Made by a program: the position numbers and the translations under genes
In this document: positions 1 through 64,000 of the stretch, one piece after another
Layout: each line of letters begins with the position of its first letter
Numbering within the stretch: the first letter of the stretch is position 1
Notes under the pieces: model-generated
Databases searched by the model: none
What the model was told of the DNA's origin: nothing
What the model saw: only the letters and a program-made list of their open reading frames with translations
Source: Sphingobacteriaceae bacterium
Lineage (GTDB): Bacteria; Bacteroidota; Bacteroidia; B-17B0; Aurantibacillaceae
Length of the DNA: 64,000 nucleotides
Reading direction: 5' to 3'
NCBI GenBank assembly: GCA_002319075.1
Contig: NVQB01000001.1
Location: 5,394,001-5,458,000, forward strand

Positions 1-476
1 GGGAAATGAGGTGAATTCAATTCACCAACGAGGCAATAGTCTACTTCTTTATCGTCATGAATAGCTTTTATAGGATCTCCTCTGAAATTTGAAAGGAAGA
101 AATTTTTGCCTATACCCTTTTTTCCACCACCAATGGTGCCAGTGTGGAGAATCAATATTTTACCTTCGTTGTCAACCGCAAATGCACCTGCAACTCGTTT
201 GCTACCTTCATAGTCAAAATTGATCTCACCATTCAATGAATTGCTTCTGCCTTGTTTAGGTCTACCTATTCCGAAGCCATTCCAATATTTACTTTCTTGT
301 TCCTGAACGCATACCCAAATATCTAGTTCTTGTGAATATTGTACAGTAGTATCCATACTACCACCTGGAAATCCCACACGGCAGCGAATTCGTTCAGTGA
401 AAAACGCATTTAATTTTTTGTGAAAAAGTTTGTGGAGCTTTTTTATCTCTTGCTCATCTGTGATTACTATAGACAT
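1..476 (-). CDS. Unknown protein, C-terminus cut by window edge
   Basis: An open frame of 158 codons starts at ATG 476 and runs off the left edge with no stop, so only the N-terminal part is seen. It begins MSIVITDEQEIKKL. A glycine-rich stretch, HTGTIGGGKKGIGKNFF, lies near residues 110-126 and could be a nucleotide- or DNA-binding loop, but this is not a canonical P-loop. The ATG lies two bases after the stop of the DUF2971 gene, so the two are almost certainly cotranscribed and probably translationally coupled. This makes it the last visible gene of the five-gene minus-strand cassette. I do not recognise the family, and no function is assigned. Confidence 0.75.
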   Translation of the reverse strand, partial: MSIVITDEQEIKKLHKLFHKKLNAFFTERIRCRVGFPGGSMDTTVQYSQELDIWVCVQEQESKYWNGFGIGRPKQGRSNSLNGEINFDYEGSKRVAGAFAVDNEGKILILHTGTIGGGKKGIGKNFFLSNFRGDPIKAIHDDKEVDYCLVGELNSPHF

Positions 477-478
477 AA

Positions 479-1111
479 CTAATCAATTTTAAAATGATTA
501 ATCCACTTTGGATTTCCTAAAAGGGTTGAGTGCGAAATACGACCTTTAAATTCAGGAGCAAGATTCATCAACCCATCCTTTACGCTATTAAAAACGGGGT
601 CGGGGAGTCTGCTGCTAAGAGTGATACGTCTAATGCAATTAATATCTAGTGGTACATCAAATGCTGGTTTTTGGTCTTCCTTTCCCAAAGCTATAATCCT
701 GTATTCTCTTTCCGGCTCGAAAGGATCTCTTTTAAGATAAGGCAGTTGTTTAATATTCGAACCGTAGTCTGCAAGGTCGTTTATTTTCACATACTTCACT
801 TTCCCGTGGCTTAAACTTTTTGTCTTATCAAGGCATTCGATTAGTTTCTTACGATCGAACTCTATACAACAACCACTGGTTCCGTTAGCAAAGGCAGTCC
901 AATGATGAATGGTTTCTCTCCTGTCAGATAAACAAAGTGCATATATACTACCTGCTTTCTTTTTGTTTTTATATAGATCCATAGTAACCCTATCATTGTA
1001 ATCCTCCCAGAATGCAGGATTAAGCAAGGTTAATTTTTGCCTGGTAAGCATATCCATTAAAAATGGAATTGTAGTGAAGCGATTTAAGAAGTTGTCTTGA
1101 GATGTTGACAT
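479..1111 (-). CDS. DUF2971 family protein
   Basis: The 210-residue product has the layout of DUF2971 proteins: an N-terminal LLNPAFWEDYNDR segment, then CLSDRRETIHHWTAFANG, followed by GCCIEFDR, and a late EPEREYRI motif. In this family the fixed aromatic and acidic residues suggest an enzyme, but no reaction is established to my knowledge. The ATG at 1111 was chosen because the only upstream in-frame start is a TTG at 1156. The gene is fourth in the minus-strand cassette, with 88 bases to the gene before it and 2 bases to the next. A 13-bp motif shared with the region ahead of the DUF3892 gene sits about 50 bases upstream. DUF2971 genes often occur in defence islands, which fits this context. 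Confidence 0.75.
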   Translation of the reverse strand: MSTSQDNFLNRFTTIPFLMDMLTRQKLTLLNPAFWEDYNDRVTMDLYKNKKKAGSIYALCLSDRRETIHHWTAFANGTSGCCIEFDRKKLIECLDKTKSLSHGKVKYVKINDLADYGSNIKQLPYLKRDPFEPEREYRIIALGKEDQKPAFDVPLDINCIRRITLSSRLPDPVFNSVKDGLMNLAPEFKGRISHSTLLGNPKWINHFKID

Positions 1112-1161
1112 AGTGTTTTGTTGTAAATGTGTAAAAATAGATTTTAAGAACGACAAAAAAC

Positions 1162-1174
1162 GGGCGGTAAACCG
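1162..1174 (-). promoter_or_regulatory. Shared 13-bp motif, copy 2 (candidate operator)
   Basis: The 13-mer GGGCGGTAAACCG (plus strand) is identical to the one at 4198-4210. Its core CGGT-AA-ACCG is an inverted repeat. Both copies lie just upstream of a cassette gene. An exact 13-base match within 3 kb is unlikely by chance, so I infer a shared regulator-binding site; nothing direct proves it. Confidence 0.4.
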
Positions 1175-1199
1175 AACTTTTTCGACCTTATGATTCTAT

Positions 1200-1952
1200 T
1201 TATCTACGAAAATTGGCTAATTCCCTGCATAATTCATCTAACATCAACTTCATCTTTATTCCCGCTTCTCCTCTCGCATTTGGATGGTAAGTAATAAACA
1301 CCTTCTTAAGAAAATCCTTGAATATTGGATATTCTTCGCCGGAAACAGAATAATATAAAAGCTTCTCTTTCTCTGTATCGGGATCTAAATACGTCTTCTT
1401 GTGCTCATTCCAATCTACTGTATTTCCATCAATACGTTTATGAAGTACATCACTAGCGTCCGTTCCTAGTACCATAATAATATTCGGTTTAAATATTTTA
1501 ATCTCTTCTACCGAAACATTAAAGAGACTTTGCTCTAGTTCGACTTGCTCAGGGCTGATCTTATAGACATTATTCCAAATTAGACTAATATCCTTCTTAA
1601 GATTAAACTGCAATAACTCCTGAAAAGCATAAAAGTAATTCCAAAACGCATTGCCATAACGCCAATTACCTCCTTTAAAATAAAAATCTTCATACATGTC
1701 CATTAGTGCATTTATACCTTGCTCATCTGCTACATTATATATTTTTGTTTTGGTATCCCAACCATTTGTACTAATTCCGAATACCATTATACGTATGTCG
1801 GCTGCATTCCATTGATCTTCAAATTCAGGGGATACAGATAGTAAATGAGGGTGTTCAAAATCCTTATCGCCATCTTGTTTTAGTACCTCGGATTTAAAAG
1901 CTGACCATTTAGAGAGGTACAAATGTTGAAGTTGTGTTTTAATGTCACTCAT
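1200..1952 (-). CDS. Uracil-DNA-glycosylase-fold-like protein (paralogue A)
   Basis: A 250-residue protein with motifs IMVFGISTNGW (about 55-65), AFWNYFYAF, LIWNNVYKIS, FKPNIIMVLGTDASD (about 154-168) and TYHPNARGEAG near the C-terminus. The same motif order occurs in the protein at 19291-19944 (GQETNGW, FWN, AWTNLSKFD, NPKVCLFFTG, SYHPKSLR). An early G-x-x-x-N-G-W loop with a late HP loop resembles the uracil-DNA-glycosylase superfamily, where the HP-containing loop enters DNA. That assignment is an inference from motif order. It is third in the minus-strand cassette, 70 bases after the TIGR04141-like gene, so it may supply DNA or nucleotide recognition in a defence module. Confidence 0.65.
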   Translation of the reverse strand: MSDIKTQLQHLYLSKWSAFKSEVLKQDGDKDFEHPHLLSVSPEFEDQWNAADIRIMVFGISTNGWDTKTKIYNVADEQGINALMDMYEDFYFKGGNWRYGNAFWNYFYAFQELLQFNLKKDISLIWNNVYKISPEQVELEQSLFNVSVEEIKIFKPNIIMVLGTDASDVLHKRIDGNTVDWNEHKKTYLDPDTEKEKLLYYSVSGEEYPIFKDFLKKVFITYHPNARGEAGIKMKLMLDELCRELANFRR

Positions 1953-2022
1953 ATTGAGTTATGGGTTTCAAGAGCGTTACAGAGAAAATTAATAAAATAA
2001 GGATCAAAATCTACGAACTAGT

Positions 2023-3675
2023 TTACTTATGGGTTATATCGGAGACATCAATCACGTTAATTCCGAAGTTAAATTGTTGCATCTCTTTCACAACCTGTAC
2101 CAGTGAGTACTTTGCAATATTCGATTTACATTTATCTATTCGATCAATAATCTTCTCTCCTTTGTAATGATTATTTTTAAATGCCATCACAAAACTAATA
2201 TTTAGCTCTTTTTTAATAATTTTTTCTACAACACCAGTTACATCTATTTTTTTGTCGGCATTCCTCTTATTATATTCTTTAAGCGTGCTTTTAAGATAGC
2301 TTACGCCTTTATTATTTTTTAAATCATTTGATAGTCTTTTTGCTGACAAGATCACCTGAATATAAAGATCGCGCATTTGCGCATTAAATCCATTTTTGAC
2401 ATGGATAAAATATGCCGTATTATCGCGAATGGCTAAGATGTCACATAACTCAATGTTTTCTTTAATCACTTTGTCTAGTATGTAATAGTCGGCCAAGTCT
2501 TTGTAACTATTATTATATGCGTCCTCGTCATCCTCATCGTTCCATTCAATCAAGATGTCTTCTTTTAAAAAGTACTTATTATAATATTCTTTGGCGTCTT
2601 CATTCATTATACCAAGAAATTCATCTTCCAAGATGTACCAGTGTCCATCTATTTTAAAATATTTTTTTGCTTTAAACTCGACTTCAGCTGTAATATGAGA
2701 AAATAAATTACCGTATGTTATTTCTTTATCATTAACGAATCCAGTAATATTTAACTTAAAGATGTCTTGCTTAATTTTAACTCGATCGGCAATATCTTCA
2801 ACATTTTCAAATATGTATTTGGTAGCGTTAAAATACAGTTCGCCTCTTTCAAAAATCTCTAAGTCCTTTTTACCCCTTGAAAATTTGAATCTTATGACGA
2901 ATTTGTCGCATTCGTAGAACCTCTCAAGCTTCGATGGATGAACAATTTCGATTATATCATTTTGAAAGTTTTTTAACGCCAAAGGATTGTTATGTATCTG
3001 TACATCGTTTGTAATTAAATCTAAAAGATGTTCATCAAGCTGCTTCAAAAAATCAATATCGCTCACTTTTGAAAAAAGAGTAAGTTGCTTCGGAGGATTA
3101 TCAGTATATATCTTATCTAAGTCGGTTATAAGAGATTTTAAATCTTCAAAATCTATTTTTTTTCTCAAATAGAAATACGATCCAACTTCCATAATAGACA
3201 TTTTTTCGTCTAGCTTATATTTCTTAAATTCTTTCAATTTAAGTTCATCTCGAACCTTCAATTTTATTTTTACGGGAACATCAGAATACACTAATGTTTC
3301 AGAAATTGTTTGATTTAAATTGTATGTTTCTTTTTTATATGAAATATTGCTTGCAATACTCCTTGTGTTTAACTCTATGATATTATCGTTAGTAGGGCTC
3401 GCAATTCTTTGATAAATCTCTATACCAAACAAAGGATGTAAGAATTTCTTGATCACGCTCATTCCGCTTCCACTAATAACGCAGTATAGTTCAGATTTAT
3501 ACTTAATAAAAAGCACATAAGAAAACTCTACTACATCAAAATTTTGATTTTGTGTTAATACATCCGGCAAAAACACTTTCCAATAAAATTTCTCTTTTGG
3601 TTGTCTATAGCAATATGACCAAAATTTGAAATCCCCATCCTCGTGTGTTGTTATTTGAGGGTTAACTAATTTCAA
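2023..3675 (-). CDS. TIGR04141/DUF6119-like sporadically distributed protein
   Basis: This large 550-residue frame resembles the TIGR04141/DUF6119 family, whose members occur patchily in genomic islands. The C-terminal half carries CDILAIRDNTAYFIHVKNG followed by a conserved RDLYIQV segment. The D...HVK spacing recalls a PD-(D/E)xK nuclease core, which is an inference. The first codon of this frame is TTG at 3675, and the frame stays open upstream to 3750 without an ATG. An ATG-initiated frame at 3824 runs in another phase and stops at 3723, overlapping by about 25 bases. A one-base shift would join them, so the true gene probably starts at 3824 and is frameshifted. The next gene starts 70 bases on. 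Confidence 0.65.
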   Translation of the reverse strand: MKLVNPQITTHEDGDFKFWSYCYRQPKEKFYWKVFLPDVLTQNQNFDVVEFSYVLFIKYKSELYCVISGSGMSVIKKFLHPLFGIEIYQRIASPTNDNIIELNTRSIASNISYKKETYNLNQTISETLVYSDVPVKIKLKVRDELKLKEFKKYKLDEKMSIMEVGSYFYLRKKIDFEDLKSLITDLDKIYTDNPPKQLTLFSKVSDIDFLKQLDEHLLDLITNDVQIHNNPLALKNFQNDIIEIVHPSKLERFYECDKFVIRFKFSRGKKDLEIFERGELYFNATKYIFENVEDIADRVKIKQDIFKLNITGFVNDKEITYGNLFSHITAEVEFKAKKYFKIDGHWYILEDEFLGIMNEDAKEYYNKYFLKEDILIEWNDEDDEDAYNNSYKDLADYYILDKVIKENIELCDILAIRDNTAYFIHVKNGFNAQMRDLYIQVILSAKRLSNDLKNNKGVSYLKSTLKEYNKRNADKKIDVTGVVEKIIKKELNISFVMAFKNNHYKGEKIIDRIDKCKSNIAKYSLVQVVKEMQQFNFGINVIDVSDITHK

Positions 3676-3722
3676 ATCTAAGTTCGCAAACTTGTGTCTT
3701 AGTTTTTTGATATGGTTTTCTT

Positions 3723-3824
3723 TTATGTATTGGTAATATCCTCGAAGGATTTATCCCTTAATTCATAAAAGCTTCTGTCGATTTTAAATATTTTTAAATC
3801 GATTTTGAAATTATCTAAATCCAT
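3723..3824 (-). CDS. Probable N-terminal piece of the TIGR04141-like gene, out of frame
   Basis: An ATG frame of 33 codons begins MDLDNFKIDLKIFKIDRSF and ends at TAA 3725-3723. It starts 10 bases after the DUF3892 stop, the spacing expected of an operon gene. Its downstream neighbour frame opens at 3750 and continues YIKENHIKKLRHKF into the 550-residue protein. The two phases differ by one base, which suggests either a real inactivating deletion, a recoding event or a sequencing error between 3726 and 3750. It could also be a short unrelated leader peptide. Confidence 0.5.
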   Translation of the reverse strand: MDLDNFKIDLKIFKIDRSFYELRDKSFEDITNT

Positions 3825-3834
3825 AGCTTATCTT

Positions 3835-4149
3835 TTATGGCGCTATCCAGTCAAAATCAATAAGGTGAGCTAAATTGTCGGTCAATGTTTTATCTGGGTT
3901 AGAACGAAGATATTTCCCGTTTTTTCCACTAACAACTTCAACAGTTTCACCAATATTCCATCCTGCCTGTGTATAATTCCATAACCAGGTGGTGGCACTA
4001 TTACCTTTGGTTTCCAAAAGCGTTATTGCATCCGCCCTAGTTTTTTTACTCGCTCTTGAAATTGAATTTTCACTTACCGTATGAAAAGCATAATGTGTAA
4101 TCACATTGTTTGAATCTTTCCACACACCTGATATTCTGTATTCTGCCAT
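3835..4149 (-). CDS. DUF3892 domain protein
   Basis: A 104-residue protein that begins MAEYRISGVWKDSNNVITHYA, the typical opening of DUF3892, and includes SRASKKTRADAITLLETKGN and WNIGETVEVVSGKNGKYLRSNPD. The ATG at 4149 was chosen over upstream in-frame codons because the family homology starts there and a TATATTTG promoter box lies 18 bases upstream. It is the first gene of the minus-strand cassette, and the next frame starts 10 bases after its stop. DUF3892 proteins are small and soluble, with no established activity. In this setting it may be an accessory or sensor subunit, which is inference only. Confidence 0.8.
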   Translation of the reverse strand: MAEYRISGVWKDSNNVITHYAFHTVSENSISRASKKTRADAITLLETKGNSATTWLWNYTQAGWNIGETVEVVSGKNGKYLRSNPDKTLTDNLAHLIDFDWIAP

Positions 4150-4167
4150 GTTGAGTTTATTTTTAAT

Positions 4168-4175
4168 CAAATATA
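4168..4175 (-). promoter_or_regulatory. Promoter -7 box of the defence-like cassette
   Basis: TATATTTG on the minus strand matches the Bacteroidetes -7 consensus TAnnTTTG and ends 18 bases before the DUF3892 ATG. The shared 13-bp motif lies about 22 bases further upstream, where the -33 region would be. Confidence 0.55.
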
Positions 4176-4197
4176 GTTTATGATAATTATATGAAAG

Positions 4198-4210
4198 GGG
4201 CGGTAAACCG
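4198..4210 (-). promoter_or_regulatory. Shared 13-bp motif, copy 1 (candidate operator)
   Basis: GGGCGGTAAACCG on the plus strand, identical to 1162-1174. It falls at the expected -33 position of the cassette promoter, so a bound protein would probably block or recruit RNA polymerase. This role is inferred from position only. Confidence 0.4.
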
Positions 4211-4422
4211 TCCGTTTTGAGCTTCTTTAGGTCGTTTTTTATGATCTGAATCTTTTTATGGTACAATATTATGGAATCAGCTGTTAAATAAAATCCCTAA
4301 AACCAATGAAATCATATCCCCGATTTTTGGGATTTTGAACTCAGAGATAAATCTTCTATATTTGAAATAATTGCTCATAAGGCCACGATCTCCGGATTTC
4401 GAATCATCTAAAGATCAATCTT

Positions 4423-4911
4423 ATGAAAAAGAAATTAATGCCACTCGAAAAAGGAGATCTATCTTCTTTAAAATCTGCTCAATCCCGTAAAATTTTACAG
4501 CATGTTCTAAGTCCTTTAGAAGAAGCTGCATTCCATTACATTTACAAACCTTTTGACTACGAAATAGAAAAAGGCAAAAGCATTTACATTACCCACTACA
4601 CCTGTAAAGAACTGTTGCGCAGCACTTCGCATAAGTTAGATTTACTTTTAAACTCCACTACCAAATCCATTTATTTTAATCGCGTTCCTGTTAAACATCG
4701 CAAAGCATTCGATGATGTAAGAATAATTCTTTCCTTATATCCCATTCTAAGAAATAAACTCTGCCGGCTAGATTGTTACACACTTCTTTCTATAATGAAA
4801 CACGGCCGAAAGTACTTTTCAGAAGAACAAAAATTTGGAAAAGGTGAAATGCAAACCATAGATGGGTTGTTCGCCAGGTACAATTGTTCGCATTTATTTA
4901 AGGATCTCTAA
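4423..4911 (+). CDS. Hypothetical protein
   Basis: A 162-residue soluble, basic protein without signal peptide or membrane segment. It contains KPFDYEIEKGKSIYITHYT and CRLDCYTLLSIMKHGRKYF, neither of which I recognise. It runs divergently from the defence-like cassette and is followed 13 bases later by the remnant of a DNA methyltransferase. It may therefore be a leftover gene of the same mobile or restriction-type island. No function is proposed. Confidence 0.6.
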   Translation: MKKKLMPLEKGDLSSLKSAQSRKILQHVLSPLEEAAFHYIYKPFDYEIEKGKSIYITHYTCKELLRSTSHKLDLLLNSTTKSIYFNRVPVKHRKAFDDVRIILSLYPILRNKLCRLDCYTLLSIMKHGRKYFSEEQKFGKGEMQTIDGLFARYNCSHLFKDL

Positions 4912-4924
4912 CAACTTTTATCCT

Positions 4925-5059
4925 ATGTTAGAAAGAATTACGATTTATAATTCTTGTTGCTTGCAGGCTATGCCGTTAATTGATAGTAAGAGCATTGATT
5001 TAATTTTGTGTGATCCGCCTTATGGAAACGATCGATCTCAAAAGGAGTGCTGTAATTAA
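4925..5059 (+). pseudogene. Truncated DNA methyltransferase N-terminus
   Basis: The 44-residue frame reads MLERITIYNSCCLQAM, then SKSIDLILCDPPYG. This is the start of an N6-adenine or N4-cytosine DNA methyltransferase: a strand with NxDC-like motif I, then the catalytic (D/N)PP(Y/F) motif. After DPPYGN the sequence diverges and stops at 5059. The target-recognition domain and the rest of the catalytic fold are missing, so it cannot be functional. It points to a lost restriction-modification or phage gene at this spot. Confidence 0.7.
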
Positions 5060-5238
5060 CAAGCTTTATACCAACTCCCTGGTTCCTTGCACAATACTCC
5101 CTACTTACCCCGTACATATCCCGTCTTTTAGTATAAAACACATCCATTCACTCAGCTTCTCATACACCTTCCCTCAGAGGTCAATACACTCTTACTCATT
5201 CGTCAAATTTTTCATCCAATTTCCAGCTATCTTTGTAT
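5060..5238. other. Intergenic stretch, no gene seen
   Basis: I see no convincing gene here between the methyltransferase remnant and the next gene. It ends with a TATCTTTG promoter box at 5228-5235. Confidence 0.5.
5228..5235 (+). promoter_or_regulatory. Promoter -7 box close to the start codon
   Basis: TATCTTTG matches TAnnTTTG exactly and ends only three bases before the ATG at 5239. Transcription would start at or just inside the start codon, so the mRNA could be leaderless, or the real start may lie downstream. Confidence 0.45.
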
Positions 5239-5826
5239 ATGGCATTTCAGGTCGGTGATATAAAACTCTCAGGTACTGTAAATGGTATTTCTTTCTACAA
5301 AAGCGTCTTTGGCTGGCTGGTAAGGTCCAAAGGCGGGCCAAAGCGGAAACAATTCAAAACCTCACCGGCATTTGTTCGGTCAAGAGAGAACAGCGAAGAA
5401 TTCACAGCCTGTGCCCGGGCTGCGTCTACTATCCGCCGCCTGGTAATAAGACACACCGGTTATAAAGACAAAACCCTTTACCACCGCCTCATGAAGTTGA
5501 TGCGCCTGCTCGCAGATAACGATAAGGAATCCCTTCGTGGAAAGCGCGACCCTATGAAAGGGATGCAGACAAGTCAGGCTCAGGCACTTTTAAAGGAATT
5601 CAAAATAAGCGAAAATCTTTGCCTCTATGATATTCTGCTCATAGCCGGGTTGTTTAAAGAATCTCATGATAAAGTGAAGGAAGGCAGCACTCCTATTATC
5701 CTTTCAGGGGCTATCAGACGCAGACGAGCCAAAAAGCTATCGCCTTTTTATCCACTTTCTAAAGCTCTGCCGGCACACTTATCTTTAAGCCAGAAACAAA
5801 TACAGGTTAACACCGCTTTCGGTTAA
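5239..5826 (+). CDS. Conserved hypothetical protein of Bacteroidetes
   Basis: A 195-residue basic protein beginning MAFQVGDIKLSGTVNGISFY, followed by KGGPKRKQFKTSPAFVRSREN and a CARAAS segment. This GxVNGxSFYK...KGGP...RENxxEF pattern is one I associate with a Bacteroidetes-specific family of unknown function. The ATG at 5239 was preferred to a TTG at 5233 because the homologous segment starts there. There is no signal peptide or membrane segment. The Arg/Lys-rich C-terminus (IRRRRAKKL) could bind nucleic acid, but that is only a guess. Confidence 0.65.
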   Translation: MAFQVGDIKLSGTVNGISFYKSVFGWLVRSKGGPKRKQFKTSPAFVRSRENSEEFTACARAASTIRRLVIRHTGYKDKTLYHRLMKLMRLLADNDKESLRGKRDPMKGMQTSQAQALLKEFKISENLCLYDILLIAGLFKESHDKVKEGSTPIILSGAIRRRRAKKLSPFYPLSKALPAHLSLSQKQIQVNTAFG

Positions 5827-5909
5827 AGGCGTTTATAGAAAGCTAATTACAGGCTTAGCATCTGCACTACAATCAAACTTTATTTTCTTCCCAAAGCATT
5901 CGCGCATGA

Positions 5910-5939
5910 TCAGTTTTTTATAGCGTATACATATACCAT
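5910..5939 (-). pseudogene. N-terminal remnant of a GIY-YIG nuclease gene
   Basis: The minus strand reads MVYVYAIKN and then stops. The first eight codons are the same as those of the intact GIY-YIG gene at 7035-7316, and the flanking hairpin DNA to the right also matches. It is therefore the broken end of an older copy of the same unit. Confidence 0.6.
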
Positions 5940-6074
5940 TTGCTAACAATAAAAAAAGCAGAGAAAAAATTCTCTGCTTTTATATGTACCCCGCACTTTG
6001 AAATTATCGAACTTTATGCGCGAACCATAAAGCAAAAAGCTCTCCCGTATTAACGAAAGAGCTTTTCTGCTTTA
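5940..6074. repeat. Repeat unit flank, copy 1 (two hairpins)
   Basis: About 135 bases are nearly identical to 7317-7450. The unit contains two terminator-like hairpins, 5957-5978 (AGCAGAGA paired with TCTCTGCT, A-run before, T-run after) and 6035-6066 (AAAAGCTCT paired with AGAGCTTTT). In the second copy it separates the GIY-YIG gene from a tRNA-Leu fragment. Here the tRNA part is missing or decayed beyond recognition. Confidence 0.75.
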
Positions 6075-6153
6075 CGCACCCGGAGGGTACGATTTATCGA
6101 ACTTTTTAGATGATTTCCAAGCAATTAGAGTGTTAAGAAAACTTACTAAGAAA

Positions 6154-6510
6154 TCAATATGCCTGAATCAACGCATTTAATGGAATATTTAATTTTTCAT
6201 GAAGATTACGAATCATCTCTAAAGTCAGCTTACGCTTCTTATTTAAAATTTCACTCACGTGGCCTTTATAGCCTATTATCTTTTCCAGATCTTTTTGTTT
6301 GTAACCCATTTGTTCCATTCTGAATTTAATAGCTTCTATAGGGTCTGGCGCTTCGATCGGATAATGTTCATCTTCGTAACGCTCTATTAAAAGTGCAAGA
6401 ATATCCAGTTCATCTCCTTCCGAAGTTCCAGGACGAGCATCAAAAATCTCTTCAAGCCGGGTTAAAGCTTTTTGATAATCTTTTTCAGTTTTTATAGGTT
6501 TTATGTTCAT
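6154..6510 (-). CDS. higA: HigA-type antitoxin (helix-turn-helix)
   Basis: The 118-residue product matches HigA antitoxins: an acidic N-terminal half (EEIFDARPGTSEGDELDILA), then the HTH region GYKQKDLEKIIGYKGHVSEIL and the C-terminal NIPLNALI. HigA binds and neutralises the HigB ribonuclease and represses its own operon through the HTH. The ATG at 6510 is chosen because the family starts at MNIKPIKTEKDY; longer readings overlap higB. It lies 11 bases after higB, the usual toxin-first order of this class. The perfect palindrome at 6853-6879 is the likely target. Confidence 0.9.
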   Translation of the reverse strand: MNIKPIKTEKDYQKALTRLEEIFDARPGTSEGDELDILALLIERYEDEHYPIEAPDPIEAIKFRMEQMGYKQKDLEKIIGYKGHVSEILNKKRKLTLEMIRNLHEKLNIPLNALIQAY

Positions 6511-6521
6511 GATTTTTAATT

Positions 6522-6815
6522 TTAAATGGATTCGGCATCTATTTTGTCGTATTGGGCGTGAGTCCCAATAAACCTGATCCAAACCATTTTATATTTATAA
6601 TTTATTCTTACGATAAGTCTGTACGAATTGCCTTTGATATTAAATACTACGCGATTATCACTCAAAAAACTTGCACTAGGGTAATTGATTTTAATGTCTT
6701 TCGTTGATACCCAATTTGCATTTGCAGTTTCCTCATACCATGATTTTAATTGTTGTTCACAATCTTCATGTTTCTTCCAAAATAGTACTAATGTTTTTTT
6801 AGCAATAATTCTCAC
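6522..6815 (-). CDS. higB: HigB-type mRNA interferase toxin
   Basis: A 97-residue RelE/HigB-family toxin. The sequence VRIIAKKTLVLFWKKHEDCE, then PSASFLSDNRVVFNIKGN, YRLIVRINYKYK and the ending FIGTHAQYDKID are diagnostic of the HigB branch, which cleaves mRNA on the ribosome. I chose GTG at 6815 because homologues start exactly there and a TAACTTTG promoter box ends 17 bases upstream. A longer reading would run into the promoter. It is cotranscribed with higA. Confidence 0.9.
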   Translation of the reverse strand: MRIIAKKTLVLFWKKHEDCEQQLKSWYEETANANWVSTKDIKINYPSASFLSDNRVVFNIKGNSYRLIVRINYKYKMVWIRFIGTHAQYDKIDAESI

Positions 6816-6832
6816 AAACTTTATCTTGATTA

Positions 6833-6840
6833 CAAAGTTA
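6833..6840 (-). promoter_or_regulatory. Promoter -7 box of higBA
   Basis: TAACTTTG on the minus strand fits TAnnTTTG. The GTG start of higB follows 17 bases later. The -33 position falls in or beside the palindrome at 6853-6879. Confidence 0.6.
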
Positions 6841-6852
6841 AGCAAAAACATT

Positions 6853-6879
6853 AAATAGTTCCCAATTTGGGAACTATTT
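6853..6879. promoter_or_regulatory. Palindromic operator upstream of higBA
   Basis: A perfect 27-bp inverted repeat, AAATAGTTCCCA-ATT-TGGGAACTATTT, 12 bases upstream of the -7 box. HigA antitoxins repress their own operons by binding palindromes of this kind. The position over the -33 region fits autorepression. No experiment is seen here; this is inferred from position and symmetry. Confidence 0.7.
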
Positions 6880-6894
6880 TAAGAGATAGGGAAT

Positions 6895-6930
6895 AAAAAA
6901 CCGCTAAGCGATATTTTATCAACTTAGCGG
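6895..6930 (-). terminator. Rho-independent terminator upstream of higBA
   Basis: On the minus strand, a CCGCTAAG/CTTAGCGG stem is followed by six T residues. It would stop transcripts coming from the tRNA-Leu/GIY-YIG region before they enter higBA. Confidence 0.7.
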
Positions 6931-6966
6931 TGATTTGATGCGATTAAATCTGATTTAATCGTTTTG

Positions 6967-7020
6967 TACCTCCGGTCGGACTCGAACCGACACGATTTCT
7001 CACTGGTGTTTGAGACCAGC
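6967..7020 (-). pseudogene. tRNA-Leu 3' fragment 1
   Basis: These 54 bases are identical to the 3' two-thirds of the intact tRNA-Leu(CAA) at 7661-7740: anticodon arm, variable loop, T arm and acceptor strand. The 5' part is replaced by a 40-bp imperfect palindrome and the end of the GIY-YIG gene, so a normal tRNA cannot form. Confidence 0.8.
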
Positions 7021-7061
7021 CTGCCCGCCGAAGCTCAGCCTTGCGCGTCGGCAGGCGGGCG
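7020..7061. repeat. Imperfect palindromic element, copy 1
   Basis: A GC-rich inverted-repeat element starting CCTGCCCGCCGAAGC and ending GTCGGCAGGCGGGC. It interrupts tRNA-Leu sequence right before the anticodon arm and contains the stop codon of the GIY-YIG gene. It is far more GC-rich than its surroundings. A second copy lies at 7508-7549. Confidence 0.75.
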
Positions 7062-7316
7062 CGTCTTTTGACACAGTTCGGCCAAAATCACCCTTAACCT
7101 ACTCTTTCCTTCTCCTGTTTTATAAAACTTTTCCCATTTGCGAGCTTCGATTCTATCATCACATTGCATTGAAAAAATTAAAAGGAATGGTGAATATGGT
7201 TTTGTACTTTTTTCTTCTCTATTATTATGTTGATGAAACCGAAGGAGGACATTTTCCGTTTGACCAACATAAATGTAGTTGCGGTGAAGGCTTTTTATAG
7301 CGTATACATATACCAT
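7035..7316 (-). CDS. GIY-YIG nuclease family protein
   Basis: A 93-residue single-domain GIY-YIG nuclease. The first motif reads VYVYAIKSLHRNYIYVGQT (residues 2-20), the catalytic Arg is in LLRFHQHN (about 24-31), and the metal-binding Glu is in EARKWEKFYKTG (about 57-68). The family cleaves DNA; stand-alone members in Bacteroidetes often sit beside tRNA genes. The last 15 residues, ending TRPPADAQG, are encoded by the palindromic element, and the stop lies inside it at 7035. The ATG at 7316 is followed at once by the core fold, so the start is sound. It reads in the same direction as the tRNA-Leu fragments. A homing or recombination role at tRNA-Leu is inference. Confidence 0.85.
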   Translation of the reverse strand: MVYVYAIKSLHRNYIYVGQTENVLLRFHQHNNREEKSTKPYSPFLLIFSMQCDDRIEARKWEKFYKTGEGKSRLRVILAELCQKTRPPADAQG

Positions 7317-7450
7317 TTGCTAAAAATAAAAAAAAACAGAGAAAAAATTCTCTGCTTTATATGTACCCCGCACTTTGAAATTATCGAACTTTATGCGCGA
7401 ACCATAAAGCGAAAAGCTCTCCCGTATTAACGAAAGAGCTTTTCTGCTTT
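7317..7450. repeat. Repeat unit flank, copy 2 (two hairpins)
   Basis: Nearly identical to 5940-6074. It holds the hairpin at 7336-7356 and another at 7412-7443 (AAAAGCTCT paired with AGAGCTTTT), both able to end minus-strand transcripts. It lies between the second tRNA-Leu fragment and the intact GIY-YIG gene. Confidence 0.75.
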
Positions 7451-7454
7451 GCGG

Positions 7455-7508
7455 TACCTCCGGTCGGATTCGAACCGACACGATTTCTCACTGGTGTTTG
7501 AGACCAGC
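7455..7508 (-). pseudogene. tRNA-Leu 3' fragment 2
   Basis: The same 54-base 3' section of tRNA-Leu as fragment 1, with one base change in the T arm relative to the intact gene. It is again joined to a copy of the palindromic element in place of its 5' half. Confidence 0.8.
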
Positions 7509-7549
7509 CTGCCCGCCGAAGCTAAGCCTTGCGCGTCGGCAGGCGGGCG
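7508..7549. repeat. Imperfect palindromic element, copy 2
   Basis: Differs from copy 1 at one visible base: the TGA stop of the GIY-YIG frame is TTA here. The remnant reading frame therefore runs through into the tRNA fragment. Confidence 0.75.
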
Positions 7550-7612
7550 CATCTTTTGACACAGTTCGGCCACAATTACCCTTAACCTACTCTTTCCTTC
7601 TCCTGTTTTGTA
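7524..7612 (-). pseudogene. C-terminal remnant of a second GIY-YIG gene
   Basis: The minus strand encodes YKTGEGKSRLRVIVAELCQK followed by MRPPADAQG, matching the last 29 codons of the intact nuclease with two changes. Upstream it joins the TTTGCT...hairpin flank directly, so the catalytic part was removed by an internal deletion between the CTGTTTT stretch and the 5' flank. Confidence 0.75.
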
Positions 7613-7624
7613 TTTGCTCATAAT

Positions 7625-7655
7625 AAAAAAAGCAGAGAAAAAATTCTCTGCTTTT
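7625..7655 (-). terminator. Terminator of tRNA-Leu
   Basis: Hairpin AGCAGAGA / TCTCTGCT (7631-7652), with a run of seven A on the plus-strand left side that gives a T-run on the minus strand. It begins eight bases past the 3' end of the intact tRNA-Leu. The same hairpin recurs at 5957 and 7336. Confidence 0.75.
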
Positions 7656-7660
7656 ATATG

Positions 7661-7740
7661 TACCTCCGGTCGGACTCGAACCGACACGATTTCTCACTGG
7701 TGTTTGAGACCAGCGCGTCTACCAATTCCGCCACAAAGGC
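7661..7740 (-). tRNA. tRNA-Leu (anticodon CAA)
   Basis: The 80-base cloverleaf is complete: acceptor GCCTTTG pairs with CGGAGGT, the D arm carries TTGGTAGAC, the anticodon stem CTGGT/ACCAG encloses CTCAAAC with anticodon CAA, a variable loop follows, and the T arm is GTCGG-TTCGAGT-CCGAC. The discriminator is A and no CCA is encoded. The acceptor includes several G-U pairs. It is preceded by a promoter with TTTG and TAAATTTG boxes and followed by a terminator. This is the only intact copy of three related sequences in the array and reads UUG codons. Confidence 0.93.
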
Positions 7741-7757
7741 ATTTCATGATCAGGCTG

Positions 7758-7787
7758 CAAATTTAGGCTTTTGTTTGGTATTACAAA
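7758..7787 (-). promoter_or_regulatory. Promoter of tRNA-Leu
   Basis: On the minus strand, a TTTG (-33) at 7787-7784 is separated by 18 bases from TAAATTTG (-7) at 7765-7758, and the tRNA 5' end follows 17 bases later. This is a full match to the Bacteroidetes primary sigma consensus. Confidence 0.7.
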
Positions 7788-8108
7788 AAAATAAAACGAA
7801 AATTTTATTTAATGAGGCTATCTAAAACTACATAGTGCCAGTAGGGTTGGCAGGCTAATTAAATTTGAGTTATTTTGCTCACAACCCTTAAAAAAATAGG
7901 CTTTGTCGCGATTTGGCTAATAATTCTTACCGGCACTTTCAAATAGCACAAAGCAAACAACTCAATGCTGCGAGGAATTAATTTAGCGTAACAGTTTAAG
8001 TTAAAATGCAGAATACACTAATTACAAACACATTACAACCCTAAATCCTACAATCCGTCTTTAAATAATCTTTATACCCTCTACCCTAAATCTTTATCAG
8101 CTTCCCTT
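7788..8108. other. Intergenic region between tRNA-Leu and the sensor kinase
   Basis: About 320 AT-rich bases without a convincing gene. It separates two divergent transcription units, and I see no clear repeat or riboswitch in it. Confidence 0.5.
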
Positions 8109-8116
8109 TATCTTTG
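8109..8116 (+). promoter_or_regulatory. Promoter -7 box of the kdpDE-like operon
   Basis: TATCTTTG fits TAnnTTTG, and the ATG of the kinase lies 15 bases downstream. Confidence 0.6.
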
Positions 8117-8131
8117 TAACATTAAAGCCAT

Positions 8132-9205
8132 ATGGACGGATTTCTCTTTCGCAAACTAAGTTTAAGCAAACAATACATTTTCAGCTTGCTGTTTATTTTT
8201 GTTATTGCCGGTTGCTGTTATCTTTTATCAGACTTTGTAGGTTACCGGGTTGTTGCTTTGATCTTGATGCTGAGCGTTTCTATCATCGCTATGTTTTTTG
8301 ATATGAAGCCCGTCTTGCTGGTAGCGGTATTGAGCGCTCTTACCTGGAATTTCTTTTTTATACCACCCAAATTTACACTTGCAATTCGTGGCACAGAAGA
8401 CAATTTAATGTTTCTGATGTATTTTGTTATTGCCATGGTAAACGCTGTTTTAACCTCTAAGATCAGGCAAATGGAAACAGAAGTGCGAAATAAAGAAGAA
8501 AAAGAAAATACCTTAAAACTTTATAACACTGTACTCAATTCACTTTCACACGAGCTGCGCACTCCTATCTCTACAATTATTGGCGCTACAGACAATCTTC
8601 AGACGATGTCCAAAAAATTAACGGAATCTGATAAATATGAGCTGGTCTCCGAAATTTCAAAGGCTTCCATGCAACTCAATCGTCAGGTAGGAAATTTGTT
8701 AAACATGTCCCGGCTGGAGTCTGGTTTTATCAAACCTAAAACCGATTGGTTCGATATAAAGGAATTAATCTACGATGTACTGAATCAAATGGAGGATACT
8801 GTCAAAGATAAACCTGTACACGTTGCTGTGGATGAGAATACCCCGCTTTTTAAACTTGATTACGGTTTGCTTTCACAAGTAATTCACAACCTGGTTCACA
8901 ATGCTGTTACCTACATTCCGACACACGCTGTCATCACAATCCGCGCATTTTGCAAAGACAAAAAACTTGTGTTGGTAGTAGAAGATACCGGAAATGGTTT
9001 CCCCGAAACTGAAAAAGAAAAAGTCTTCGAAAAATTTTACAAGCTTAAACATTCCGGTACTGGCGGAACCGGCCTGGGACTCTCAATAGTAAAAGGGTTT
9101 GTTACAGCGATGGATGGGAAGATAACACTGCAGAATAAGACCGATGGTGGTGCAATTTTCACAATAGAAATTCCTTCAGAACTTTCATTTGTAACGCCTG
9201 CGTGA
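8132..9205 (+). CDS. kdpD: KdpD-type sensor histidine kinase, short form
   Basis: The 357-residue kinase has four membrane segments (about 14-32, 37-57, 58-77 and 90-108) that form a DUF4118 domain, including the motif TWNFFFIPP. Then come HisKA with SLSHELRTPIS (His140), an N box HNLVHNAVTY, and a G box GTGGTGLGLSIVKGF. It lacks the long N-terminal KdpD and Usp domains that sense c-di-AMP or K+ in full-length KdpD, so it is a truncated architecture common in Bacteroidetes. It sits four bases before its response regulator. No kdpFABC genes are near, so its target may be elsewhere or may differ. Confidence 0.88.
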   Translation: MDGFLFRKLSLSKQYIFSLLFIFVIAGCCYLLSDFVGYRVVALILMLSVSIIAMFFDMKPVLLVAVLSALTWNFFFIPPKFTLAIRGTEDNLMFLMYFVIAMVNAVLTSKIRQMETEVRNKEEKENTLKLYNTVLNSLSHELRTPISTIIGATDNLQTMSKKLTESDKYELVSEISKASMQLNRQVGNLLNMSRLESGFIKPKTDWFDIKELIYDVLNQMEDTVKDKPVHVAVDENTPLFKLDYGLLSQVIHNLVHNAVTYIPTHAVITIRAFCKDKKLVLVVEDTGNGFPETEKEKVFEKFYKLKHSGTGGTGLGLSIVKGFVTAMDGKITLQNKTDGGAIFTIEIPSELSFVTPA

Positions 9206-9209
9206 TAAA

Positions 9210-9905
9210 ATGAACAACGCAGAAATATTGATTATTGACGATGAAGCGCAGATTCAAAAGCTGCTGAAGATCACTCTGCAAACCAATGATTTTAAAGTCA
9301 CCGGAGCTCTAACGGCACAGGAGGGATTAAGAGCAGCAAAAAATATAAATCCTGATCTCATCCTGTTAGATCTTGGCTTACCCGATAAAAGCGGTCACGA
9401 CGTTTTGAAAGAACTCAGGGAATGGTACACCAAACCCATTATTATTCTTTCTGTGCAAAGTGCAGAAGAAGACATTGTGAAAGCTTTGGACAATGGCGCA
9501 AATGATTACCTGGTAAAACCTTTTCGTACGGGCGAGTTACTGGCAAGACTTCGGGCTCTGTTACGTTTTTCACTCACTCCTCCTCTTTTTAAACCGCTTG
9601 CTTTAGATGAGTTGGATGTAGATCCTCAACTTCGCCTGGTAAAAAAGAAGGGTGAAATTATTAAGCTCACAGCTACAGAATACGATCTGCTAACCACCTT
9701 GATCAGGAACGAAGGACGCGTGTTGACACATCAGTATCTATTGAGAGAAGTGTGGGGGCCCGGCTACATCGAACAATCTCAGTACCTCCGGGTGTTCGTA
9801 AATCAATTGCGCAAAAAAATCGAGGCAGAACCAAACCAGCCGAAATACATAATTACAGAATCTGGGGTCGGATACCGTTTCATTTCCAAAGAAAATCATT
9901 CCTGA
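9210..9905 (+). CDS. kdpE: KdpE-type OmpR-family response regulator
   Basis: A 231-residue protein with a receiver domain (acidic pair at 10-12, phospho-acceptor Asp54 in ILLDLGLP, Lys103 in YLVKPF) and a C-terminal winged-helix DNA-binding domain containing TATEYDLLTTL and GVGYRFI. These features and the kinase partner immediately upstream mark a KdpE-like regulator. In known systems phosphorylated KdpE turns on kdpFABC, but those genes are absent here. The start codon overlaps no other gene, and the pair is almost certainly one operon. Confidence 0.88.
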   Translation: MNNAEILIIDDEAQIQKLLKITLQTNDFKVTGALTAQEGLRAAKNINPDLILLDLGLPDKSGHDVLKELREWYTKPIIILSVQSAEEDIVKALDNGANDYLVKPFRTGELLARLRALLRFSLTPPLFKPLALDELDVDPQLRLVKKKGEIIKLTATEYDLLTTLIRNEGRVLTHQYLLREVWGPGYIEQSQYLRVFVNQLRKKIEAEPNQPKYIITESGVGYRFISKENHS

Positions 9906-10160
9906 AGAGTCTCTCTAAAGACAATGGATTGTGCTATAACCCACTCTTTCTATACTGGCGACTAAATGCCGGAAAAACTTTAGATGGTATCTTTGCCATG
10001 CTCTTAGTTTATAGTCTGCCATTTGAGTTTGCATCCGTCTATTCAATATAGCCAGGCATTCCATGAACCTCATCCGTTTATACTCTATTAAAAGCTGTTC
10101 ATGAAAAATACCTGTAACAAATAAAAAAAAGTGTATTATAGCAGATACTTTAGCGAATTA

Positions 10161-11339
10161 ATGAGACAAACTTTACTCTGTATATTTTTACTGGCTTCCC
10201 TATTTCATTCTTCAGCACAAAACCTTGTTCCTGATTCCAGCTTCGAATTCAATTCCACTATTCCTTTGGATTTTTCATCCATATCCATATCTTCCGCATG
10301 GAACTCACCGAATAGGGCAACTCCCGATTTGTTTTGCAAATGCACTAAGAAACAGGAAAAGATCTCCCGCGTTAACGTTCCTAAAAATGGCATGGGACAG
10401 CAGGAAGCCCATACTGGCACATGCTATGCAGGCATTTTTGCAGTCTCGCACGGCTATTACCGCGAATATTTGCAAACAACACTCAACAGTCGCCTCGAAA
10501 AAAACAAAGAATACGAATTAACCATGTACGTGAGTCTGGCTGATTACGCACCGCTTGCAGTGGATAAGCTCGGCATTTGTTTCCTGAACGACAAAGTGAA
10601 ATTTGAAAACTCGGATGTTATCACCTCTCTTCGTCCTCTTCAGATTCCACTTGAAGAAGAAGTTGGCACAGATACGGATGGCTGGCACGAATTAAAAGTG
10701 CGTTACAAAGCGCAGGGTGGCGAGAACACGCTACTGATTGGCAGCTTTAACCTCCGCAAGTTATTCCGCACAGGCAACACGGTGCCACAGGGCTTCAGTT
10801 CACCCATCTACAAGGGCATGGAGCGCGATGCTTATTATTATATTGATGATGTAAGTTTGCACCAGTTTATTCCTGAAGTGATTGACACAACCGAAGCGCC
10901 TGAAAATCCTTATTTCGCGAATCTTCCGCAAGACAGTGTAGAGACAGTAGTCATAGAGCCGGATACGCTCAACAATCTTTACAAGGAAAAATATGAAGAA
11001 GTACTGGCATTCAGAAACGTTACTTTTAAAACTGGTGAAGCTGTTCTATCTCCTCTCTCCTACCCTGAACTAAATTCTATTGCCTCTCACATGGCCTCCA
11101 ATCCTAAACTTCGGATGGAGATTTATGGTCACACCGATAACGCAGGTGAAGAAAAAAAGAACATGGAACTCTCTCTTAACCGCGCAAAGTCCGTAGCAGA
11201 TTACCTCATTGCCAAGGGGGTGATTTCTGAAAACATAAGCTATCAGGGCTTCGGAAGTACCAAACCTGTAGATACAAATACAACAGAAGAAGGTCGTCGA
11301 AAAAACCGGAGAGTTGAATTTATATTAAAGAAAAATTAG
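10161..11339 (+). CDS. OmpA-family outer-membrane protein
   Basis: The product has a signal peptide (MRQTLLCIFLLASLFHSSAQ, so the start is put at 10161 rather than 10131). The middle section resembles a carbohydrate-binding-like beta domain (LVPDSSFEF..., then YYYIDDVSLHQF). The C-terminal OmpA peptidoglycan-binding domain contains GHTDNAGEEKKNMELSLNRA and GRRKNRRVEF. It probably anchors to peptidoglycan in the periplasm and outer membrane. The next gene begins two bases after its stop, so they may be cotranscribed. Confidence 0.85.
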   Translation: MRQTLLCIFLLASLFHSSAQNLVPDSSFEFNSTIPLDFSSISISSAWNSPNRATPDLFCKCTKKQEKISRVNVPKNGMGQQEAHTGTCYAGIFAVSHGYYREYLQTTLNSRLEKNKEYELTMYVSLADYAPLAVDKLGICFLNDKVKFENSDVITSLRPLQIPLEEEVGTDTDGWHELKVRYKAQGGENTLLIGSFNLRKLFRTGNTVPQGFSSPIYKGMERDAYYYIDDVSLHQFIPEVIDTTEAPENPYFANLPQDSVETVVIEPDTLNNLYKEKYEEVLAFRNVTFKTGEAVLSPLSYPELNSIASHMASNPKLRMEIYGHTDNAGEEKKNMELSLNRAKSVADYLIAKGVISENISYQGFGSTKPVDTNTTEEGRRKNRRVEFILKKN

Positions 11340-11340
11340 T

Positions 11341-11784
11341 ATGAATTACCTCACTTCCATATTTGCCTTTGTGATTGCGGCCGGCTGTTTATGGATGAGT
11401 GTAAAAATGATCCGTCTTTATTTACAGGTAAAAAAATGGCAGCGCGTTCAGGCTTCTCTTAGTTCCAAAGAACTAATTCTTCACTCCAGGCATTCAACCT
11501 CCAGGGCACCCTATGGAATAAAAGCCGAATACAGCTATTTGGTTAATGATAAAATTTACCATGGAGATACCGTCTATCTTATTGAATTAACAGGCGGACA
11601 AGTAAACATGATGAAATCGGATGCGGAGCAAAGATTAGCTAAAATTAATGACGACTTATTTATTTTTGTAAATCCCAGTAAGCCTCAGCAATCTTTAGTG
11701 TATTGTGAAGGAATTGGCCTTTACGTTTTTATTTTTTCTATGGGAGTTTTTGCCTGCCTGATGGGTTTAAACGCCCTGCTCTAA
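11341..11784 (+). CDS. DUF3592 domain membrane protein
   Basis: A 147-residue protein with a hydrophobic N-terminal segment (YLTSIFAFVIAAGCLWMSV) and a C-terminal one (YVFIFSMGVFACLMGLNALL) flanking a beta-rich loop with SYLVNDKIYHGDTVY and NPSKPQQSLV. This two-helix, one-loop layout is that of DUF3592. No reaction is known. It starts two bases after the OmpA-like gene and has the same orientation. Confidence 0.75.
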   Translation: MNYLTSIFAFVIAAGCLWMSVKMIRLYLQVKKWQRVQASLSSKELILHSRHSTSRAPYGIKAEYSYLVNDKIYHGDTVYLIELTGGQVNMMKSDAEQRLAKINDDLFIFVNPSKPQQSLVYCEGIGLYVFIFSMGVFACLMGLNALL

Positions 11785-11825
11785 CAAACCATTACCCATA
11801 AGATTTATTTACCCTGCATTAAAAT

Positions 11826-12419
11826 CTAGTGTTGATAGCTCATAACCGTGGGGCGGTTAGAAAGCAGGTTATTTTTTAACTGTTTTTCTTCAATGTCAAT
11901 TTCTGTCAGCAACACTGCTCTTTCATTCAGAAGTTTTTCAAATTGACTATAAGTATCAATACTAAATTTTTGAAGCAGTGACGTGATCAGAGATTTGAGA
12001 GAGTCTACAAATTTTGCCGGTGTGCCATAAGACACAAAGGCAATAAAAGAATATACCAGAAGAACCATCGAATTAAATCTCAACATTTCATTCGAAGACC
12101 TTTTAAGATCAAAGGGGAGTTTGTAATGTTGCATGTAAAAATAATTGGCCAGTAAAAGTGTGAGAGCAATGAAGAAACGTGATACAAGAAGTATTTGCCT
12201 TTCTTTCCGTTTCATTTCTTCTTTTTTTGCCTGAAGTTCCATGATCTTGTCCTCAACTGTTTTTAAACGCTTTTTCTTATCGTCAAGCGTAAGCGGTTTA
12301 TCGTTGTCAAGCAATTTATTTGCTGCCCATCCCACGGTAATAAAAATAATCGCGATCAAAAAAATAATGATCACGAACATAAAAAAATGTCCGATTGGCT
12401 TTTTAATTCTTTTGTCCAT
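11826..12419 (-). CDS. Hypothetical membrane protein with coiled coil
   Basis: A 197-residue protein with an N-terminal membrane helix (FFMFVIIIFLIAIIFITVGW, about 12-31). A charged coiled coil follows (KKKRLKTVEDKIMELQAKKEEMKRK), and then two further hydrophobic segments around 80-130. I do not recognise a family. It converges with the DUF3592 gene, 41 bases away, and stands alone. Confidence 0.65.
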   Translation of the reverse strand: MDKRIKKPIGHFFMFVIIIFLIAIIFITVGWAANKLLDNDKPLTLDDKKKRLKTVEDKIMELQAKKEEMKRKERQILLVSRFFIALTLLLANYFYMQHYKLPFDLKRSSNEMLRFNSMVLLVYSFIAFVSYGTPAKFVDSLKSLITSLLQKFSIDTYSQFEKLLNERAVLLTEIDIEEKQLKNNLLSNRPTVMSYQH

Positions 12420-12501
12420 GATTTGTAAGTAAAGAACGGTGTTTCTTTATAACACGTTCTTAAAAAGAAAATTGATTTTAAACAGCTTTTTTAACAGGAT
12501 A

Positions 12502-13608
12502 TTACGGCTTTAATATATAACTCGTACTGCGTCCACCCCCTTCTTCTTTTTTGAGGATCTTCTTTTTTATGAGATCATTTACATCGCGCAAAGCTGTATC
12601 TGTAGAGCACTTGGCTATTTTAGCCCATTTGGTAGACGTTAAGTTGCCATTAAATCCCTCAAATAATTTATTTATCATCAAACGCTGACGTTCATTTATG
12701 CCTGTTTTCTGATGCTTGTCCCAGAACTGTGTTTTACCCATCACCTTTTTCAAACTCCCATCGGTAGCATTTAAAGCACGATCAAGGCAATTTAAATACC
12801 AAAGCAACCAGGCGGTTATATCAAGTGTACCCTTTTGTGTTTTTTCAAGCATGGCATAATAGGCGGTGCGATCAAGACGTATTTGTGCAGACATGCTGTA
12901 AAACCTTTGCTCATCTCCATCGGCACGAGCCAGTTGCATGTCCGCTATAGCCCTTGCTATGCGACCATTTCCATCATCAAAAGGATGCACGGTTAGAAAC
13001 CATAAATGGGCGATAGCAGATTTTATAACAGGGTCGAGTTTCTTCTCTGAATTAAACCAGTTAAAAAACAAACGCATCTCTTTTTTTAATTGAGAAGAAT
13101 CAGGAGCTTCAAAATGCACTTTTTCTTTTCCCATCGCGCCCGATATCACCTGCATTGGACCCTTCTCGTTATCGCGCCAATTGCCCACCACGATCTTATG
13201 CATACCACTTCTTCCCGAAGGAAACAATGCCGAATGCCATCCGAAAAGGCGCTCAGTATCTAATTTTTTTTGGGCGTTTCGCGTAGCATCCAACATCATT
13301 TCTACTACACCATCTACATGACGCTCGGCGGGCACCAGGCCGGCGATATCCATCCCTAGTTTACGCGCTAAAGAAGAACGCACCTGATCTAAATTCAGCA
13401 TTTCACCCTCTATCTCGCTCGACTTAAGTACATCTTGTGTAAGCGTTTGTAACGTTGCTTCCTTTCTTAGTGCAAAACCAAGCGCGTCCATATAGCCTTT
13501 TAACCTGCCCTGCTTATGCCTTACAGAAGACAAGAGCACCAAAAGACTATCATTGTCCCAAGTAAAATGAGGCCAGTCAAGTTGCTGATAAAGATATATT
13601 CTCCGCAT
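12502..13608 (-). CDS. Fic-family protein with DUF4172 domain
   Basis: A 368-residue protein with an N-terminal DUF4172 region that carries an autoinhibitory S-x-x-x-E-G motif (SSEIEG, about 63-68). The catalytic Fic motif VHPFDDGNGRIARA follows (catalytic His about 208), and the C-terminal winged-helix segment includes KWAKIAKCSTDTALRDVNDL. Fic enzymes transfer AMP to Thr or Tyr of target proteins, and the N-terminal motif blocks ATP use until relieved. The ATG at 13608 was chosen because TTG 13641 would place the start inside a repeated regulatory motif. The C-terminal helix domain and the repeated motif suggest self-regulation. Confidence 0.88.
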   Translation of the reverse strand: MRRIYLYQQLDWPHFTWDNDSLLVLLSSVRHKQGRLKGYMDALGFALRKEATLQTLTQDVLKSSEIEGEMLNLDQVRSSLARKLGMDIAGLVPAERHVDGVVEMMLDATRNAQKKLDTERLFGWHSALFPSGRSGMHKIVVGNWRDNEKGPMQVISGAMGKEKVHFEAPDSSQLKKEMRLFFNWFNSEKKLDPVIKSAIAHLWFLTVHPFDDGNGRIARAIADMQLARADGDEQRFYSMSAQIRLDRTAYYAMLEKTQKGTLDITAWLLWYLNCLDRALNATDGSLKKVMGKTQFWDKHQKTGINERQRLMINKLFEGFNGNLTSTKWAKIAKCSTDTALRDVNDLIKKKILKKEEGGGRSTSYILKP

Positions 13609-13694
13609 AATTGCGGTAAATATACGGTTTATTCTCCGCAACTAAAAAACTATTCTCCGCAAATTTGCGGATAATAAGCGCATTAATCTCCGCA
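13597..13694. promoter_or_regulatory. Reiterated operator-like repeats upstream of the Fic gene
   Basis: An 11-bp element, TATTCTCCGCA, occurs at 13597-13607, 13630-13640 and 13651-13661, with a variant TAATCTCCGCA at 13684-13694. The third copy forms a near-perfect palindrome with its right neighbour (TCCGCAAATTTGCGGA). The first copy overlaps the start codon. The Fic protein itself ends in a winged helix, so autoregulation by binding here is a reasonable inference. Confidence 0.6.
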
Positions 13695-13757
13695 AACAAT
13701 AAAGCTATATTATAGCTACAGGGCATACCTTTTAAAGAAATGAAATAAAATTATTGC

Positions 13758-13765
13758 TAACATTG
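13758..13765 (+). promoter_or_regulatory. Possible -7 box of tRNA-Lys
   Basis: TAACATTG differs from TAnnTTTG at one base and lies 12 bases before the mature tRNA 5' end. Confidence 0.35.
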
Positions 13766-13777
13766 CAGTCTTGAAAT

Positions 13778-13853
13778 GACTTCGTAGCTCAGCTGGTAGA
13801 GCAGTTGACTCTTAATCAACGGGTCCGGAGTTCGATCCTCCGCGGGGTCACCA
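13778..13853 (+). tRNA. tRNA-Lys (anticodon CTT)
   Basis: A full 76-base cloverleaf including the encoded CCA: acceptor GACTTCG with CGGGGTC, D arm AGCTCAGCTGGTAGAGCA, anticodon stem GTTGA/TCAAC with loop CTCTTAA (anticodon CTT), and T arm with GGAGTTCGATCCTCC. It would read AAG codons. Confidence 0.93.
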
Positions 13854-13930
13854 GTAAAGCAGAAAAGTCATCCTTCACTAAGTGTTTGAATGGACTAGAG
13901 TATCGGATTTTTTTCTGCACATTTCGAAAC

Positions 13931-13962
13931 AAAAAAAATCCGGGACCGAGGTCCCGGATTTT
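13931..13962. terminator. Bidirectional terminator
   Basis: Strong hairpin AAATCCGGGAC-CGAG-GTCCCGGATTT with an A-run before and a T-run after. It would end both tRNA-Lys (plus) and the large T9SS protein gene (minus), which stops at 13982. Confidence 0.85.
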
Positions 13963-13981
13963 ATAAACTGCAGAGAAAGAA

Positions 13982-16900
13982 TTACTCTTTAATAAATTTT
14001 TGCTGATAGGATTTACCTTCCGTTTTAAGGTTTAGAAAATAAACCCCGTTCTGAAGGTCTGTTAAATTAAGTGCCGATTTCCCTGCGATGTGTTTTTCAG
14101 AATAAAGAATTTGCCCGATCAGATTGCTAACAGTTAGATCTGCATCGGTGTTTGCTTCTACAATAAAGTGTCCGTTGGTAGGATTTGGATATAAACTGAT
14201 ATTTAAATCAGAATTTCTATCCGCCAGAGCGGTACATTCAGAAACATTCTGTGTAATAAAAACAGTCAGCTTACACGAAGTAAGGGTACTTGTTCCCACA
14301 ACCGTATAGGTAGTTGTAAGCAAAGGTGAAACTACAATATCTGAATTTACAGAAGCAGTGCTCCACATGTAATTATCTGCCCCGGTTGCAACTAAGGTCA
14401 CTGTTTCGCCAGAGCAAATTAAAGTTGAACTGGTTGAGGCGGTTACCACAGGTAAAGCATTTACACTAATAGATTGCACGGCTGTAGATGTGCAACCTTG
14501 CGCACTAAACCCTATCACTGAGAAGCTAGTATTTGCGGTAGGATTTACGTTAATGCTAGCAGTGCCGGCTCCATTTGTCCAGGAATAGGATTGTGCTCCT
14601 GAAGCACTCATTAGAAGTGTTTCCCCTGCACAAATTAAGGTGTTATCAACGGCAATAGTAACCGTAGGATTAGGATTTACCGTAATAGTAACAAAGGCCG
14701 AATCTGCGCAACCATCAGGGTTGCTACCAACAACACTGTAATTGCTTGTAATGGAAGGTGTGATAGAAATAACAGGCTGGGTGGAATTCGTACTCCAGGA
14801 ATAGCTGCCTGCACCTGTTACTGCCAAGTTAAGAGAGTTTCCTTCACAAAGATTAAAAGAAGAAGTATTAATCGTAACGGTTGGCGTAACATTCACACTA
14901 ATGTTCGCAATAGCCGTGGCCGTGCAACCTTCACTACTAATACCTGTAACAGTATAATCTGAAGTCACATTTGGCGAAGGCGAAATGTCTGATGTTATTT
15001 CACCTGTACTCCAACTAAAAGATGGAGCGCCTTGCGCAGCAAGACTTGTGCTATTACCTGAACAAATAAAAATTCCTCCACCGGCAATTGTTACGGTAGG
15101 CGTTAGATACACTGTTAAGGTTACCACTGCAGTATTTGTGCAGCCTTCAGCACTAACACCAACTACGGTGTATGTGGTGTTAGTAAGGGGTGAAACTGAA
15201 ATTACCGACGATGTGGAGGTCGTATTCCAGAGATATACAACGGCACCCGTAACACTTAAGTCAGAGGTATTTCCCGAGCAAAGTGTAGCCTGGGTAGCTG
15301 CAATAGAAAGGCTTGGTGTTAAACTCACCGTTACAGTTTTTACAGCTGTTGACGTGCAGCCCTCTACGCTTGTTCCAATAACCGTATAGCTAGAGGTTAA
15401 ACCTGGAGAAACAGAAATAGCCGAAGATGTAGCAGAAGTGCTCCATAAATAAGACGATGCTCCGGAAGCCGTTAAACTTGAAGCATTTCCTGAACAAATG
15501 CTTGTACTGGAAGCTGAAATAGAAACTGTAGGAGTAGTATTCACTGTAATACTTGTAACAGCGGCATTCGTGCAACCAAAAGCACTTGTTCCAACTACAC
15601 TGTAAACAGAGTTTGTTGCAGGAGTTATGGTAAGTACTGTTGATGTCGTACTGGTATTCCATAAATAGGAAGAGGCTCCCGAAACAGTTAAAGTTGCAGA
15701 ATTACCTGAACAAAGAGCCTGGTTTCCGCCTGAAATAACAACAGATGGTGTTGGATTTACCGATACGGTTACAGCAGTTGTGTTTGTGCAACCCACTGAA
15801 TTTGTCCCAACTACCGAATAACTACTTGTGCTGGTGGGTGAAACAGAAATAGAAGTGGATTGTGTAGTTGTACTCCAGGTATAACTATCAGCCCCACCAA
15901 CGGTTAATGTAGCAGTGTTACCTTCACACAAGGTAGTGGTTGAGGAAGATATTGACAAGGTTGGTACTACTGTATTTGCAGTCACAGCAACTGTTGTTAC
16001 AGAAGAAGTACATCCGTTTGAACTACCAATCAAAGAGTAAGTACCGGCAGAAGCGACCATAGCATTTGCACTGGTTGAACCTGAAACAATAACGGGGCCA
16101 GTCCATGTATAAGTAGATGCTCCTGATCCATTAAGAGTAATGGTGGTTAAACTACAAGTTAGTGTTTGTGTAGTGGCAGCACTAACAACTGGCGTCAGTG
16201 TTACATTCACCGTGCTGGTAACCGTGTTACTCGCGCAGCCCTCACTACTCAATCCCGATACAGTATAAGTAGAGTTAACCAGGGGACTAACAGTTGCAGA
16301 TCCTCCCTGAATACTGTACGAATTAGTACCCGAAGGCGTTAGTGTAAAAACAGAACCACTGCATATAGAGCCGCTGTTAACGGAAATGGTAGGGGTTATA
16401 AAAACACTAACACTAGACACCACTGTATTAGATGCGGGACACCCCGACAAATCTCCCGTGATGGAATAAGAACTGGTAGTCATGGGATTAACGGTAAAAG
16501 AACCTCCAGATATAGTATAAGAGTTAGCCCCTGAAGGACTCACTACAAAAAAATTGCCAGAACATACAGAGCCACTGTTAACTGAAATCGTGGGAGCGGG
16601 ACTAACAGAATAAGAAATGACAACATACCCATTACCATTATTTACACCCGCAGAAATGGAAGTGTTAGTGATAGCCGCTGAGAAATAATTTGTTCCACCT
16701 GCTCCGCCGCCGCCGCCGCCCTGATCATTAAGGGTACAACTTACAGTGCCGGCTGAACCGCCGCCACCACCGCCGCCGCCGAAGTAGCCACCGCCACCAC
16801 CGCCGCCGCTAACAAAAGCACCGCAAATAGAAGGCCCATTTCCGCCACTGCCGCCCTGGCCAGAAGTACCGTTAACGCCAACCGTACCGGAAGCAAAAGA

Positions 16901-17485
16901 ACACCCTATACCTGTAGCGCCGCCACTAGTGCCATTACCACCTTGACCACCACCGCCTCCAACACTGTTATTGCCACTGGTGCCATTACCGCCACCGCCA
17001 GATCCGCCATTACCTCCTTTAATCGCTGATGAAGCACAACCGGCATTTCCGCCGCCGCCGCCGCCGCCAGCTACAATAATACGATTAGTCAATCCAGTTC
17101 CTCCAACACGAATATCACTGGCTCCTCCCCCTGCACCTGATGGACCCCTGTTACCTGAACCCCCACCGTTAAATCCACCCACAGAACCTGTACCAGCTCC
17201 TCCCACGTAAACATTTAAAGTAATGCCTGAAGCAAATAATGAATAAACTCCAGATGCCATAGCGCCAAGGCCGGCAGTTCCGCCTATTGCGCCAGAAGCT
17301 GTACCTACTCCATTGGCGCCTTTAGCGCCATAACAAGTAATGGAAACCTGGGAAACACAGGCCGGAATTGCAAGGGTTTGGCTTGCCCCGGTATAAGACA
17401 GCGTTTGAGTAATAATTTGAGCAACGCTTATTTTACCAATCAAGAATAAAACTAAGGGTAATAGAAAATGTCGGGATTTTTTCAT
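13982..17485 (-). CDS. T9SS-exported surface protein with Gly-rich region and Ig-like repeats
   Basis: The 1167-residue protein has a Sec signal peptide (FLLPLVLFLIGKISVAQ). A beta-rich region follows, with a strongly Gly-rich block (about 60-275, many G runs). About 11 Ig/PKD-like repeats of roughly 70 residues come next, each opening with a P-[TS]-[VL]-x-[IA] strand and an [LI]-C-[SE]-G-[NE] turn. The last 80 residues are a T9SS type A sorting domain (LYPNPTNGHFIVE, then QNGVYFLNL). It should be exported through the type IX system to the cell surface and cleaved. The role may be adhesion; no enzyme domain is seen. Confidence 0.85.
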   Translation of the reverse strand: MKKSRHFLLPLVLFLIGKISVAQIITQTLSYTGASQTLAIPACVSQVSITCYGAKGANGVGTASGAIGGTAGLGAMASGVYSLFASGITLNVYVGGAGTGSVGGFNGGGSGNRGPSGAGGGASDIRVGGTGLTNRIIVAGGGGGGGNAGCASSAIKGGNGGSGGGGNGTSGNNSVGGGGGQGGNGTSGGATGIGCSFASGTVGVNGTSGQGGSGGNGPSICGAFVSGGGGGGGYFGGGGGGGGSAGTVSCTLNDQGGGGGGAGGTNYFSAAITNTSISAGVNNGNGYVVISYSVSPAPTISVNSGSVCSGNFFVVSPSGANSYTISGGSFTVNPMTTSSYSITGDLSGCPASNTVVSSVSVFITPTISVNSGSICSGSVFTLTPSGTNSYSIQGGSATVSPLVNSTYTVSGLSSEGCASNTVTSTVNVTLTPVVSAATTQTLTCSLTTITLNGSGASTYTWTGPVIVSGSTSANAMVASAGTYSLIGSSNGCTSSVTTVAVTANTVVPTLSISSSTTTLCEGNTATLTVGGADSYTWSTTTQSTSISVSPTSTSSYSVVGTNSVGCTNTTAVTVSVNPTPSVVISGGNQALCSGNSATLTVSGASSYLWNTSTTSTVLTITPATNSVYSVVGTSAFGCTNAAVTSITVNTTPTVSISASSTSICSGNASSLTASGASSYLWSTSATSSAISVSPGLTSSYTVIGTSVEGCTSTAVKTVTVSLTPSLSIAATQATLCSGNTSDLSVTGAVVYLWNTTSTSSVISVSPLTNTTYTVVGVSAEGCTNTAVVTLTVYLTPTVTIAGGGIFICSGNSTSLAAQGAPSFSWSTGEITSDISPSPNVTSDYTVTGISSEGCTATAIANISVNVTPTVTINTSSFNLCEGNSLNLAVTGAGSYSWSTNSTQPVISITPSITSNYSVVGSNPDGCADSAFVTITVNPNPTVTIAVDNTLICAGETLLMSASGAQSYSWTNGAGTASINVNPTANTSFSVIGFSAQGCTSTAVQSISVNALPVVTASTSSTLICSGETVTLVATGADNYMWSTASVNSDIVVSPLLTTTYTVVGTSTLTSCKLTVFITQNVSECTALADRNSDLNISLYPNPTNGHFIVEANTDADLTVSNLIGQILYSEKHIAGKSALNLTDLQNGVYFLNLKTEGKSYQQKFIKE

Positions 17486-17510
17486 GAAAACAATGAGTTA
17501 ATTTTTTTTG

Positions 17511-17518
17511 CAAAAGTA
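17511..17518 (-). promoter_or_regulatory. Promoter -7 box of the T9SS protein gene
   Basis: TACTTTTG on the minus strand fits TAnnTTTG and ends 25 bases before the ATG at 17485. Confidence 0.5.
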
Positions 17519-17687
17519 GGTTTTTTTCCAGAGATATGCTCTGGCTTAAGTCAAAGTACTATTCTTAAGTACGAACAAAAACTCACTAAGTTTATACAGT
17601 AAACCTATTTGTTATTTGTTATTTTGTGCAAGAAGCTCTTAGCTAGTAAGCCTCGGAATAGAATTCCACCTGCAGGCCTGGTAGCGC

Positions 17688-18272
17688 TTAATTATTAAAA
17701 TCATAATTCGTGGTCCAAAAACGGTAAGGCAACTTAGCGTCTTCGCCGGCATAATCAATGCCTATGCGCGGACCTACTTTTATATCATGCTCTTTTATTT
17801 TTATTTTATCATCCTGTATCCATATTTCTTTTCCCGTTAAAGAAACATTATTGTGTATGAGATCTATACCTAATGCCTGTGAAACTTTGCCAGGGCCAAC
17901 ACATAAAGCCGGCGAAAATTTCTGACCACGACGTTTGACTATTTCCTCTAAGCCTTTTGTCGGATAAATAGCCCTGACTAAAATGGCATGCGGAACATCC
18001 CTGGCATTAGTAACGATATTAAAAAGGCGATGGATGCCATAACAGAGGTACACATAACTAACCCCACCTTTGCTATACATCGTTTCTGTGCGGTTCGTTC
18101 TGCGACCGCCATAGGAGTGCGACGCTTTATCAACTATGCCGGCATAGGCTTCGGTCTCTGTTATGATGCCGCAGGTTAATTTATTATTAATACGTGTGCA
18201 AAGTGTTTTACCAATAAGATCTCTGGCAAGGAAAACAACGTCAGGATTTAAATAATAGTCAGTTTTAAGCAT
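17688..18272 (-). CDS. 3-methyladenine DNA glycosylase (AAG/MPG family)
   Basis: A 194-residue protein matching the eukaryotic-type alkyladenine glycosylase family: YYLNPDVVFLARDLIGKTL, GIITETEAYAG (with the catalytic Glu), DKASHSYGGRRTNRTETMY, YVYLCYGIHRLFNIVT and GPGKVSQALGI. It flips out and removes alkylated purines such as 3-methyladenine, starting base-excision repair in the cytoplasm. The length is usual for bacterial members. It stands alone, 202 bases beyond the T9SS gene. Confidence 0.93.
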   Translation of the reverse strand: MLKTDYYLNPDVVFLARDLIGKTLCTRINNKLTCGIITETEAYAGIVDKASHSYGGRRTNRTETMYSKGGVSYVYLCYGIHRLFNIVTNARDVPHAILVRAIYPTKGLEEIVKRRGQKFSPALCVGPGKVSQALGIDLIHNNVSLTGKEIWIQDDKIKIKEHDIKVGPRIGIDYAGEDAKLPYRFWTTNYDFNN

Positions 18273-18335
18273 AAATACTATTTAAAATTAGTACAAAAAG
18301 TGGTGGTGGAAAAAACACTTTAGAAACTTTGGGAA

Positions 18336-18366
18336 ATAAAAAAGGAAGCTCTTTTCAAAGCTTCCT
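18336..18366 (-). terminator. Terminator after the receiver operon
   Basis: GGAAGCT/AGCTTCC hairpin with a T-run on the minus strand, just beyond the stop of the receiver gene at 18395. Confidence 0.75.
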
Positions 18367-18394
18367 TGTGGTTAACTAAACACACATTAAAAAA

Positions 18395-18820
18395 TTACGC
18401 GGCGTTCTGCCCCAATATAGAGTTGAGAATATATTTTAGATCGAAAAAGGTATAGGGTTTTTTAAAAAAACCGGTAGCTCCCAGTTCTATGGCTTTATTC
18501 TTAAAAAGCTCTGATTCGTAGGATGAAAATAAATAAATAGGGATATCATTAAATGCTCTGTGCTTCCTGATTTCTTTCAGATCTTCAAGCCAGAAAAAAT
18601 CTGCTTTTACATTAGCTATAATAAGATCGGGAACTTCCTGCCTGTTTAAATCAAGATATACCTGATCTTTTAAAAGAAATTCTACAACCTGGCGACCTGT
18701 GTGCAACACGTCTACATTTATAGTGAGATCTATTTCTGCAATGGCATTTTGTAATAAGAACTGGTCGCCCGGATCATCTTCTACTATAAGCACTGAATAC
18801 TTTTTTTCAGAATTCATCAT
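18395..18820 (-). CDS. Stand-alone receiver domain lacking the phospho-acceptor Asp
   Basis: A 141-residue CheY-like fold: VLIVEDDPGDQFLLQ at the start, LFSSY for the conserved Ser, and FFKKPYTF for the conserved Lys. The strand that should read [LI][LI]xxD has LIIANVKADFFWL, with Asn in place of the phospho-acceptor Asp. It therefore probably cannot be phosphorylated in the usual way and may be a locked or decoy receiver. It is encoded 17 bases after another receiver, in one operon. Confidence 0.85.
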   Translation of the reverse strand: MMNSEKKYSVLIVEDDPGDQFLLQNAIAEIDLTINVDVLHTGRQVVEFLLKDQVYLDLNRQEVPDLIIANVKADFFWLEDLKEIRKHRAFNDIPIYLFSSYESELFKNKAIELGATGFFKKPYTFFDLKYILNSILGQNAA

Positions 18821-18837
18821 TTGTTACTTTTTTTTAT

Positions 18838-19248
18838 TTATGCTAACCAGGTGCTGTTCAGCGATCCCACAATATTCACCAAATCCTGAGCCCCGAAAGG
18901 CTTTGAATAATAATGGTCGCCACCCTGTTTAACAAAATCGGTTTTTTGAAACGTGTTAGAACTGTTGGTTAAAAATACGATAGGCACTCGTTCAAGACCA
19001 TCTGCTCTCTTAATTAATTCAATTGTACTTTTGCCTGAAACGCTTAACATGTTCTGATCAAGAAAGATGAGATGCGGAAGCGCCGAACAATTATTGAAAT
19101 ATTGCAATGCTTCATCATCGTTGTAAACTGAATCTACAATAGCGTTTGGTACAACACTGTGAATTACTTTTCTTAAAAAAGTATGGTCTGTTTTGTCGTT
19201 TTCTACAATGGTTATGTAAAAAATTATATTTTTTGAAAGAGTGCTCAT
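18838..19248 (-). CDS. Stand-alone response-regulator receiver domain
   Basis: A 136-residue CheY-like protein with the acidic pocket ENDKTDH near the start, the phospho-acceptor Asp in LIFLDQNMLSVSGK, Thr in VFLTNSS, and Lys in YYSKPFG. All the key residues are present. There is no output domain, so it must act by protein contact or as a phosphate carrier. It lies first in a two-gene operon with the defective receiver; no kinase is adjacent. Confidence 0.88.
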   Translation of the reverse strand: MSTLSKNIIFYITIVENDKTDHTFLRKVIHSVVPNAIVDSVYNDDEALQYFNNCSALPHLIFLDQNMLSVSGKSTIELIKRADGLERVPIVFLTNSSNTFQKTDFVKQGGDHYYSKPFGAQDLVNIVGSLNSTWLA

Positions 19249-19290
19249 AGTTGGGTTACCTGATAGCTATCAAAATGTTACTGATTTAAT

Positions 19291-19944
19291 TTAGTTAACT
19301 TCCATTTTAGTGAGATAATCAAGAAGGTCATTTTCAAGACGACGCAATCTTAAAGACTTTGGATGATACGAACGGAAGCTGTATTCAGGAAGTTCAGGGT
19401 GAATTAAACGGCAGAATTGTTTTACATTCCAATCGCCTATAGCTTCAAATTGCACACCTTCAAACACTTTCTTTAAGCGCATGTCAAAATCCGGGCCTGT
19501 AAAAAATAAACATACTTTCGGATTAATTATTTTAATCTCATCTAAAAGAATTTTATCTACTGAAGAAATAACTTTTTCGTACTTGCCGTAAGATTTGCCA
19601 CCGTAAAGATCAAACTTACTCAGGTTAGTCCAGGCGCAGGAATGAGGTTCATTACCTAAGGCATTTTCCACCTTACGTGTTACATTCCAAAAAGTGGTAG
19701 AATCAAAACCTTTTCCTACTTCAAATTCCTCGTAAGTGTCCATTTGCTTCTGAATCTCATCAACGTGATAAGTCCAGCCGTTGGTTTCTTGTCCAACTAT
19801 TAATAAAGGTTTCTTTTGTTTGCGGTAGTGTTGTGCAGGCGACATAAGGAAAGGTCCGGCAAGATCATCTCCCGGAAAAGTTCCTATTACATTTTTAAAA
19901 TTAAGTTGTCTGTCCTGGTAAAGTTTTAGTAATTCTTCTTTCAT
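19291..19944 (-). CDS. Uracil-DNA-glycosylase-fold-like protein (paralogue B)
   Basis: A 217-residue protein with LLIVGQETNGWTYH (about 47-60), STTFWNVTRKVENAL, CAWTNLSKFD, DEIKIINPKVCLFFTGPDF and SYHPKSLRLRRL. The motif order equals that of the protein at 1200-1952. The glycosylase-like assignment rests on the G-x-E-T-N-G-W loop, the buried strand before the FTG turn, and the terminal HP loop. I cannot decide whether it acts on DNA. It is monocistronic, with no defence genes nearby, and may be the housekeeping relative. Confidence 0.65.
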   Translation of the reverse strand: MKEELLKLYQDRQLNFKNVIGTFPGDDLAGPFLMSPAQHYRKQKKPLLIVGQETNGWTYHVDEIQKQMDTYEEFEVGKGFDSTTFWNVTRKVENALGNEPHSCAWTNLSKFDLYGGKSYGKYEKVISSVDKILLDEIKIINPKVCLFFTGPDFDMRLKKVFEGVQFEAIGDWNVKQFCRLIHPELPEYSFRSYHPKSLRLRRLENDLLDYLTKMEVN

Positions 19945-20188
19945 GCCTGTGTGATTTAGCTTAGTTTTTTATAAAAAAGGACATTGTTTCTTCTATGACG
20001 GAAAAAGCGGTGCTTACCCCCAAAAAGAATTATGATCAAAATCAATTATTTTTTCAAAGGGCCCCCTACGCTATTGCCGAAAAAATTTAAGAAACTCTGA
20101 ATCAGATGATTAGTAAGTGACTATTAAACTGGAAATTTAACCAACTCTTGTAAAAAATAATTCCGTAGGTTTAGATCAAAATAAAAAC

Positions 20189-20686
20189 ATGACGCTAAAC
20201 ACTGTAAAATCTTTGAAATTTGTTTTTTATTCCACTTTACTTTTTACATTAGTTGAGTGTAATCAGCAAACGCATGAAAGTGAAACGGAAGTCGGCACCG
20301 GAAGTCCTAAAGATATTCTTGAAGGAGTGATAGCCGAACCGGAGGATATTGTTTATGATCTAACATACATGGACACATTGCCCTGTAAAGATTGCGGCGG
20401 TATTAAAACCACTCTTAGACTTTCTACAAGCTCTAATAAATTCAGCCTCAAAGAAGAATTCTTAAAAACGGAAATCGCTCCAAATATCCAGCTGGGTAAT
20501 TTTAATACGGAACGAGGCTTTGAAAAAGATGAAAACGCTACAGTTTATATTTTAAATGACGAGCTTCCTGACAGTGAACATCAGTATTTCGTAAGAGAAA
20601 GCGGAAAAGAAACCCTGCTAAAGCTTGACAATGAGAGGAAAAGAACCAACCCTACTCATTTTGTTTTAACCCAGGTTTCGGAATAA
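20189..20686 (+). CDS. NlpE-like lipoprotein
   Basis: The 165-residue protein has a hydrophobic signal ending TLLFTLVEC, with Cys as the likely lipidated residue although the lipobox is atypical. The domain YMDTLPCKDCGGIKTTLRL is the NlpE N-terminal signature of two close cysteines before an extended strand, and the ending HFVLTQ fits the family. NlpE proteins are outer-membrane lipoproteins that report envelope or copper stress. Only the N-terminal domain is present. It converges with the desaturase gene at a shared terminator. Confidence 0.75.
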   Translation: MTLNTVKSLKFVFYSTLLFTLVECNQQTHESETEVGTGSPKDILEGVIAEPEDIVYDLTYMDTLPCKDCGGIKTTLRLSTSSNKFSLKEEFLKTEIAPNIQLGNFNTERGFEKDENATVYILNDELPDSEHQYFVRESGKETLLKLDNERKRTNPTHFVLTQVSE

Positions 20687-20714
20687 AAAAAACCGTCACT
20701 TGAGGGTGACGGTT
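20684..20714. terminator. Terminator between NlpE-like and desaturase genes
   Basis: AACCGTCAC/GTGACGGTT hairpin (20691-20714), with an A-run on the left that gives a T-run for minus-strand transcripts. Confidence 0.75.
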
Positions 20715-20732
20715 CAAATAGTTTTAAATTTA

Positions 20733-21854
20733 TTACATCGCAGCTAAATCCAGCTCGAAAGTATAACCAAACTTTTTCAGCATACGTAAATGCGAACTTA
20801 AAGCCTCTTTCATAGTATGTGAACACAAGTAGGGCACATCAAATTCAGCGGCTGTTTGTTCTACAATTTTTGAAATCTCAGGATAATGCACGTGGCAAAT
20901 ATTGGGAAACAAATGGTGTTCTACCTGGTAATTTAAGCCTCCCACGTACCATGACAATAATTTGTTTTCGCGCGCGAAGTTTACCGTAGTATTCATCTGA
21001 TGCATTGCCCAGTCGTTCTCTACAATGTTAGCGCTGTTTGGTAAAGGAAAGTCTGCCTCTAAAACTGAATGTGCAAGTTGAAATACTACGCCCAGAATAA
21101 GCCCACCGATGGCGTGCATAATTAAAAAGCCTCCAATAATAAGCCCAAAAGAATATTCCTGCAAAGCTAAAGGAAGTACCAGCATGTACCCTACATAAAA
21201 GAGTTTCAGTGCGATCATGCTCCAGAAATAAAATTTATTTTCTTTCTCGCTGTAACGGTTTACGCCATTTTTACGGTATTTAAAATACTGGATCACATCT
21301 TTTGCCAGCACCCAGTAAAGGGTAAGAATCGAATAAAAGAAAAATACATACAAGAATTGGAACTTGTGGAACTTGCGGGCTTCTGAATGTGGTGAAAAAC
21401 GAAGTACTAATTTTTCTTCGATATCGTCATCCATGCCATGAATATTTGTGTAAGTATGATGTAATACATTGTGCTGCATTTTCCAGTTAAAGACCATGCC
21501 CCCCATTAAATTTAAAGTATACCCTAACCACTTATTTACAGTTTGGTTTTTAGAATAAGCGCCATGGTTTGCATCGTGCATCACCGACATACCTATTCCC
21601 GCTTTTGCAAAGCCCATTATAGCGTAAAGACTTAACACGGCCCAGGGTTTCAGATGAAAGATTACCATTAAGGCGAGTGGCAGAAAAAAGGCCGACAATA
21701 AAATGATTGTCTTCATCACCATAGTTGCATTGGCATTCCTGGAAATGTTATTTTCCTTAAAATGGGCACTAACCCGTTTCTGTAATGTTGGGAAAAACGC
21801 TGATTTGTCCGCTGGAACAAACCGAGGATAGATTTTTTGTCCGTCTTTAGTCAT
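20733..21854 (-). CDS. Acyl-lipid/acyl-CoA desaturase
   Basis: The 373-residue membrane enzyme has three histidine boxes: HDANH (93-97), QHNVLHH (127-133) and QVEHHLFPN near residue 310. Four to six hydrophobic segments include AILLSAFFLPL and FFFYSILTLYWVLA. The QxxHH third box is typical of front-end or linoleoyl-CoA desaturases. It introduces a double bond into fatty acyl chains with a di-iron centre and would alter membrane fluidity. No cytochrome b5 domain is present, so electrons come from another protein. Confidence 0.92.
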   Translation of the reverse strand: MTKDGQKIYPRFVPADKSAFFPTLQKRVSAHFKENNISRNANATMVMKTIILLSAFFLPLALMVIFHLKPWAVLSLYAIMGFAKAGIGMSVMHDANHGAYSKNQTVNKWLGYTLNLMGGMVFNWKMQHNVLHHTYTNIHGMDDDIEEKLVLRFSPHSEARKFHKFQFLYVFFFYSILTLYWVLAKDVIQYFKYRKNGVNRYSEKENKFYFWSMIALKLFYVGYMLVLPLALQEYSFGLIIGGFLIMHAIGGLILGVVFQLAHSVLEADFPLPNSANIVENDWAMHQMNTTVNFARENKLLSWYVGGLNYQVEHHLFPNICHVHYPEISKIVEQTAAEFDVPYLCSHTMKEALSSHLRMLKKFGYTFELDLAAM

Positions 21855-22067
21855 AGTTTTTTACTTAGCACTCCAAAATACACCAAATTATGGAGATTAC
21901 AAATTAATTTCGCCTAGAACTCAGTCTTTACGAGGTTTTCAAGGAATTAAAATGACGAACGCCGTTTAATTTTAACAAAATGCATGTACCAGGGTAGATG
22001 CAGCTAGTTAAATAAAATTTATATTTGATCGCTCTCTGCACTAATAGACCTCTTTTCAATAAAAATT

Positions 22068-22484
22068 ATGGAAACAGCGCTTAAAAATTTGTATTACGCT
22101 TTAGGTGAAGCCTGTTATGCGGTTGCAATGGCGGATGGCGAAGTTCAGGTAGAAGAAAGAATACGACTGACAGAGATCCTTAAAAAGGAATTCAGCCAAA
22201 GTGCTGCAAAAGATATTGTTGAAACTGAAATTATTTTTGCGCTTTTAAATAAAGAACGCACAGATGCCGGTACTGCTATGGATTGGGCGATTAATGAAAT
22301 AAAAACAAACTCACATTATTTCAGTACCGACTTAAAATGTCATTTCATTAGCACAATGATTAAGGTTGCAGATAGTTCTAAGTCTGTAGGTAGTGAGGAA
22401 AAAGCAATGTTGATGCGTTTTATAAACGAGGTGATCGATATTCACGAAGACAAGCTGTTGAGCCCGCCCACAGCAGATAAATAG
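22068..22484 (+). CDS. TerB-like protein
   Basis: A 138-residue all-helical protein. The segment GEACYAVAMADGEVQVEER with its ADG turn and a later VADSSKSVGSEEKAML is the TerB/DjlA-type repeat. TerB-like proteins occur in tellurite-resistance and stress gene sets; their biochemical role is unclear. It ends one base before the end of the convergent FAD oxidoreductase gene. Confidence 0.75.
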   Translation: METALKNLYYALGEACYAVAMADGEVQVEERIRLTEILKKEFSQSAAKDIVETEIIFALLNKERTDAGTAMDWAINEIKTNSHYFSTDLKCHFISTMIKVADSSKSVGSEEKAMLMRFINEVIDIHEDKLLSPPTADK

Positions 22485-22485
22485 A

Positions 22486-23601
22486 CTAAAATGGTTTGCC
22501 GTGAGTCAGGCGGATAATTCTGCGAGCAAGTGAAGGTATAACCTGGAAGAGTCGGATAGTTATATTGGTTAAAGAGGAGTATTCAGACAATTTTTGAAAA
22601 TGCCGGCTAAGTTTGATGCGCATGGCAAATTCCTTCTTCCAGAAATCAGAATAGCTTTTATCCAATTTATCTTTCGTGATGTTTCCAGAAAAATAATCGT
22701 CCAGCAGATTTGCTAAAACAAATGCCGAACGCAGTCCCATACTCATTCCGTTTCCGGTTACAGGCGCAATACTGCCAGCTGAATCTCCCAGGAAAAACTG
22801 CTCGGTAGTTAAGGGTTCTTTTATAAGAAAATTGATGCCGCTTACCGTGACAGGCTCTCTGAACAAAAAATCAGCATCTGTAAATATTTTTTTAAGGTTT
22901 ACATTTTGCGAAAGTATTTTCTTTTCTAATTCAGGTATAGACTTATTCACTGCGTTTAACTCTTTAGCATTCACGATGTAACACAAGCAGGACTTATCTT
23001 CTTCAATAGCGGAGATGCCACAATATCCCCCAGGAAAATTATGGATTTCTATCAACCCGGCATCGCGTTTTAGTTTAATGTGGTATTTTATCCCAACATA
23101 ATTTGTGCCCGTTTGCTTCTGCCCTCTTTCCGTCATTTCGAGATTTGAGCGACGGCCGCTGGCATTGCAGATTATTTTCGAACGTATTGTTTCTGATTTT
23201 GTTACTACCGAACAAATACCAGCTTCTGAGGCTGCAATTGACTGGGCTTTAGTGTCTAGTAAAAAAATTACCCCAGCTTTTTTTGCTTCTTCGTACAGAA
23301 GTTCTTCCAGCAGATAACGGCTTATACCAAATCCACCAGATCCTAAAGGAGTTTTAAAATCTCTTAAACCGGTAGAGGTGATCCTGAAATTTTTAATGAG
23401 GGGTAAATTTAATCCAGATAAAGCCGGGCAAAGTGAAAGCAAATATCTGTGCGACTCCATTGAAATATATTCTCCGCAAACTTTTTGTCTGGGATACGAG
23501 CCTTTTTCAATGAGTACGATAGTATACCCTCTTTTTTTAAGATCCAGCGATAAGGCCAATCCTGCCAGTCCTCCACCTATTATAACAACATCGTGTATCA
23601 T
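22486..23601 (-). CDS. FAD-dependent oxidoreductase of the type III PKS operon
   Basis: The 371-residue flavoprotein starts with the dinucleotide fold DVVIIGGGLAGLALSLDLKK and the extra VCGEYIS motif of geranylgeranyl-reductase/hydroxylase-like enzymes. A GDSAGSIAPVTGNGMSMGL motif near residue 272 binds the flavin. It overlaps the methyltransferase gene by four bases and is the last gene of the operon. In the related Streptomyces srs cluster a flavin monooxygenase oxidises the alkylresorcinol ring. The same job is likely here, though reductase activity remains possible. Confidence 0.85.
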   Translation of the reverse strand: MIHDVVIIGGGLAGLALSLDLKKRGYTIVLIEKGSYPRQKVCGEYISMESHRYLLSLCPALSGLNLPLIKNFRITSTGLRDFKTPLGSGGFGISRYLLEELLYEEAKKAGVIFLLDTKAQSIAASEAGICSVVTKSETIRSKIICNASGRRSNLEMTERGQKQTGTNYVGIKYHIKLKRDAGLIEIHNFPGGYCGISAIEEDKSCLCYIVNAKELNAVNKSIPELEKKILSQNVNLKKIFTDADFLFREPVTVSGINFLIKEPLTTEQFFLGDSAGSIAPVTGNGMSMGLRSAFVLANLLDDYFSGNITKDKLDKSYSDFWKKEFAMRIKLSRHFQKLSEYSSLTNITIRLFQVIPSLARRIIRLTHGKPF

Positions 23602-24293
23602 GATTTTGCTATGATGATGTAACGGAAGGCCCAGCTCCAGGTAACTGAATAGTCTTTAAAGCCGCTTTGTTTTAGTAAATCAAGAAGTTCATTTTTTCTA
23701 AAACCCCTTGTAACAGAAACCGCGGCATCATTTTTCACAAGGTAAGATTTCGAAAACAAAGCTGTTAACCATTTAATGCTATAATAAGCCAGAACGTTGC
23801 GATGAAGATCGTTGGCAAGAATCATACATTTGTTTTCGCGGGCAAAATGAAAGAGCCCGATAATTTCATCGTTTGTTAAATGGTGTAGAAATAAACTGCA
23901 ATGAATAAGATCGATGTCATTTAATAATTCTTTAGAGATATTCCTGTAATCGTTGCAGATAAGTTTTTTGTTGGCTAAGGCCGAAAGATTTTCCTCAGCG
24001 TAATTAACGCAGTCTTGTTTCAGATCAACCCCGTAAAAAAAAACATCGTTTTTCTTTTTTTTAGCCAGGATTGCAAGTTGTTTGATAGAATCGCCGCCAC
24101 CAAAGCCAATGTCCATAAGGGTTTTAACTTTGTTTTCTCTGATAAGTCTTATAAAACCCTTTCGCGAAGCAATATAACCGCCCAAATGCTTATTGATAAA
24201 ATCGAGTTCCTTCAAATTCTGATAAAGATCTTTTGTGGCAATTGCATCGCCATCAAGCAACTCTTTTTGATTTGATCTATACTTCAAATGCAT
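23598..24293 (-). CDS. Class I SAM-dependent methyltransferase
   Basis: The 231-residue protein carries the SAM-binding motif I TLMDIGFGGGDSIKQLA (about 75-91) and later strands such as DLIHCSLFLHHL. It probably methylates the polyketide product, on a ring oxygen or carbon, as the methyltransferase of the srs alkylresorcinol cluster does. It overlaps the PKS gene by 17 bases and the oxidoreductase by 4, which indicates translational coupling. Confidence 0.88.
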   Translation of the reverse strand: MHLKYRSNQKELLDGDAIATKDLYQNLKELDFINKHLGGYIASRKGFIRLIRENKVKTLMDIGFGGGDSIKQLAILAKKKKNDVFFYGVDLKQDCVNYAEENLSALANKKLICNDYRNISKELLNDIDLIHCSLFLHHLTNDEIIGLFHFARENKCMILANDLHRNVLAYYSIKWLTALFSKSYLVKNDAAVSVTRGFRKNELLDLLKQSGFKDYSVTWSWAFRYIIIAKS

Positions 24294-25419
24294 GATCTTC
24301 TACAAGTGAATTTGCAATAAGAGAATTTACGGCCGAAAAACGTAACATTTCAATATTAATTCCCGGACCAAAAGCACAACAAAAAATATTCTTTGTTTCT
24401 TCGGGAGGGCCGTTTTTTATTTTATCGAAAATACTACTTAAAATGAATAGTATAGTGGGAGAAGACATATTCCCGTAATTTTTTAAAACGTTCAGAGAAT
24501 CTTCTACATTGGCTTCGCTTAAATTAAGCCTGTCGCTCACGGCTTCAACGATTTTTACACCGCCCGGATGAATGGCCCAGAAATCTATTTCATGGATCTG
24601 GCTTTTTAGAAAATCAGTTACTACCGGTAAAATATTTTCTTTGATAGTAGTCGCTATATTTTTGCTCAAATGCATTTTAAAATGAGTCGGGCTGACATTC
24701 CAGGTCATTAAATCGAATGTATTTGGAATATAAGCTGAACCTAAGTCTTCTAATCTTAAAACCGTTTTATTTTCCAGGTGTTTATTTTTGTCGCCACAAA
24801 CAATGGCGGCAGAAGCTCCGTCGGCAAACAACAAATTTGCCACTATGTCTTCGTCCACATCAGAAGGGTAAAAATGCAGAGAACATAATTCTGCGCAAAT
24901 GATCAATACGCAAGCGTTCGGTTCTGCCTGGGCAATGTAATGGGCTTGTTTCAGGGCTTTGATGGCTGCGTAACATCCAAGAAAATTTAAACCTACTTTT
25001 TCAGTATGTTGCAAACCATAATGTTCTGCCAGTTGAAATTCAATACCTGGTGCAGTTAGTCCGGTACAACTTACCGTTATAAAATGTGTAATATCCGAAG
25101 GATCTAATTTTGTGTCCTTTAAAACTTTGTCTATCGCCTGCGTTGCCAGAGGAATAACATGTTTTGTGTAAACCTCCATACGTTTGTCTACAGAAGGAAT
25201 TTCAGTACCATTTTCAAAAAGTTCAAAAGCATTACCTTTAAAATCGGGAATGCAGGAGTAACGCTTTTCGATTTTCGTTTTAAGGCTTATGAAATTTAAT
25301 TTGTGGGAAAATGAAGCAGGATCTGATGGATTAAGAGCTTTTGCATAAAATCTTAAAAAATCATCTTTATCAGCTGAATGCTGAGGAACGGCTGTTGATA
25401 TGGAGAGTATGGCGGACAT
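24277..25419 (-). CDS. Type III polyketide synthase
   Basis: The 380-residue chalcone/stilbene-synthase-like enzyme has the nucleophile Cys149 in NFLGCYAAIKAL, the catalytic His284 in FWAIHPGGVKIVE and Asn317 in NYGNMSSPTILF, with SCTGLTAPGIE and the ending CAFGPGINIEML. It extends an acyl-CoA starter with malonyl-CoA and cyclises the chain to a phenolic ring. Its neighbours (prenyltransferase, methyltransferase, FAD enzyme) point to a long-chain alkylresorcinol or pyrone that is then methylated, oxidised and perhaps prenylated. The gene starts four bases after the UbiA-like gene ends. Confidence 0.93.
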   Translation of the reverse strand: MSAILSISTAVPQHSADKDDFLRFYAKALNPSDPASFSHKLNFISLKTKIEKRYSCIPDFKGNAFELFENGTEIPSVDKRMEVYTKHVIPLATQAIDKVLKDTKLDPSDITHFITVSCTGLTAPGIEFQLAEHYGLQHTEKVGLNFLGCYAAIKALKQAHYIAQAEPNACVLIICAELCSLHFYPSDVDEDIVANLLFADGASAAIVCGDKNKHLENKTVLRLEDLGSAYIPNTFDLMTWNVSPTHFKMHLSKNIATTIKENILPVVTDFLKSQIHEIDFWAIHPGGVKIVEAVSDRLNLSEANVEDSLNVLKNYGNMSSPTILFILSSIFDKIKNGPPEETKNIFCCAFGPGINIEMLRFSAVNSLIANSLVEDHAFEV

Positions 25420-25423
25420 AAGA

Positions 25424-26296
25424 TCAGTTTAGTAATAACACGAAAAAATAAATATTGTTTAGCATGGATGACAGTACCAGCATAATCATGGTATTTTTAA
25501 AATTAACATGCACGGTATCTCTAAAAGACCGCAAAGCCCAAATAAGAAAAAATAACGTGGAGGGCAGCATCACAATATTAAATAACCAAAAATTAGTGAG
25601 ATTATTTTGAAGGTAGAAAGATGAATAGATCAACAAACTGGCTATTGAAAACATAACTACCGAAAAAACAAAGGTCCCTCTCATTCCCAGAACAATGCTA
25701 AGAGTTGTAACACCTTCGTTTTTATCGGCCTGGTGCTGATAGATTTGTGTGATGGGATAAATGGTTCCGATTAAGAAAGAAGAAGCTATAGCGGAAAGTA
25801 GCACAGGTGTGTGATTGAGTAACCCTGGTTCAGACAAAGCAAAAATATTAGCGCAAAAAATCCAGAAGCCCTGGAACACAAATACTACCAGGAAACCATA
25901 AACAGGATATTTTTTTAGCCGAACAGTTTTGTTACTGTATAAACGGGAAGCGATAATATAAACGAGAACAAAAAAGGTGAAACTAAAGCTAATAAAAAGA
26001 GAGAGAAGAGCTGCCAGGCCATCCATAAAGTTGACACTGGTTAACAGCGCTTTTGTTGGTTTTGGAGGTCTGGCAAGTCCACCAATCGGACCTTCATCGG
26101 CATCGTTATAACTGTTATAACCATTGCTTGCTGGAAAAACAAGTACATGCCAGATAAAAATCACAAGCCAAAAGGAAAAATTAAAGTCAGGCTGGATATA
26201 AAAAAAAGAAAAGAGTGAAACAGGCAACAAAAACACAGAAAATGGAAATCTCAGAAGCTTAAGTGTATTTCTTATCTCTTTAAAATCTTCTTGCAT
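25424..26296 (-). CDS. UbiA-family prenyltransferase
   Basis: The 290-residue integral membrane protein has about eight hydrophobic helices. The first aspartate-rich motif is NSYNDADEGPIGG (about 60-72), and the second is QHQADKNEGVTTLS (about 186-199). These bind a prenyl diphosphate through Mg2+. It is the first gene of the type III PKS operon, so its acceptor is probably the aromatic product, giving a quinone-like lipid. Members of the family also make ubiquinone, menaquinone and heme O. Confidence 0.85.
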   Translation of the reverse strand: MQEDFKEIRNTLKLLRFPFSVFLLPVSLFSFFYIQPDFNFSFWLVIFIWHVLVFPASNGYNSYNDADEGPIGGLARPPKPTKALLTSVNFMDGLAALLSLFISFSFTFFVLVYIIASRLYSNKTVRLKKYPVYGFLVVFVFQGFWIFCANIFALSEPGLLNHTPVLLSAIASSFLIGTIYPITQIYQHQADKNEGVTTLSIVLGMRGTFVFSVVMFSIASLLIYSSFYLQNNLTNFWLFNIVMLPSTLFFLIWALRSFRDTVHVNFKNTMIMLVLSSMLNNIYFFVLLLN

Positions 26297-26306
26297 AGTG
26301 TTGGTA

Positions 26307-26314
26307 TAAAGATA
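26307..26314 (-). promoter_or_regulatory. Possible -7 box of the PKS operon
   Basis: TATCTTTA on the minus strand, one base off TAnnTTTG, 10 bases before the UbiA ATG at 26296. Confidence 0.35.
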
Positions 26315-26391
26315 GCCTTTTTAAAACTCAGACTTCCCTGTTTTCATGCAAATTTGAGACCAACTACGGCCCTCAAAACTAAGTGGATTTC

Positions 26392-27396
26392 TCAGGAACG
26401 TACTTTCAGGAAAAAGACTTTTTTTTGCGAATTACTTTCAAGTTTTAAGGTATAATTTCCATTTGGCAGCAGAAATAAATCAATCTGCTGACCATTTACC
26501 ACATTTGCAGAAGTATAAACTACTTCTTTTGCTTTATTTGTTATTGTTAAAGAAGGATTAGTAGACCGTTTGGCGTTACAAGCTATATATAATTTGCTGC
26601 TCACAGGATTCGGATAAATATAAATATCGGTGAATAAACTTTCATTTTCCTGCACACTTAAAATTAAAGCCGGAATAAGTGACTGTCCATAACTCCCCAT
26701 ATACTCAACCGAACAATCTGAGTATACCCTGAATTTCCAGAAACGGCGCTGTTCGCATCCTGTAGAACATTCCTGCCATCCATAGGAATAAGTTAATTCG
26801 GTATATTTTGAATTTACAGAATCGGTAATGTCATTCCCATCACCATACATAAATTCAGATTCTGCGGCCTTTACCCCCAGTGCTGACTTTAATTTTCTTG
26901 CCAAAGGAACAAGATTACTATTGGTATCTGTTCTGAACACAACCATGTTTGGTTGCATGAGCCCGGAATAAAAATGTTTTTCAAGGCCGTATTTCTGCAT
27001 CATTTTATCAATGGTGTAATCGCGCGTTGGCAAAATGTTGTAACGCAGATTTGTCATCCATACTAAATTAGAATCGGCCATAACTATCAAAGAATTTAAA
27101 CCTGGATTGTAGGTGTGAATATTTAATAATCTGGTTATGGTATCAACCGCGGAAAGCGCTGTAGCATTGTTTACCGCAACCAATGCCTTTAGGTATTTTT
27201 CGCTAAGCTGCTTGTCTATGGTAACACTGTCTTTGTACGAAGAACCAATGTGATTTACCCTTCGAATCGCCATCCGGTCAGCATCGTTTTTGTAAAGTTT
27301 TAATGCAGTGGAGGTGGCATTGCATTTTGAAATAACAGTCTGGGAAAAGGAGTTAAGAGGTAAAAAAATTAGTAGAATAAAGGCGTTAAGTTTCAC
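26392..27396 (-). CDS. T9SS-sorted exported protein
   Basis: The product has a Sec signal (KLNAFILLIFLPLNSFSQ), a central domain of unknown fold, and a C-terminal T9SS sorting region (IYPNPVSSKLYIACN, then LPNGNYTLKLESNSQKK). I chose a GTG at 27396 because it places the signal peptide at the N-terminus; the upstream ATG at 27465 would add 23 residues without signal-like character. A C-rich GWQECSTGCEQRRFW motif may form disulfides. No function is assigned. Confidence 0.65.
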   Translation of the reverse strand: MKLNAFILLIFLPLNSFSQTVISKCNATSTALKLYKNDADRMAIRRVNHIGSSYKDSVTIDKQLSEKYLKALVAVNNATALSAVDTITRLLNIHTYNPGLNSLIVMADSNLVWMTNLRYNILPTRDYTIDKMMQKYGLEKHFYSGLMQPNMVVFRTDTNSNLVPLARKLKSALGVKAAESEFMYGDGNDITDSVNSKYTELTYSYGWQECSTGCEQRRFWKFRVYSDCSVEYMGSYGQSLIPALILSVQENESLFTDIYIYPNPVSSKLYIACNAKRSTNPSLTITNKAKEVVYTSANVVNGQQIDLFLLPNGNYTLKLESNSQKKVFFLKVRS

Positions 27397-27688
27397 GGGC
27401 AATCGGATAGTAGTGTTTAAATATACAAATTGTTCCTTTTGATTACTGCTAACAAAGCGCTGCATTTTGCAAGAATAGCTATGTTTGACACTGATTTATT
27501 GATTTTAATTACATTATGTGTTTAAAATTGAAAAAAGGAAATTCGTAACGATCTCAAAGCCTAAAGTTAACCAGGTTAAATTATCCAGGCAGGCAATTAG
27601 TGAGTTTTCATCGTGATTTACCAGGAGTGACTTCATGGCCCTTATTTTCTTAGCTTATATCTGCACCATCCGGAAAAAAGAACCAAAT

Positions 27689-28243
27689 CTATTTCACTAT
27701 TATTTTCTCGGTGATTATTTTTTCAGATTGAGGTTCATGGCCGGCTAACTCAACATAAGAAACTGTCGGCTGCATGTAGGTTCCGCCAATTATATTTACG
27801 AAGATTCTGCTAAGAATAACTGATTTTCCTTTAATGTTTGCATGCACGTGATACTGTTTGGTTTTAATATCCCTTTTAAGGTAAAATTTTATTTTTTTAT
27901 TGGAAACCAGTGAAATCGCGTAAATTTTATTTGGTTCATCAATAAGTTCTGATTCAATACCATAAGCAAATTTACTTTGCAGAAACGTCAGCGAACTTCT
28001 TTTAGCTTCATTGTCAAAATCAATCCAGTAAGTTTTAATTGGATTTTTAGCATTGAGTTCGCCATCTGGCTCCAGATTCACCTCATAAATGACTGTGTTT
28101 CTATCTACTGTTCTCTGAAGATAGAACAACATGTTTTTTGTGGGTGCCGGTTCAGGAAATGGTCCGTAAAAGGGAGTGATTTTTTGAGCGCGTGAAAAAA
28201 TACTCGTCAAAAAAAACATAAGTACTATGAGAACTCTTCGCAT
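27689..28243 (-). CDS. DUF4833 protein, exported
   Basis: The 184-residue product has a signal peptide (VLIVLMFFLTSIFSRAQ). The DUF4833 signature includes MLFYLQRTVDRNTVIYEVN, NPIKTYWIDFD and LQSKFAYGIE. The family is periplasmic or secreted in Bacteroidetes, and its function is unknown. It is monocistronic. The start is put at 28243, three codons inside the longest frame. Confidence 0.75.
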   Translation of the reverse strand: MRRVLIVLMFFLTSIFSRAQKITPFYGPFPEPAPTKNMLFYLQRTVDRNTVIYEVNLEPDGELNAKNPIKTYWIDFDNEAKRSSLTFLQSKFAYGIESELIDEPNKIYAISLVSNKKIKFYLKRDIKTKQYHVHANIKGKSVILSRIFVNIIGGTYMQPTVSYVELAGHEPQSEKIITEKIIVK

Positions 28244-28386
28244 GCACTGCAAGTTTACAAAAATAATTGCAGTCTAAGCCCTAAGAAGATTGCTGATCTA
28301 TTTATTAGCGATAAAATTTAGAATTCTTAGCGCTGAAATTTAAATTCAGTAAATTTTTTTTGTCAAAAAAACATTATCTTGTTTGA

Positions 28387-28881
28387 ATGAATGAAGTAGA
28401 AAAATATTTTTATGCAGAGAAAAATTTCTGCTTGTTCGGAATTATTTTTGGGTTTACTTGTTTACTGGCCGCTGCTTATTTTTTAATCAAGATAAAACAC
28501 CCTTTTTTCAATGGAATGGCCTATCCATTTGTTTTTTTAGGGGGCATATTTCTGGCTGTTTGCGGAAGTGTTTACCTGCGATCTTCCAAAGACATTAGCC
28601 GCGTTAACACTTATGTACAAACCTACACGGAGGGTTTAAAAAAAGAAGAACTTCCACGGATGCAAAGGGTACTCGCTGGTTTTAAAGTTATTATTGGTAT
28701 CGAAATTGCCCTGGTAATAACAAGCGCGTTTCTCGTTTTCATGGTAAGATCTAATTCTTTTGTTAAAGGAATTTTTACCGCTTTGCTTATTTTTAGTCCT
28801 TTTCTTTTACTCTTCGACGTATTAGCAAAAAGCAGGGCAAAAGTTTATCTGGAATATCTAAACATCTTAACTAGAAATTAA
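28387..28881 (+). CDS. Small integral membrane protein, unknown
   Basis: A 164-residue protein with hydrophobic segments around 16-34, 41-62, 98-119 and 125-146 and a short charged loop between. I do not recognise a domain. It ends six bases before the VOC gene, so the two may be cotranscribed. Confidence 0.65.
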   Translation: MNEVEKYFYAEKNFCLFGIIFGFTCLLAAAYFLIKIKHPFFNGMAYPFVFLGGIFLAVCGSVYLRSSKDISRVNTYVQTYTEGLKKEELPRMQRVLAGFKVIIGIEIALVITSAFLVFMVRSNSFVKGIFTALLIFSPFLLLFDVLAKSRAKVYLEYLNILTRN

Positions 28882-28887
28882 AATTAC

Positions 28888-29313
28888 ATGAGACAAAATT
28901 TAAATATCATAACACTGGGAGTGAATGACTTTGAGAAATCAGTTCACTTTTATGAAACAGGGTTGGGTTGGAAAAAATCTTCTGCGAGCCAGGATAACAT
29001 AGCGTTTTTTTCTTTAGGCGGAATCATTTTGGGCATCTATCCTCGCAAAGAACTTGCAGAAGACATTACCATCCATCCGGAAGGCAGCGGTTTCTCGGGA
29101 ATAACATTAGCCTATAATACCAAAGATGAAAAGGAAGTAGATGACGTGCTAAAGGAAGTTGAAAAATTAGGTGCTACCATTATTAAGCCAGCACAGAAAG
29201 TATTCTGGGGCGGATACAGTGGGTATTTTAAAGATCTGGACGGCCATATTTTTGAAGTGGCGTTCAATCCATTCTGGGAGTTTGACGAGAAAGACAATCT
29301 GATATTGCCATAG
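28888..29313 (+). CDS. VOC-family (glyoxalase-like) protein
   Basis: A 141-residue protein with the paired beta-alpha-beta-beta fold of the vicinal oxygen chelate family: ITLGVNDFEKSVHFYETGLGW near the start and WGGYSGYFKDLDGHIFEVAFNP near residue 109. Members bind a metal and act as isomerases, dioxygenases or resistance proteins. Several metal ligands of GloA are not obvious, so the exact reaction is unknown. Confidence 0.82.
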   Translation: MRQNLNIITLGVNDFEKSVHFYETGLGWKKSSASQDNIAFFSLGGIILGIYPRKELAEDITIHPEGSGFSGITLAYNTKDEKEVDDVLKEVEKLGATIIKPAQKVFWGGYSGYFKDLDGHIFEVAFNPFWEFDEKDNLILP

Positions 29314-29572
29314 ATGGATGTGCAGCAACGGCGAATCGCTGAAACTGGCTATTAGGATCCTAAGGCCAAAAAATTGCGTCGTAAGGGTTCTGGGCAGATA
29401 TCGCGCTCATCTTACACTCCTAACTGTGATCGGGACGGAATTACAACTGCAAATAGTTTGAAGCCACAGATTGCGAAATTTTACGGATTTCTTGCACAAT
29501 AATTGGAGTGATGGAATAACAGGTGATCAATGAATTCGTTCCCCCTCGATTTAAAAAATTATTTTTTCTTTT
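29314..29572. other. Intergenic region, no gene seen
   Basis: About 260 bases between two plus-strand genes, without recognisable features except the promoter box that follows. Confidence 0.4.
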
Positions 29573-29580
29573 TATGTTTG
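29573..29580 (+). promoter_or_regulatory. Promoter -7 box close to the start codon
   Basis: TATGTTTG fits TAnnTTTG and ends seven bases before ATG 29588, so the transcript may have almost no leader. Confidence 0.45.
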
Positions 29581-29587
29581 CATTTTT

Positions 29588-30619
29588 ATGCGTTATGCTT
29601 TTTTGATATTTTTTGTTTGCTCACTGGGGTTAAATGCTTTTGCACAGCAGAAGCAGAAGAAAGATTCTAAAGGTGAAACGGAAGCCGCAGATAAAAAGAA
29701 ACGCGAAAAACTGCCGCCAGAAAATATTGAATTTTTCCCAAAGAATTTCTTAGTGAAGGTACGTTACAGTTATCCTTTAATGTCTATTAATGTGTCCAAT
29801 CGCAGAGATGGAAAAGGAAGTAAATTCATGTATCTGCCCGCTATGCCTGGCGTGGTGGGACTGTCGCTAAAAATTAAAAAAGTCTATATTTCATTTGGTG
29901 TGCAGTTACCAGCCAGCGACGCTCTTAAAAAAAAGTATGGTTATTCTAAATTCAGGAACATTGCTTTAAATATTCGTGGACGTGTTGTGCAGTGGGGTAT
30001 GTTTTACAGAGATTACAAAGGATTTTATTTAAAAAATTATCAGAGTTATTACCCGTATTGGAACAAGGATTCGTTGGGATATCCAAAGACAAAAGGATTG
30101 AGAATTCTTGAGACTGGTTTGAATTTTAATTTCACATTCAATAAAAGATTTTCTTTGAACGCCGCTCTTTCTCAGGGCGAAAGGCAGAAAAAGAGTGCGG
30201 GTTCCTTTATGCTGGGCTTCTCTGAACGTTATCAATGGTTGCATGCGGACACTAGTTTTGTTCCGCCGGGACAAGGGGACTTCTACCCTAACCTGGATAA
30301 ATTAAAATATGGGAATTTCTTAACAACCATTATTTCTTCGGGTTATGGTTACCAGATTGTAGTGAAAAAATTTCATTGCACTCCGCACGTGATGTTGGGA
30401 ACTGGAATTCAATTTCAAAGCTACAGGCAAATCGGTGAAAGGCATTTGCGTGTGAATATTCCTACTTATGCCAGCGGGGGATTACAACTAGGTTATAATG
30501 GAGATCATTTTTTCTTCAATACTATTTATCAGTCTGAATTTAATACTATACCCATAAAAGAATCCCGAATACGTCTTTTTCAAAATCGGTTTGAAATAGG
30601 GGTTGGAATGCGGTTTTAG
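29588..30619 (+). CDS. Exported DUF4421-like outer-membrane protein
   Basis: The 343-residue product has a signal peptide (MRYAFLIFFVCSLGLNAFA), a short charged linker, and then amphipathic beta strands with GLSLKIKKVYISFGVQLPAS, YRDYKGFYLKN and a final FEIGVGMRF with a terminal Phe. The alternating aromatic strands and C-terminal Phe suggest an outer-membrane barrel of the DUF4421 type. No substrate is known. Confidence 0.65.
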   Translation: MRYAFLIFFVCSLGLNAFAQQKQKKDSKGETEAADKKKREKLPPENIEFFPKNFLVKVRYSYPLMSINVSNRRDGKGSKFMYLPAMPGVVGLSLKIKKVYISFGVQLPASDALKKKYGYSKFRNIALNIRGRVVQWGMFYRDYKGFYLKNYQSYYPYWNKDSLGYPKTKGLRILETGLNFNFTFNKRFSLNAALSQGERQKKSAGSFMLGFSERYQWLHADTSFVPPGQGDFYPNLDKLKYGNFLTTIISSGYGYQIVVKKFHCTPHVMLGTGIQFQSYRQIGERHLRVNIPTYASGGLQLGYNGDHFFFNTIYQSEFNTIPIKESRIRLFQNRFEIGVGMRF

Positions 30620-30634
30620 GGTCTCGACTACGCT

Positions 30635-31403
30635 CGACCTGACATGTCACCTGCTACACACCTATCCGCAATCGCGCTCAAAGAGTCCTAACTCTTTTGC
30701 CCTGTACGACCTGACATGTCACCTGCTACACACCTATCGCACGATCGGGCTCAAAGAGTCGTAACTCTTTTGCTCGACCTGACATGTCACCTGCTACACA
30801 CCTATCGCACGATCGGGCTCAAAGAGTCCTAACTCTTTTGCCCTGTACGACCTGACATGTCACCTGCTACACACCTATCGCACGATCGGGCTAAAAGAGT
30901 CGTAACTCTTTTGCCCGACCTGACATTTCACTGCTAGAAAACTATCGCACGATCGGGTTCAAAGAGTCCTAACTCTTTTGCCCTGTACGACCTGACATGT
31001 CACCTGCTACACACCTATCGCACGATCGGGCTTAAAGAGTCGTAACTCTTTTGCCCGACCTGACATTTCACTGCTAGAAAACTATCGCACGATCGGGTTC
31101 AAAGAGTCCTAACTCTTTTGCCCTGTACGAGGTGACATTCACCTGCTACACACCTATCCACAAGCGGACTCAAAGAGTCCTAACTCTTTTGCCCTGTGAG
31201 CTGACATTCACCTGCTACACACCTATCCACAAGCGGGCTTAAAGAGTCCTAACTCTTTTGCCCTGTGAGCTGACATTCACCTGCTACACACCTATCCACA
31301 AGCGGGCTCAAAGAGTCCTAACTCTTTTGCCCGACCTGACATTTCACTGCTAGAAAACTATCGCACAATCGGGTTCAAAGAGTCGTAACTCTTTTGCCCT
31401 GTA
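30635..31403. repeat. Tandem array of 11 hairpin repeats, about 70 bp each
   Basis: Eleven units in series, each built from a CGACCTGACATGTCACCTG-type head, a TATCGCACGATCGGGCT-type middle and a tail with the perfect hairpin AAAGAGT-CCTA-ACTCTTT. Three variants are present: type A (GACATGTCACC), type B (GACATTTCACTGCTAGAAAAC) and type C (GACATTCACC...CCACAAGCG). The order is A A A A B A B C C C B, so units were copied as dimers and blocks. There are no spacers of unrelated sequence, so it is not CRISPR. It follows the DUF4421-like gene directly. Confidence 0.85.
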
Positions 31404-31702
31404 CGAGCTGAGATTCTTTTAATGGCAACTGGAGCGCAAGAAATGAATTTGGCTATCTATACTCTGTAACCCGACATTGCAACTGTGATTGAGTGTGCTA
31501 AATCGCTATATGTTAAAGCTGTTTTGCCTTTAGTTAGAGGTAGAGTCTGTTCGTGTCATTTCGAGCCTGGTCGAGAATAAGACTTCGACATACAGATGCT
31601 ATGCCTCTATATCTAAGTTTGAATATTCGTTCTTACCTGGGGTTTGTAAATTTAAGCGGTGTTGTCGGTAGTAATCCTTATCAGTGCTGGTGTAGTCTGG
31701 AA
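31404..31702. other. Intergenic region after the repeat array
   Basis: About 300 bases without a gene. It includes a GTCATTTCGAGCCTGGTCGAG stretch of a common Bacteroidetes intergenic type, which echoes the CTCGACTACGCTCGACC sequence ahead of the array. Confidence 0.4.
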
Positions 31703-34700
31703 CTACATCCTAATCCCCAAAACACAAATATCATCCGTTTGCTCGGTATCACGTTGCCAGGCTTCTAAGCCAGATTCTATAAAATCTACTTGCTGATTCA
31801 TAGGCAAAGGAAAGGCCCTAGCGAGAATAGTTCTGAAAGTTCTGTAGGTTATTTTTTTATTTCTCGGGCCTCCAAACTGATCTGCGAAACCATCTGAAAA
31901 TAAATAGATTGTATCGCCTTTCATAAGGTCCATTACCTTTAATTCGTATTTCACAATTACTTCATGCACTGAACCAATTGCTTGTTTAGTTGCTTTTAAA
32001 ATAATCTCTTCAAGACCTTCGTCTTTTTTTCTGAAAATATAAATAGGATTGTTAGCACCTGAATAATAAAGTTTCATATTCTTGTAATCGATCCCAATTA
32101 ACGAAATATCCATACCATCACGGATTTTATTTTTACTCCATTGCTGATTCAAATGCGAACTTACGCTCTCATTCAGGTAATCTAAAATTTCGTTTGGTTT
32201 AGAATTTGGATTTTCAATGAGCGAACGATCTAAAAAATCATTTGCCAGGATACTTAAAAATGCCCCAGGAACACCGTGTCCGGTACAATCTATAACACCG
32301 GCAAACTCAAGGCCGCTTTTTGCTTTTGTGTGTCCTGCGCACCAATAAAAATCTCCGCTCACAATATCTTTGGGTTTATACAACACGAAATAATTATTCG
32401 AAAACATTTCTTTCATCAAACCTTCCGGCGGTAATAAAGAGTCCTGTATATTTTTAGCATACAATATACTATCAGTTATATCTTTATTTTTATGTTCGAG
32501 TTGTACTTTAATTTCTTCAACCGCTTCCTTTTCGCGTTTCAGCAAAAAAGTTTTTTGTTCAATACGCATTTCCAGTAATTGCTGTGTTCTTTTTAAAGAA
32601 CGCGTTCTCAGAATTACCACCACGTTCATAAGCAGTACCACCAAGAAAATCAGCAGAAGATAAAACCAAACACTTTTCCATATCGGCTTTGCAATAACGA
32701 ACGAAATCTTTGCCGGGATTTTATTGCATTGTCCTGTGATCACGTTACAAGCGAGTACTTCAAAAGTATATGAACCATCCCCTAATTTTGGAAAATCCAC
32801 GTAAGGCATGCTGGTAGTATTAAACGATTTATCCACATCCAACAAGCGGTACTTAAAAACAATGGAATTAGGATCAGAAAGCGACACCGCTTTAAAGTCG
32901 ATATGCACAGAATAATAATTATACTCCATCTCAATAATTTTATCGAGAGGCTGATTGATGTCGTTCATCTGTATGCCGGAAATAAAAATCTCAGGAGTCT
33001 TTACTTCTATTCCACCATATTTTGCATCATATACCACCAACCCCTTATTGGTTCCAAACCAAAGATTATCCACCTCGTCTTTAAAAATAGCGTTTAGATT
33101 ATTTTCATTGAACATTAATCCTTTTTGCCTCGCGTAAGAAATAAATTTACTACGGCCTTTCTGTAACATGCTTATGCCACTGCGATGTGTTACCCAGATG
33201 GCATTGTTACGATCTACTATGATACCGGTGCAATAGTTCGAGATCAGGCCTTCGTTAGCTGTATACTGCCTGAATTCAGAGTTATTATACCTGAACACCC
33301 CGTCCCCGTCTGTTGCAATCCATATATTTCCTAATATGTCTTCACAGAATGCGTTAACGTTATAAGAAGTCATGCCCTCAATTTTTTTCAAAGCAGTTAT
33401 CTTCTGGTCCTTAATATAATAAGGTGGTGCTCCGTGAGAAGCTATCCATAAGCGTTCGCGACTGTCCATAAAAACATCTACAATGTTGTTATGAAATAAG
33501 CCGTCGTTGGTACTCAAGTCTTCATGGTTTTTTGAATCGGGAGCGTAAATGTAAAGTCCGTCGGTAGTTCCGATCATGATTTTATCATTGATCTTTCGAA
33601 TACAATTAATGGTAAGGTGATTAAACCTGTGTTCTTGCGAAAAATTTTTAAATCTCTTTTTAGCAGGATCAAAAATATAAATGCCATTTTCCTGGGTTCC
33701 GATCCAGATACTTCCGTTATCTGCCAACACTGTATTTACATGTCCGTCTATAAATCCGTTAGCTGCATTGTACAAAGTATAATTTCCTGATTCTTTATTA
33801 TAAAGTGCCAAACCCTTATTTGTTCCTAACCAAAGATCGCCTCGCTCTGCGCCCGATATTGCATTGATATCAGCTTCCTGGAAACCCTCGCCTTTTCCAA
33901 AAAAAGAGAATAATTCGACAGGTTTTTTAATAAGACCTTCGCCAAAAGTACCAAACCAGATGTTTCCTTCCGCATCCTGAAAAATAGTTTGAATGTTATC
34001 GCTTCCTAAACCATTTTTGGATGAAATTTTTTCCATGGTATACCGGTGAAAAAAACGACTGTCACTAAAACTTAATTTGCGCACCCCATCACCAAAAACA
34101 CTTACCCAAAGATTATTCGAATGATCTTTGTAGATGTAACGGATACTGGAATTTGCGTAGTCTGGAGTATCGAATAATCTTTGAAAGATCTTACAGGTCA
34201 TTCCTTTAAACCTTACCCCATAAACGCCTTCGCCTTCAACATTCAACCAGTATTGGGTACCGCGCCTCACCGCTTTAATGATTTGTTTTACATTCTTATT
34301 CTCGAAAATATCTACGGTGCTTGCCACGAGTCTATCTTCCTTTGTATTTAAAGTTGCTGAAATTAATCCTTCGGTGGTAGCTATTAAAAGGTGACCAGGA
34401 CTTGTTCCCAAAAAAGAATTGATATAATATTTTTTTGTAGGTTCATAAGAGTTGACTTTAAAATCGGGATTGATTTTAAAAAGGCCGCCGGAAGTTGCTA
34501 CCCATATACATTTTTTATCGTCCTCTGCAATTTGTGTGATCTTAAGTGCTGAGATTTCTTTGTTTGCAAATTTATGACACTTGCCATTCTGATAGTAAGA
34601 CAAACCGTTCTGATGTCCAAGCCAGGTGATGCCCCGTGAATCTACAAAATGCGTGGATTCAATTTGCTCGGCCAGTTCTTTATTAGAGAAGGACGTAAAC

Positions 34701-34888
34701 TTATCACCATCAAACCAGGAAACGGTTTCGCCGGTAGAGAGAGTGAGAAGACCTTCACGGGATTGAGAAATATTATAAATGTAAGACTGCATCAAGCCAT
34801 TCTCTTCGGCATAATGCGCGAAATTATAGGTCTGTGCTGAAAGAAGACTGTCTAAAAAAAGTAAACAAAAAATAAATCTCTTAATCAT
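31703..34888 (-). CDS. Two-component-propeller / SpoIIE phosphatase sensor
   Basis: The 1061-residue protein has a signal peptide (MIKRFIFCLLFLDSLLSAQ), then two seven-bladed propellers of the Reg_prop type with many W-[FIL]-G-[TS] turns. A Y_Y_Y-like beta domain (about 650-730) and one membrane helix (VWFYLLLIFLVVLLMNVVVI) follow, then a coiled coil and a cytoplasmic PP2C/SpoIIE phosphatase (SGDFYWCAG, VIDCTGHGVPGAFLSI, YSGANNPIYIF, FSDGFADQ). It probably senses an external ligand and dephosphorylates a partner such as an anti-anti-sigma factor. It is the last gene of the adhesin operon, and its ATG overlaps the previous stop by one base. Confidence 0.9.
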   Translation of the reverse strand: MIKRFIFCLLFLDSLLSAQTYNFAHYAEENGLMQSYIYNISQSREGLLTLSTGETVSWFDGDKFTSFSNKELAEQIESTHFVDSRGITWLGHQNGLSYYQNGKCHKFANKEISALKITQIAEDDKKCIWVATSGGLFKINPDFKVNSYEPTKKYYINSFLGTSPGHLLIATTEGLISATLNTKEDRLVASTVDIFENKNVKQIIKAVRRGTQYWLNVEGEGVYGVRFKGMTCKIFQRLFDTPDYANSSIRYIYKDHSNNLWVSVFGDGVRKLSFSDSRFFHRYTMEKISSKNGLGSDNIQTIFQDAEGNIWFGTFGEGLIKKPVELFSFFGKGEGFQEADINAISGAERGDLWLGTNKGLALYNKESGNYTLYNAANGFIDGHVNTVLADNGSIWIGTQENGIYIFDPAKKRFKNFSQEHRFNHLTINCIRKINDKIMIGTTDGLYIYAPDSKNHEDLSTNDGLFHNNIVDVFMDSRERLWIASHGAPPYYIKDQKITALKKIEGMTSYNVNAFCEDILGNIWIATDGDGVFRYNNSEFRQYTANEGLISNYCTGIIVDRNNAIWVTHRSGISMLQKGRSKFISYARQKGLMFNENNLNAIFKDEVDNLWFGTNKGLVVYDAKYGGIEVKTPEIFISGIQMNDINQPLDKIIEMEYNYYSVHIDFKAVSLSDPNSIVFKYRLLDVDKSFNTTSMPYVDFPKLGDGSYTFEVLACNVITGQCNKIPAKISFVIAKPIWKSVWFYLLLIFLVVLLMNVVVILRTRSLKRTQQLLEMRIEQKTFLLKREKEAVEEIKVQLEHKNKDITDSILYAKNIQDSLLPPEGLMKEMFSNNYFVLYKPKDIVSGDFYWCAGHTKAKSGLEFAGVIDCTGHGVPGAFLSILANDFLDRSLIENPNSKPNEILDYLNESVSSHLNQQWSKNKIRDGMDISLIGIDYKNMKLYYSGANNPIYIFRKKDEGLEEIILKATKQAIGSVHEVIVKYELKVMDLMKGDTIYLFSDGFADQFGGPRNKKITYRTFRTILARAFPLPMNQQVDFIESGLEAWQRDTEQTDDICVLGIRM

Positions 34889-35850
34889 TACTCTTCTTTT
34901 ACAGCGATTTTATACAAATACTTTGGAACTCCTCCAATGGGCGTTGTAAAAAAGGGCATCAATTCGCCGTATTGATTAGCAATATACACAACAATATTAT
35001 TATTTTTTACTGCACTTTGTTTGATAAATTGAATATCGAGTGAAGTATTGATTTCTTCTTTCACCACCCGGTGCATACTTTCTATCCAGAGGCCCTCTTC
35101 ATTGAGTTTACAGGCATCTCCTTTTTTTGCAACCGAAATAATACGAATCATGCCTTCATTATCGTAATCAAAAACCTTAATTTTCACTGCCGTTACTTTG
35201 TCTGCCACAAAGGGGTAAAGGTGAGAAACTGAGCCTTTGGCATCAAACAAACGAAACGCATACTCGTAGGCAAACCCATTTCCTCCCTCAATAGGTTTAT
35301 TATCATCTGCTACCGAGGATAAAAAGAGACGGTACAAATTTCCATCGTCGCCTTCCATGCCTTCGATGATTACCTTAAAAACGCGCCCTCCCAATTCTTT
35401 TTGTAACTCTCCTTCAATCGGATTAAATGGTCCTAATGTTACCCACTTGTTATCTACCGATTTATCATCACCATAAATTTTTGAAGCCAATAAAATTCCA
35501 CTCTTAAAATTGCCAACAGGATCAGGCCTTATCGCATCCGGATCAGAATGAGCTTTAGAACCTCCATACACCGAAAATTTTGTTTTGCTATTAAAATCGT
35601 TATGATTCTCATCATACATACCACCACAATCCGGATCAAAGACGCGGATATAAACCGGTTTTTTGTAAGACTCAGGGACAATAAAAAAGAACGTTTGTAC
35701 AAAATCATCATCGCCCCAATTCTTATCTGCCTGTTTACTAAAAGTGCAGATAAACGGGATCTTTTCATCGACTGAAGGAACCGGCTGAGCAACAAGATCC
35801 AGAGAACTGATTAAAAAAGTATATATAAGTATTCTAAAAAACTGCTTCAT
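34888..35850 (-). CDS. Exported protein of unknown function
   Basis: A 320-residue protein with a signal peptide (FFRILIYTFLISSLDLVAQ). A beta-rich domain contains VYIRVFDPDCGGMYDENHND, DDGNLYRLFLSSVADDN and IKVFDYDNEGMIRIIS. Acidic DxDxxG-like stretches could bind calcium, but this is a guess. It lies between the PD40/PKD protein (3 bases before) and the SpoIIE sensor (1-base overlap), so it belongs to the adhesin operon. It may be a periplasmic or surface partner of the sensor. Confidence 0.7.
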   Translation of the reverse strand: MKQFFRILIYTFLISSLDLVAQPVPSVDEKIPFICTFSKQADKNWGDDDFVQTFFFIVPESYKKPVYIRVFDPDCGGMYDENHNDFNSKTKFSVYGGSKAHSDPDAIRPDPVGNFKSGILLASKIYGDDKSVDNKWVTLGPFNPIEGELQKELGGRVFKVIIEGMEGDDGNLYRLFLSSVADDNKPIEGGNGFAYEYAFRLFDAKGSVSHLYPFVADKVTAVKIKVFDYDNEGMIRIISVAKKGDACKLNEEGLWIESMHRVVKEEINTSLDIQFIKQSAVKNNNIVVYIANQYGELMPFFTTPIGGVPKYLYKIAVKEE

Positions 35851-35853
35851 AAA

Positions 35854-37296
35854 TTATTTTACATTCTCCGACACGATTATTGTTTTCTCTATTTTGTAGA
35901 GCTCCATTTTTTCAGTGTCTTTATTTTTTGCCACCACCCCCAACTGTATTTTATATGTTCCCGGCTTTTTATAACGATGTTTTACTGTGGATCCGGAATT
36001 AAAACGTCCGTCACCAAAAGCCCAGCATATCTTATCGGGTTTACAGTTTTTAATATAGAGATCTTTTGACATTAAAACAATTTCTTCATTTATAGACGCC
36101 TTTTCGCTGCAACTGATAACTAAATTTGTTGGTCTTTCAATTGTTAAAGGATAAGAAGTTTCGCTTATAAAAATTTCACCTGACATTTTATCCACTACAT
36201 TTAAAACAACCTGGTATTCTCCCGGGCCAGGAAAGCAGTGGCGAGCACGCAGTCCCCTGCTCTTCTTACCATCACCAAAATCCCATTCGTAAGTTAAGGT
36301 TAATGTGTCTTTTGAAGCCAGGGTACTTTCTTCAACAAATGAATAACAAAACTGTGTTTTAGGAATTACCGTTTTTGCGTCCCTGAAATCAGGCATGCTG
36401 TTGGTAAAATAATAAATATCATCTTTAAACTTAGCGATGCGATTGCTTGAAAAATAGCCTGATGAAGAAGCGGAATCGACCCAGATCCCAAAATCATCGT
36501 ATTTTGTGTTTATTGGAAAAGTCAAAAGTCTGGGTTCTTTTTTGGCAGAGTCTAGAGAGACAAAATAAATATCCATTCCTGTGCCAGTTTTTTTATCGCA
36601 GGAAAAATAAAGAACGTTGTTTGGACCAATAAAAGGAAAGACCTGGCTGTTTGTGTCGTTAATTAAAGCGTTGAGAGCCTGTGGTTCTGACCAGGAATCG
36701 CCCTGCAGGCTGGAGGCATAAAGATCAATTTTATTTTTTGCCCTGTTACGATCACTGGCAAAGATGAGCTGATCTTCCATAGGAGAAAGGGCTGGATGAA
36801 AATACGAAAAGGTATCCTTACAAAAAGATAATTGCTCTGGTCTTGACCACTTGTTTTCTGTTTTCTCGGATCTAAAAATTTTCAGAGCGGCCGTCTTTTT
36901 GTCATTTGCTGTAAAATAAATGATGGTTCCTTGCTTATTAATGCAGAAAGGACCTTCATACGCCTTTGAATTAATACGCGAATCGAAAGTCCTTGTATTT
37001 CTAAATTTAACCGGACTTACACGCGTAGAGCGATAAAGATCTGTGATCTCCGATTCGCCGTTTGCATCGACATAATCCACTCCCACTTCCTTATTTCTTC
37101 CAGACACAAAAAACAGTTCGTTATTCACAAAGAAAGGACTGAAATCTGGTTTATCGGAATTCAGCTTTAAACGCAGAACTTTTATAGTGGTTGTATCCTC
37201 TCTGCCCTCTACAAAACTTTCAAGCGTATCCTTCACCTCCTGAGCAACAGAAATCCTGATAATTAATAATAAAAGTATGCTAAGCCCGATCCTCAT
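35854..37296 (-). CDS. PD40 / PKD-domain exported protein
   Basis: The 480-residue protein has a signal peptide (LSILLLLIIRISVAQ) and then TolB-like PD40 blades (PALSPMEDQLIFASDRN, FPFIGPNNVLYFSCDKK). Two PKD domains follow, with YEWDFGDGKKSRG, HCFPGPGEYQVVLNVVD and CWAFGDGRFNSGS...YKKPGTYKIQLGV. Proteins of this kind in T9SS gene sets resemble PorE and gliding accessory proteins, but this one lacks the OmpA domain. It sits 5 bases after the PorP/SprF gene in the adhesin operon. Confidence 0.82.
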   Translation of the reverse strand: MRIGLSILLLLIIRISVAQEVKDTLESFVEGREDTTTIKVLRLKLNSDKPDFSPFFVNNELFFVSGRNKEVGVDYVDANGESEITDLYRSTRVSPVKFRNTRTFDSRINSKAYEGPFCINKQGTIIYFTANDKKTAALKIFRSEKTENKWSRPEQLSFCKDTFSYFHPALSPMEDQLIFASDRNRAKNKIDLYASSLQGDSWSEPQALNALINDTNSQVFPFIGPNNVLYFSCDKKTGTGMDIYFVSLDSAKKEPRLLTFPINTKYDDFGIWVDSASSSGYFSSNRIAKFKDDIYYFTNSMPDFRDAKTVIPKTQFCYSFVEESTLASKDTLTLTYEWDFGDGKKSRGLRARHCFPGPGEYQVVLNVVDKMSGEIFISETSYPLTIERPTNLVISCSEKASINEEIVLMSKDLYIKNCKPDKICWAFGDGRFNSGSTVKHRYKKPGTYKIQLGVVAKNKDTEKMELYKIEKTIIVSENVK

Positions 37297-37301
37297 AAAA
37301 A

Positions 37302-38186
37302 TTAGAAAAAGCGCACATTTGTTGCATTGATCTTATAACGGAAAATGTAGTGAAGCATAAATTCATGGCTTCCCGCTATATAGGTTTGAAGGTCATTCAG
37401 CGTGTATTCGTAGCCATAGCCTACATGTAGCTGTTCATTAACCCTTATATCTGTGTAAACAAGTGCAGAACTTCTATAGGTATAACCGGCCCCGAGTCCT
37501 ATTATTTCTTTAAAATAAAATGTGGCTGAAAAATTTGGCGAAATAGGAGAACCTGAAATGTATTTTATAAGAACAGCGGGCTTAACCTTAAAATTTTTAC
37601 CCATATCCACCACGACGCCGGAACTCAGGCAGGTTAGTGAATAGGGATTTAACCGGCCTGTAAATAAATTCGGTACCGATAAGCCTACGTAAAATGATTT
37701 GGTATGATAATAAGCTCCGGCTCCCAATTCTGGCATGGTTTTACGATTTACATTTGCTACAAAACTTGGATCTCCCGCTTCGGTGATATTTAGTTTGTCC
37801 CAGTTCGTAGAATAGGAATCTATGCCTGCCTGCAGTCCCAAAGCAAGATGTCCCTTTAAAAATTTAAAGCGGTAAGCATACACAAGATTCACCTTTGTAT
37901 GATTAAACAAACCAAACTGACTATTCTGAAAATTTCCTCCAAGGCTTATACTTTTATTTTTAAGCGGTGAATGCACACTCAGCATTGCCTCTGTAGGCGA
38001 TCCGTTAATGCCCATCCACTGTTTCCGGTAGAGGCCAGTCATGCTTAAGGCCTCCTGGCTGCCAGCATATGCCGGATTAAGAATTAAACCATTAAACATA
38101 TATTGCACATAATTACTGCTATGCTGAGCATTTAAAGTAAATGCCGAGATATACACCAAAACTAAAAAAATAAATTTCTTTATCAT
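37302..38186 (-). CDS. PorP/SprF-family type IX secretion membrane protein
   Basis: The 294-residue product has a signal peptide and the defining opening MFNGLILNPAYAGSQEALSM, followed by LYRKQWMGINGSPTEAMLSVHSPL and NSQFGLFNHTKVNLVYAYRF. PorP/SprF proteins are outer-membrane barrels that partner SprB-like cargo for type IX export or surface attachment. Its ATG overlaps the adhesin stop by four bases, which fits a dedicated partner. The length is usual for the family. Confidence 0.92.
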   Translation of the reverse strand: MIKKFIFLVLVYISAFTLNAQHSSNYVQYMFNGLILNPAYAGSQEALSMTGLYRKQWMGINGSPTEAMLSVHSPLKNKSISLGGNFQNSQFGLFNHTKVNLVYAYRFKFLKGHLALGLQAGIDSYSTNWDKLNITEAGDPSFVANVNRKTMPELGAGAYYHTKSFYVGLSVPNLFTGRLNPYSLTCLSSGVVVDMGKNFKVKPAVLIKYISGSPISPNFSATFYFKEIIGLGAGYTYRSSALVYTDIRVNEQLHVGYGYEYTLNDLQTYIAGSHEFMLHYIFRYKINATNVRFF

Positions 38187-41100
38187 TTATCGCGCTTTAT
38201 AATAACAAACCCTGTAAAGTTTTTGAAGGTAGAAATTTCTATAATATAATAATAAGTATCATCGGCCAGGTTTTCGTTGTTGGAGTTAATACCTGCCCAA
38301 TCGTTATGGTATTCTGGATTATGATATAACAAAGTGCCCCATCGGTTGTAAACAGAAATCTTCACATTTTCGTAGTAATCGAGCGAGGTGATTGTAAACT
38401 TGTCGTTTATTCCGTCATTGTTAGGAGAAAATGCATTGGGAATATTTAATTCTTTTACCCGGATAACGATGTCATCTGAAACATCGGGACAAGATTCGTT
38501 AGCTATAGTCCAGCGCAACAGGGTTGTTCCAAAAGGAAGGTTTGCAATAGTAGCGGAGGAATCGTGAGGATTTGTAAAAATACCCCCACCTGAAATGACA
38601 GACCAGGTGCCCGCGCCTGACTGTGGCGCATTAGCATTCAATTGATAAGAAGCAGTTTCAATAATTCGATCTGCGCCGGCATCCGGCACAATAGGATTGT
38701 CTGTACGCGTAATGGCTACTGTATCAGCTACAGTTGGGCAATTTCCATTTGAAATGGTCCATACAAATTCGTAAGGTCCGCCTTTAAGACCTGATATATG
38801 TGTTGTATTTGTTGTTATTTGCAGAATAGCGCATGAAGTTGTACCGGATAGCTGCGACCACGTGCCTGTGCCTACAAGAGGTTTATCAGCGTACATAGGA
38901 ATTTCATCAGCACATACGAGACGATTTTCGCCTGCAGCGGTTTTTACCGGAACAGCATTTGAGAAAATAGAAACAGTATCTGCAGAAGCGGGACAAACAC
39001 CATTCGTTATCGTCCATTCAAATGTATTATTACCGGGAATCAGTTGCGTGATAGTGCTTTGCGGCGTTTTATCATCCGAAAATTCTGCGTTACCAGACAA
39101 GGTTCTCCACAAGCCGGTAGTTCCCGCCGGAAGTAGAGCACTTAAACTTGTGCTGTCGCCGCAAACCTCCTGGTAATTACCGGCATTTGCCACTCCAAGC
39201 GTTTCATACCTGGTAATGTATAGCGTATCAGCAGTTGTAGGACAGAAGGCTTTAGAAACCGTCCAAATAAAACTTGAGAGGCCTGTGCCTAAACCAGTGA
39301 CTTGTGTTGTGGCGCTGGTTACACTCGCCGGAATGCCAGCCCCACTTCCTAAGGTCCAGATCCCATAGCCATCGTTATTAGCTGTTAGTGTATATTCGGT
39401 AGCGCAGATTTGTTGGTTGCTGCCCACCAATGCATCCGGCAGAGGAGTTGCTGCAAAAACAAACACTGTATCAGAAGATGCAGGGCATACCCCATTGGTT
39501 GCGACCCATACGAACTGATTTAGTCCTTCACTTAAATTTGAGACTACCGCAGTTGAACTACCTACTGAAGATAAAGAAGAAGATATCAGATACCCCGTCC
39601 AGCTGGCAGTGCCAATTGATACTGGTAGTGCCGCAAGAGTGCAGGAAGAGGCACAAACTGTAAAATCGGAGCCTGCGATGGCACCCGATGGATTTAAATC
39701 CCTTAAAATTTCTACGGTAGCAGTTGCGGCAGGACAAACACCGTTAGCTACAGTCCATAAAAAAACATTTGATCCGCCCGCTAAACCAGAAACCTGGGTT
39801 GTATCATTACCGGGAGAAGTGATAGTAGCAGAGGAACCGAGCAACGACCAAACGCCCGTTCCTACCGTTGGTAAAGCGCTAAGTGTAGCATCTGCCGAGC
39901 ATACCGTCTGACTTGTTCCTGCAAAAGCAACAGGCTGAACATCCTGGATAACAACCACCGTGTCTATTGCAGAAGGACAAGAACCATTAACCACCGTCCA
40001 TGCAAACACATTGGTTCCGGTAGACAAGGCCGTTACGTTTGCTACGGCAGAAGTTGAAGAAGTTATGGCCGCGTTACCTGCTAACACCGACCATGAACCA
40101 GAACCTGGTCCAGTAACACTGGCAGTAAGAGTGGCTTCCTGGGCACATAAAACCTGATCTGTACCTGCCTGTGCGGTAGGCGGCAGATCGCGTGTAATGA
40201 TAACAGTTGAACTCGCAGCAGGGCAAATACCGTTAGTGACGGTCCAAACAAAACTATTGGCAGTGGGATCAAGATTAGTAACGGCAGATACAGCGCTCCC
40301 CAATGACAGTATGGAGGCATTGCCTGAGGTGGACCAGGCACCCACTCCAACAGAAGAACTAGTTGCTGCTAAAGTGAAACTTGATGAACAAATACTTTGA
40401 TCGCTGCCCGCACTGGAAACAGGCTGCTCATCGCGCCATATAAGTACCGAAGAGGTGCCTGTAGGACAGGAACCACTGGAGACGGTCCATAGAAAAACGT
40501 TAGCGCCTACATTTAAAGAAGTAACCGATGCTGTATTGCTCGAAGGATTTGTGATGGAAGAAGTGCCACCTATCACTGACCAGAGGCCTGTGCCGGCAGT
40601 AGGACTGCTGGCACCGAGAGTAACACCTGAAGAACAAACAGTTTGACTGTTACCTGCAACAGCAACAAGCGCCGGACTTCGGTAAACAGATACAGTTGAA
40701 GTGGCAGCAGCACATACACCATTAGATACAGTCCAGACAAATTGATTTAGCCCCGTACTCAGACCTGTGACTAGTGAAGAAGCTGTGGTTGTAGAAGTAA
40801 TTACAGCAGACCCGGAAAGCAAAGTCCATACTCCCGTTCCTGGAGTAGAAGAAGTCGCTGCCAGGGTGGTGCTCGAAATACAAACAGTTTGATCACTTCC
40901 CGCACTTGCCAAAGGAGCAAGATCGCGGTTGATCGTTACTACGGATGTTGCCGAAGCACATGCCCCGCCTGTAACCGTCCATAAAAATTGATTTGGCCCA
41001 GCGCTCAAACCCGTGGCTTGTGAAGTATAAGAAGAGGAAGATATCACAGTTGCCGATCCTGAAACAACAGACCATGATCCGACGCCAACAGTTGGACTCG

Positions 41101-44100
41101 TTGCCCCAAGAAGTACTGACGAAGAACAAACGGTTTGCAGCGTTCCTGCATTCGAAGTAGGAGGAATATCTCTGATAACGGTTACAGCAGAGGTTGCTGA
41201 AGTGCAGGCAAAATTGGAAACCGTCCATAAAAATTGCGTGGCCCCGGAACCAAGACCTGTTACCTGTGTAGAAGCATTGGACGGAGCCGTTATGGTGGCA
41301 CTGCCACCTAACACCGACCAGGACCCTGTGCCAACTGTGGGTGATACGGCTGCTAAATTTGCGGAAGGAGAACACACTGCGGCGGCAGTTCCTGCATTTG
41401 CAGTTGGAAGAGCATTTCTAAAAATTATTACCGTGGAAGTAGCGGCAGTACAATTACCGTTAGAAACCGTCCAGACAAACTCATTTGTACCAAAGCTCAA
41501 ACCCGTTGCCTGCGAAGAATACGATGCGGGAGAGCTTATTGATCCAGTGCCCGTTAAGACCGTCCACAGACCCGTTCCCACTGTGGGATTGACAGCCGCA
41601 AGGGTATAGTTAGCAGCACAAATCGTTTGACTCGTACCTGCATTAGAAACCGGTTGTATGTTGCGAATTAGTGTAGCAATAGAAGTTGCAGAAGGACATG
41701 AACCGTTTGTGACTGTCCATAAAAATTGATTGCTGCCATTGCTTAAACCTGTAACTGCAGAAGAAAAACTGGAAGCGCTAACTAAACTTGCTGTACCGCT
41801 AATTACCGACCAAAGGCCAGAACCAGTTGTTGGAGATATAGCCGCAAGTGTGGCAGAAGAAGCACAAACCGTTTGACTCGTTCCGGCATTAGAAGTTGGC
41901 GGGATATCTCTTAAAATAGTAACGGTAGAAGTTGCGGCAGTACAAATACCGTTAGATACTGTCCAGACAAACTGATTTGTACCAAAGCTCAAACCCGTTG
42001 CCTGCGAAGAATACGATGCGGGAGAGTTTATTGATCCGGTGCCCGTTAAAACCGTCCACAGACCTGTTCCCACTGTGGGATTGACAGCCGCAAGGGTATA
42101 GTTGGCAGCACAAATCGTTTGACTCGTACCTGCATTAGAAATCGGTTGTATGTTGCGAATTAGTGTAGCAATAGAAGTTGCAGAAGGACATGAACCGTTT
42201 GTGACAGTCCATAAGAATTGATTGGTACCGGTGCTTAAACCTGTAACTGCAGAAGAAAAACTGGAAGCGCTAACTAAACTTGCTGTACCGCTAATTACCG
42301 ACCAAAGGCCAGAACCAGTTGTTGGAGATATAGCCGCAAGTGTGGCAGAAGAAGCACAAACCGTTTGACTCGTTCCGGCATTAGAAGTTGGCGGGATATC
42401 TCTTAAAATAGTAACGGTAGAAGTTGCGGCAGTACAAATACCGCTAGATACTGTCCAGACAAACTGATTTGTACCAAAGCTCAAACCCGTTGCCTGCGAA
42501 GAAAAACTTCCCGGCGAACTTAACGACCCGGTACCTGTTAAGACTGTCCATAGACCCGTTCCCACTGTGGGATTAACAGCTGCAAGGGTATAGTTAGCAG
42601 CACAAATCGTTTGACTCGTACCTGCATTAGAAACCGGTTGTATGTTGCGAATTAGTGTAGCAATAGAAGTTGCAGAAGGACATGAACCGTTTGTGACTGT
42701 CCATAAAAATTGATTGCTGCCATTGCTTAAACCTGTAACTGCTGAAGAAAAACTGGAAGCGCTAACTAAACTTGCTGTACCGCTAATTACCGACCAAAGG
42801 CCAGAACCAGTTGTGGGGGATACAGCCGCCAGCGTGGCAGAAGAAGCACAAACCGTTTGACTCGTTCCGGCATTAGAAGTTGGCGGGATATCTCTTAAAA
42901 TAGTAACGGTAGAAGTTGCGGCAGTACAAGTACCGTTAGAAACCGTCCAAATAAACTGATTTGTACCAAAGCTCAAACCCGTTGCCTGCGAAGAAAAACT
43001 TCCCGGCGAACTTAACGACCCGGTGCCTGTTAAGACTGTCCATAGACCCGTTCCCACTGTGGGATTAACAGCCGCAAGGGTATGGTTAGCAGCACATAGC
43101 GTTTGATTCGTTCCGGCATTAGAAACTGGTTGAATATCTCGTATAATAGTAGCAATGGAGGTTGCAGAAGGGCAAGAACCATTAGAGACAGTCCATAAGA
43201 ATTGATTGGTACCGGTGCTTAAAGCCGTTACACCCGACGAGAAACTTGTGACAGAAGTGACATTCCCGGTGCCTGTTAACACAGACCAATTACCTGACCC
43301 TATAGTAGGTGAAGTTGCACTAAGCGTTGCAGTGGCTGCACATACACTTTGAGTTAAGCCTGCGTTGGAGGTGGGCGGCAGATATCTGAAAATAGTCACT
43401 GTAGAAGTTGCGGGCGTACAAACACCATTACTCACCGTCCACACAAATTGATTTGTACCCGCCGAAAGTCCGCTAACAGCAGAAGCCGGGTTGGTTAAAG
43501 TCGTAACTGAAGCTGTGCCTGAAAGTACCGACCACAAACCCGTACCCGCAGTAGGTGTTACCGCCGCCAAAGTAACAGTGGATGCACAAGGCGTTTGACT
43601 TGCCCCGGCGGCAGATACCGGTGGCACGGAACGGAATACAGTAACCAAAGCTGTAGAAGTCGGGCACGGACCATTGGAGACAGTCCACACAAAAGAATTG
43701 GTACCAATGCTTAAACCCGTTACAGATGAAGAAAACGAGTTTGAGGCAGAAAGCGTGGCCGTGCCACCCAATACAGTCCAATTACCCGAACCCGGAGAGG
43801 GCGGTGAAGCTCCAAGAACACTGGAGGCAGAACAAACACTTTGGTTGGTACCCGCCACTGCCGCTGATGGTGGGGCAATAACATTCACCGTAATAGTGTT
43901 GCTGTTAGATGCAGATAAAGAGCAACTACCGGAAGACGACACTACCCTGCGGAAATAAGCAGTTGTGGTAAGCGTTCCCGAAGTATAACCCTGTGTTGTG
44001 TTTGTACCCGGAGCGGCTGTCCAGGTTGCATTATTAGCACTGGTTTGCCATAGATATAAAGTTCCTCCAGTGGGTACAGATCCGGTAAATGTAGCAGGTG

Positions 44101-45613
44101 AAGTTCCAGCACAAATGGTTTGTGTAGCAGTTACCGTATTGTTGGCTATTACCGCACAACCCAGCTTTGCCACAAAAACATTTGTGCCACCGCCGCTTTG
44201 TAAAGTCGTTGTAGCATTAATTACCATCGATCCATCCTGTTCTCCACAAGTGTAAATTCCTCCTGTGCCGTCAACTGTAAGTCCATTCACATAGTCCCTG
44301 GCATTTCCACCTGCTTTTGTGCTCCAAAGAAAACTTCCTGTATTAGAGTAGGAACTGATAAAAACGTCATGACCACCCGCAGACGCAAGGTTTGGTCCAC
44401 CCCCAGCACTGTAATTAATACTACTTGTATAAACTCCGCCCAAAATGATATTCCCATTAACATCTACTTCAAGAGCCCTTCCAATTTGTTCACCTGCCCC
44501 ATTTCCGGTTACGGAGGCATTCCACGAAAATGTGCCAGCAGATTTTCCCAATTGCGCGAGAAAAAGATCCAGGTTTCCGCCAGTTGTTAGACTTTGCGTT
44601 AATGTAGGTGTAGGATATTTAAAATTTATATTTCCATCAAAGTAGCCTGTAACATATAAGTTCGAAGCATCTTGTGCAATGCTCCAACCTACTACCATAT
44701 CACCACCCGTGCTACTGGTAATGTTATTCTGCCAGTTAAACATTCCAGCCTGCGTTACGGAGAGTATATATACCTGAGCTTTATTGTTTTGTTGCGCCTG
44801 GAGGGTTGCACTGGTGGAACCAGAAGCATCTTTAAAAATAAGATGGTCATCATAGCGTCCGATGAAGTACACGTTATTCGCATCTGCAGTAACACTAAAT
44901 CCCATGTCATCTTTACTACTGCCACCCGATACTACCCACTGAATGACCCCACTGGAATTGTATTTAGCACCGTATGCATTTACTTGCGTAGAAGCCGAAC
45001 CGATGGAGGTTGTTTTTGTGACAGCACTTCCATAAGAATAAAATGTTGCTGGAGTAGACTCATAGCTCCCGGTAAGATAAACTCCGTTAGCATCAGAAGC
45101 CATTTTCCAGGAATACTCATCGTTTGAGCCTCCAAACTTTGTAGCCCATACCAGCGCTCCAGCGGAAGTGTATTTCGCCAAAAAGCCGTCAGCTCCACCG
45201 GAAGATGTCAAAGTATAAGTAGAAGAGGATGGATCAAAATCGGCAGTCCCGGTAAAAAAACCCGTTACATATACATTACCGGCGCCATCGCAGGAAACAC
45301 CATGAATTTCGTCGTTGTTGGTGCCTCCTATCTTAATAGCCCACAAAACTGTTCCCGACTGATCGTATTTAGCCAGAAAACCATCGCTACTGCCGTAGGT
45401 AGAAGATAACGAAGATCCGTAAACTGAACTTAAGTTCCCAAAGAACTCACCACCTACATATATATTTGTTGAAAAACTGTCGTAAGCCACATCCCAGGCA
45501 CTTTCGTACGAAGATGAATTAGCATCTTTGCCCCAAACCCACGCAGGAGCCTGAGACAGCAGGGCTGCTGAATAAAAAAAAGTAAAAATTACAAGTAGTA
45601 CTTGTCTCTTCAT
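38183..45613 (-). CDS. Giant T9SS adhesin with SBBP and Ig-like repeats
   Basis: A 2476-residue surface protein. After a signal peptide (QVLLVIFTFFYSAALLSQA) comes a region of SBBP-type propeller repeats (about 20-490, with GADGFLAKYTSAGALVWATKFGG-like blades). A linker and about 22 Ig-like repeats of roughly 80 residues follow; each opens AGxxQxxC and ends F-x-W-T-V-x-N-G-x-C. The C-terminal domain (NIPNAFSPNNDGINDKF, VYNRWGTLLYH, YYYIIE) is a gliding-motility/T9SS type B sorting domain. It is probably a cell-surface adhesin exported by T9SS with the PorP/SprF partner just downstream. Middle repeats are nearly identical in DNA. Confidence 0.92.
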   Translation of the reverse strand: MKRQVLLVIFTFFYSAALLSQAPAWVWGKDANSSSYESAWDVAYDSFSTNIYVGGEFFGNLSSVYGSSLSSTYGSSDGFLAKYDQSGTVLWAIKIGGTNNDEIHGVSCDGAGNVYVTGFFTGTADFDPSSSTYTLTSSGGADGFLAKYTSAGALVWATKFGGSNDEYSWKMASDANGVYLTGSYESTPATFYSYGSAVTKTTSIGSASTQVNAYGAKYNSSGVIQWVVSGGSSKDDMGFSVTADANNVYFIGRYDDHLIFKDASGSTSATLQAQQNNKAQVYILSVTQAGMFNWQNNITSSTGGDMVVGWSIAQDASNLYVTGYFDGNINFKYPTPTLTQSLTTGGNLDLFLAQLGKSAGTFSWNASVTGNGAGEQIGRALEVDVNGNIILGGVYTSSINYSAGGGPNLASAGGHDVFISSYSNTGSFLWSTKAGGNARDYVNGLTVDGTGGIYTCGEQDGSMVINATTTLQSGGGTNVFVAKLGCAVIANNTVTATQTICAGTSPATFTGSVPTGGTLYLWQTSANNATWTAAPGTNTTQGYTSGTLTTTAYFRRVVSSSGSCSLSASNSNTITVNVIAPPSAAVAGTNQSVCSASSVLGASPPSPGSGNWTVLGGTATLSASNSFSSSVTGLSIGTNSFVWTVSNGPCPTSTALVTVFRSVPPVSAAGASQTPCASTVTLAAVTPTAGTGLWSVLSGTASVTTLTNPASAVSGLSAGTNQFVWTVSNGVCTPATSTVTIFRYLPPTSNAGLTQSVCAATATLSATSPTIGSGNWSVLTGTGNVTSVTSFSSGVTALSTGTNQFLWTVSNGSCPSATSIATIIRDIQPVSNAGTNQTLCAANHTLAAVNPTVGTGLWTVLTGTGSLSSPGSFSSQATGLSFGTNQFIWTVSNGTCTAATSTVTILRDIPPTSNAGTSQTVCASSATLAAVSPTTGSGLWSVISGTASLVSASSFSSAVTGLSNGSNQFLWTVTNGSCPSATSIATLIRNIQPVSNAGTSQTICAANYTLAAVNPTVGTGLWTVLTGTGSLSSPGSFSSQATGLSFGTNQFVWTVSSGICTAATSTVTILRDIPPTSNAGTSQTVCASSATLAAISPTTGSGLWSVISGTASLVSASSFSSAVTGLSTGTNQFLWTVTNGSCPSATSIATLIRNIQPISNAGTSQTICAANYTLAAVNPTVGTGLWTVLTGTGSINSPASYSSQATGLSFGTNQFVWTVSNGICTAATSTVTILRDIPPTSNAGTSQTVCASSATLAAISPTTGSGLWSVISGTASLVSASSFSSAVTGLSNGSNQFLWTVTNGSCPSATSIATLIRNIQPVSNAGTSQTICAANYTLAAVNPTVGTGLWTVLTGTGSISSPASYSSQATGLSFGTNEFVWTVSNGNCTAATSTVIIFRNALPTANAGTAAAVCSPSANLAAVSPTVGTGSWSVLGGSATITAPSNASTQVTGLGSGATQFLWTVSNFACTSATSAVTVIRDIPPTSNAGTLQTVCSSSVLLGATSPTVGVGSWSVVSGSATVISSSSYTSQATGLSAGPNQFLWTVTGGACASATSVVTINRDLAPLASAGSDQTVCISSTTLAATSSTPGTGVWTLLSGSAVITSTTTASSLVTGLSTGLNQFVWTVSNGVCAAATSTVSVYRSPALVAVAGNSQTVCSSGVTLGASSPTAGTGLWSVIGGTSSITNPSSNTASVTSLNVGANVFLWTVSSGSCPTGTSSVLIWRDEQPVSSAGSDQSICSSSFTLAATSSSVGVGAWSTSGNASILSLGSAVSAVTNLDPTANSFVWTVTNGICPAASSTVIITRDLPPTAQAGTDQVLCAQEATLTASVTGPGSGSWSVLAGNAAITSSTSAVANVTALSTGTNVFAWTVVNGSCPSAIDTVVVIQDVQPVAFAGTSQTVCSADATLSALPTVGTGVWSLLGSSATITSPGNDTTQVSGLAGGSNVFLWTVANGVCPAATATVEILRDLNPSGAIAGSDFTVCASSCTLAALPVSIGTASWTGYLISSSLSSVGSSTAVVSNLSEGLNQFVWVATNGVCPASSDTVFVFAATPLPDALVGSNQQICATEYTLTANNDGYGIWTLGSGAGIPASVTSATTQVTGLGTGLSSFIWTVSKAFCPTTADTLYITRYETLGVANAGNYQEVCGDSTSLSALLPAGTTGLWRTLSGNAEFSDDKTPQSTITQLIPGNNTFEWTITNGVCPASADTVSIFSNAVPVKTAAGENRLVCADEIPMYADKPLVGTGTWSQLSGTTSCAILQITTNTTHISGLKGGPYEFVWTISNGNCPTVADTVAITRTDNPIVPDAGADRIIETASYQLNANAPQSGAGTWSVISGGGIFTNPHDSSATIANLPFGTTLLRWTIANESCPDVSDDIVIRVKELNIPNAFSPNNDGINDKFTITSLDYYENVKISVYNRWGTLLYHNPEYHNDWAGINSNNENLADDTYYYIIEISTFKNFTGFVIIKRDK
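41590..43110 (-). repeat. Near-identical super-repeats inside the adhesin gene
   Basis: Pairs of Ig-like units alternate as type I (C-A-S-S-A-T) and type II (C-A-A-N-Y-T). The two-unit block recurs about every 490 bases with almost identical DNA, for example the TTGACTCGTACCTGCATTAG stretch near 41628, 42119 and 42610. This points to recent duplication or gene conversion. Confidence 0.75.
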
Positions 45614-45940
45614 CTAGTTCGTAAATAATGTTAACTTAACCCAGAGGCATTGGGGGTAAGTCGATTATCGTGCCAATATATTGAAATAAAAAATATAAGG
45701 TAGTAAAATTACTGCATACTCGATGAATACAAGATTTCAGGGCATGAAATTATATAGACCTTCTGCAAATCACTAATATCCTTAGACGGAGGCATTCTGA
45801 GTGTTGCGAATATTTCCCAACTCCCGGCGTTAATTGAAAGCAATGGGCAATTTAAGCCTCGTTTTCCCCATTTAATTTAACCTTTTGTCCAACATTGATT
45901 ATCTTGTCACCTAATAATTGTACAGAAAAGGCAGAACCAT
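45614..45940. other. Intergenic region upstream of the adhesin operon
   Basis: About 330 bases that must hold the divergent promoters of the adhesin operon (minus) and the Crp/Fnr gene (plus). I see no exact TAnnTTTG box or repeat in it. Confidence 0.4.
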
Positions 45941-46525
45941 ATGGATTACCAACTATTATTACAAAGCGTTTCAAAACATATCAGCCTCACTAAAAATGAG
46001 GAAGAAAGTTTTACCGCTCTCTTCCAGGAAAAAAAACTGAAGAAAAAACAATTCCTGGTCCATGAAAATGAGTTTAATAAGTTTACAGCCTTTGTTACCA
46101 AGGGATGCCTGCGTTCGTATTCCGTTGACCGAAACGGATTTGAACACATCATTCAGTTTGCCCCGCCCGGCTGGTGGATCGCCGACATGGCAAGCGTTAT
46201 TTCTAACCAACCAGGAAAACTTAACATAGACGCCCTGGAGGAAACCACCATGCTTATCCTTACAAGAGAAGATCAATTACAACTCTTTGAAAAAATCCCG
46301 AAGTTTGAACGTTTTTTCCGCATCATTACCGAAAATTCCATTGCTGCTAATAGCCACCGCCTGATAGACTATATGGGACTTACAGCACAAGAAAGGTATT
46401 TTACTTTCTGCAACCGCTACCCTACTCTTATGCAAAGCCTGCCGCAAAAACAGATTGCTTCTTATATTGGTGTTACGCCCGAGTTTTTAAGCAAAATTAA
46501 AGCGGAGTTTCTGAAGAAAAAGTAA
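45941..46525 (+). CDS. Crp/Fnr-family transcriptional regulator
   Basis: A 194-residue protein with a cyclic-nucleotide-binding-like barrel (FLVHENEFNKFTAFVTKGCLR, then IQFAPPGWWIADM). A long helix leads to a C-terminal HTH with LPQKQIASYIGVTPEFLSKI. The pattern is typical of Bacteroidetes Crp/Fnr regulators that lack an Fe-S cluster, and no clear cAMP-binding Arg is seen. It is divergent from the adhesin operon and may control it, but that is inference from position. Confidence 0.88.
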   Translation: MDYQLLLQSVSKHISLTKNEEESFTALFQEKKLKKKQFLVHENEFNKFTAFVTKGCLRSYSVDRNGFEHIIQFAPPGWWIADMASVISNQPGKLNIDALEETTMLILTREDQLQLFEKIPKFERFFRIITENSIAANSHRLIDYMGLTAQERYFTFCNRYPTLMQSLPQKQIASYIGVTPEFLSKIKAEFLKKK

Positions 46526-46850
46526 GTAATAGCTAAGTTGTTACACAGGTTGCCCAGCTACACTGACCTGTACGTTTACCAGATTAACGCAGATAAATTG
46601 GTTTGCAAATGCAGGATTCTCAAAACGATGCTAAAACGAAGCCTTGCTGTGACCACTCTCTTAGCCATGCCTTCTATTGTAAAACCGTTAGCGTCTTGTT
46701 TTAGTAGTCCTTCAGCCTGCAATGCACTTCGCTAGTTAGTACGTTAACCTCCTGGTAAAAGCCCACAACCCCTAAAAAAAACAAGCAAAGCAACCTGCAA
46801 TTTTCGTTTTAACTACTATTTGAGATGGCTTTGCTCGTGTTAAGCCGTTT
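46526..46850. other. Intergenic region, no gene seen
   Basis: About 325 bases between convergent genes. I see no hairpin or credible coding region. Confidence 0.45.
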
Positions 46851-49139
<2,289 letters not shown>

Positions 49140-49151
49140 TCAGGGATTTAA

Positions 49152-49180
49152 TTTGTTTGTAAAACTAAACCATATCTTTG
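49152..49180 (+). promoter_or_regulatory. Promoter of oxyR
   Basis: TTTG at 49152-49155 and TATCTTTG at 49173-49180 are 17 bases apart, matching the Bacteroidetes promoter. The box lies in the 93-base katG/oxyR intergenic region, where OxyR would bind. Confidence 0.6.
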
Positions 49181-49223
49181 TTTGATAAAAACGATAATTT
49201 AGATATTAACATTGATAGAATAG

Positions 49224-50159
49224 ATGAACATACAGCAATTTCAATACATTCTTGCCGTAGCAGAGCACAAGCATTTTGAACTGGCCGCTGAAAAGTGCTT
49301 TATTACACAATCTACATTGAGCACCATGATTTCGAAGTTTGAAGATGAAATAGATGTTCAGATTTTTGACAGAAAAAAGAAACCCGTTCAAATTACAAAT
49401 GAGGGCTCGGTAATAATAGAACAATTAAAAATTATTACCAATACCATTGAACAACTGCAAGAGTTAGTAAAAGAAGTAAGGGGAGAAATAAAAGGAACTG
49501 TGACTTTATCTGTAATACCAACAGTTGCACCCTTTTTACTACCTTTATTTTTGCAGGATTTTGCCGCTAAATTTCCTAGCTTAACTATAAAAGTAAGAGA
49601 AGAAACTACCAGTGAAATTATTCGAAAAATAAAGTCGCGTGAACTGGACATTGGCATACTTTCCATTCCGTTAGCAGATAAAGATCTTATTGAAATAAAA
49701 CTCTACGACGAGCCCTTTGTTTTTTTTGATGCAGGCAATGTTGTTGATAAAACTGTCTCCATGAAAAAAATTAATCTGAAAAATTTGTTTTTAATGGAAG
49801 AAGGGCATTGCATGCGTACACAGGTATTGCAGCTTTGCGATATCAGTAAACAACAAATTGATACCAAACTAAATTTTGAATATATGGCAGGGTCCATTGA
49901 TAGTTTGTTGCGTTTTGTAAAAGCAAATAAAGCCACTACACTCCTACCTTACTTAGCAGTTAACGACTTTTCAAAAGAAGAAAAAATGCATGTGGGCCGT
50001 TTTTCTTCACCTGTGCCTTATCGCACGGTAGGTATGGTTGTTCATCGCCATTTTGTGAAGAAAAAATTATTCGAAATTTTGCAAAAGGATATAATGATCA
50101 AAGTTTCGTCAGTAATCAGCAAAACGGATATCGTTGGTGAAAAATTATCGCCGAGATAG
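49224..50159 (+). CDS. oxyR: OxyR-type LysR-family peroxide regulator
   Basis: A 311-residue LysR protein with an N-terminal winged HTH (FQYILAVAEHKHFELAAEKC, then TQSTLSTMISKFE) and a periplasmic-binding-like regulatory domain. The redox pair is Cys196 and Cys205 in EEGHCMRTQVLQLCDIS, spaced nine apart as in E. coli OxyR (Cys199/Cys208). Oxidation to a disulfide should activate transcription of katG, which is divergent from it. The start codon is supported by the promoter box and family alignment. Confidence 0.94.
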   Translation: MNIQQFQYILAVAEHKHFELAAEKCFITQSTLSTMISKFEDEIDVQIFDRKKKPVQITNEGSVIIEQLKIITNTIEQLQELVKEVRGEIKGTVTLSVIPTVAPFLLPLFLQDFAAKFPSLTIKVREETTSEIIRKIKSRELDIGILSIPLADKDLIEIKLYDEPFVFFDAGNVVDKTVSMKKINLKNLFLMEEGHCMRTQVLQLCDISKQQIDTKLNFEYMAGSIDSLLRFVKANKATTLLPYLAVNDFSKEEKMHVGRFSSPVPYRTVGMVVHRHFVKKKLFEILQKDIMIKVSSVISKTDIVGEKLSPR

Positions 50160-50375
50160 CGTGTTTTTGTTGCATGAACTGACAGAACTCCAAAAAAAAT
50201 GCGCTACCAGTGTGCTTTAATGGCGGGAAAAACATCTTAGCCTTCTTGTTCATTGTCTGAAAAGCCGTCTGTTTCGCCTATAAGAGAGGACTTTAATCTT
50301 ATCTCTGTATAACTCTTAACCTACCTTATCTAAATTTCTTAATCTAGGTTATTAGCTGGTGACTTCCTGGTGTCC

Positions 50376-50383
50376 TACCTTTG
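50376..50383 (+). promoter_or_regulatory. Promoter -7 box of the pirin gene
   Basis: TACCTTTG fits TAnnTTTG and ends 20 bases before the ATG at 50404. Confidence 0.55.
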
Positions 50384-50403
50384 AGTCATCAAAATTACAA
50401 AAC

Positions 50404-51276
50404 ATGGACAGAATAGATTTTATTAAGAAAGGCCTGATGGGAACAGGAATGTTTCTGGTAGGAAATGGAGTTGCTGATACATTGACGAATGATATTGACG
50501 AACTTCATAAACTTGACATCATAGGATTTAATCATTTGCCCACAACAACCTCAAAAATTATGGAAAATACAATCGTTCACAAAGCCGAAACACGTGGCCA
50601 CGCAAACCACGGTTGGTTAAACAGTCATCATACCTTTAGTTTCGCAAATTATTATAATCCTGAAAGAATGCACTTTGGTGTATTAAGAGTTTTAAACGAC
50701 GACCAGGTAGATGCCGGAATGGGCTTTGGCACTCATCCTCACGATAACATGGAAATTATATCTATTCCATTAGAAGGGGATTTGGAGCACAAAGACAGTA
50801 TGGGAACTACAGCGGTTATTAAAAACGGCGACATACAAGTAATGAGTGCAGGTACTGGTATCACGCACAGCGAGTATAACAAAAACAAAGACAAACTTGT
50901 AAAGTTTTTACAGATCTGGGTCTTCCCTAACAAGAAAAATGTAACACCGCGTTATGACCAAATTACTTTAAAAGAAAGCGATCGTCATAATAAATTGCAA
51001 CAAATTATTTCTCCTAACGCAGATGATGAGGGAGTTTGGATTCATCAAAACGCCTGGTTTCATTTAGGGAAATTTGACAAAGGTGTAAGCTCAGACTATT
51101 CTATCAAAGCAAAAGGAAATGGTGTTTATGCCTTTATTTTAAAAGGAGATGTAACAATTAACGGGCAAAAATTAAATCAACGCGATGGGTACGGTATTTG
51201 GGACACTGATAAACTTTCAATAAGTGCCGACAGCGATGCTGAGTTTTTGTTGATGGATGTTCCGATGACGATCTAA
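50404..51276 (+). CDS. Pirin-family cupin protein with N-terminal extension
   Basis: The product has the pirin/quercetinase core: HGWLNSHHTFSFANYYNPERM, FGTHPHDNMEIISIPLEGDL with the metal-binding HxH, and VMSAGTGITHSEYN. The family binds Fe or similar metal, and some members oxidise quercetin. Usual members start near residue 54 here (METN-like start, MENTIVHKAETRGHANHGW). This copy adds about 53 residues, beginning MDRIDFIKKGLMGTGMFLV, which resembles a twin-arginine leader that has lost the second Arg. It may be exported or be an older fused leader. Confidence 0.85.
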   Translation: MDRIDFIKKGLMGTGMFLVGNGVADTLTNDIDELHKLDIIGFNHLPTTTSKIMENTIVHKAETRGHANHGWLNSHHTFSFANYYNPERMHFGVLRVLNDDQVDAGMGFGTHPHDNMEIISIPLEGDLEHKDSMGTTAVIKNGDIQVMSAGTGITHSEYNKNKDKLVKFLQIWVFPNKKNVTPRYDQITLKESDRHNKLQQIISPNADDEGVWIHQNAWFHLGKFDKGVSSDYSIKAKGNGVYAFILKGDVTINGQKLNQRDGYGIWDTDKLSISADSDAEFLLMDVPMTI

Positions 51277-51281
51277 AATAT

Positions 51282-51600
51282 AACCACTTAGACACTAAGG
51301 TCACTGAGCAGCACTAAGAGAAATTATGCAGGTGAGTTAAGTGATGTTTACAAGAGCATGGGGAGGGAAAAGGATTTTAGTAGAACCACTTAGACACTAA
51401 GGTCACTGAGCAGCACTAAGAGAAATTATGCAGGTGAGTTAAGTGATGTTTACAAGAGCATGGGGAGGGAAAAGGATTTTAGTAAAACCACTTAGACACT
51501 AAGGTCACGAAGGAGCACTTCACTGAGCAGCACTAAGAGAATAAAGCAGGTGAGTTAAATGATTTCCTTAGTATTTTAAGTGTCTTAGTGGCAAAATAAA
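51282..51600. repeat. Tandem 102-bp repeat with inverted end
   Basis: Two exact-length copies (51282-51383 and 51384-51485), starting AACCACTTAGACACTAAGG, are followed by a third, altered copy. The segment closes with TTAGTATTTTAAGTGTCTTAG, complementary to the repeat start, so the whole array can fold. It fills the space between the pirin and YceI genes. No coding potential is seen. Confidence 0.8.
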
Positions 51601-51640
51601 CTTAAGCAATCAATAATTAATAATTAAAAACAAAAAAACA

Positions 51641-52171
51641 ATGAGCAAAATTAAATGGAATTTAGACCCAGCGCACAGTGAAGTAACTTTTAAAGTGAAA
51701 CACATGATGATTACTAACGTTAGCGGAAATTTTACTGATTTTTCGGTAGATGCTGAAACAGAAGGCGAAGACTTTACAACTGCCAACGTAACCTTCAGTA
51801 CCAGAACAACCTCTGTAAATACAAATTCTGAACAACGCGACGGTCATTTACGTTCACCGGAATTTTTTGATTCTGAAAAATTTCCTGAATTAAAATTCAA
51901 AGGAACTAAATACGAAAAAGTTTCAGGCGACGATTATAAATTACATGGTGATCTTACTATAAAAGATGTAACCAAAAACATTACACTTGATGTAGAATAC
52001 GGTGGAATCAATAAAGATCCGTGGGGCAATATGAAAGCCGGTTTTACAGTGAGCGGTAAAATTAACCGTAAAGACTTCGGTCTTACCTGGAACGCGGCTC
52101 TGGAAACAGGTGGCGTAATGGTAAGTGAAGATGTTAAAATCAACTGTGAAATTCAATTGGTAAAAGGCTAA
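51641..52171 (+). CDS. YceI-family protein
   Basis: A 176-residue lipocalin-like protein: KWNLDPAHSEVTFKVKHMM at the start, RDGHLRSPEFFDSEKFPELKF in the middle, and GKINRKDFGLTWNAALETGG. YceI proteins bind polyprenyl-type lipids in a beta barrel. Most are periplasmic, but this one has no signal peptide and starts directly with the fold, so it may be cytoplasmic. Confidence 0.93.
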   Translation: MSKIKWNLDPAHSEVTFKVKHMMITNVSGNFTDFSVDAETEGEDFTTANVTFSTRTTSVNTNSEQRDGHLRSPEFFDSEKFPELKFKGTKYEKVSGDDYKLHGDLTIKDVTKNITLDVEYGGINKDPWGNMKAGFTVSGKINRKDFGLTWNAALETGGVMVSEDVKINCEIQLVKG

Positions 52172-52192
52172 TCTTATTACTGCTTACACCGA

Positions 52193-52221
52193 AGCCTTCT
52201 TAAACCGAGAAGGCTTTTTTT
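52193..52221 (+). terminator. Terminator after the YceI gene
   Basis: AGCCTTCT/AGAAGGCT hairpin with a six-T run, 22 bases past the stop. Confidence 0.88.
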
Positions 52222-52276
52222 ATTCTGAAACTTTGAATTTTAGCTTTTTTTAGAACTTATCGGATTGGTTTTTGTA

Positions 52277-52284
52277 TACTTTTG
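52277..52284 (+). promoter_or_regulatory. Promoter -7 box of the rhodanese-like gene
   Basis: TACTTTTG fits TAnnTTTG and ends 16 bases before ATG 52301. Confidence 0.5.
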
Positions 52285-52300
52285 AACAAACGAAACACAC

Positions 52301-52726
52301 ATGAAAAATCTATTGATTATCGCCCTGACTCTTTCAGGATTATTTAGCGCTTACAGTCAAACCCCTGTTTGGACGAAAGAACAATTGATGCCGACCAAAG
52401 ATCTTGCTGAAAAAATTAAAACAAATGCAAAAGATAAACCTATCATTTTTAATGTAGGTCCAATGGAAAACATTAAGACTGCTGTTTTTGTAGGAAGAGC
52501 TACCAGCGCTACCTGTGTCGAAAAAATGAAATCTACTTTATCGATGGAGAACAAAACAAAGCAAGTAGTAGTTTATTGTGGCTGTTGTTCTTATGCCAGC
52601 TGTCCAAACATTAAACCTGCTTATGATGCTTTAATGGGAATGGGTTTTAAAAACACAAAGGTACTTGAGCTTCCTGAAGGCATTAAGCCTGATTGGGTTG
52701 CCAAAGACTATCCGATGGAAGAATAA
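52301..52726 (+). CDS. Exported rhodanese-like protein
   Basis: The 141-residue product has a signal peptide (LLIIALTLSGLFSAYSQ) and then a rhodanese-like core: IIFNVGPMENIKTAVFVG with the usual Asp replaced by Asn, and VVYCGCCSYASCPNIKPA, where the first Cys is the expected sulfur carrier. The extra cysteines (CGCC...C) are unusual. It would act in the periplasm, possibly in sulfur transfer or metal handling. It is followed by a terminator, so it is monocistronic. Confidence 0.75.
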   Translation: MKNLLIIALTLSGLFSAYSQTPVWTKEQLMPTKDLAEKIKTNAKDKPIIFNVGPMENIKTAVFVGRATSATCVEKMKSTLSMENKTKQVVVYCGCCSYASCPNIKPAYDALMGMGFKNTKVLELPEGIKPDWVAKDYPMEE

Positions 52727-52747
52727 TATATAATTAATATATTTTGT

Positions 52748-52781
52748 AAAGCTACGTAAGACTACGTAGCTTTATTTTTTT
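52748..52781 (+). terminator. Terminator after the rhodanese-like gene
   Basis: AAAGCTACGTA/TACGTAGCTTT hairpin followed by a T-run. Confidence 0.88.
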
Positions 52782-52807
52782 ATACCTTTTAATCCGCAAA
52801 CTGACTT

Positions 52808-53980
52808 ATGACCAGCGCTATTATTATTACTTTTTGTTCTTTGCTGCTCATTGCTTACGTATTTGACCTTACCTCTTCCAAAACAAAAATCCCTTCGGCA
52901 ATTTTGCTCTTGTTGTTAGGGTGGACAATCCGGCAGATCATTGACTTCTCAGGAATTCAACTTCCGAACTTCGCTCCTATTCTTCCGGTATTAGGAACTG
53001 TTGGACTTATCTTAATAGTGCTTGAAGGATCACTTGAACTGGAACTTAACCGATCAAAGTTTAAGATGATTTCAAAATCATTTTTCGGAGCCCTTCTCCC
53101 TTTATTTGTATCCGCATTTTTACTGGCATATTTATTTCGTCATTATGGTGGCGGATCTTTTAGAGACGGTTTAGTAAACGCAGTACCTTTTTGCATTATT
53201 AGCAGCGCCATAGCTATCCCAAGCGTGAGAAGTTTAAGCTCTGCCTCTAAAGAATTCGTAATTTACGAAAGCAGTCTCTCTGACATATTGGGTGTTTTAC
53301 TTTTTAATTTTGTAGCACTTAACGAAAGTTTTGGCACTTACTCGTTCGAAGTTTTTGCTTTGCAACTTTTTATCATTATTGGAGTTTCTTTTTTAGCGAC
53401 CATCGCACTCTCCTATCTCCTCAATAAAATTGAGCACCATATAAAATTTGTTCCGATTATACTTTTGGTGATTTTAATTTATGCCGTATCTAAAGTGTAT
53501 CATTTGCCAGCATTAATATTTATTTTGCTTTTCGGATTGTTCATTGGAAATATCGATGAATTGAAACGCTTTAAATGGATTGAAAAACTTAAGCCGGACG
53601 ATTTAAACAGAGAGGTTCAAAAGTTTAAGGAATTAACCGGTGAAGCGACTTTTTTAGTGCGTGCTCTTTTTTTTCTTGTTTTTGGTTACCTGCTTGAGAC
53701 GTCTGAAATTCTCAATCCGGCCACTTTAATTTGGTCCATAGGCGTTGTTGCAGGTATTTTTGTTCTCCGGTTTATTCAGCTAAAAATATCCAAACTTCCT
53801 TTAAGTCCTTTACTTTTTATAGCCCCGCGCGGACTAATTACCATTTTATTATTTCTTTCGATCGATTCTTCACAGCGCATACCTTTAGTCAATAATTCGT
53901 TGATCATCCAGGTGATTATTTTTACTGCCTTGATTATGATGGCCGGACTTCTGACTTTGAAAAAAGAAGTTTTAGAGTAG
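52808..53980 (+). CDS. Na+/H+ antiporter (CPA1-type)
   Basis: The 390-residue membrane protein has about 11-12 helices. The pattern with IPSAILLLLLGWTIRQI, GLILIVLEGSLELEL, the unwound helix CIISSAIAIPSV and YESSLSDILGVLLFNF follows the CPA/Nha antiporter family. ESSLSDILG is the place of the acidic ion-binding residue in helix 5-6. It exchanges monovalent cations for protons across the inner membrane. No regulatory TrkA domain follows. Confidence 0.85.
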   Translation: MTSAIIITFCSLLLIAYVFDLTSSKTKIPSAILLLLLGWTIRQIIDFSGIQLPNFAPILPVLGTVGLILIVLEGSLELELNRSKFKMISKSFFGALLPLFVSAFLLAYLFRHYGGGSFRDGLVNAVPFCIISSAIAIPSVRSLSSASKEFVIYESSLSDILGVLLFNFVALNESFGTYSFEVFALQLFIIIGVSFLATIALSYLLNKIEHHIKFVPIILLVILIYAVSKVYHLPALIFILLFGLFIGNIDELKRFKWIEKLKPDDLNREVQKFKELTGEATFLVRALFFLVFGYLLETSEILNPATLIWSIGVVAGIFVLRFIQLKISKLPLSPLLFIAPRGLITILLFLSIDSSQRIPLVNNSLIIQVIIFTALIMMAGLLTLKKEVLE

Positions 53981-54039
53981 TAGGCATGCGGTGGCGATAA
54001 CTGAATTCATCATAAAAAACGAAAAACGCTCAATAAAAT

Positions 54040-54396
54040 CTAATTATTGATCGCCCCCGCATCAATCCAGCAGATAATAGTATTCTTCTCAACTGCGGTT
54101 AAAGTATTATTCTTCGGCATTGTAGCATTTATTACAGAAGAACGTACAGTAGCCGAAGCATTTTTAACCTGCGAGTAGGTGGTTAAAGCTCCCGGACCAT
54201 TTGAACTGCCATTCGCGTGGCATCCTGACGTAGCGCATTTTGAACTTATGAGGGGTCCAACAGTTGCAGCATAAGTTGGCGTTGTGCCGGTACAATCTGG
54301 TATAAAAGCGACTGGAGTTGTACTTAGGGTGTCTTTCTTTTTGCAGGAAATAAAAAGCAGTAAAGTAAGGGAGAGCAATAGATTTATTCTTTTCAT
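54040..54396 (-). CDS. Lipoprotein with cytochrome-c-like CX4CH motif
   Basis: A 118-residue lipoprotein with a clear lipobox (LLLFISC). The motif SSKCATSGCHANG gives C-x4-C-H rather than the standard C-x2-C-H, and the later NATMPKNNTLTAVEK provides a possible Met ligand. A related family of small Bacteroidetes and Planctomycete proteins has the same isxxCaxxGCH pattern. Heme attachment is not proven by the sequence. It is transcribed away from the hydrolase gene. Confidence 0.7.
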   Translation of the reverse strand: MKRINLLLSLTLLLFISCKKKDTLSTTPVAFIPDCTGTTPTYAATVGPLISSKCATSGCHANGSSNGPGALTTYSQVKNASATVRSSVINATMPKNNTLTAVEKNTIICWIDAGAINN

Positions 54397-54486
54397 AAAA
54401 AAACTTTAATCAAAGTTAGCAAAACAAGATGATAAAATCTTTTAGAGAAAAAGAAAAGCTGGCTGTAGTCAAAAAACAGTACTTTC

Positions 54487-55479
54487 ATGAAAAATTTTAT
54501 TTTACTGATGAAAAACTTTCTGCTTCTCGTTTCCTTTTTACTTTCACAATCATTTAATGCCCAGGACGAAATTATTACTTTAAAAACTCCAGCAGGAGAT
54601 TTAGAAGGAAGTATCTTAATGCCTGCCAAAAGTACCCCTGTTCCTCTGGTGCTAATCATTGCAGGCTCTGGTCCTACGGATAGAAATGGCAATAACAGCG
54701 AGATGGAAAATAATTCTCTAAAATTACTCGCTGCCGAATTTCAAAAAAATGGCATTGCCAGTTTTCGTTTTGATAAACGTGGTATTGGTCAGAGTGCTGC
54801 CATGCATACCGACGAGTCTGAAATGCGTCCCGAAACGTACATTGAAGATGTAAAATCCTGGATTAATCTACTTGTAAAGGACAAGCGCTTCAGCAGAATT
54901 ATTGTAGCCGGCCACAGTGAAGGTTCCTTATTTGGTATGATAGCATCCGCCAATAATAAAAACGTAAGCGGATTTATTTCCATTGCAGGGGCAGGAAAAC
55001 CCATTGATGAAATATTAAAAGAACAGTTTTCTAAAACTCCTGACAATGTAAAAAACATTGTTTATGAGATGCTGGATAAACTCAAAAAAGGTGATACACT
55101 CACGAACGTGCCACCCCTATTTTATGCCATATTCAGACCAAGCATACAACCTTATATGAGGGCCTGGATGAAATACAATCCTCAAACGGAAATAAAAAAA
55201 CTAAATGTTCCTATTCTCCTTACAAGCGGAACAACAGACATTCAGGTGAAAGAAGAAGACGCACAGCTTCTCGCTAAAGCACAACCAAAAGCCCAGTTAA
55301 GCATTATTAAAAACATGAATCACGTATTAAAGGATTGTGATACCACTGAAAAAGAGACACAGCTGAAAACTTACAACGATCCGCTGTTGCCATTAAATAG
55401 AGAGTTTGCAAAAGTTGTAGTTGATTTTGTAAACACCCATTTCTTAGACCTTGTAAATTCTCCAAAAGGTAAAAACTAG
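54487..55479 (+). CDS. Exported alpha/beta hydrolase
   Basis: The product has a signal peptide (FLLLVSFLLSQSFNAQ; starts at 54487 and 54511 both fit) and an alpha/beta hydrolase fold: PLVLIIAGSGPTDRNG, nucleophile elbow VAGHSEGSLFG, a later Asp in TSGTTDIQVKEED, and the catalytic His in MNHVLKDC. It probably hydrolyses an ester in the periplasm. Its stop abuts the Nudix start directly, so they form one operon. Confidence 0.85.
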   Translation: MKNFILLMKNFLLLVSFLLSQSFNAQDEIITLKTPAGDLEGSILMPAKSTPVPLVLIIAGSGPTDRNGNNSEMENNSLKLLAAEFQKNGIASFRFDKRGIGQSAAMHTDESEMRPETYIEDVKSWINLLVKDKRFSRIIVAGHSEGSLFGMIASANNKNVSGFISIAGAGKPIDEILKEQFSKTPDNVKNIVYEMLDKLKKGDTLTNVPPLFYAIFRPSIQPYMRAWMKYNPQTEIKKLNVPILLTSGTTDIQVKEEDAQLLAKAQPKAQLSIIKNMNHVLKDCDTTEKETQLKTYNDPLLPLNREFAKVVVDFVNTHFLDLVNSPKGKN

Positions 55480-56034
55480 ATGCTTAAAAAATGGAAAATA
55501 CTCTCTGAAGAAGATGTATCGCCGTCGAAATGGTTTCCTATACTGAGACATGTTGTAGAACTACCAAACAAAAAAATAATTGACGATTATTTTATTTCTC
55601 CTTTCGGGAATGCTGTAATGGTTTTACCTTTTACTAAAACGAACGAAATGGTTTTAGTAAAGCAATATAAACATGGTCTTGGCGAAATTCTCATAGAACT
55701 TCCTGCAGGATTTCAGCAAGCCGGGAAAAGTATTGAAGAATCTGCGATTGCCGAATTACTTGAGGAAACAGGCATTCAGACAACTACTGACAATCTCGAG
55801 TTTATTGGAAAAATCAGTAATAATCCCACAAAGACCAACCAGGTCACACATGGTTTTATTGCACGGAATCTCACGTTTAATTCCGTGCAGCATTTTGATA
55901 GCACTGAAGAAATTGAGGTTTTGGTAGTTAAGCCAAAGCAGGTTTTAGAAATGATTGGCAGAGGTGAGCTCTGGACAGGCGATTCTGTGTCTATGATCTT
56001 GAAAGCTTTCATGGTTTATCCGGAGCTTTTTTAA
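55480..56034 (+). CDS. Nudix hydrolase
   Basis: A 184-residue protein with a Nudix box AGFQQAGKSIEESAIAELLEE. The metal-binding EExG core (LEETG) is kept, but the usual first Glu is Lys and the Arg before ELL is Ala. It most resembles ADP-ribose/ADP-sugar pyrophosphatases, with KQYKHGLGEILIELPAG before the box. Activity is therefore plausible but could be altered. It is coupled to the upstream hydrolase gene. Confidence 0.82.
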   Translation: MLKKWKILSEEDVSPSKWFPILRHVVELPNKKIIDDYFISPFGNAVMVLPFTKTNEMVLVKQYKHGLGEILIELPAGFQQAGKSIEESAIAELLEETGIQTTTDNLEFIGKISNNPTKTNQVTHGFIARNLTFNSVQHFDSTEEIEVLVVKPKQVLEMIGRGELWTGDSVSMILKAFMVYPELF

Positions 56035-56219
56035 TTCTCCATTATACGTAAACTCACCGTATCGATTCTATGCTTACATGTATTAACAGGCAACTTTAAG
56101 CCACTGCCACTATCCATATCTGCGCGTGCTAGCGGACTTTGTGAGGATTTGTTTGTCTGTAAACAATTATTATCTTTATAAAACACAAAATCCCGTTCTT
56201 CGTTAAAAGGCTATTAAAT

Positions 56220-57587
56220 ATGACAAAGTATTTTTTGAAGACCACTTTAAAATACCCTAAAAAGGTTTTTTTATTCATTGCTATTTTTCTAATCAGTTTC
56301 ACGGCATCAACCTGCTATTCCCAGGTTGCTTCGAACGTTTTTCCTTTAAGCCCACTGGCTACAAAAACGCTTATTGACAGTCTCACCAACCAGATTATTA
56401 AATATTACGTTTTTAAGGATGCTGCCATTAAGATGAACAGCTATATTAAAAAAAGATATAAAGAAGGGCATTACAATAACATCAAGGATCCCCATGCTTT
56501 AGCTGGCGCACTGACTTCTGATATTTTATTTATAAACCGCGACGAGCATTTTCATTTGGAATACAATCCCCAGATGGCGAATGAACTCCTTGGAAATATT
56601 GACGATGTACCTAAGATGGTGGCTACGCGATTAAGACAGGAGAAAGAAAAAAACTTTGGGTTTAAAAAGGCTGAAATTTTAAACGGAAACATTGGGTATC
56701 TTGAAATCAGTGCCTTTTCGAGGCTTAACGGTTACTCCAAATCCACGGCGGACGCAGCATTAAAATTGCTTTCTAATTCAAGAGCACTCATAATTGACCT
56801 GCGTTATGGCATTGGCGGATCTCCCGACATGGTGAACCATATAATAAGTCACTTTTTTAAGATGCCAACACATGTGGTAGATATTTACATTCGCAGTGAG
56901 AACGCCACCCTACCCTACTACACCGTGCCTGACTCCTCTTACGGCGTGCTTACGGAGATTCCGATTTATATTCTTACAAGCTACAAAACTTTTTCGGCAG
57001 CAGAAGGATTAACGTATGAACTGCAGGCTTTAAAACGGGCAACTGTCGTGGGCGAGACTACCCGCGGCGGCGCGCACACCGTTACCTATCGCCCTTTAAG
57101 CAGTGGCTTTGTTTGCGACATTCCGTTTGGAAGAGCTACCAGTCCGGTAACAAAAAGAAATTGGGAGAAAACAGGTGTTATTCCAGATCTCAAAGTACCG
57201 GCGGAAAGAGCCCTGGAAATTGCCGAGACAAAAATATTTGAAGATGCATTTAACAAAGCAAAAGACTCATCAGAAATAAAAAGCTTAAAATGGCAGTTAG
57301 AACTAGTACAATCGATTAATCATCCTGTACAATTGGATACAGCTACCTTTAATAGTTTTACGGGGCTTTACGGAGCTTATGCAATCAGCTATTCTTACGG
57401 AGTACTTTATTATCAAAAAACCGGCAAGGCTAAATTCCCGTTGATTCCAATGACCACAAGTATGATGCGTGTGAAAGGCAACGACAGCTTTACCGTTGAA
57501 TTTTTTAAAAATTATTTTGGTAAAATTACCCGTATTGCAACACGCTACGATGATGGACGTGTAGAATATGCCGACCGAACAGACTAA
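56220..57587 (+). CDS. S41-family peptidase
   Basis: The 455-residue exported protein has a signal segment (VFLFIAIFLISFTASTCYSQ), an N-terminal IRBP/Tsp-like helical domain, and the S41 peptidase core with YLEISAFSRLNGYSKS, IIDLRYGIGGSPDMVN, and the catalytic Ser in TSYKTFSAAEGLTYEL, followed by VVGETTRGGAH. S41 proteases (CtpA/tail-specific) cleave at C-termini. The PDZ domain typical of CtpA is not seen, so it resembles the interphotoreceptor-type subgroup. Confidence 0.88.
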   Translation: MTKYFLKTTLKYPKKVFLFIAIFLISFTASTCYSQVASNVFPLSPLATKTLIDSLTNQIIKYYVFKDAAIKMNSYIKKRYKEGHYNNIKDPHALAGALTSDILFINRDEHFHLEYNPQMANELLGNIDDVPKMVATRLRQEKEKNFGFKKAEILNGNIGYLEISAFSRLNGYSKSTADAALKLLSNSRALIIDLRYGIGGSPDMVNHIISHFFKMPTHVVDIYIRSENATLPYYTVPDSSYGVLTEIPIYILTSYKTFSAAEGLTYELQALKRATVVGETTRGGAHTVTYRPLSSGFVCDIPFGRATSPVTKRNWEKTGVIPDLKVPAERALEIAETKIFEDAFNKAKDSSEIKSLKWQLELVQSINHPVQLDTATFNSFTGLYGAYAISYSYGVLYYQKTGKAKFPLIPMTTSMMRVKGNDSFTVEFFKNYFGKITRIATRYDDGRVEYADRTD

Positions 57588-57673
57588 ACCATTTTTTTTA
57601 TTTAGTTTAAAAGAGACTGCCATAAGGTTGTCACTGCCTGATGCTTTCTTTGCATAAACATAAAATTTAACTC

Positions 57674-57946
57674 ATGGAAAAATCTTATTCAATGTGTCAG
57701 AGTTGCTCTATGCCTCTGAAAGATGATCTGCAACACGGCGGAACAAATGCAGACGGAACTAAAAGCAATAAGTATTGCAGTTACTGTTATCAAAATGGAA
57801 AGTTCACTCAGCCTGACATCACCGCCGCAGAAATGCAAGTAGTTGTAAAAGGGAAATTAAAAGAAATGGGCGGCGTTTACCGTTTGTTCGCCGGATTATT
57901 TTCGAAGGGAGTTCCAAAGTTAGAGCGCTGGCAAAAACTAAAATAG
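57674..57946 (+). CDS. Putative zinc-ribbon protein
   Basis: A 90-residue protein with paired cysteines: SMCQSCSMPLKDD and, after a short loop, KYCSYCYQNGKF, forming a CxxC...CxxC zinc site. This is the zinc-ribbon type seen in PF12674-like proteins. No reaction is known. It may bind a partner protein or nucleic acid. Confidence 0.82.
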   Translation: MEKSYSMCQSCSMPLKDDLQHGGTNADGTKSNKYCSYCYQNGKFTQPDITAAEMQVVVKGKLKEMGGVYRLFAGLFSKGVPKLERWQKLK

Positions 57947-58173
57947 AAGTAGTCACTATTTTAGGTCATTTGTAGTCAATCAGTAGAGAAAATTCTACAT
58001 CTTATAAAAAAAATCTAAGAATAATTTTTCAAGATAATTTTTACGTGCGTCTGAATTCCTTTAATATTAAGGCATTCAGACCTCTTAACGTTCTTTGTAT
58101 TTAACCGACAATGTAGGTACGTTTATTGAGCTGGATATAATAACTAATTATTAACTCTCAAAAAACTCTACTT

Positions 58174-58902
58174 ATGGCACGCTATTCAAAAACAGCTTTG
58201 TACAAGTTACAAAATGAAATACAACACGAAATACATACCACTAAACCTGGAAAATTGAGTACAGACTTTGGTCACAAGCCAACGGTTCCGTTAATTCCAA
58301 CAAGTCAGTTAAGTACTGCCACTGAAAAAGAAAATCCTTCATTGGGATCTTTAGCTCCTGCAACTAGTTCTCCCATGTATATAACAAGAACAACTAACCA
58401 GTCGGGCGAAGACGGAGAAACAAAGGCTCCTGCTAAAAAAGTTAAAGCAAAAGCACCTGCTAAGAAATCTGCGTCTAAAAAAACAAGCTCTGCTTCAGCT
58501 AAAAAAGCTACAGCAAAAAAAACAAGCCCTACGACTGCTAAAAAAACATCTGCGCCTGCTGGAAAAAAAGCTTCTTCTGCAAGCTCAGTTAAAAAAGCTG
58601 CTCCTAAAAAAGCTACAAAAACGGCGTCCAAAAAGGCAGCTGTTAAAAAAGCCAGCGTTAAGAAATCTGTTAAAAGGTCAGCTCCCAAAAAAGCTTCGGC
58701 AAATAGGATAGCTATTGGATCTTCATCAAAAAAAGTAGCGGCAAAATCAGCTAAAAAAGTAGCTTCAAAAAAAGCAACCAAATCTATGGGGTCTAAAAAA
58801 ATAATGTCCACCAAAGCCAGCAGTGTTAAAAAAACTACCGCTAAAGGAGCGAAAAAAATGACCGGTAAGATGGCTTCAAAAAAACGTTCAACTAAAAAAT
58901 AA
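58174..58902 (+). CDS. Histone-H1-like Lys/Ala-rich protein
   Basis: A 242-residue protein. After a 90-residue less-biased N-terminus it is made almost entirely of K-K-A/S-A-P/T repeats (from about residue 90 to the end), like H1-type or AlgP-type DNA-binding tails. It is very likely a nucleoid-associated protein that compacts DNA under stress. It starts a cluster of small stress-type genes; the next gene begins 4 bases after its stop. Confidence 0.82.
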   Translation: MARYSKTALYKLQNEIQHEIHTTKPGKLSTDFGHKPTVPLIPTSQLSTATEKENPSLGSLAPATSSPMYITRTTNQSGEDGETKAPAKKVKAKAPAKKSASKKTSSASAKKATAKKTSPTTAKKTSAPAGKKASSASSVKKAAPKKATKTASKKAAVKKASVKKSVKRSAPKKASANRIAIGSSSKKVAAKSAKKVASKKATKSMGSKKIMSTKASSVKKTTAKGAKKMTGKMASKKRSTKK

Positions 58903-58906
58903 ATGC

Positions 58907-59176
58907 ATGGCGAAGTATGGAAAGAAAGCTGGTGAAAAAGTAGAAAAAACCATGCACGAGCTTAAGAAAGGAACTTTAAAAAGTAGTTCCGGTCAAAAAG
59001 TTAAAAGCCGCAAACAGGCTATAGCGATTGGCCTTTCAGAAGCAAAACAAGCAGGTGGAAAAGTTCCGACAGCTCCGGCTAAAAGATCTTCAGCTAAGAA
59101 GCTTGCATCAAAGAAAGCTTCGCCCAAAAAAACATCGGCTAAAAAAGCAGCTAAAAAAAGAACAACAAAAAAATAA
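58907..59176 (+). CDS. DUF6496 basic protein
   Basis: The 89-residue product has the DUF6496 signature GKKAGEKVEKTMHELKKG...LKSSSGQKVKSRKQAIAIGLSEA and a Lys/Ala-rich tail similar to the preceding gene. These proteins occur next to histone-like genes in Bacteroidetes. DNA binding is likely from charge, but not shown. Confidence 0.85.
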   Translation: MAKYGKKAGEKVEKTMHELKKGTLKSSSGQKVKSRKQAIAIGLSEAKQAGGKVPTAPAKRSSAKKLASKKASPKKTSAKKAAKKRTTKK

Positions 59177-59200
59177 TTAATAACACTTAAAAATAAGATT

Positions 59201-59656
59201 ATGGCAACTCAAGAAAAAACATCAGCAGCAATTACAGATCTTATCGTAATTAACAATGACCGTTACGAAGGATATAAAACAGCCTCTCAGGAAACAAAAG
59301 AAGCAGATCTCAAGGAATTATTCAATTCTTACAGCGTTCAAAGTAATGGATTCGCAGGAGAACTTCGTCAATTTGTTCCTGCAGGCGAAGATCAGCCTAA
59401 ACGCGATGAAACAAAAACAACTGGTAAATTGTTCAGAACCTGGATGGATTTAAAAGCGGCCGTTACTGGCAATGATCGTAAAGCGATTTTATCATCGTGT
59501 GAATTCGGTGAAGACACTGCAAAAAAACATTATAAAGATGCTCTAGAACATACTGAAGATATCGCTCCAGAAGCATTGGAAATCGTTCGCAAGCAAAGTG
59601 CTGAATTGCAAAAAGCTCACGACCGTATTAAAGCTCTTCGCGACGCCGCTAAGTAA
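59201..59656 (+). CDS. PA2169-like four-helix-bundle protein (DUF2383)
   Basis: A 151-residue all-helical protein: DLIVINNDRYEGYKTASQET, ELFNSYSVQSNGFAGELRQF, and TGKLFRTWMDLKAAVTGNDR with CEFGEDTAKKHYKDAL. The DxxxGY and CExGE placement matches the DUF2383/PA2169 ferritin-like family. Its function is unknown but it is often stress-induced. It follows the DUF6496 gene by 24 bases. Confidence 0.85.
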   Translation: MATQEKTSAAITDLIVINNDRYEGYKTASQETKEADLKELFNSYSVQSNGFAGELRQFVPAGEDQPKRDETKTTGKLFRTWMDLKAAVTGNDRKAILSSCEFGEDTAKKHYKDALEHTEDIAPEALEIVRKQSAELQKAHDRIKALRDAAK

Positions 59657-59730
59657 TTTTTAACTAGTACTCACCTCTACTGATTTATTTGGTAAGTCGG
59701 ATCAATCAGTATACAAAACAAACATATATC

Positions 59731-59931
59731 ATGTCAACACCAGAAATAAATAATCCGACAGTTGCTGGATCTGATCCAAAGGAAAAGAATCCACAACAAG
59801 ATGATAAAAAGATCAATCCCTCTAAACCAGGGAGCGATCCTGATCAGACACCAGAACGTGAAACCAATAAACCACCGGTAGCAGAGCCTGAACCAGGACG
59901 AACTGAGAAACCGGGAAAAATAGGTTTCTAA
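59731..59931 (+). CDS. Short disordered acidic/proline-rich protein
   Basis: A 66-residue protein without hydrophobic core, full of Pro, Lys, Asp and Glu (MSTPEINNPTVAGSDPKEKN, ending GRTEKPGKIGF). It is probably intrinsically disordered. The ATG at 59731 is chosen because the protein-like bias starts there. It completes the stress-type cluster. Confidence 0.55.
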   Translation: MSTPEINNPTVAGSDPKEKNPQQDDKKINPSKPGSDPDQTPERETNKPPVAEPEPGRTEKPGKIGF

Positions 59932-59967
59932 TTTTTGTCTCTGCATTTTATGCGCAGAGATAATAGG

Positions 59968-59999
59968 TCCGCAGATACTTAGGTGTCTGCGGATTTTTT
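59968..59999 (+). terminator. Terminator after the stress-type cluster
   Basis: TCCGCAGA/TCTGCGGA hairpin followed by six T. A second hairpin without T-run (TCTCTGC/GCAGAGA) is at 59938-59960. Confidence 0.8.
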
Positions 60000-60022
60000 G
60001 TGTGAACCGGTTTAACTATTGC

Positions 60023-60344
60023 CACAGATTTCACGGATTTCGCAGAATGATTAAAAATAGATATACGCCTTTGGCGGAAATTATTACGCAGAGCTTTTTG
60101 GCTAAGATTCTATGTACTTACAATGGAGCGCTTCTCTGGGAGCGTGACGCAGATGACACAGATTTCGCAGAATAATTACAAATTAAATATTCGCCTTTGG
60201 CGAAAATTATTTCACAGATCTTTGTGGCTAAGATTCTTTAGACTTACAATGGAGCGCTTCTCTGGGAGCGTAACGCAGATGACACAGATTTCGCAGATTA
60301 ATGAAAATTAGATATTCGCCTTTGGCGAACATTATTACGCAGAT
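60023..60344. repeat. Tandem intergenic repeat, about 126 bp
   Basis: Three copies, starting at 60023, 60157 and 60283, the last one partial. Each has CAGATTTCGCAGA, a CGCCTTTGGCG palindrome, and, in the complete copies, GGAGCGCTTCTCTGGGAGCG. Copies diverge by several bases, so the array is older than the 51.3 kb one. No coding potential is seen. Confidence 0.8.
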
Positions 60345-60348
60345 TAAG

Positions 60349-61551
60349 CTAATTTTTTTTAAAAAGCAAAACAGTATGCTTCTCAACCTGCTCATGGCTC
60401 CTTTTATAGTTAACAATGTATTTATCTATCAGTTCAAATTTGTGTCTCATAAAATATTCTCTTAAATTATTTTGTGAATGGTAATAAAAATAAGTTCGAT
60501 CTCCTGTGCTGCCAGTCTGAAACCCAGACAGGCTGCTATCTCCTTCCACAAAACTTAAATATAGAACAGCCCAATCGTTCATTAAATCGGAACAGTCCTT
60601 TATAAACATAGAACAATCTTCAGGGGACAAATAAGGAATACAGAAACCGCAGACAATGGCATCGACTTTTGTTTTTAGTTCTTTAAGATTTCTGCAGTCC
60701 AGAACCCTAAAGCTAGCGCCGGGATTATTTTCCTGCGCCAACCTGATCATAGCTGGAGAAACATCTGTGCCTTTTATTTTCAGATCAGGACGTTTGTTCA
60801 GTAAATACTTTGTAATATTCCCTGGGCCACAACCAATTTCAAGTATCCTTGCATTTTTTTGACTTATAAGCAGTAAAAATTTGTCGTAAGTTTCATCATA
60901 GAAATCAAGGCGCATAAATTTTTCCTGGTAGAGACTAGCTAACTTATCCCATGTTTCAAAAGTCTCTTTATAACGGTTATTTACATCATTAGCATTTACA
61001 TCTTTCATATCCCAGCGGGTTTTATAAATGGAGATCAGCTTTGGGAGCGACTCTTTATCTATTTTATAATAATTCACATTTAATTTTACAGTCCCAACAT
61101 GCTTTGTTCTTACTTCTATAGCAATAAGAGACTTTGAAGCGTCATCTTGCATGTAAACCCGGACTATCTTTTCGACATCCGCCCATAAAACCATTTTATT
61201 GTCATAAAGAAACCCATCGAAGGTTACTACCAGTTTCGATAAACCCGATCTATACCCATTTGAAAAATAATAATTGAGTGCCAGCAATAAAACGATTATT
61301 AAAAACATACCAGCAACAAGAATATTCAAATAGTTATATTTTTTACCTGGAGAGTTTAAGACATCAAATTTATAGGCGAAATAATAAATTAAACAAGGGG
61401 CTACAACAAATAATACGCCCTGAAGTCTGCTTTGTGCTTTTAGAACGTGACTAGCAGGAAGTGTTTCAATATTTCTTAGATCTCCGTAATTTATGAAGGC
61501 TTCTCTTACTGGAGGCACTTCCTCTGTCCAACTCTCGTTATAATCACGCAT
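60349..61551 (-). CDS. Membrane PH-like domain fused to a methyltransferase
   Basis: The 400-residue protein has two membrane helices near residues 45-65 and 75-100 (VLFVVAPCLIYYFAYKF and LVAGMFLIIVLLLALNYYF). A beta-rich bPH-like segment follows (about 110-180, with LVVTFDGFLYDNKMVLWADVEK). The C-terminal class I methyltransferase domain has motif I ARILEIGCGPGNITKYL (about 235-251) and GTDVSPAMIRLAQENN. This fusion is unusual. It may anchor methylation of a lipid or membrane protein; the substrate is unknown. Confidence 0.78.
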   Translation of the reverse strand: MRDYNESWTEEVPPVREAFINYGDLRNIETLPASHVLKAQSRLQGVLFVVAPCLIYYFAYKFDVLNSPGKKYNYLNILVAGMFLIIVLLLALNYYFSNGYRSGLSKLVVTFDGFLYDNKMVLWADVEKIVRVYMQDDASKSLIAIEVRTKHVGTVKLNVNYYKIDKESLPKLISIYKTRWDMKDVNANDVNNRYKETFETWDKLASLYQEKFMRLDFYDETYDKFLLLISQKNARILEIGCGPGNITKYLLNKRPDLKIKGTDVSPAMIRLAQENNPGASFRVLDCRNLKELKTKVDAIVCGFCIPYLSPEDCSMFIKDCSDLMNDWAVLYLSFVEGDSSLSGFQTGSTGDRTYFYYHSQNNLREYFMRHKFELIDKYIVNYKRSHEQVEKHTVLLFKKN

Positions 61552-61590
61552 GATCTACTTTGGTATTGAGGTTTAATAAGTTGCCTTTAC

Positions 61591-62238
61591 CTAATCCCAC
61601 CATAAATCCAGTTCGCCATTCTTCTTTAGTTTTTTTTCGACTTCGTCCACATCTTCAGTGTCAGGACAAAATTCAAAAATTTCGGCTGCAAGACTTTTAC
61701 TATCAAACTCTTTTGCTAAAAATTTTAAATCCAGGTAATCGTGGCTAATTCCGTAGATGTGAAGGCCGTATTTCTCATCCCAGGTTTTTAATCGAGTGAT
61801 AATATCTTCCGTTTCAAGCCCATAATTTATTCCGTTTGTTTCAGCGTGGCGAAGAATTTCATAAGGATCATTTGTATCTATTAAAACTACTTTGTATTGA
61901 CCACCGGATGCTTGATAACCTCCAAGGTAAATGAATTTTCCTTCCGCTATAAATTGCTCCCGAAGTTCCTTCACCATTTTCCTGGCTCCTTTCTCGTAAT
62001 CACTCACGAAAATACAAGGTGGTTTATCATCTTCCTGAACATATTCAAATTCAAATTGATTAATTTCGCCAGCTGATCTTCTCTTGAGTAACAAAGCATC
62101 CTCCAAACTATAGCCTAAGTCCTGACAAAGGATCTTTTCACGGTCCGACAATTCCTTATCTGAATTTTCACTAATTCTCGCGGAATTCTCTTTATTAGAA
62201 TCACTTTTGACTCCAAATATTTTCTTTAAAAACGACAT
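61591..62238 (-). CDS. DUF4253 protein
   Basis: The 215-residue protein ends in a DUF4253 domain: RLKTWDEKYGLHIYGISHDYL, then LAAEIFEFCPDTEDVDEVEK and the ending LDLWWD. The N-terminus is charged and probably disordered. No activity is known. It is transcribed like its neighbours, 39 bases upstream of the PH-methyltransferase gene. Confidence 0.78.
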   Translation of the reverse strand: MSFLKKIFGVKSDSNKENSARISENSDKELSDREKILCQDLGYSLEDALLLKRRSAGEINQFEFEYVQEDDKPPCIFVSDYEKGARKMVKELREQFIAEGKFIYLGGYQASGGQYKVVLIDTNDPYEILRHAETNGINYGLETEDIITRLKTWDEKYGLHIYGISHDYLDLKFLAKEFDSKSLAAEIFEFCPDTEDVDEVEKKLKKNGELDLWWD

Positions 62239-62333
62239 GGGTTTAAGTTTGCGGATATTAATTTGAAATGAAGTTAATTATAAATGGAGTAAAAGCAAAA
62301 CTATTAGTTTACAAAACTTCCCGTTGACATGTA

Positions 62334-64000
62334 TTACAACATTTGTTTAAACTGTGCCTTACTTTTTAACCGTTCGATTTTTTGCAGCGTGAAAGTCGTT
62401 TTAACTTTTTTGCCGCTTAGAGGTAAGTTTTTAAAAACCTGAGAATTACAAATGTAAGCCGTCATGTTCTTATCAAAAGCTATAAGTGTTACAAGTGAAG
62501 TTTTTGTGAAGACAAACTTGTAAGGATTGTATCCCCCTGCTCCATCGTACCTGATAAGGCCATTCAATGAACTATCCAGAATATAAATATATTCCGGAGA
62601 AATAGTGTTTCCCTTACTGTCCTTGTAATTTGCTACTACCTCTACAGTATTTGACAAACTTTTTAATGCATCAAAATTAAAAATGCCAAGGCTATTGATA
62701 TTCATGGTTTCTGTAATAAAACTGACTTCACGGTCAACACTTGCTGAACTCCCTCCACCGCCCGTTAAAGGTGGCACTATGCAAATGGCCAATTGATTGT
62801 CAGAAACTGAGCATTCGCCATTTCTTTCTTTTGCCTGCGAGTATCTTTCAGTCATTTCTGTCTTATGCGCATCGAAGTAACTGCACCATTCTTTAAAAGA
62901 CATTTTCCCTTCAGTTTCCATCATAAATGGTTTACTTCCATTCCAGAAACAAGTGGCAGTATCGGCGCCTGAATGCAAGAGCGAATAAATCCAGTCGTTC
63001 GCCGTTTTTAATTTTTCTAAAGAGTCCAGGCGATTTGTAAAACATTCATTTTTCAGCAAATAAGGTGTTTTTAACTTTGCTAATGCTTCTAATCTTTCAG
63101 TATACATTTTACGAACTGTGTTATAATCAAAAAGGAGAGCTTCAGCGCGGGACGCTTTATTTTTTTTACCCAGTACTCCTTTCACTTTCATAGTAAGATG
63201 CTCCATTTGTATCTGTTCTTTTCCGTCACCCAATACAAGGGAGTAATCGTTCCCGGATTTAATAATTTCGCAGCTTGTCCAGTAATTATTAAATGTTTCA
63301 GGCTTTAAAGGAGGAAGATCTTTTGTTTTGAATTTCCAGTGCACTTTTGAAAATGATTCCAACTCATTATTATTTTTTGAATAGCAGCTGAGATGAAAAA
63401 TTGTTCTCCTGGTATTTTCTCTTAAACTATGCAGTTTATAAGTATGGGTCTCTTTTTTAATTTCTTCCTCTATCTCTTTTATTTTCGCTTTATTTTTTGC
63501 CGAAGAAGACTTTAGCTCATCGATTTCAGCTATCAACTTTCTTTTGTTTTGTTTGAAGGTTGCTTCTGTTTCTGTAAGTTTTTCGTAAAGTGGTGCCGGA
63601 TGATAAGCAAGATAAACTCCGGCTCTTAGAGTTGTACATTGGCTCAGCGTGCAAGTGGAAGTTCCTGCTAAAAGCTTTTGATAGTCTTTATCTGAACCGT
63701 AAACCCTCGTAGAAAGTTCCTTTCCATCAGGACCAGTTAACTGTGCTAGCTCGGTCCACTTTTCAGAGATAGTATCGAAGTTGTAAAAATTGAGATTCGG
63801 AAGTTTAGAAACAACAGCAAATTTTACTTCCAAAGGTTTTTCAAGTTTCAGGTAAACGGGAACTCCTTTGCTAAATGCAAGCACCTTAAACATACCTGCA
63901 GAATTAAACTGATACAATTTTCCTTTTTCACTATGACTCATCGGGATGCCTGCCAAAATAAAATCAATAGGATCGCGGTATTCACAATACATGATGTCCA
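62334..64000 (-). CDS. Unknown protein, N-terminus cut by window edge
   Basis: An open frame of about 552 codons from an internal Met at 63992 continues to the right edge without a start, so the N-terminus is missing. Visible parts: FNSAGMFKVLAFSKGVPVYLKLEKP, a charged coiled coil (about 160-200), and a C-terminal beta-rich region with YIYILDSSLNGLIRYDGAGG and AFDKNMTAYICNSQVFKNL. The layout resembles exported Bacteroidetes proteins of unknown function. No function is given. Confidence 0.7.
   Translation of the reverse strand, partial: DIMYCEYRDPIDFILAGIPMSHSEKGKLYQFNSAGMFKVLAFSKGVPVYLKLEKPLEVKFAVVSKLPNLNFYNFDTISEKWTELAQLTGPDGKELSTRVYGSDKDYQKLLAGTSTCTLSQCTTLRAGVYLAYHPAPLYEKLTETEATFKQNKRKLIAEIDELKSSSAKNKAKIKEIEEEIKKETHTYKLHSLRENTRRTIFHLSCYSKNNNELESFSKVHWKFKTKDLPPLKPETFNNYWTSCEIIKSGNDYSLVLGDGKEQIQMEHLTMKVKGVLGKKNKASRAEALLFDYNTVRKMYTERLEALAKLKTPYLLKNECFTNRLDSLEKLKTANDWIYSLLHSGADTATCFWNGSKPFMMETEGKMSFKEWCSYFDAHKTEMTERYSQAKERNGECSVSDNQLAICIVPPLTGGGGSSASVDREVSFITETMNINSLGIFNFDALKSLSNTVEVVANYKDSKGNTISPEYIYILDSSLNGLIRYDGAGGYNPYKFVFTKTSLVTLIAFDKNMTAYICNSQVFKNLPLSGKKVKTTFTLQKIERLKSKAQFKQML

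Follow-up and report, generated by a model that had tools for sequence, protein, structure and literature searches.

Very Small GIY-YIG Nuclease Units at tRNA Genes of Bacteroidota: A Probable Family of Homing-Like Elements

In this study, we analyzed a tRNA-Leu array in a 64,000-nucleotide stretch of DNA from a Sphingobacteriaceae bacterium (the window), and consider that it probably belongs to a family of minimal, selfish, homing-like elements that parasitize tRNA genes. Each unit pairs a single-domain GIY-YIG nuclease gene with a duplicate of the host tRNA gene, which is broken by a hairpin of the kind typical for that nuclease clade. Such units form a widespread, apparently undescribed Bacteroidota family of very small mobile units; among the titles listed in open-access literature searches, none describes chromosomal GIY-YIG/tRNA units or GIY-YIG/REP pairs, and in one listed paper (PMC9465073) the terms GIY-YIG and RAYT both occur.

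Structure of the tRNA-Leu Array

Sequence analysis of the window demonstrated that the array is real and, along the direction of transcription, runs from an intact tRNA-Leu(CAA) through tandem units of tRNA piece, hairpin and GIY-YIG gene, one internally deleted, one complete and one decayed, all on the minus strand. A sequence-only reading had described these three related units and the intact tRNA-Leu, and the repeat, ARAGORN and open reading frame coordinates confirmed them. The first array member, the intact tRNA gene, lies at 7660..7740 (ARAGORN; Rfam tRNA, 53.3 bits), with a terminator-like hairpin on its 3' side at 7628..7655 (inverted repeats I17/I18, direct repeat D4) that has copies at 5954-5981 and 7332-7358. 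The second unit (7454-7655) comprises an internally deleted nuclease gene (7546..7627; D1 and D4 repeat alignments), a hairpin in a tRNA-Leu copy (7507..7545; pattern match) and positions 27-81 of that broken copy (7454..7508; 98% identity). Its nuclease C-terminal part is fused straight to the start region at a CTGTTTT junction, where the internal deletion already noted measures ~190 nt, the counterpart of 7125-7314 according to the repeat coordinates.

A second terminator-like hairpin block follows at 7367..7453 (hairpin 7411-7444; D3 98%, I11/I19), in which the hairpin precedes a T-arm-like AAAGTTCGA..GGGGTAC end, and which has a copy at 5979-6076; kinship of this block with the tRNA-3'-end element of loci L002 and L003 was set aside, the two being alike by eye and unsupported by BLAST. 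The complete GIY-YIG gene, coding for 93 aa (7035..7316; open reading frame, Pfam PF01541 at E 5.3e-14, AlphaFold2 model), terminates within the hairpin of the tRNA-Leu copy on its 3' side (7019..7057; pattern match), and positions 27-81 of the broken copy stand at 6966..7020 with 100% identity. The two units share a direct repeat, 6966-7124 / 7454-7612, of 159 nt at 96% with a spacing of 488. In both, the hairpin is set in the tRNA copy just before tRNA position 27; a diverged tRNA 5' half can be seen by eye on its 5' side, and BLAST detects positions 27-81 alone. The palindrome earlier ascribed to the complete unit is this hairpin inside the tRNA copy. Two genes, one HigB-like and one HTH (6154-6851), separate the complete unit from the decayed one (5915..6076; D3, D4, D5), which retains the first nuclease codons and both hairpins; its segments 5915-5957 and 5979-6076 are 98% identical to 7292-7334 and 7356-7453, respectively.

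Several known arrangements were compared with the array. A group I intron with a homing endonuclease was rejected on an Rfam scan of 5000-8200 (E up to 1), which showed no group I intron. The integrase gene expected of an element integrated at tRNA att sites is absent from the unit, which measures 488 bp and whose longest listed open reading frame (96 aa; the GIY-YIG frame was the one domain-scanned) is too short to encode one. The E. coli rtT or tRNA-Tyr terminal repeats are likewise tandem, lie 3' of a tRNA gene and hold the tRNA 3' end; to our knowledge they carry neither nuclease gene nor hairpin insert, and the same Rfam scan of 5000-8200 gave no rtT match.

The Nuclease Protein

AlphaFold2 modeled the window nuclease with a mean pLDDT of 94.5, and Y5, Y16, G18, R26 and E62, the catalytic-type positions of GIY-YIG, do not vary among 16 tRNA-clade proteins. 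Pfam scans of four nucleases put GIY-YIG alone above its cut-off, with neither a second domain such as a DNA-binding one nor an HUH/Y1 transposase domain, and no second domain is visible in the 93-residue model. Profile and fold searches placed UPF0213 (YhbQ-type single-domain GIY-YIG proteins) and then SLX1 as the nearest solved relatives; the UPF0213 structure 1zg2 reached E 2e-14 by profile and rank 1 in Foldseek, the latter at E 1.2e-3 and a TM-score of ~0.5. UPF0213 is not known to us to be associated with tRNA genes, and an open-access literature search on these proteins found no paper. SLX1 is a structure-specific nuclease, which differs in acting with SLX4. A phage origin was rejected, as the window nuclease had no match among 50,697 phage records.

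Association of Small GIY-YIG Genes With tRNA Genes

The search of other Bacteroidota found similar units in many genomes. A set of 41 genomes was represented by the listed short-frame PF01541 matches, long frames (UvrC-like) being excluded; 115 loci were sampled, three of which lacked an open reading frame by the nuclease profile, two of these being long-frame genes. Among the matches listed, an ARAGORN tRNA lay within 350 bp of 46 of 123 small GIY-YIG frames and on the nuclease strand in 46 of 46 cases, a few of these tRNAs being broken copies. When tRNA pieces were counted too, 63 of the 123 listed genes were associated, 31 of them had pieces on both flanks, and the nearest piece per flank was on the nuclease strand in 94 of 94 instances.

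For relatives of the tRNA-Val-type nuclease, the best 80 of 304 were taken (at least three on contigs already sampled in the earlier set). All 80 had tRNA sequence within 350 bp and 76 had it on both flanks, as judged with a tRNA library that includes tRNAs from those loci and with weakest pieces of ~19 nt. Within 400 bp, ARAGORN called a tRNA at 69 of these 80 loci, 53 of them tRNA-Val(TAC), and none at 11. Next to Val-type nucleases, ARAGORN also called Cys(aca) and Glu(ttc), which turned out to be broken tRNA-Val copies; these labels were removed by hand from the label library and retained in the 46/123 and 80-locus counts. Homologues of the window nuclease occurred in 19 of 395 genomes at E 1e-15, its own included, at 25 loci (24 besides the window) that overlap to 21 distinct places, with genomes G015 and G036 also in the first set. 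Of these, 22 of 25 had an ARAGORN tRNA within 350 bp; the other three comprise L279 (= L039), with a short BLAST tRNA piece, and L293 and L296 (one place, = L045), with a T-arm-like piece by eye and none by BLAST.

In the window's own genome, five of seven small GIY-YIG genes lie within 350 bp of a tRNA, as does 0.49% of the genome (binomial P 6e-11), a limit that was chosen after data inspection and barely takes in the window's own gene (350 bp); the other four lie at 94-141 bp. Nuclease clades and distance limits were partly picked after inspection, and the small P values overstate independence because the sequences are related.

These counts bear on a neutral origin, in which tRNA regions duplicate by slippage, palindromes land randomly, the spare copy tolerates them and a nuclease is captured by chance. 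Tandem repeats are indeed prone to slippage, and broken copies free of any nuclease exist. We nevertheless regard such an origin as very improbable, given the tRNA association at 80/80 (best 80 of 304) and 22/25 loci, the same strand in 46/46 listed cases, hairpin sites and types that are mostly constant within nuclease clades across families, and the catalytic-type positions invariant in 16 proteins.

tRNA Isoacceptors, Gain and Loss

Nuclease subclades follow the tRNA isoacceptor, not strictly. On the nuclease tree (118 rows, five of the 123 frames with short domains being dropped; few columns and weak support along the backbone), the isoacceptor label required 24 changes among the matches listed, against a shuffled minimum of 37 (500 shuffles, 54 rows; L039, rows below 60 bits and identical rows excluded, L082 pooled as Ser and Met split by hand in two). 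Val, Ala, Asp, Arg(CCT) and others needed two or three changes each. The suggestion that the unit is specific for tRNA-Leu did not survive this comparison: in the window clade, 19 distinct places (the window among them) have an ARAGORN tRNA, which is Leu at 13, Ser at two, Met at two, His at one and Arg at one, and the tRNAs of other subclades include Val, Ala, Asp, fMet and Arg.

The nuclease is also polymorphic in presence at an orthologous tRNA-Val locus. Among 11 loci with the conserved upstream gene, it was present in four, absent in six and undecidable in one (G012), whose contig ends ~130 bases past the tRNA. This gain and loss could be chiefly loss.

Hairpins in the Extra tRNA Copies

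The unit does not, as had been thought, copy the tRNA 3' half as such: where preservation is better, the extra copy amounts to a near-whole tRNA interrupted by a hairpin of the nuclease-clade type. At the 27 of 54 loci that yielded a bridged hairpin, its site was constant per tRNA though the hairpins differ: 28^46 in tRNA-Val, 32-35^40-42 in Ala, 36^42/47 in fMet, 22^23 in Arg(TCT) and 17 in Arg(CCT); exceptions with second hairpins or other sites were L038, L064, L092, L094 and L097. The hairpin often stands in place of the anticodon arm, with a tRNA-like shape retained. An array of 10 broken tRNA-Val units was seen in genome G001, and ten copies with promoter-like spacers (by eye) at locus L031. 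In total, 66 distinct hairpins were collected at 57 of 86 loci, with stems that vary and pairing that is kept, in a search that demanded perfect pairing; an unselected count gave stems of at least 6 bp in 13 of 17 distinct hairpin segments.

The hairpin type goes with the nuclease, not with the tRNA. The TCCCG type occurred at 72 of 80 Val-set loci (best 80 of 304) versus 1 of 25 window-set loci, the CCTGYC type at 1 of those best 80 versus 18 of 25, and a distal control gave 2 and 0 of 83, respectively; in addition, 13 of 15 hand-picked Val-set members at other tRNAs kept the TCCCG type. Likewise, a CCCGATAGCTATCGGG hairpin accompanied five of five genes of one nuclease clade, selected after the hairpins had been inspected, versus 2 of 113 others among the matches listed.

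REP/RAYT systems likewise have a small nuclease gene between cognate palindromes and further palindromes scattered over the genome, and the pairing of nuclease and palindrome here is alike. The hairpin might be the true mobile unit, recognized by the nuclease and moved in cis and in trans into loops of any other DNA that forms hairpins (T, D and anticodon arms of tRNAs; attC-like sites); tRNA copies would then be seen because an insertion survives only where a spare tRNA is present. Several findings point this way: the pairing of clade and hairpin just described, with the post hoc CCCGATAGCTATCGGG clade among the matches listed; the 29 CCCGATAGCTATCGGG sites of the window's own genome, 12 of which (one beside a hand-added tRNA) lie within 1 kb of a tRNA versus 0.35 expected; the nuclease fold near SLX1; and shared repeats in both 400-bp flanks of 34 of the 52 listed GIY-YIG genes without tRNA label, a class that includes a few tRNA-clade genes, e.g. 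L019 and L045, versus 0 in shifted windows. The one such unlabelled gene in the window's own genome is flanked by copies of a 158-site repeat. On the other hand, the window hairpin has only two genome sites within three mismatches, both in the broken tRNA copies of the array, so that a genome-wide REP as its source was rejected; the Val hairpin TCCCGACTAANGTCGGGA, present in three of four genomes searched, is confined to tRNA-Val arrays; and genome G008 has 27 CCCGATAGCTATCGGG sites, yet its two fetched loci hold no nuclease of that clade. The systems also differ in that the nuclease is GIY-YIG rather than HUH/Y1 and the tRNA-clade palindromes lie inside tRNA copies. We hold movement of the hairpin as such to be unlikely. 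A broader idea seems possible, if tentative: small GIY-YIG nucleases might be a second, RAYT-independent mobilizer class of bacterial palindromic repeats, each clade with its cognate hairpin, one branch spreading dispersed REPs and the other specialized on tRNA genes as a self-amplifying unit of hairpin, tRNA duplicate and nuclease that hits an essential gene yet spares one working copy.

Broken tRNA copies with hairpins and no nuclease are common in the window's own genome, so a nuclease in cis would be dispensable, and none of 20 such loci with broken copies or hairpins held a nuclease-gene relic at E 1e-3.

It is hard to credit, finally, that the units serve the host or addict it, the nuclease cutting tRNA RNA and the hairpin-bearing copy, from arrays such as that of G001, supplying decoy or antidote RNA. 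The retained tRNA-like shape with a replaced anticodon arm, the varied stems with pairing kept (66 distinct hairpins, 57/86 loci, perfect pairing required) and the promoter-like spacers at L031 would agree with it; however, the GIY-YIG enzymes known to us act on DNA, hairpins in the T- or D-loop would disrupt the tRNA fold, and tandem growth and empty loci better fit an element.

Discussion

The anatomy of the unit, the strand shared by nuclease and tRNA and the multiplication in tandem are plain in these data, as are the tracking of isoacceptors by nuclease clade, the pairing of clade and hairpin and the presence of both occupied and empty orthologous loci. The earlier proposal that the unit is small, mobile or homing-like, and bears tRNA sequence is supported. 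Cutting, the cut site, recombinational repair and selfishness we infer. First, the nuclease would cut the intact tRNA gene, or DNA with its hairpin, at a clade-specific place, presumably the spot marked by the hairpin in the extra tRNA copy. Second, the break would be repaired through tRNA homology by recombination with a unit-bearing array, and a module of terminator, nuclease and tRNA copy would be added in tandem or an empty tRNA locus converted. Third, one intact tRNA would usually be left, so that insertion into an essential gene would be tolerated. Fourth, the hairpin-bearing copy would be a non-working tRNA, either uncuttable or the recognition site of the nuclease. Some points run against homing: the intact tRNA beside the nuclease should be cut too, yet it survives; 11 of the best 80 of 304 Val loci have no ARAGORN tRNA within 400 bp; target tracking is not strict; hairpin sites show exceptions; and broken copies occur free of any nuclease.

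With REP/RAYT systems, one of the closest parallels is SegB of T-even phages, which drives tandem amplification of tRNA and nuclease (PMC13096335). The likeness extends to a free-standing GIY-YIG gene beside tRNA genes of many isotypes, to the tandem amplification itself, and to microhomology that the tRNA 5' end shares with the 3' end of the nuclease gene (PMC13096335). Here, in a comparable way, nuclease ends are fused to tRNA copies. A GIY-YIG domain, presence/absence polymorphism and target specificity (not strict) are shared with SegB-like enzymes, whereas a separate DNA-binding domain was absent from the four nucleases scanned. The present units also differ from SegB in being chromosomal in Bacteroidota, in their single-domain protein of ~80-120 aa and in the clade-typical hairpin of the extra tRNA copy, and the search of phage records found no sequence link to SegB.

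If the homing-like reading is true, tRNA genes across many Bacteroidota would serve as the niche for a mobile element among the smallest that encode a protein, a single gene of ~250 bp, and its activity would explain why hairpins and broken tRNA copies occur near tRNA genes. It would offer a directly testable nuclease-hairpin pair and a candidate mobilizer for the dispersed palindromic repeats of Bacteroidota, as well as a cellular counterpart to the tRNA amplification recently shown for phage SegB. With the extra tRNA copy broken by a hairpin, the cell may retain a working tRNA as the unit spreads.

Results

Organization of the array in the window

An intact tRNA-Leu(CAA) gene was predicted at 7740-7660 on the minus strand of the window. 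Next on that strand comes a terminator-like hairpin, after which tandem units begin; two of them form a direct repeat (6966-7124 and 7454-7612; 159 nt, 96% identity, spacing 488). The complete GIY-YIG gene (7316-7035, minus strand) encodes 93 aa (Pfam E 5e-14), and the gene is internally deleted in the unit closest to the intact tRNA-Leu. Its 3' end enters a hairpin embedded in a second tRNA-Leu copy; positions 27-81 of these second copies match the intact tRNA at 100% or 98% identity. A third, decayed unit lies at 5915-6076. The array of tRNA-Leu pieces and a GIY-YIG gene described in the sequence-only reading was borne out. A search of the window's own genome with up to 3 mismatches detected no sites of the window hairpin beyond these two.

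The complete and decayed units are separated by two minus-strand genes (6154-6851), one for a HigB-like toxin (PF09907, E 4e-32) and the other an HTH gene. Additionally, a gene at 5233-5826 encodes a 195-aa protein with no Pfam or NCBIfam match; it occupies 11 genomic places including itself (10 at 82-100%, one at 40%), a few of them near tRNA genes, and the same flank comes after the truncated units of the window and of locus L002. The broken tRNA-Leu copies (6974-7040 and 7462-7528, minus strand) matched the tRNA-Sec model at 20.6 and 24.3 bits, below the gathering threshold of 47, probably owing to the added hairpin.

The window nuclease is a single catalytic domain. Profile search placed it nearest to solved structures of UPF0213 proteins (1zg2, E 2e-14; 1ywl), then SLX1; structure search with an AlphaFold2 model (mean pLDDT 94.5) retrieved 1zg2 and SLX1 together with a weak match to the catalytic domain of I-TevI, none of the matches reaching E 0.001. 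Y5, Y16, G18, R26 and E62 were invariant across 16 proteins, and we take these positions to be of catalytic type.

Association of GIY-YIG genes with tRNA genes

The tRNA-linked units are a family that is not confined to the window. The own genome (5.65 Mb) contains nine PF01541 matches, with a tRNA at five of the nine loci; five of the seven short-frame matches lie within 350 bp of a tRNA, a zone covering 0.49% of the genome (P 6e-11), where the limit was chosen post hoc and barely takes in the window's own gene. Short-frame GIY-YIG genes among the matches listed were then collected from 41 genomes: the own genome, 24 from the same genus and 16 from the same class. ARAGORN found a tRNA within 350 bp of 46 of these 123 ORFs (median distance 51 bp), on the nuclease's strand in all 46. 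Counting tRNA pieces as well, 63 of 123 were tRNA-associated, and 31 had such pieces in both flanks. In 94 of 94 cases the piece closest to the gene on a flank shared the nuclease's strand. Tandem units occur in other species too: locus L031 has three at tRNA-Val, and on its minus strand (140-1029) ten 89-bp tandem units with 10 exact hairpins stand upstream of the intact tRNA-Val. Each comprises the tRNA-Val 5' half, in which a hairpin replaces the anticodon arm, plus a spacer that looks promoter-like.

An alignment of tRNA-Val-type nucleases, searched against one genome per species, gave 304 relatives, of which the best 80 were kept (Val set; at least three overlap the first set). Among these best 80, tRNA sequence lay within 350 bp in all 80 (both flanks in 76), an ARAGORN tRNA within 400 bp in 69, and tRNA-Val(TAC) at 53, 48 of them within 75 bp. 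The ARAGORN tRNAs were on the same strand in 86 cases and opposite in 1; for two flanks, the top BLAST piece lay on the opposite strand. Genera represented by named isolates are Algoriphagus, Cyclobacterium, Pedobacter, Niabella, Niastella, Marivirga and Winogradskyella, among others; the set also contains a few MAGs assigned to other phyla, which may be mis-binned. The window nuclease itself matched 19 of 395 class genomes at E 1e-15, own included. In the window set of 25 homologous loci, 22 had an ARAGORN tRNA within 350 bp, and the other three, all from genome G015, had pieces that were short or identified by eye. Loci with an ARAGORN tRNA amount to 19 distinct places, at leucine (13), Ser (2), Met (2), His (1) and Arg (1) tRNAs, with the nuclease downstream of the tRNA at some loci and upstream at others.

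Nuclease clade, tRNA identity and hairpin

In a tree built from 118 domains, genes associated with tRNAs cluster, this state requiring 9 changes versus 39.5 when shuffled. Among the tRNA-associated genes, the isoacceptor label required 24 changes (54 rows, 20 states) versus at least 37 in 500 shuffles. One change each sufficed for fMet, Leu(CAA), Arg(TCT), Arg(CCG) and Asn, two for Val, Ala, Asp, Arg(CCT), Met2, Phe and Ser(TGA), and three for Ser(GGA). Rows span three families each for Val, Ala and Arg(CCT), and two for fMet, Asp, Leu(CAA) and Phe. Tracking of the isoacceptor by the nuclease is strong, with exceptions; it is not a probability of independent events, as the rows are related and the tree rests on few columns and has a weak backbone.

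At 27 of 54 labelled loci, a script could bridge the hairpin that separates two pieces of a single tRNA copy; among these, within a nuclease clade, the hairpin site was largely constant and the hairpin sequence varied among genomes. The sites were 28^46 in Val (23-28^46 at L034), 32-35^40-42 in Ala, 36^42/47 in fMet, 22^23 in Arg(TCT), 17 in Arg(CCT) and 40^52 in Asp (L087 by script; L019 and L036 by eye). Five loci (L038, L064, L092, L094, L097) were exceptions, with a second hairpin or a different site. A search requiring perfect pairing gave 66 distinct hairpins from 57 of 86 Val-type loci, mostly TCCCGAC-loop-GTCGGGA, in which base pairs change at several positions of the stem; when perfect pairing was not required, 13 of 17 distinct segments had stems of at least 6 bp.

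Hairpin type follows the nuclease, not the tRNA. The TCCCG type was present in 72 of the best 80 of 304 Val-type loci versus 1 of 25 window-set loci (distal control 2/83), the CCTGYC type in 18 of 25 versus 1 of those 80 (distal control 0/83). Thirteen of 15 Val-set members at non-Val tRNAs, hand-picked and with some labels unsure, kept the TCCCG type. A third clade, chosen after its hairpins had been seen, carried CCCGATAGCTATCGGG in 5/5 genes versus 2/113 others. At L168 (G000:C1:2055000-2062200) and L174, CCCGATAGCTATCGGG was also seen by eye in an array resembling integron attC-type repeats and, once, inside an apparent open reading frame.

Gain, loss and probable movement

Of 25 genomes, 15 gave a match to a tRNA-Val pattern, and 11 of these, all of the same genus, keep the upstream neighbour gene (82-96%). 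At these 11 orthologous loci the nuclease was present in G001, G006, G014 and G015 and absent from G003, G004, G007, G009 and G011. The own genome holds hairpin-bearing remnants only; in G012 the contig ends too close to the tRNA to show the site, and a hairpin-bearing remnant lies upstream. G006 is occupied and G007 has no nuclease; their neighbour gene is 96% identical.

In addition, the own genome has two copies, 98% identical to each other, of a 557-bp stretch from a related GIY-YIG element; one begins where tRNA-Arg(ACG) ends (3' end), the other likewise at a tRNA-Met(CAT). Partial copies of its left end follow the 3' ends of tRNA-Phe (110 nt, 99%) and tRNA-Arg(CCT) (178 nt, 84%); the copies are at L003 (1364-1920), L002 (minus strand), L313 and L314. 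We read this as recent movement among different tRNA genes.

Discussion

A homing-like parasite would explain these data most simply; we infer the cutting, the site of the cut and the route of repair alike. The nuclease would cut within the tRNA gene, the break would be repaired via tRNA homology, and repair would add the unit in tandem, leaving one intact tRNA. Several points count against this account. First, the own genome has nuclease-free hairpin-bearing copies of tRNA-Val, Ala, Leu, Cys and Asn; at L160 (1000-1880), tRNA-Ala(GGC) precedes three tandem units of 258 bp that carry a tRNA-Ala copy bearing a hairpin, and no nuclease could be recognised. Second, the nuclease should also target the intact tRNA. 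Third, target tracking and hairpin site both show exceptions.

A comparable process is described in PMC13096335 for the tRNA-associated SegB of T-even phages: tandem amplification of tRNA-Tyr plus segB requires SegB nuclease activity, and microhomology is common to the tRNA 5' end and the segB 3' end. The pairing of clade and hairpin found here is not among these features of SegB. Such pairing of a nuclease clade with its own hairpin is a likeness to REP/RAYT pairs, and this likeness is supported by the repeat-bearing flanks of GIY-YIG genes without a tRNA label: 34 of 52 have shared repeats in both flanks, versus 0 for shifted windows (number of windows not stated). The unlabelled own-genome gene at L001 (1501-1710; G000:C1:4126364-4126579) lies between copies inside an array of TTCTCGACTACGCTCGA, which has 158 sites in that genome at up to 1 mismatch. 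It looks like a REP-associated nuclease.

Among the titles listed in searches of open-access full text, no account of such chromosomal GIY-YIG/tRNA units was found. Because neither an HUH domain nor a second domain for DNA binding was found in the four nucleases scanned, we place the units outside the SegB and RAYT families and regard them as a probable nuclease-driven selfish element.
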